Source: Anaerolineae bacterium (GTDB taxonomy: Bacteria > Chloroflexota > Anaerolineae > Anaerolineales > Villigracilaceae). Taken from it: 17,002 nucleotides of DNA. The position numbers and the translations under genes were made by a program. The stretch covers positions 1 through 17,002 of the forward strand of contig JAFLCF010000094.1 of NCBI GenBank assembly GCA_017303735.1, given 5' to 3'. Below the pieces are notes generated by a model. The model saw nothing but the letters and a program-made list of their open reading frames with translations. It searched no databases and was not told where the DNA came from. Shown here piece after piece: positions 1-17,002 of this stretch (position 1 is its first letter; each line of letters starts with the position of its first letter).

Positions 1-184
1 AATTAGACCATTCAGGAATCTGTATTTCTGGCGATATTTTCTCTGGAAGTAGACTCCAAAGTTGGGGATGATACCAGCACAAATCGTGACCTGTGCTATC
101 ACGGTGTTCACGGATTGCTTGTCGGAGTTTAACAACTTCTTTGATTAAATCTTCTTTAGTCATTAACTCTAGGTCAGCGTCCAT
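1..184 (-). CDS. Conserved hypothetical protein, cassette gene, 3' part cut by window edge
   Basis: The ATG is at 182-184 on the minus strand with a GGAG Shine-Dalgarno 7-8 nt upstream, and 61 codons are readable before the left edge. The N-terminus reads MDADLELMTKEDLIKEVVKL, an acidic helix-rich start, followed by RQAIREHRDSTGHDLCWYHP and a segment with LWSLLPEK and a PEWS motif. I recognise this from memory as the start of a short uncharacterised family often met as a cassette or genomic-island ORF, with the H-D-L-C-W-x-H-P and LLPEK motifs conserved. No function is known to me. There is no signal peptide or membrane segment in the visible part. It is the ninth and last cassette of the array within the window. 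Confidence 0.75.
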   Translation of the reverse strand, partial: MDADLELMTKEDLIKEVVKLRQAIREHRDSTGHDLCWYHPQLWSLLPEKISPEIQIPEWSN

Positions 185-212
185 TTTTTTCTCCAAACAT
201 TATGGTGTGTGT

Positions 213-248
213 GATTAGTGCAACTACGGTTTGCAAGACCCGTTAATC
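213..248 (-). repeat. Possible degenerate short attC site
   Basis: A 36-bp imperfect palindrome lies between the stop codon at 266 and the next cassette gene. Its ends GATTA/TAATC pair, and inner segments AAC-GGGT and ACCGTAGTT pair with bulges. It occupies the expected attC position but lacks the conserved core seen in the other sites and is shorter than a usual attC, so this is a positional call. Confidence 0.35.
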
Positions 249-265
249 TATCTTCAAAAACATCA

Positions 266-1567
266 CTATTGGTACCAGAAAAGTATTGGCAAAGAGATTG
301 AAATAAGAATAGCCCAAATCGCATAATAGGGCAAGTAAACTGCAATCCAATTTTCCAATTTTACAAATGGCTCACCTTTCCAAACAAAACGAACATAATT
401 AACGAGAATCCCCAATAGATGAAAAAACACAAGTAAATTTATTCCGAGAATGGCGATTCTGTTTGGTGTTAATCCATATGCATCGCTTACTGTTCTAAAG
501 ACCGATGCGGACAGGGCGATAAAGTCAAGGATGATTGTTGTTAAGGCAAGTCCGATATTGAGATAATCATTTGTGCTTGGTGCCGAGCTCGTATTTCGTT
601 CAGCGATAGTGAAGATCAATAACCCCAGCACAACGATTAGCAAGATGTTCAACGCAACCAGATATTCGCGATCTCCAAATGGATTCTTTTGATAAATGAC
701 CATGATTATTAGGTAGGCGATTGTAGTTATCAAAAATAATGGAGTAAAAATCCTGGCAATTGTTGGGGCTATGTTTAGACGTTTGTCAATTACTTTGTCT
801 AGTAGAAAGGTTGCGATTATAGGTGTGGATACAAGCCCATACATTATTGCATAATCTTCATACCATCCTGATAGTTCATAACCTTTTTCAATAAAACTAA
901 ATAATGCCAAGGTAATGCCAGATAATATTGCTCCACCAATTATTAGGATTGTGGTGTAGATGATGATTTCGCCGTTATACCTAAGGAAGCCCATCCTAGA
1001 AGATATGTTTTTCCATTCTTTTCCAGCAAAAGCAACACCTGTTACTAACCAAAGGAACAATGGAATATGTAGTTCTGCATTTTTTAGTGCGTCGTCAAAA
1101 GCGCCATACTTTTCTGAAAATTCATACCAATATTCGCCGCGACTGGGTAGTAAATTCAGGTAAATTAGCCCCGCTGCTGAAATGAGGAAAACTAATAATA
1201 TAAATTTAGGAGATTTTGTGCGCTGAACAAAATAAGCGATGAGAGGAGCGATAAATACCAACCCCCAGTTTCGAGTGTAAAACCATTGGTCATCTATTGA
1301 AGTGAAATAGTCAGGTAATTTATAAATAGTTCCCGCAATTGCAATTAATAAAAGAAGAATGAGAATATTTTTGGATGACCAAGCAGAAGCACCATGCTTT
1401 TTTTCTGCTTCAAAACTTAATCGTTCTTGCCATACTTGCAAGATAGTTGATTCGGGGTGGTTTGCCATGACAGATGGAAATGCTTTTGAGAATTCATCGG
1501 GATTTTCTCGATAAAGAATTTCCAATTCTTTTGGAGATTCCATTGCTTCAATAATTTTTATTTCCAT
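266..1567 (-). CDS. Multi-pass membrane protein, DUF4153-like
   Basis: This 433-residue protein has a soluble N-terminal stretch of about 65 residues followed by about ten hydrophobic helices, beginning near residue 68 (ILILLLLIAIAG). Near residues 365-372 the motif YGLTPNRI precedes a hydrophobic helix. This resembles the YGLTxNR signature I associate with DUF4153-type integral membrane proteins, whose role is unknown. The start is supported by AGGG about 10 nt upstream of the ATG. It is the largest cassette gene here and is intact. A full-length 10-helix protein is unusual cargo because most cassette ORFs are short. The site at 1600-1684, upstream of its start, belongs to the preceding cassette. 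Function cannot be assigned beyond an integral membrane protein. Confidence 0.8.
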   Translation of the reverse strand: MEIKIIEAMESPKELEILYRENPDEFSKAFPSVMANHPESTILQVWQERLSFEAEKKHGASAWSSKNILILLLLIAIAGTIYKLPDYFTSIDDQWFYTRNWGLVFIAPLIAYFVQRTKSPKFILLVFLISAAGLIYLNLLPSRGEYWYEFSEKYGAFDDALKNAELHIPLFLWLVTGVAFAGKEWKNISSRMGFLRYNGEIIIYTTILIIGGAILSGITLALFSFIEKGYELSGWYEDYAIMYGLVSTPIIATFLLDKVIDKRLNIAPTIARIFTPLFLITTIAYLIIMVIYQKNPFGDREYLVALNILLIVVLGLLIFTIAERNTSSAPSTNDYLNIGLALTTIILDFIALSASVFRTVSDAYGLTPNRIAILGINLLVFFHLLGILVNYVRFVWKGEPFVKLENWIAVYLPYYAIWAILISISLPILFWYQ

Positions 1568-1599
1568 AATATTTTTTCCCTATAATTGATTTTCAAATT

Positions 1600-1684
1600 G
1601 TCCAACGGTTTACATTCCCCGCCCTCTCTCGTGGACCGGGCGAATCTGTCTAACCAGGTAATCTTGCTGTCCGCTTTGCTAGCT
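1600..1684 (-). repeat. attC site A (after the 165-residue gene)
   Basis: The left end carries GTTGGAC on the minus strand, matching GTTRRRY, and the right end carries a degenerate core near GCTAGC. The conserved core lies at 1618-1658, with CGCCC pairing with GGGCG. The right half (CTTGCTGTCCGCTTTGCTAG) closely matches sites D, E and F. Between this site and the stop codon at 1757 lies a further short palindrome, TTGCTAAGCAAGG, that the other sites lack. Confidence 0.72.
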
Positions 1685-1756
1685 TGCTTTTTACTTTGCT
1701 AAGCAAGGTTGCTTAAAATTATTTCACATAATTTTGCCTTTCGCAATACTCAAAAA

Positions 1757-2254
1757 TTAATAAGTCAAATACATGTAATATGCGGTTTTATTTGGAGGGT
1801 AATAACAAAGCGTGATAAGAAGACCGCCATACAGCCCTTCTTCGTAAACATATCTTTCAATGTTTTCTAGTTTTTCTACATCCCACCATTCTGGCGGATA
1901 GGATGACCCAGAGCAAGCACCTTCATCAAGAGATAATTTTCTGCTGGAGACAATCTTTTCCAAATCATTTCTATCTACATAAAAACGAAAGTAATATGTT
2001 ACATCGGGATGAATAATAATGTCATCGAACTCTACATTTAGAATTTCAACACTTTGAGGGATTGGACTTATGATGTGTGCACGGAAGTGATCTTCGTTGG
2101 TTCCGAAAACTTGTGGAGGAAATTTAGCAGTATTCCAACATACCATTGCTATCCACAATGGAAAAGTACATATCCCGACAGTAATTAAAGCACTAAATAA
2201 AAAATCTTTTCTGCTCAGAGTGTATTTGTCTAAATCTTGTTTTTGTGATGACAT
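1757..2254 (-). CDS. Hypothetical membrane-anchored protein, cassette gene
   Basis: The product has 165 residues: a short charged N-terminus, one membrane segment at about residues 18-40 (FLFSALITVGICTFPLWIAM) and then a soluble domain of about 120 residues. The soluble part contains a stretch with HPDVTYYFRFYVDRNDLEKI, a PPEWWDVEK segment and a tyrosine-rich C-terminus (CYYPPNKTAYYMY). That pattern recalls small single-pass proteins of unknown function with a beta-rich extracytoplasmic domain, but I cannot name a family with confidence. Only a weak ribosome site (GGCGGAC) precedes the ATG. The gene begins 10 nt inside the edge of attC site B, as expected for a cassette. Confidence 0.78.
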   Translation of the reverse strand: MSSQKQDLDKYTLSRKDFLFSALITVGICTFPLWIAMVCWNTAKFPPQVFGTNEDHFRAHIISPIPQSVEILNVEFDDIIIHPDVTYYFRFYVDRNDLEKIVSSRKLSLDEGACSGSSYPPEWWDVEKLENIERYVYEEGLYGGLLITLCYYPPNKTAYYMYLTY

Positions 2255-2263
2255 TCGATGTCC

Positions 2264-2405
2264 GCCTTATTAATGACTTGCTTTGTTCTTACCCGCCCTG
2301 TCTCGTGGACCGGGCGAAGCCGTCCAGCCAGAAAAATGACAAGGCGTAGAAAACTGCTTGGGATGTGCGCAGAATCCCCAGCGTCAGGTACACGCGGTGT
2401 TAGGC
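2264..2405 (-). repeat. attC site B (after the HExxH gene), hybrid type
   Basis: The site runs from GCCTAAC (2399-2405, a full RYYYAAC match) to a degenerate ATAAGGC at the other end. The left part (2291-2331) carries the conserved core with CGCCC/GGGCG and TGGAC/GTCCA pairs. The right part (about 2335-2405) is a different sequence, longer and unlike the right halves of sites A, D, E and F. At 142 bp it is the longest site here. A 97-codon ORF that runs across it is a translation of the repeat and is not called. Confidence 0.72.
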
Positions 2406-2410
2406 GGCGT

Positions 2411-3319
2411 TTAGTGTTGTTGAAAATCTGAATAATCAACATTGCAAACAAGCCCATTTGACGAATCACTAAACGCAACTCCAAAGTTTTGCATAAATTC
2501 TTTGATAAATGGAATGCCTTCAATCAACTGATAATTGTTATCTAAATAATTTTGACGAACATAGTCAATCAGTGCGATTGTTCTTTCATTGACAAAATCA
2601 CATTTAGATAGCTCTGACAATGGAAGGTGATTTGGATAACAATCTGAAAGAGAAAAGGAATGGGCTAACACTACAAGGATTTCATCGAACAATGCGCCCA
2701 CTTTAGGCAAGAAAATTGTAATGTCTTGATGTTCTTGTAATTGTTGTATCGATTTTTTAATTTCTTGCATATGATTTGAATCTGTCAGTGCAATAATAAA
2801 GGAAGACGCTTGGCGAATTAATGCTGCTTGCCAAAGTTCACTCTTTACCAGAAACAGCTTGTCGATGACTGAATACGCCTTTCTGTCGGCAATATATTCA
2901 TCGACAAATCTTTCAAGGTTTTTGACATAAATTCTGTCTGATTGAGAATGAATTTCTTCAACCAAAAATTTTGAACTGTTGACTAAATGTATAAGTTCGT
3001 GAATATAAACAAAAGCTCTGGTTTGTATATCTTCGTGTTCGCTATAAAAAAGACGGAATGATAGTACTATACAAAAGCCAGCGGGAGAGTTGATGATTTT
3101 GGCTTGTGCCCTAACTTGGTGTTCGCCAAGATTTCGCACTGATTGATAATTTGGTTTTTCAAGCAACCCATTTACGGCAATATCGAAATCGGCAGGCACA
3201 ATAATTCTATCAATTGTTAGAGTAGGAAAAATTTCAGGGGTTGCACCAAAAAACGACTGCAACTCGGAATTAATCAAATCTCTTTCCTCAGATGTGCCAA
3301 CTTCAACAATGATTTTCAT
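2411..3319 (-). CDS. HExxH zinc-metallopeptidase-like protein, cassette gene
   Basis: This soluble protein of 302 residues contains HELIH at residues 107-111. A DEYIADRKA segment follows, with Glu141 thirty residues after the second His. That arrangement (two His plus a downstream Glu/Asp) fits a gluzincin-type zinc site such as those of ImmA/IrrE-like or other minimal metallopeptidases. The flanking helix RAFVYIHELIHLVNSS is typical of an active-site helix. No signal peptide or membrane segment is seen, so it should act in the cytoplasm. The C-terminal half (about 160-302) is helical and unrecognised, and no helix-turn-helix is visible. The stop codon abuts the GCCTAAC core of attC site B. 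Peptidase activity is an inference from the motif; the substrate is unknown. Confidence 0.75.
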   Translation of the reverse strand: MKIIVEVGTSEERDLINSELQSFFGATPEIFPTLTIDRIIVPADFDIAVNGLLEKPNYQSVRNLGEHQVRAQAKIINSPAGFCIVLSFRLFYSEHEDIQTRAFVYIHELIHLVNSSKFLVEEIHSQSDRIYVKNLERFVDEYIADRKAYSVIDKLFLVKSELWQAALIRQASSFIIALTDSNHMQEIKKSIQQLQEHQDITIFLPKVGALFDEILVVLAHSFSLSDCYPNHLPLSELSKCDFVNERTIALIDYVRQNYLDNNYQLIEGIPFIKEFMQNFGVAFSDSSNGLVCNVDYSDFQQH

Positions 3320-3355
3320 ATCGTCTCACTTCACGAATGTCCTAGCAATTGAGCC

Positions 3356-3430
3356 GCCTTACGGTATGCGTTACCCGCCCTCTCTCGTGGACCGGGCGAA
3401 TCCGTCCAAACAGTAATGTACACGTTGGGT
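3356..3430 (-). repeat. attC site C (after the DUF4870-like gene), hybrid type
   Basis: The right end is ACCCAAC on the minus strand (3424-3430), a full RYYYAAC match placed one base from the stop codon of the upstream gene. The left end is GTAAGGC, one base off GTTRRRY. The conserved core spans 3373-3412. The right half lacks the CTTGCTG...CGCTTTGTTAG block of sites A, D, E and F, making this the shortest core-bearing site (75 bp). Confidence 0.75.
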
Positions 3431-3431
3431 C

Positions 3432-3950
3432 TTAATCACTGGCTATGGCAGCTATTGCGAGGAAGGAACCTACAGCAAAAGCTAAAAAATTTATTAAGAC
3501 GAATACTATCAAAGGGATATATATTATTGACGGTTTCAAACTTACCGTTGGCATAAAGCGTTCAACTTGCTTCCCGATTATCCAATAACGAAAGGACTTA
3601 CCTTGAAAAGTTAGAATAGCACCAATAATTCCGTAAGTAATTAAGATGAAATTTACAATCAAACCGATAGTCACTATTCGATCAATATAGGCAACGAATA
3701 CGGTGGTGGGGATAAAGAAAATACTCCAGTAATCAATAAACCCAATTAGCATAATAAGCATTTGATATATTAAGGCTTGAAGAGATTGAAATGTTAGAAA
3801 ATGCGACTTACTCTTTTGTTTTGCCTGTATTATCCAAATGATGAGTGGCACAAGAAGTCCAATGCGAGGTATCAGAATTGACACATGAGAGAAGGCAGAC
3901 AACAGGCGCTCGCTTTGACTTAGTTGTGATGTGTCAGTGTTGTTAATCAT
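3432..3950 (-). CDS. DUF4870/Tic20-like membrane protein, cassette gene
   Basis: The product has 172 residues with about four hydrophobic helices. The N-terminal third carries a pattern I recognise from DUF4870 proteins: SERLLSAFSHVSILIP, then LLVPLIIWIIQ, a KSHFLTFQSLQAL loop and a second helix. The family is structurally related to Tic20-like four-helix membrane proteins and has no settled function. An AAAGGAT ribosome site lies about 8 nt before the ATG. It is a single-gene cassette flanked by attC sites C and D. DUF4870-type genes are usually chromosomal genes of small size, so capture as a cassette is plausible. Confidence 0.8.
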   Translation of the reverse strand: MINNTDTSQLSQSERLLSAFSHVSILIPRIGLLVPLIIWIIQAKQKSKSHFLTFQSLQALIYQMLIMLIGFIDYWSIFFIPTTVFVAYIDRIVTIGLIVNFILITYGIIGAILTFQGKSFRYWIIGKQVERFMPTVSLKPSIIYIPLIVFVLINFLAFAVGSFLAIAAIASD

Positions 3951-3960
3951 TGATATAAAT

Positions 3961-4049
3961 CCTTTTTACTATTTGGGATACCCGCCCTCTCTCGTGGACC
4001 GGGCGAATCTGTCCAATCAGGTAGTATCTTGCTGTCCGCTTTGTTAGCG
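3961..4049 (-). repeat. attC site D (after the 203-residue gene)
   Basis: Its right end carries GCTAAC (4043-4048) followed on the minus strand by AAAGCGGACAGCAAG, the same half found in site A. The conserved core is at 3979-4021 with intact CGCCC/GGGCG and TGGAC/GTCCA pairs. The left boundary is degenerate and approximate, as no good GTTRRRY is seen there. Confidence 0.68.
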
Positions 4050-4066
4050 TGGTGCTTTGTTCCCAC

Positions 4067-4678
4067 TTAGCCTGCATTTTTTGCAATTGAATCCACTAAT
4101 TCTAACAGGGACTTTGTGCGCCATGGATTCCAAAACATCCCTTTCACATTCAATGTGACAGTACCTGTGCGAGAAATGATCAGGCTTGATTGATACTCAG
4201 GTATGAAACCATCACCACGAAGTGCGTTATAAAGTCTTTCTCTCAATTCTTCAACCATAAGAAGATTGCGTCCAAAATCTCGGGGAGTGCTCTGAACAAT
4301 CAAATTACTATCCCAAGAGTCTCCAAAATAAGTCTTTTGTTTCCTGAACCAAGATGTATTTGGTGTAACTTTGAGCCTTGAACCTGGTTTCGCTCGAGAT
4401 TTAACGCTAATTGCGAGACGGTGCTCCATTGACATTCGATACCCAAGTGTCACATAGCTCTTTACGGATTGAACTCGATCATCTACAACAAGTGCAACCC
4501 CAATGCTGGGAAAGCTATGCGTAAAGCATTTAATGAAGAATTTTTTCACATCAAATTCTAGATTGGCTAGACGTGCAAAAATAACCATGTGCAGAGTTGC
4601 TGATAGACAGATAACAACTCGCCAGAGAGGTACCAATAAGATAACACCAATTATTAGAATCCAATTTTGATTTGACAT
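4067..4678 (-). CDS. Hypothetical protein with N-terminal membrane segment, cassette gene
   Basis: The product has 203 residues. One or two hydrophobic helices lie at the N-terminus (about residues 6-35, WILIIGVILLVPLWRVVICL), and the rest is soluble, basic and probably mixed alpha/beta. I do not recognise a family. The soluble part includes a GVALVVDDRVQSVKSYVTLG strand-like segment and ends in SLLELVDSIAKNAG. No catalytic motif stands out. No convincing Shine-Dalgarno precedes the ATG at 4676-4678; an upstream in-frame alternative is not obvious. The stop codon lies 18 nt from the core site of attC D, consistent with a cassette gene. Confidence 0.72.
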   Translation of the reverse strand: MSNQNWILIIGVILLVPLWRVVICLSATLHMVIFARLANLEFDVKKFFIKCFTHSFPSIGVALVVDDRVQSVKSYVTLGYRMSMEHRLAISVKSRAKPGSRLKVTPNTSWFRKQKTYFGDSWDSNLIVQSTPRDFGRNLLMVEELRERLYNALRGDGFIPEYQSSLIISRTGTVTLNVKGMFWNPWRTKSLLELVDSIAKNAG

Positions 4679-4709
4679 GACATATGAGTTTGATAATTAT
4701 TGCGAAGCC

Positions 4710-4814
4710 GCCCAACAGTTTGCGGCTTGTCCCCGATTGGGGATACCCGCCTTCTCTCGTGGACCAGGCGAATCTGTCCAACCAGATAGTATCTTGCTTC
4801 ACGCTTTGCTAGTT
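4710..4814 (-). repeat. attC site E (after the 221-residue gene), with covarying stem
   Basis: Ends are GTTGGGC on the minus strand at 4710-4716 (full GTTRRRY) and AACTAGC at 4808-4814. In the core, CGCCT (4748-4752) pairs with AGGCG (4766-4770), while sites A-D have CGCCC/GGGCG: both members changed and pairing is kept. TGGAC (4760-4764) pairs with GTCCA (4776-4780). An extra hairpin, CCCC-GATT-GGGG at 4731-4742, and flanking AAGCCG/CGGCTT are unique to this copy. Confidence 0.78.
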
Positions 4815-4834
4815 GGCGTTTTTTTAACAAGCAA

Positions 4835-5500
4835 TTATTGGCAAGGATACCATGTCTTGTCTGTGGATTGGTAACACCATTCATAAGGTTTTTCTGAAGG
4901 CAAGTTTATGCCATAAGTGGTAGTAGGAACAGAGAAATATTGAGATGGTCGAATGGGAGTATTACTATTTATTAGATAGTTACAAGAACTTCCTGTTGAG
5001 CCTTCAAATGACATAGATTTGTTTTGATAATGTGGGTCGTTGGTATCTGAAATAACAAATGCATTGTAAGATTGTCCATCAATGAAAATTTGTATGCTTT
5101 GTATGCATTCACCTGTTGATAAAATATTCAACATTAATGTTTCTGTACCAAATTCATTTCGCCATCCCCAATACGGTCCTGTTTGAAAAATTTGAGCAGG
5201 AACGCTGCTTGCTGATGTTTGAACACCTGGATTAGTTGTTAGCGGATCCAAAATAACCGTTGTTGGCTGGTCATTAAAATTCCTTAATAGCGATGTAGCA
5301 AATATAGCGCTTAGGATAAAACCGATAACTGCCATAACAGATGCTACTAGCCCAATCCACCCACACGAAACACCAGATGACTGGGAGTTTGATGATTTCT
5401 CCTTTATCTTTGCTGCTTCAATAGTGCCAAATGCGCCAATTAATGCTGCAAGAACTGCACCAATTAAACCTATTAGAGCTACAACAATACTATCAGACAT
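4835..5500 (-). CDS. Hypothetical membrane-anchored extracytoplasmic protein, cassette gene
   Basis: The product has 221 residues. A first glycine/alanine-rich hydrophobic helix spans about residues 4-26 (SIVVALIGLIGAVLAALIGA), a charged loop with KIKEK follows, and a second helix lies at about 47-70. A soluble domain of about 145 residues then ends at WCYQSTDKTWYPCQ. The soluble part has several cysteines (near 130, 170 and the C-terminus) that could form disulfides outside the membrane, and is rich in Ser, Thr, Asn and Tyr. I do not recognise the family. A GGGAG ribosome site lies about 8 nt before the ATG, which supports the start. It sits between attC sites E and F as a single-gene cassette. 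Confidence 0.77.
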   Translation of the reverse strand: MSDSIVVALIGLIGAVLAALIGAFGTIEAAKIKEKSSNSQSSGVSCGWIGLVASVMAVIGFILSAIFATSLLRNFNDQPTTVILDPLTTNPGVQTSASSVPAQIFQTGPYWGWRNEFGTETLMLNILSTGECIQSIQIFIDGQSYNAFVISDTNDPHYQNKSMSFEGSTGSSCNYLINSNTPIRPSQYFSVPTTTYGINLPSEKPYEWCYQSTDKTWYPCQ

Positions 5501-5536
5501 AATCTAATCTCCCTTTTTTGTTGATAAGGATTAGCT

Positions 5537-5623
5537 AGCTAACAGTATGCGTTACCCGCCTGGTCTCGTAGATCGGGCGAATCCGTCCAACCAGATAATA
5601 TCTTGCTGCGCGCTTTGTTAGCT
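5537..5623 (-). repeat. attC site F (after the PD-(D/E)XK-like gene)
   Basis: The ends AGCTAAC (5537-5543) and GTTAGCT (5617-5623) are perfect complements, the cleanest terminal pairing in the array. The core at 5553-5594 diverges more than in the other copies: stem one is CGCCT/GGGCG (one wobble pair), and stem two is TAGAT/GTCCA with one mismatch. The right half matches sites A, D and E. Length is 87 bp. Confidence 0.78.
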
Positions 5624-5643
5624 GGCGTTATTATAAAACGTAT

Positions 5644-6216
5644 TTATCCTGAGGAATTACCTACGTTTTCTTTGAAAATATTGTATTTCGTTCTTGTGTA
5701 TTCATCACCAACACGACGAAAATAAGATGATGAAGAAAAACTTATATCCCAACCGCCAAGTAGATTACTTTTGGTAGGTTTGATTTTACGAAAAGTACCT
5801 ACATGGGCTAAACCAGCAAGGCGTAACATACCGATTAGCTGATGCATGTATGTGTTGTCTCTAGTTAATTTACTGTCATTCACTTCAAATACATCTGAAT
5901 ATCCAAGCACAAAAGCGGGATTTGCAATTTTTCCATCAACTTGAAATTTTGATTGAACATAAGAAATGCTTTGCCAAATAAAGCGTGACATCTTTCCTGT
6001 TTCACCTGCAACGCCAAAATGTTTAACTTCAATACCAAACCAAACAGGGTCAAAGCCTGCTTTTATCAAGTGTGGCATGGGGTAAAGCATAAAGTCAATC
6101 ACAACTTTTTTATGATGAAGCAATTCTTCCCCTCTAACGTCTGGATGAATCATAAAATCATCTTTTGCAAGACTGTGAAACTTTATTTTTAAGGCTCTTT
6201 CACCTTCGTCACTCAT
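5644..6216 (-). CDS. Putative PD-(D/E)XK-fold protein, cassette gene
   Basis: This soluble protein of 190 residues has a spacing that fits a PD-(D/E)XK nuclease-like core. A strand with VVIDFML places Asp41, a second strand WFGIEVKHF places Glu63-Val-Lys65, and the following helix carries Gln82 and Tyr86 (WQSISYVQS). An acidic pair, Glu30-Glu31, precedes Asp41. The family resemblance is to small phage or mobile-element proteins with an xDxxx...xExK core followed by a Q...Y helix. I cannot place it in a named family, and nuclease activity is an inference. GAGG lies about 8 nt before the ATG. The start lies 11 nt from the short palindrome 6227-6260. No membrane segment is present. Confidence 0.7.
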   Translation of the reverse strand: MSDEGERALKIKFHSLAKDDFMIHPDVRGEELLHHKKVVIDFMLYPMPHLIKAGFDPVWFGIEVKHFGVAGETGKMSRFIWQSISYVQSKFQVDGKIANPAFVLGYSDVFEVNDSKLTRDNTYMHQLIGMLRLAGLAHVGTFRKIKPTKSNLLGGWDISFSSSSYFRRVGDEYTRTKYNIFKENVGNSSG

Positions 6217-6226
6217 ATTTCCCTCA

Positions 6227-6260
6227 AATTAACACGCGTCGGGTGCACGCTTTGTTAGGT
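6227..6260 (-). repeat. Short attC-like site G (after the Abi_C-like gene)
   Basis: On the minus strand it begins ACCTAAC (6254-6260, full RYYYAAC), continues AAAGCGTGCACCCGACGCG and ends GTGTTAATT. AACA..GCGT pairs with ACGCGTGTT. The first half (TAACAAAGCG) is the same type as sites D and F, but the conserved core is missing, leaving only about 34 bp. It may be a deleted or truncated attC. Confidence 0.6.
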
Positions 6261-6265
6261 GCGGT

Positions 6266-7105
6266 TTACTGACCACTCTTGAGGGCAGCTAACATATATT
6301 CTGCAATTATGCCCATTTGTTGCACTGCCAACTTAGCTTGGACAATGGTAACACTTGGTATCCAAGGTCGTCCATGCCCAGTTCCTTCTTTATTACGAAG
6401 ACCATTCACCGCACAACCAGATTCGTAAAGTGCTCTTTCGACTTTTTTGATAGTAGGTTCCCCAGATTGCGGAGTATTTTGGGGAGTAGCGAAACCGAGT
6501 GCCACAAAAGCTTGACCAAGCAAACCCGGAAAATTCGCTGAAGATGGATAACTTCCCCACTTTTCTACGAGGATATGTGCGGCTGTTGCTTCTAATAAGT
6601 CTTTACCTGTACCAGTGACAAGCGCTGCATCTTCAGCACCACGTTTGGCACGACGCACATATCCCTCTAAAGCGGCTGTGAGTTCAGCACCTTCAAGGTT
6701 ATCAAGTAAAAGTGGAAAAATATCTCCGTCAAAGGTGAGTTCAAAGCCTACAGTCTTAAATGCTGAAATTGCATTTTGAATTGCTTCTTTACCAACAAAA
6801 TTAGAAGAACCATCACGAAACCCGCCACATGCCTTGACGTGTGAGATTAGATTAACTACGAATCTAGCTCCATTATCTGGGGCGTTTTCTAAAGCCCAAC
6901 TTAGTGTAGAGCGAACTCGTTTTGCTTTTCCTACTAACTGTCCCTGAGCTTTCGGATCACCATTTTGTAAATTTGTTCTCTTAATTTCAAATTCAATATC
7001 AGAATGACTTGGCTCACGAGTCTCAACTTGAGCATCATCAACTAGCCGCGAAATGGCAACTATGATTGTATCGGTTAGAGGGGGAGTTGAATTCTTTGTT
7101 GACAT
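6266..7105 (-). CDS. Abi_C (abortive-infection C-terminal, HEPN-like) domain protein, cassette gene
   Basis: The product has 279 residues. The C-terminal half fits the Abi_C pattern from memory: LEGYVRRAKRG at 146-156, a GTGKDLLEATAAHIL helix at 165-179, an NFPGLLGQAFVALG helix at 191-204, and then GLRNKEGTGHGR at 235-246 followed by a long hydrophobic helix. Arg237 and His244 give an R-x6-H arrangement like the RNase motif of HEPN domains. The N-terminal half (about 1-140) is charged, then helical, and unrecognised. Abi_C domains occur in phage-exclusion and other defence proteins; an RNase role for this one is inferred. It is the first cassette from the right end. GATAAT lies 4 nt before the ATG, and no good Shine-Dalgarno is seen. 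Confidence 0.82.
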   Translation of the reverse strand: MSTKNSTPPLTDTIIVAISRLVDDAQVETREPSHSDIEFEIKRTNLQNGDPKAQGQLVGKAKRVRSTLSWALENAPDNGARFVVNLISHVKACGGFRDGSSNFVGKEAIQNAISAFKTVGFELTFDGDIFPLLLDNLEGAELTAALEGYVRRAKRGAEDAALVTGTGKDLLEATAAHILVEKWGSYPSSANFPGLLGQAFVALGFATPQNTPQSGEPTIKKVERALYESGCAVNGLRNKEGTGHGRPWIPSVTIVQAKLAVQQMGIIAEYMLAALKSGQ

Positions 7106-7135
7106 ATTAATTATCCCAATTGTTTATGAAAAGCC

Positions 7136-7207
7136 AGCCAACTACGTTTTAACGGAACCATTCGGCTTTTTGTCCCCCTGCGGGGTGATATGCCGAATAG
7201 TTCGGCT
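7136..7207. other. Palindromic element at the right border of the cassette array
   Basis: AGCCAAC (7136-7142) and GTTCGGCT (7200-7207) pair at the ends with one bulge. Inside are TTCGGC (7161-7166), GCCGAA (7192-7197) and TTCGGC (7201-7206), which allow two alternative stems, and a small CCCC-TGC-GGGG hairpin at 7175-7185. It does not share the conserved attC core. It could be a divergent attC, a remnant of the attI/array boundary, or a terminator for the helicase gene that ends at 7337. Confidence 0.45.
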
Positions 7208-7283
7208 TAACATCCTTTGTATGGATGAGCAAATTATACGCCACTCCCAACCAAAGCGGAATAAAACCACCCCACACGCACCC

Positions 7284-7332
7284 ATTCCCCATTCCCCATT
7301 CCCCATTCCCCATTCCCTATTCCCTATCCCCC
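7284..7332. repeat. Heptanucleotide tandem repeat, ATTCCCC, seven units
   Basis: Four exact ATTCCCC units (from 7284, 7291, 7298 and 7305) are followed by two ATTCCCT units (7312, 7319) and a degenerate ATCCCCC (7326). The run ends 4 bp before the helicase stop codon, between that gene and the array border. It resembles heptanucleotide tandem repeats known between genes in cyanobacteria. No coding role is apparent. Confidence 0.9.
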
Positions 7333-7336
7333 TTCA

Positions 7337-9274
7337 CTACTCCTCCCACACCGAATGATACGCCCCAATGCTTTCAAAATACTTCACCATCTTCTCGTAA
7401 AACGGATGCGCCGTGATGGTGGCGCTATCGCCGATGACGATCAATTTTCTTCGGGCACGAGTCAACGCCACGTTCATGCGCCGCGTATCGGCGAGAAAGC
7501 CCACATCGCCATCACGATTGGAGCGCACAAGACTTACGATGACGACTTCCTTCTCGCGTCCTTGAAAACCGTCCACGCTGTCAATTTCAATACCGCTCAA
7601 GCCGCCGTCTCCGGCGGCAATTTTGTTGAGTTTTTGCCTTAACAACTTCACCTGCGCCGAATACGGCGAGATGATCGAAATGTCTTTTGAGAGAACGCCA
7701 TGCTCCATTAACTCGTTCACTTTTTTAACCACCAACTCCGCCTCAAGCGGGTTAAGTCGGCTTTCCCCATCGGGCTCCGGCTCTTCGTCGTAGCTGGCGC
7801 CTGCCGTGTCAATGAAGTGAATGGCTTGATCTGTCAGCGGAGATGAAGTGACATGGGGCAGGTCAGCTAACAACGCGGTGCGAACCGCATCGTACGCTTG
7901 TAAATGCCCTTCGTAAAAAACATCCGAAGAAAAATTCATAATGTCCTGATGCATGCGATATTGCACATCCAACATTTTGCGCGGAGCATTGTCGTTGAGC
8001 AGGCGCTCCATCAAGCTGATGTTGAAGCCGCCGCGCATGGCTTCGGGCGAAAGCACAGTCGGCGGAAGCTGACAAGGATCGCCTGCCAGCACCAGGCGCT
8101 GTGCATATTGAATCGGGATCCACGCGGCAGGCTCGGTGCTCTGACCCGCTTCATCCATAATGCACCAATCGAAATGCTTGCCTTCCAGCCGGTCACGGTC
8201 TAACCCGGTGGCAGTGGCACAAAGAATGCGCGCATTGATCAAAATGCTCGAGGTGATCTGATCTTCGATCTGCCTTGCTTCACGCAGCATCTCTTTGGCT
8301 TCATCGCGCATGGCTTGCTTCTCGCCACGCTCGGGTTTGGCGCGTGTATATTTAAAAGATTGATCGCACAAGGCATACGCATCGCGCATCAGTTTGTTTG
8401 CGATCTTGATATCAGGATGATGCTCAACCATCAGGTCGAGCGTGTGCTCACGTAGTTCGGGCGTCACGCGTGCCGGGTGCCCAAGCCGAATGGCATGCGC
8501 GCCTGCGTTTATCAATTTCTCAAGCAGGTTATCCACTGCCATATTGCTGGGGGCAACCGCCAGCACACTTTGTCCATTGCGAACGATCTGCAAGATCAAC
8601 TCCACCAACGTCGTCGTCTTGCCTGTGCCCGGCGGACCATGAATAATGGCAACATCTTCAGCACTCAACGTGAATTGCACCGCCTCGATCTGCGATGGGT
8701 TTAGATGTTTATTCAAAGGTTCGAACGCTTCTGGTTTTTCAAAAAGCGCACCTGCATTTCCGATCAACACATCTCGTAACACTTCAAGGCGCGAATTGCC
8801 GCCCGCCGTCCGCGCCGCCTCCATGGCTTGGCGCTGACGAAAGCGCGCGATCTCATCCGATGCGCGGTCGATGCGAAACGTGGGCTTCTCTGCTTCCGTT
8901 TCAATAAACTGCTGAACCGCCACCTGAATGGCATCTCTGCGAATCGCACTGACGATACCACGCCAGCCATTCTCTTCATTATTAGATGAAGTGCCACGCC
9001 TCTCTTCTGTGACGATGACCGGGCTGCCCACTCCTAGCCTTGTCCACGGCAGCGGCAGAGTCTCATTACGCTTGCCAAACCCCAGCAGAAAACGCCCGCC
9101 CAAGCCATATCCCTCTTCGCGAATCACAAGATTGACAAGGCTATTGCCCGTCGCTTCGGCTTCGGCTGGCGAAAGTTTACTGCGCTCGCGCACAGCCTCC
9201 TTCTTTTCAGCCTCAGCTTCCAGCTCTAACAGCAACGCAAGATTCCCAAAATACTCAGTCGGCGAAATTTTCAT
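7337..9274 (-). CDS. UPF1/IGHMBP2-like superfamily 1 DNA/RNA helicase
   Basis: With the start chosen here the protein has 645 residues. The Walker A motif GPPGTGKT is at residues 213-220, with a Q-motif-like NPSQIEAV just before it. DEAGQ (motif II) is at about 374-378, GDPCQLPP (motif III) at about 398-405, QYRMH (motif IV region) at about 438-442, and the C-terminal region carries GFQGREKE and MNVALTRARRKL (motifs V and VI). The N-terminal ~200 residues probably hold an OB/stalk-like part, as in IGHMBP2-type helicases. An upstream start giving 73 more residues would run through the divergent promoter region and overlap the gene at 9393, so ATG 9272-9274 (MKISPTEYF) is preferred. A TAAAAT box lies exactly 8 nt before it, with no Shine-Dalgarno close by. 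Confidence 0.93.
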   Translation of the reverse strand: MKISPTEYFGNLALLLELEAEAEKKEAVRERSKLSPAEAEATGNSLVNLVIREEGYGLGGRFLLGFGKRNETLPLPWTRLGVGSPVIVTEERRGTSSNNEENGWRGIVSAIRRDAIQVAVQQFIETEAEKPTFRIDRASDEIARFRQRQAMEAARTAGGNSRLEVLRDVLIGNAGALFEKPEAFEPLNKHLNPSQIEAVQFTLSAEDVAIIHGPPGTGKTTTLVELILQIVRNGQSVLAVAPSNMAVDNLLEKLINAGAHAIRLGHPARVTPELREHTLDLMVEHHPDIKIANKLMRDAYALCDQSFKYTRAKPERGEKQAMRDEAKEMLREARQIEDQITSSILINARILCATATGLDRDRLEGKHFDWCIMDEAGQSTEPAAWIPIQYAQRLVLAGDPCQLPPTVLSPEAMRGGFNISLMERLLNDNAPRKMLDVQYRMHQDIMNFSSDVFYEGHLQAYDAVRTALLADLPHVTSSPLTDQAIHFIDTAGASYDEEPEPDGESRLNPLEAELVVKKVNELMEHGVLSKDISIISPYSAQVKLLRQKLNKIAAGDGGLSGIEIDSVDGFQGREKEVVIVSLVRSNRDGDVGFLADTRRMNVALTRARRKLIVIGDSATITAHPFYEKMVKYFESIGAYHSVWEE

Positions 9275-9282
9275 GGCGAGGT

Positions 9283-9288
9283 ATTTTA
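9283..9288 (-). promoter_or_regulatory. Candidate -10 box for leaderless helicase transcript
   Basis: TAAAAT on the minus strand is separated from the helicase ATG by 8 nt (ACCTCGCC), so transcription would start at or next to the start codon. No Shine-Dalgarno sits at normal spacing, and no clear -35 hexamer is seen. Confidence 0.5.
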
Positions 9289-9294
9289 TCGTAT

Positions 9295-9337
9295 CCTCCC
9301 CCAAATCCGACAGCACTATCGTCGTATTTGGGGGAGG
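9295..9337. repeat. 12-bp perfect inverted repeat between divergent genes
   Basis: CCTCCCCCAAAT (9295-9306) and ATTTGGGGGAGG (9326-9337) are perfect inverted copies around a 19-nt centre. A second hairpin follows directly: GCCCCGCC-GAA-GGC-A-GGGGC at 9339-9358. The repeat could be an operator for the divergent pair or part of a dispersed genomic repeat; the sequence alone does not decide. Confidence 0.85.
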
Positions 9338-9378
9338 TGCCCCGCCGAAGGCAGGGGCGGAGGGGGCAGGGGGCACAT

Positions 9379-9384
9379 TATAAT
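9379..9384 (+). promoter_or_regulatory. Consensus -10 box for leaderless DUF4258 operon transcript
   Basis: A perfect TATAAT is followed after 8 nt by the ATG at 9393-9395, matching the spacing on the opposite side. The expected -35 region holds a G-rich tract (GGGG at 9354-9357, GGGGG at 9362-9366 and 9369-9373) instead of a TTGACA-like box. No Shine-Dalgarno lies before the start. Confidence 0.6.
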
Positions 9385-9392
9385 CACCGCCT

Positions 9393-9662
9393 ATGAATTC
9401 CCTCCTATTTCGCGCCCATGCGGTGCAACGAATGTTCGAACGCGGCATCTCCATTGGCAAAGTCCGCGCCGCGTTGAAAGCCGAAGACGTCATCGAAGAT
9501 TACACCTCCGAAATGCCCGAGCCCAGCCGCTTACTCTTCGGTCTGCAAGGCAATCGTCCCTTTCACGTGGTTACATCTGAAAATGAAAAACAGACAACGG
9601 TCATAACCGTCTATCATCCCACTCCCGATAAATGGAAAAAAGACTCACGGAGCCGTCGATGA
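9393..9662 (+). CDS. DUF4258 domain protein (RelE-like toxin candidate)
   Basis: The product has 89 residues. The pattern fits DUF4258: an N-terminal RAHAVQRMFERGIS helix (residues 7-20), a VRAALKAEDVIEDY segment, a central LLFGLQGNRPFHVV strand pair and a C-terminal TTVITVYHPTPDKW strand. DUF4258 proteins share a small fold with RelE-like ribonuclease toxins and are often paired with a YgiT-type zinc-finger gene, as here. Toxin activity of this copy is an inference. Its stop codon overlaps the preferred start of the next gene (ATGA at 9659-9662), so the two are translationally coupled. The start is set by the TATAAT 8 nt upstream. Confidence 0.85.
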   Translation: MNSLLFRAHAVQRMFERGISIGKVRAALKAEDVIEDYTSEMPEPSRLLFGLQGNRPFHVVTSENEKQTTVITVYHPTPDKWKKDSRSRR

Positions 9663-9880
9663 TCTGTGTCGTTTGCAGAGAAGCGCACACTCTTGGCGGC
9701 TTTTCCTCCATCCGTTTTGAACGCGACGAATTTCAGGCAGTCGTTCATAAAGTCCCTGCCCAAGTTTGCCCAGCCTGCGGCGAATCCTTTTTAGATGAAG
9801 AAACCACCATTTCCCTCCTAAAACGGGTGGAACAAATCCTGGAAGAAGGCGTACTAGACGTCGTTCACGATTACGCATGA
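9659..9880 (+). CDS. YgiT/MqsA-type zinc-finger protein (antitoxin-like)
   Basis: This 73-residue protein carries two CxxC pairs, CVVC at residues 3-6 and CPACGE at 37-42 (Cys37 and Cys40), forming the zinc-binding N-terminal domain of YgiT/MqsA antitoxins. A DETTISLLKRVEQIL-like helix follows. The DNA-binding helix-turn-helix of full MqsA is absent, as in many DUF4258 partners. ATG 9659 is preferred to an in-frame ATG at 9632, because it gives the ATGA overlap with the gene before and starts right at the first CxxC. Its own stop overlaps the next start (ATGA at 9877-9880). Antitoxin role is inferred from pairing. Confidence 0.82.
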   Translation: MICVVCREAHTLGGFSSIRFERDEFQAVVHKVPAQVCPACGESFLDEETTISLLKRVEQILEEGVLDVVHDYA

Positions 9881-10974
9881 AAAAACATCTACTCACTTTA
9901 TCGGTGCTTCTTGCTGCCTGTTCAACGGTCCCTGCTTCGCCAACTGCCACCCTCCCTCCGCCCATCGTCACGGTAATTCATCCCACAGAAACAGTTGCGC
10001 CAACAGCCACTCCGCAAGTGACGCCCACCGCCACAGCCTTGCCGCATCTCATGTATCCGTACACCATTGCGGGTTTGCGCGAACGTCAATTCGAAGGCGG
10101 AGTCATCGAAGTCGGCGCACGCATTGCCTTCAACGACCAATTCAGTAGCTACCTCATCGCTTATCCATCCGATGGCTTACGCATCACAGGCGTAGTTAAC
10201 ATCCCAGCAGGGGAGGGGACATTCCCCGTCATCGTCATGAACCACGGCTTTTATCCACGAAGTGAATACACCTCGGGTGACGGCTCACAACGTGCTGCTG
10301 AATATCTCGCACAGCGCGGCTACATCACCATCTCTTCCGATTATCGCACCTGGGGCACCTCCGACTTTGGCGTTTCTTTCTTCCACACCGGCTTGGTCAC
10401 CGATGTGATGAACCTGCTCGCCTCCCTTGACTCCATTCCCCAGGCAGATGTCTCTCGCATCGGCATGTGGGGACATAGCATGGGCGGCGGCATCACGACC
10501 AAAATCCTTACGCTCGATTCCCCCGTGAGAGCGGCGGTCTTATACGCACCCAACTCCGCTGACGATGCCGACCTGATTGCGCGCTGGGGCTATGGCTGCA
10601 TCGGCGATATTGCCGCCGGGGAGCTGCTCGAAACCTGTAACTCAGCAGATGTGATTCCTGAGTCACTTCCAGCCGAGATCATAGCCGCGTATAAAGAATC
10701 AGCTCAAAGCGCAGATAGGATGCGCGAGGTCGCTCCGTTCTATCATTTAGATTCGGTCACCGTGCCAGTGCAGATCCACATCGGTTCTGCCGACGGCGAT
10801 TACATCGGCTCGACTCCGCCAGAGTGGTCGTATAAATTGAATCAAGGTCTGCTCGACGCTGGCAAAGATGTTGAAATGTTCGTCTACCAAAACCAACGCC
10901 ACTCTTTTACCGGCGAAGCCTGGACCCTGTTCATGGATCGCGCCGTTGCTTTTTTCGATGAGAATTTAAAATAA
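9877..10974 (+). CDS. Secreted lipoprotein alpha/beta hydrolase, copy 1
   Basis: The product has 365 residues. A signal peptide ends in a lipobox (LAAC, Cys15), followed by a Pro/Thr-rich linker to about residue 55, so the protein should be anchored on the outside of the membrane. The hydrolase core starts near 60: VIVMNHGF (oxyanion region, 118-125), GMWGHSMGGG with nucleophile Ser201, a likely acid Asp306 (GSADGD) and His342 (QRHSF). The fold matches dienelactone hydrolase/prolyl-oligopeptidase-like esterases; the substrate is unknown. Cys241 and Cys254 are conserved in the neighbouring copy and may form a disulfide. The start overlaps the stop of the zinc-finger gene by ATGA, placing a secreted enzyme in one operon with a TA-like pair. 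Confidence 0.88.
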   Translation: MKKHLLTLSVLLAACSTVPASPTATLPPPIVTVIHPTETVAPTATPQVTPTATALPHLMYPYTIAGLRERQFEGGVIEVGARIAFNDQFSSYLIAYPSDGLRITGVVNIPAGEGTFPVIVMNHGFYPRSEYTSGDGSQRAAEYLAQRGYITISSDYRTWGTSDFGVSFFHTGLVTDVMNLLASLDSIPQADVSRIGMWGHSMGGGITTKILTLDSPVRAAVLYAPNSADDADLIARWGYGCIGDIAAGELLETCNSADVIPESLPAEIIAAYKESAQSADRMREVAPFYHLDSVTVPVQIHIGSADGDYIGSTPPEWSYKLNQGLLDAGKDVEMFVYQNQRHSFTGEAWTLFMDRAVAFFDENLK

Positions 10975-10991
10975 TCGCTTGGTATTTGTAG

Positions 10992-11010
10992 GGCGGGTTG
11001 TCAACCCGCC
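10992..11010. repeat. Short perfect hairpin between the two hydrolase genes
   Basis: GGCGGGTT and AACCCGCC form a stem of 8 bp with a 3-nt loop (up to 9 bp if the loop closes). No T-run follows, so it is not a standard intrinsic terminator. It may weaken read-through or be one copy of a dispersed small palindrome. Confidence 0.7.
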
Positions 11011-11033
11011 TTGCATCAAATTCATGGTGAAAT

Positions 11034-12125
11034 ATGAAAAAGCTTAACTTTATCTTTATTGCATTGTTTCTATCTGCTTGTAGCACTTCATCTGCAAGCC
11101 CAACCCCAGCACAACTGGTCGTTACCATCGTCCCGTCAACCTCTACACCAACGGAAACGCCCCAACCAACTGCAACCCTCACCACCGAGCAGGCAATACA
11201 GCCCTACACCATCGCTGGCTTGCGAGAGCGTGAATATGAAAGCGGCGTCATCACACGCGGCGAACCGGTCTTTGAAACAGAATACTTCACTCGTTACCTC
11301 ATCTCATACCCAAGTGACGGACTCACCATCACCGGCGTCTTGCAAATTCCAAAAGTAGGCGAAGCACCTTATCCGGTCATCGTCATGAATCATGGATTCT
11401 TTTCACGCTACATTTACAACTCCGGCGATGGCACCGACCGTGCTGCTGAGTTTCTTAATCGTCGCGGCTATCTCACCGTATCATCTGACTATCGCAGTTG
11501 GGGTGATTCGGATACGGGCGAAAGCTTGTTTTATTCCGGGCAGGTCATCGATGTGATCCATCTGATGAATGCACTTCCATCCATCCCAGAAGCCGACACA
11601 GATCGTATCGGCATGTGGGGGCATAGCATGGGCGGCGGTATCACGGCAAAAGTGCTCACCATTGTTGGCGCGCGTGTCAAAGCCGCAGTGTTATATTCAT
11701 CCGTCAGCGCCGACTTCGCAGATGTCATCGGTCGTTGGGGTCCCGGCTGTATTGGGGATGTCTACGAAGGCGAGGCGACATTTGGCTGCAATTCATCGGA
11801 TATCCTCCCACTCGATTTGCCAGCAGATTTAACCGCCTCCTACTTCGACGCGACAACGGATCCGGTTATGCTGGAAGCGGTCTCTCCGCTCTATCATTTC
11901 GACCTAGTCTCAGCACCTGTTCAAGTCGTCTACGGCACTGAAGATGGCAAAACCTCTGCAGGCACGCCGCCGGAGTGGTCGCAGAAACTATATTCGGCTT
12001 TTGTTGATGCCGGGGTGAGTGCAGAAATATTCGGCTATCAAGGCGAAGAACATTCTTTCATCGGAGACCCATGGTTCGTATTCATGGGCAAAACTCAATT
12101 GTTCTTTGATAAACATGTGAAGTAA
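11034..12125 (+). CDS. Secreted lipoprotein alpha/beta hydrolase, copy 2
   Basis: The product has 363 residues and is a clear paralogue of the preceding gene. The order is the same: lipobox LSAC with Cys16, Pro/Thr-rich linker to about residue 52, QPYTIAGLRERE start of the core, VIVMNHGF, GMWGHSMGGGIT with Ser198, Asp304 (GTEDGK), His340 (GEEHSF) and the conserved cysteines 239 and 252. Both copies keep the full Ser-Asp-His triad, so both are probably active; linker and lid regions have diverged most. GGTGA lies about 5 nt before the ATG. A 59-nt gap with a small hairpin separates it from copy 1. It most likely arose by tandem duplication, and the substrate remains unknown. Confidence 0.88.
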   Translation: MKKLNFIFIALFLSACSTSSASPTPAQLVVTIVPSTSTPTETPQPTATLTTEQAIQPYTIAGLREREYESGVITRGEPVFETEYFTRYLISYPSDGLTITGVLQIPKVGEAPYPVIVMNHGFFSRYIYNSGDGTDRAAEFLNRRGYLTVSSDYRSWGDSDTGESLFYSGQVIDVIHLMNALPSIPEADTDRIGMWGHSMGGGITAKVLTIVGARVKAAVLYSSVSADFADVIGRWGPGCIGDVYEGEATFGCNSSDILPLDLPADLTASYFDATTDPVMLEAVSPLYHFDLVSAPVQVVYGTEDGKTSAGTPPEWSQKLYSAFVDAGVSAEIFGYQGEEHSFIGDPWFVFMGKTQLFFDKHVK

Positions 12126-12137
12126 TTCTGGTAACTC

Positions 12138-12183
12138 CGTCATTGCGAGCCGATGTTCTTGCTTTTAGCGGCGAAGCAATCCC
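12138..12183. repeat. Dispersed intergenic palindrome-like element
   Basis: CGTCATTGCGAGC (12138-12150) and GCGAAGCAAT (12171-12180) match a type of intergenic repeat I recall from several bacterial genomes. Just after it, the CTCTGTGTACTCTGTGGCAAA stretch (12190-12210) is likewise a familiar non-coding phrase. Both lie between two genes and argue against the longer upstream start of the next gene. Confidence 0.5.
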
Positions 12184-12248
12184 AATTTCTCTGTGTACTC
12201 TGTGGCAAAAGGCTTTCGCAGACTCCCAAAAAAACGAAACGAGACTTC

Positions 12249-13142
12249 ATGACCGAAACCACAACGCAACTCCCTAACAATAAAACCCTGACTGCATTTG
12301 TTCTGGTGATTCTCCTTGGCGGTTCCAACTCGGTCGCCATCCGCTTTGGCAATCAGGAACTAGCTCCATTCTGGGGCGCCTTTCTTCGCCTTATGCCTGC
12401 CGCATTGATCTATTGGGCGATTTTTTTCGGGCGAAGGATGTCGATGCCAACCTTCAATGACTCTGCCGTCATCGCTATTAATGGATTTATCTCCACGGGT
12501 ATGGGCTTTGCCTTGTTGTATTGGGGCTTGCAAACGGTGCCGGTTAGCCTTGCCACGGTCATCATCTCCACTGGTCCCTTGTTTACCTTGATATTAGCTG
12601 TAGTGCATCGTCTGGAGAACTTCCGCGTGCAGGCGCTGATCGGCGGGCTGATCGCTTTCACCGGCTTGGCAATTGCCGTCCGAGCCCAACCCGGCAGCAG
12701 CGACTTACTTCCGGGCATCCTTGCCCTGCTGTTGGGTGCGTTGATCAGTGCTGAGGGCAATATCATTTTCAAGATATACACCGTCAATAGCAATCCGGTC
12801 ATTATCAATGCACTTTCCTTGTTCTCTGCGGCAGTCTTCGTTGGGGTGGTCTCCTTTTTTGCGCATGAAACCTGGAATTTGCCATCCACCTCCACCGGAT
12901 GGATGGCACTTAGTTATCTCGTCATTTTTGGCTCTGTGTTGATGTTCTATCTATTTGTCTACGTCCTCTCAAAATGGACAGCCTCCGCAGCCTCGTATTC
13001 CATTCTGTTCTTTCCGCTTGTTGCCACTTCGTTGGCTGCCTGGTTGGCAAAAGAGATGGTGACCGTTCCGTTCATCCTTGGCGGGGTGCTTGTCCTGGTT
13101 GGGGTGTGGGTGGGGGCGTTTTACACAAAAACTGGCTCTTGA
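12249..13142 (+). CDS. EamA/DMT-family transporter
   Basis: With the start at 12249 the protein has 297 residues, the usual size for the EamA branch of the drug/metabolite transporter superfamily. About ten hydrophobic helices form two repeats. The first begins TLTAFVLVILLGGSNSVAIR with an FWGAFLRLMPAALIYW segment, and the second starts near GILALLLGALISAEGNIIF. The end (PFILGGVLVLVGVWVG) is the conserved final helix. An upstream in-frame ATG at 12153 would add 32 residues translated from intergenic repeat sequence and is rejected. The ribosome site before 12249 is weak (GAG). Substrate cannot be read from sequence; exporters of amino acids or metabolites are typical. Confidence 0.92.
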   Translation: MTETTTQLPNNKTLTAFVLVILLGGSNSVAIRFGNQELAPFWGAFLRLMPAALIYWAIFFGRRMSMPTFNDSAVIAINGFISTGMGFALLYWGLQTVPVSLATVIISTGPLFTLILAVVHRLENFRVQALIGGLIAFTGLAIAVRAQPGSSDLLPGILALLLGALISAEGNIIFKIYTVNSNPVIINALSLFSAAVFVGVVSFFAHETWNLPSTSTGWMALSYLVIFGSVLMFYLFVYVLSKWTASAASYSILFFPLVATSLAAWLAKEMVTVPFILGGVLVLVGVWVGAFYTKTGS

Positions 13143-13206
13143 CGCTGGGCGTTGCTTGGCATAAAATTTCTTTACTATCTTATTCCACGAAAGGAGGCTC
13201 GAAAAC

Positions 13207-13269
13207 ATGCAAGCCATCACAGTATCTGTCGCTCCATTGTTCAGCGCGCCTCCATGTGAGTTGATGTAG
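13207..13269 (+). CDS. 20-codon small ORF with strong ribosome site
   Basis: The ATG (13207) is preceded by AAAGGAGG (13190-13197, 9 nt spacing), the strongest Shine-Dalgarno in the window. The ORF reads MQAITVSVAPLFSAPPCELM and stops at TAG 13267-13269. An intrinsic terminator follows 23 nt after the stop. It is too short and featureless for a family call. It could be a genuine micropeptide or the leader of a regulated transcript. Support is limited to the ribosome site and the terminator. Confidence 0.45.
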   Translation: MQAITVSVAPLFSAPPCELM

Positions 13270-13292
13270 TCTCGTCTATTTCAGACCTTCAA

Positions 13293-13320
13293 CCGCAGGC
13301 GTGCTCCGCCTGCGGTTTTT
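13293..13320 (+). terminator. Intrinsic terminator 1
   Basis: CCGCAGGCG (13293-13301) and CGCCTGCGG (13307-13315) form a perfect 9-bp stem with a TGCTC loop, followed by TTTTT. It ends the transporter or small-ORF transcript. Confidence 0.9.
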
Positions 13321-13336
13321 ATTTTATGGTGTTGCG

Positions 13337-13365
13337 CCGCAGGAAATCGAATCCTGTGGTTTTTT
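13337..13365 (+). terminator. Intrinsic terminator 2, just upstream of the RIO kinase gene
   Basis: CCGCAGGA (13337-13344) and TCCTGTGG (13352-13359) form an 8-bp stem with one G-T wobble, followed by six T. It stands 21 nt before the next start codon, in the position of an attenuator, and shares CCGCAGG with terminator 1. Confidence 0.8.
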
Positions 13366-13386
13366 GTTATATAAGGTTGAACAACA

Positions 13387-14397
13387 ATGAGTAAGAATCA
13401 GTTAAATGATTATTTTGATGAACTGGACGATATGGGGGATGCTCAGGATTCTTCCAGAAAACGAACGTCTGTAAAACGCGAGTCCAAGCGAAAGGAAGTG
13501 GAGGCGAAGCTTTTCATCCGCGCTCAGGAGATCGCAAAGGAATTCCAGTTCACGTACAAAGCCGCGCGTTTTGAAGAAGCCTGGTTGCTCGATTCGCTGA
13601 CAGATATTTATGAACATCAATGGATCTCGGATGTATTAAGAAAGGTCAAAGGCGGCAAAGAAGCCTCGGTCTACCTGTGCAAGTCTGGTACCGATATGAA
13701 CGTGCCCTTCGTCGCCGCCAAGATCTACCGCCCAAGAGCGTTGCGAAATCTCAAGAACGATGCCGAGTATCGTGTCGGGCGTGTGGACTTGGATGCAGAC
13801 GGCACGGCGCTGTGGAAGGAAGCCGACGTTAACGCCATTGCCAAGCGCTCCACCTACGGTGAAGAAGTCCGTCATCGATCATGGATCGCGTACGAGTTCA
13901 AGACCATGGAGAAACTTTTTGAAGCAGGTGTCAATGTCCCCAGACCCTATGCCATGGAAAAGAATGCCATCGTTATGGATTTTATTGGCGATGAGTCTGA
14001 GGCGGCACCGATCTTGAATTCGGTTAACCTTTCTTCTGATGAAGCGCGTAACTTGTTCGATAAAGTACTTCGAAATATTGATGTCATGCTTGCCAATGAC
14101 TGTATTCATGGTGATTTGTCTGCGTACAATATCTTGTATTGGAATGGTGACATTACCTTCATCGATTTCCCGCAGATCGTTCTGCCAAAGTCGAACCCAA
14201 CCGCCTGGAATATCTTTCAACGTGACGTCGTCCGCGTTTGTGATTATTTCTCGGCACAAGGCATCCGCTGTGATGGGCGCAAGCTCGCTGCCGATATCTG
14301 GACTTCACACGGTTATCGAATTGGCAAACAGCTTGATCCCAAATTTCTTGACCCTGAAGATCCCGCCGACCGAAAGTTATGGGATCGACAAAAGTAA
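13387..14397 (+). CDS. RIO1-family atypical serine/threonine kinase
   Basis: The product has 336 residues. After a charged N-terminus (1-60), the kinase domain shows a glycine-rich loop GGKEASVY (89-96), the ATP-binding Lys112 (VAAKIY), an alpha-C-type helix at about 165-180, the catalytic loop HGDLSAYN (241-248, Asp243) and the metal-binding IDFPQ (Asp260). HGDLSxYN and IDxPQ are diagnostic of RIO kinases. In eukaryotes and archaea RIO proteins act in small-subunit ribosome maturation; bacterial members are less studied, so the role here is open. TAAGG lies about 10 nt before the ATG. It is a single-gene unit between terminators (13337-13365 and 14402-14435). Confidence 0.93.
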   Translation: MSKNQLNDYFDELDDMGDAQDSSRKRTSVKRESKRKEVEAKLFIRAQEIAKEFQFTYKAARFEEAWLLDSLTDIYEHQWISDVLRKVKGGKEASVYLCKSGTDMNVPFVAAKIYRPRALRNLKNDAEYRVGRVDLDADGTALWKEADVNAIAKRSTYGEEVRHRSWIAYEFKTMEKLFEAGVNVPRPYAMEKNAIVMDFIGDESEAAPILNSVNLSSDEARNLFDKVLRNIDVMLANDCIHGDLSAYNILYWNGDITFIDFPQIVLPKSNPTAWNIFQRDVVRVCDYFSAQGIRCDGRKLAADIWTSHGYRIGKQLDPKFLDPEDPADRKLWDRQK

Positions 14398-14401
14398 ACG
14401 A

Positions 14402-14435
14402 AAGCCAGTGCGATATGTATCGCACTGGCTTTTTC
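14402..14435 (+). terminator. Intrinsic terminator after the RIO kinase gene
   Basis: AAGCCAGTGCGAT (14402-14414) and ATCGCACTGGCTT (14419-14431) are perfect 13-bp arms with an ATGT loop, followed by a T-rich tail. It begins 5 nt after the stop codon. Confidence 0.95.
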
Positions 14436-14479
14436 TTTCTTCTATCCTCTATTACAATCAAGGCGAGGAGATTAACTTT

Positions 14480-15907
14480 ATGAACAACGTTCGCCCGCGA
14501 ATAACCATGATGAGCCCAGAACAAATTCAGGAAGCGCATCAGAACGTCCTGAAGGTATTAAGTGAAACCGGTGTACGCGTTGATTCGCCCGAGATATTGC
14601 AATTGCTTGAGCGGAAGTTGAATTTGAAGTCGAATGACCGCAATATCAAATTTCCGCCAGAGGTGGTGGAAGAAGCCATCAAGTCTGCGCCCAAGACCAT
14701 TGATGTGTACAACCGCCGCGGCGAACACGCATTGAAATTGGGTGAAGACCGTCTGCGCTTTGGGGTGGGGGTGACGGCTCTGTTCTATCAAAACCCTGTG
14801 GATGAGACTCTCGATATTTTTAAACGCGAAAACTTTCGCGATCTGGTGCGGCTCGGTTCATCTCTTAAACATTATGATGTCATTTCAACGGTCGGCATTG
14901 TCCGCGACGTGAAAGAAGAATTGGGTGACATGTACGGTTCACTCGAACACATCTCCAATACCACCAAGCCTTTGGTTTTGCTGGTGTCTGATGAGAACCG
15001 CTTTCCTGACGTGCTGGATATGTTCGAGCATCTTCATGGCAAGGAAGTCGGCGATAAGCCTTTTGTGATTCCGTATTTCAATCCTGTCAGTCCGCTGGTG
15101 ATGAATGCTGGTACGGTCGATAAAATGAAGGTCGCCATCGAACGCGGACTTCCCATCATTTTCTCCAATTACAGCATGGCAGGCGCTTCCACTCCGCTCA
15201 CCCCGGCAGGCACGCTCACACTGCTCATGGCAGAGTTGCTCGCTGGTTTGGTCATCAGCCAGACCATCAAAAAAGGCGCGCAAATTTTATTGGGCATGTT
15301 GCCCGTTTATTTCGACATGCGCACCATGTTGAACTTCTACGATCCGCAAAGCATCCTCATCAGCGTCGCCTGTTCCGAAATGATGAAGTTCTACGGCATT
15401 CCACATTGTTCCACCTCAGGCAGTGGCACCGGCTGGGGCATGGATCTGATCGCCGCAGACACCTATTGGATGAACACCCTCGCGCTTCTTCTCTCTAACG
15501 GACATCTGGCTCCGTTCATTGGAGATTCTCTTGGCTCGAAGTCAATCTCCCCAACGACTTTTGTCCATTGTCATGAGATCATCGACCAGGCATTGCGCCT
15601 TCACAACGGCTTCCAGTTAGACGATGTCAACTCGGCTGTGGATGAAATCTTCAAAGTAGGTCCCGGCAAGAGTTTCTTGAATCAACCATCCACGTTGAAA
15701 AATTACAAGACGGGTTATTATGTCAGTGGAGTCTATCCGCGCTACAGCATGGAAAAATGGATGGACGCCGGTCAACCGCCTGCGCGCCAGGTTCTACGCC
15801 AAAAGACTCAGGACCTTATGGCATCCGCACCTGTTTTGGATGAATATGCTGAGTTCATTGCAAAAGGAGAGGCGTTCATCAAGCAAAGATTTCACGATAT
15901 ACTTTAA
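14480..15907 (+). CDS. MttB-family (trimethylamine-methyltransferase-like) protein, non-pyrrolysine type
   Basis: The product has 475 residues, the usual size of this family. The start is ATG 14480 (MNNVRPRITMM) with GAGGAG nine bases upstream; a longer frame upstream runs through the kinase gene and its terminator and is rejected. The barrel-type sequence includes FGVGVTALFY at about 92-101, NYSMAGASTPLTPAGTL in the middle, and IPHCSTSGSGTGWGMD and GDSLGSKSISP toward the C-terminus. MttB-family enzymes move a methyl group from a quaternary or tertiary amine to a corrinoid protein. True MttB carries pyrrolysine at an in-frame UAG; no amber codon interrupts this frame, so it belongs to the non-Pyl branch (glycine-betaine-type and others). 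No corrinoid protein gene is seen nearby. Confidence 0.92.
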   Translation: MNNVRPRITMMSPEQIQEAHQNVLKVLSETGVRVDSPEILQLLERKLNLKSNDRNIKFPPEVVEEAIKSAPKTIDVYNRRGEHALKLGEDRLRFGVGVTALFYQNPVDETLDIFKRENFRDLVRLGSSLKHYDVISTVGIVRDVKEELGDMYGSLEHISNTTKPLVLLVSDENRFPDVLDMFEHLHGKEVGDKPFVIPYFNPVSPLVMNAGTVDKMKVAIERGLPIIFSNYSMAGASTPLTPAGTLTLLMAELLAGLVISQTIKKGAQILLGMLPVYFDMRTMLNFYDPQSILISVACSEMMKFYGIPHCSTSGSGTGWGMDLIAADTYWMNTLALLLSNGHLAPFIGDSLGSKSISPTTFVHCHEIIDQALRLHNGFQLDDVNSAVDEIFKVGPGKSFLNQPSTLKNYKTGYYVSGVYPRYSMEKWMDAGQPPARQVLRQKTQDLMASAPVLDEYAEFIAKGEAFIKQRFHDIL

Positions 15908-15919
15908 AGAGGAGTTCAT

Positions 15920-16633
15920 GTGCGCAAGTCTATTTTCCTCTTTACTGTGATTATGGTTTCGTTGGCATGTGCTTTGCCCGGTATTTCGGTTGCAGAGCCT
16001 GCCCCTTTGCCAACATTTGATTCCAATTCGGTTGAGATCATGATCGCAGAGACTGCGGCTGCCGCTCAAACACAGACCGCAGTGAATCTTCCGACCTTTA
16101 CACATACTCCCAGACCTACACATACTCCTTCGATTACACCATCATTTACCCCGACATTTATATATTTTCTTTCCACCTTGACGCCGATCCCAACCTATAC
16201 CGTGCCTGTTACCATTTCTCCTGCGCCCGCCAACGAAGATGGAGAGGATGAAGATGGTGGAAAAGAAGAAAAAAGAGATCCCCGAAAGATGACAGGCAAA
16301 GAATGGACTTGTTCTGTTCTTTACATTACTCCTCCGAAGGGATTTGTCTTTGGACCCAATGTGCGTTTCAATGTGAAATGGACACTTTTTAACACTGGCA
16401 CAAAAGAATGGCCCAATTATGGTGTTGACCTGGTATATGAAGGTGGGCTGCGCCATGAAGGCACAAAAATACAAGACTTTGGTATCTCCGTCCCGCCTGG
16501 GGGAGAGATTCAAGTGGGCGCAGTCTTTATCACCCCAAACAAAGAAGGGGAGTTTTCAACCTTTTTCACCTTGCAGGTTGGCAAACGCGAATTTTGTCAT
16601 TTGGTGTATTACTTTACGGTAGTAGAAAAATAA
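15920..16633 (+). CDS. Secreted protein with NBR1-type Ig-like domain, probable lipoprotein
   Basis: This protein of 237 residues uses a GTG start, supported by AGAGGAG ending 5 nt upstream; an ATG two bases earlier is in another frame. A hydrophobic signal (4-16) leads to LACALPG with Cys17, an imperfect lipobox of a form common in Chloroflexota lipoproteins. A Thr/Pro-rich linker (about 55-105) and an acidic-charged stretch (105-122) follow. The C-terminal domain (about 128-235) has FNVKWTLFNTGTKEWPNYGV and a VPPGGEIQV segment, the Ig-like domain pattern of NBR1. Cys131 and Cys226 may form a disulfide. It starts 12 nt after the methyltransferase stop and is probably co-transcribed; a functional link is not shown. 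Confidence 0.85.
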   Translation: MRKSIFLFTVIMVSLACALPGISVAEPAPLPTFDSNSVEIMIAETAAAAQTQTAVNLPTFTHTPRPTHTPSITPSFTPTFIYFLSTLTPIPTYTVPVTISPAPANEDGEDEDGGKEEKRDPRKMTGKEWTCSVLYITPPKGFVFGPNVRFNVKWTLFNTGTKEWPNYGVDLVYEGGLRHEGTKIQDFGISVPPGGEIQVGAVFITPNKEGEFSTFFTLQVGKREFCHLVYYFTVVEK

Positions 16634-16644
16634 TATTTGCATTT

Positions 16645-16667
16645 CTTCCGATCGATTGAAGTTTTTT
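16645..16667 (+). terminator. Weak candidate terminator after the Ig-like lipoprotein gene
   Basis: CTTC and GAAG flank a self-complementary ATCGAT and are followed by six T. The stem is short, so the call is tentative. It is in the right place, 12 nt after the stop codon. Confidence 0.35.
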
Positions 16668-16780
16668 ATTTATATAAATTGCGTGTAGCCAATAAAGACA
16701 TAATTAACACTACATCTAAAATATAAAGTAAAATTTGAACATCAATGAGTACCAACATCAAGCCGTAAATGACGATGGCA

Positions 16781-16810
16781 AACCTATAACCCAATATTGG
16801 TTGTTAGGTT
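16781..16810 (+). repeat. Inverted repeat in the leader of the substrate-binding protein gene
   Basis: AACCTA-T-AACC (16781-16791) pairs with GGTT-GT-TAGGTT (16799-16810) around CAATATT. It lies 55 nt before the next ATG in an AT-rich 230-bp spacer and could be an operator or a leader hairpin. No T-run follows. Confidence 0.5.
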
Positions 16811-16864
16811 TATTTCTGTGTTGTTTTAAACAGCACAATATCATCCCTCTTGAGGAGAGAAACC

Positions 16865-17002
16865 ATGAAACAAACACTCGTCTATGCCTTGCTTCTAACT
16901 GCATTGATCTTATCCGCTTGCAGTGGGGGCGGGGGAACGCAGCCAGCCGTTGTGCGCATTGGCTGGGCAGGCAGCCCTGATACGTTGAACCCGGGGAATG
17001 CG
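16865..17002 (+). CDS. ABC-transporter substrate-binding lipoprotein, N-terminal part (cut by window edge)
   Basis: Only 46 codons are visible. A lipoprotein signal peptide with lipobox LSAC (Cys19) is followed by a glycine-rich run and VVRIGWAGSPDTLNPGNA. The RIG...G..DTLNP motif is typical at the start of family 5 (oligopeptide/dipeptide/nickel-type) substrate-binding proteins, which capture solutes outside the membrane and hand them to an ABC permease. GAGGAGA lies about 7 nt before the ATG. The permease and ATPase genes, if present, would follow beyond the window. Confidence 0.85.
   Translation, partial: MKQTLVYALLLTALILSACSGGGGTQPAVVRIGWAGSPDTLNPGNA

Follow-up and report, generated by a model that had tools for sequence, protein, structure and literature searches.

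The window analysed here, the whole stretch of 17,002 nt from an Anaerolineae bacterium and probably a contig in full, since the longest contig on record for its proteins has the same length, holds at its left end (positions 1–7105) nine open reading frames, all on the minus strand, the leftmost of them interrupted by the end of the window. The same-strand units mostly consist of one ORF each, and the GC content of the region is 0.389, as against 0.506 in the flank. A first-pass annotation took the region for an integron-type cassette array, nine units each followed by an attC-like palindrome, with no visible integrase. The question that the locus raises is whether this is an integron, what is left of one, or a cluster of genes of another kind. 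I consider it, with a probability of about 80%, to be a decaying cluster of integron cassettes lacking an integrase (CALIN), lying in the chromosome of a member of the Anaerolineales (Chloroflexota).

CALINs are defined by two or more attC sites with no integrase nearby and have been proposed to be degraded integrons (PMC9024848). They have also been proposed to arise through insertion at off-target positions, through loss of the integrase or through rearrangement (PMC8618304). Chloroflexota has already been named among integron-bearing phyla (PMC8618304, PMC9668308), and so the phylum itself is not new for integrons; the element is of an ordinary kind, in a host that has been studied less. 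The phylum is what those integrons and the window array have in common, and in the available portions of the two papers they are known by phylum name only. The window thus offers a partly decayed array in a phylum where, in those portions, integrons are named and not described. No description of the array itself was found in the open-licence literature searched. Its features are listed in Table 1.

Table 1. Features of the cassette array and of the gene flanking it, in window coordinates (CM, covariance model).
Feature	Coordinates	Strand	Remarks
ORF 9	2..190	−	Small protein; incomplete at window end
Weak right-arm remnant of attC	221..244	−	−1.5 bits, not significant; spacer 191–265
ORF 8	266..1567	−	433 aa, hydrophobic, no assigned family
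Degenerate attC-like site	1600..1684	−	Hairpin 1618–1644; right arm 1600–1623, 21.2 bits; left arm poor; CM E = 1
ORF 7	1757..2254	−	165 aa, uncharacterised
attC-like site	2264..2405	−	Left arm 2383–2405 near-perfect, 33.5 bits; hairpin 2292–2318; right arm degraded
ORF 6	2411..3319	−	302 aa, uncharacterised; HELIH (HExxH) motif, by eye
Degenerate attC-like site	3356..3430	−	Right arm 3356–3379, 27.8 bits; hairpin 3374–3400; left arm shortened
ORF 5	3432..3950	−	172 aa, DUF4870
Degenerate attC-like site	3963..4049	−	Left arm 0.5 bits; hairpin 3981–4007; right arm −4.2 bits
ORF 4	4067..4678	−	203 aa, uncharacterised
Degenerate attC-like site	4710..4814	−	Hairpin 4746–4772; CM 9.6 bits, E 0.42
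ORF 3	4835..5500	−	221 aa, uncharacterised
Best attC site	5537..5623	−	End boxes AGCTAAC/GTTAGCT complementary; right arm 20.1, left arm 8.0 bits
ORF 2	5644..6216	−	190 aa, candidate PD-(D/E)XK nuclease
Truncated attC	6227..6260	−	Left arm 6238–6260 near-perfect, 37.6 of 39.6 bits; centre and right arm absent
ORF 1	6266..7105	−	279 aa, Abi_C abortive-infection C-terminal domain
IGHMBP2-type helicase	7337..9493	−	Flanking chromosomal gene, on the side where an integrase is expected

The cargo of the array is mostly uncharacterised, with two defence-like members, the Abi_C protein and the possible nuclease. The latter assignment is putative and draws on three residues (D41, E63 and K65) that are invariant across an alignment of 18 sequences. 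The HELIH motif of ORF 6 suggests a metalloprotease-like protein, and the structure predicted for its 302-aa product without an alignment (pLDDT 32.8) has no usable fold. Family searches with the 433-aa protein of ORF 8 gave nothing above the cut-off, and none of the nine cassette proteins matched PADLOC at E ≤ 0.01. CALINs of Xanthomonas, which belongs to a different phylum, are likewise groups of cassettes in the chromosome at a distance from intI, and some of their cassettes encode defence systems, including abortive infection (PMC12444791); the likeness is one of organisation and cargo. The reading frames of all nine are open and the genes themselves thus do not look decayed, a point against a decaying CALIN. 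A promoter scan was uninformative (24 found, 21.6 expected). Rfam gave no matches to the whole window at the gathering threshold and, at E ≤ 5, a single match to positions 1–7400 that was judged to be due to chance.

Six of the eight spacers between the ORFs contain a copy, with up to three mismatches, of a 27-nt hairpin motif, TTYGCCYGRTCYACGAGANNRGGCGGG, whose stem is CGCCC/GGGCG. These six, all on the minus strand, are the only copies in the window, and 200 shuffles produced none. Palindromes scattered outside the cassettes, which the first-pass annotation had named as evidence against its own reading, are not seen as far as the window reaches: the 9.9 kb beyond the array contain no copy. 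In the copy at 4746–4772 one stem pair has become T-A, a compensatory change; at the same pair the copy at 5555–5581 has a C/A mismatch, which counts against the decaying CALIN. Four spacers (1568–1756, 3951–4066, 4679–4834 and 5501–5643) are pairwise 78–92% alike over 70–89 nt. The motif also occurs in one other genome contig, L001, from a gammaproteobacterial MAG, and a search of viral contigs for it found none. Taken on its own, the hairpin looks like a REP element or a terminator, and a terminator scan of positions 1–7400 did find 11 where 5.8 were expected. That the locus is merely a gene cluster with such hairpins, unrelated to integrons, is nonetheless hardly credible: the hairpins lie in spacers that bear attC arms on the correct strand, and one spacer (2255–2410) shares 86% identity with an attC of viral contig L040 over 119 nt and diverges from it beyond. 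The left-arm matches given below, which were not selected for, already disfavour that explanation.

The model with which attC sites were sought goes back to a right-arm sequence, GGTAACGCAAACCGTT, found in two spacers of L001. A search pattern drawn from the L001 right arm and from right arms of the window led to 25 stretches of viral contigs, most with several complete sites. The training alignment consists of 57 sites of viral contigs; 31 further right-arm matches were excluded because no left arm was recognised in them. The 57 aligned sites have the anatomy of attC, with complementary end boxes (GCCTAAC/GTTAGGC), inner boxes, extra bases that remain unpaired and a variable terminal part. 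Under a consensus structure drawn by hand, 92.9% of the pair cells are formed, as against 24–37% with the partner slid, two-sided changes occur in 15 of the 21 pairs, and four of five covariation measures exceed all 500 shuffles; the fifth, which considers further pair types, does not (38 vs. 37.3). The covariance model built on this alignment, R1, gives rough E-values. Left-arm scores of training sites fall as low as −4.8, probably owing to a few sites with an extra base in the arm, and these sites were retained. Since the training pattern came in part from right arms of the window and L001, the window's scores for the right arm and for the full model are not independent evidence; left-arm matches, covariation and adjacency to integrases are, because they were not selected for. 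Other routes to attC sites were dropped: an ab initio finder with strict boxes had next to no hits, even in the flanks of IntI, and the pattern AAAGCGNRCAGCAAGAT yielded 38 stretches of viral contigs, of which one had AAC within the preceding five bases and did not look like attC. The pattern TTGGACRGATTCGCCYGG had no match in the viral contigs.

That the family is indeed attC is supported by its attC-like folding and by the presence of R1 sites beside proteobacterial intI genes. Of 13 proteobacterial regions flanking IntI, none of them used in training, six have R1 sites at E ≤ 0.05 and seven have no match, nor does R1 match L093, from a viral contig with an integrase. Four whole genomes, picked for earlier hits or (G001) for L001, were searched with 150 candidates scored in each, giving five matches: G137 has one at 1.0 kb from the first and one at 0.7 kb from the second of its two intI genes, G081 has one at a distance of 7 kb from intI, and the remaining two are in L001 and in G083, the latter not near the intI of that genome. 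The whole-genome search missed a site, L080, known from the search of IntI-flanking regions. The seven flanks with no hit, the one covariation measure and the partial circularity of the right-arm and model scores all weigh against the decaying-CALIN reading.

Separate matrices for the left and the right arm were run on both strands of the window and on 100 shuffles. The top three left-arm matches of the whole window (37.6, 33.5 and 8.0 bits) and the top three right-arm matches (27.8, 21.2 and 20.1 bits) all fall in spacers, on the minus strand; the maxima over the shuffles are 18.5 bits for the left arm and 15.3 for the right. One arm exceeds its shuffle maximum in five of the eight spacers, neither arm does so in three, and both do so in none, the last two counts arguing against a decaying CALIN. 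Good left arms (6238–6260, 2383–2405) and good right arms (3356–3379, 1600–1623) occupy different spacers, and the sites of L001 likewise show mixed halves. Spacers 3951–4066 and 4679–4834 have the hairpin motif, yet both their arms are at shuffle level. The only site with both arms recognisable, 5537–5623, has a weak left arm that lies within the shuffle range, its 8.0 bits falling short not only of the shuffle maximum but also of the 95% level of the shuffles, 11.6. Complementary R''/R' end boxes, characteristic of the viral-contig family, are present at that site and degraded at the remaining ones.

The attC covariance check that the first-pass annotation had proposed, run here with R1, partly bears it out: 5537–5623 (21.6 bits, E 3.7e-4) and 2264–2405 (15.8 bits, E 0.011) are found at E ≤ 0.05, and the other array sites lie above that value. 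The third, 4710–4814, has an E-value of 0.42, followed by 1600–1684 (E = 1), 3356–3430 (7.2 bits, E 1.6) and the truncated site 6227–6260 (5.3 bits, E 4.8). In all, 25 matches pass E 10, and the best outside the array scores 8.2 bits. What stands of the original description is therefore an integron-type array of nine minus-strand ORFs with related palindromic spacers that contain attC arms. Its nine attC sites do not stand: there are eight spacers, one of which (6217–6265) has a left arm only and another (191–265) at most a weak right-arm remnant, and most sites are degraded half-sites rather than working attC. The hairpin confined to spacers, the arms on the minus strand, the two R1 hits and the difference in GC content between array and flank support a CALIN. 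As in the CALINs of IntegronFinder 2.0 (PMC9024848), there are at least two attC sites, as judged by R1 with its rough E-values and not by IntegronFinder's own model, and no integrase was found nearby; the hairpins and best arm matches place attC on the gene strand, after stop codons. The array differs from those CALINs in that its sites are mostly half-sites, scored with R1 rather than IntegronFinder.

The 123 matches that R1 gives at E ≤ 0.01 in L039–L063, the 25 viral loci, include the training sites; some of them are truncated where a contig ends, and one site enters twice, once for each strand. Their scores run from 21.9 to 93.4 bits with a median of 68, whereas no window site exceeds 21.6, which supports decay. 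Of the 25 contigs, 14 match terminase (PF03237) or portal (PF04860) above the cut-off, and phages may therefore often carry cassette arrays of this attC family. Phage-borne CALINs have been described in which five of six attC sites tested recombined with attI1 (PMC9892861). The window array resembles them as a cluster of attC sites with no integrase and differs in its chromosomal context and poorly preserved sites. The state of preservation and the attC family shared with viral contigs are what make it less usual for a CALIN.

It may be asked, then, whether the cassettes arrived as one block, on a phage, a plasmid or the like bearing the R1 attC family, in a host that never had an integron. 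The spread of the family over viral contigs and its presence in the gammaproteobacterial MAG of L001, where the resident integron region (L008) has no R1 match, are in keeping with such an import, and an imported block would still be a CALIN now, so that the two explanations overlap. I regard it as unlikely, since PHROGs matched none of the nine cassette proteins at E ≤ 0.01, the four similar sites suggest a common local origin, and two of the three cassette proteins sought in viral contigs had no relative there. The third, that of ORF 9, has a relative of 62% identity over 50 aa in L064, in a stretch with no R1 match at E ≤ 0.01. The MAG contig has at L001:1290–4600 a small cassette cluster of its own, in which one attC site matches R1 and one hairpin is shared with the window. 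In L047 (3453–5089), on a contig with terminase matches, a truncated integron integrase is divergent from attC sites of the R1 family, and in G276 (L040, L065) a complete integrase match (404.7 bits) and attC sites lie towards opposite ends of the contig.

The search for an integrase in the window, with 25 IntI queries, gave no match at E ≤ 1, in agreement with the first-pass annotation. The same search matched its controls L047 and L057, and L001 weakly (best E 0.01). No complete integron, with intI adjoining the array, is found within the 17-kb window, and to the right of 7105 there is, as had been noted, a helicase gene in place of the integrase. The absence holds for the 17 kb covered, a point against the decaying CALIN and in favour of a living array, served by a functional integrase elsewhere in the genome or beyond the left end, whose divergent sites would be a lineage-specific attC type. 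The intact ORFs fit such an array, as does the similarity of the four spacers, such as is seen where a chromosomal integron has its house attC type. I find it very doubtful all the same, given that at several sites the arm of one side is unrecognisable and that the orientation predicts an integrase on the side of the helicase, where none was found.

On the preferred reading, that of a decaying CALIN, an integron integrase acting on folded single-stranded attC DNA would have inserted cassettes successively downstream of the helicase gene. Later this enzyme would have been lost, or it may have acted from elsewhere all along, and recombination or deletion between similar repeats would have cut the sites down to half-sites. 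Being half-sites, they would leave most cassettes no longer able to be shuffled and inherited like ordinary genes. The array in this partly decayed form suggests how cassette arrays fossilise. A more specific version, in which phages with one distinct attC family seeded arrays into different phyla (Anaerolineales and the gammaproteobacterium of L001), the sites then decaying by repeat recombination into chimeric half-sites, seems to me quite unlikely. That one attC family occurs in viral contigs, in a gammaproteobacterial MAG and in an Anaerolineales chromosome gives, in any case, a testable lead on cassettes crossing phyla.

The assignment of the host accords with the flanking helicase gene, which probably starts inside the ORF given here, its database counterpart being 645 aa long. 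Among 8,000 candidates scored there were 7,817 homologues. Organism names accompany 17 of the 120 homologues listed, 12 of them from Anaerolineales and five from Chloroflexota, and the best has 87% identity. By this homologue comparison of a single gene, the flanking gene is of the Anaerolineales type, and the Chloroflexota chromosome supposed at the outset is upheld. Between the helicase and the first cassette (7106–7336), folding and inspection by eye show a long imperfect hairpin (7145–7210), possibly a terminator or a remnant of attI. Short repeats of the type CCCATTCC adjoin both cassette clusters, at 7281–7332 in the window and at L001:1080–1111. On the far side of the helicase, a DUF4258 gene overlaps a gene with a weak match, below the Pfam cut-off, to the MqsA antitoxin (9393–9880), and the pair looks, from its sequence, like a toxin-antitoxin pair. 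It is followed at 9877–12125 by two tandem genes, each matching alpha/beta-hydrolase families.
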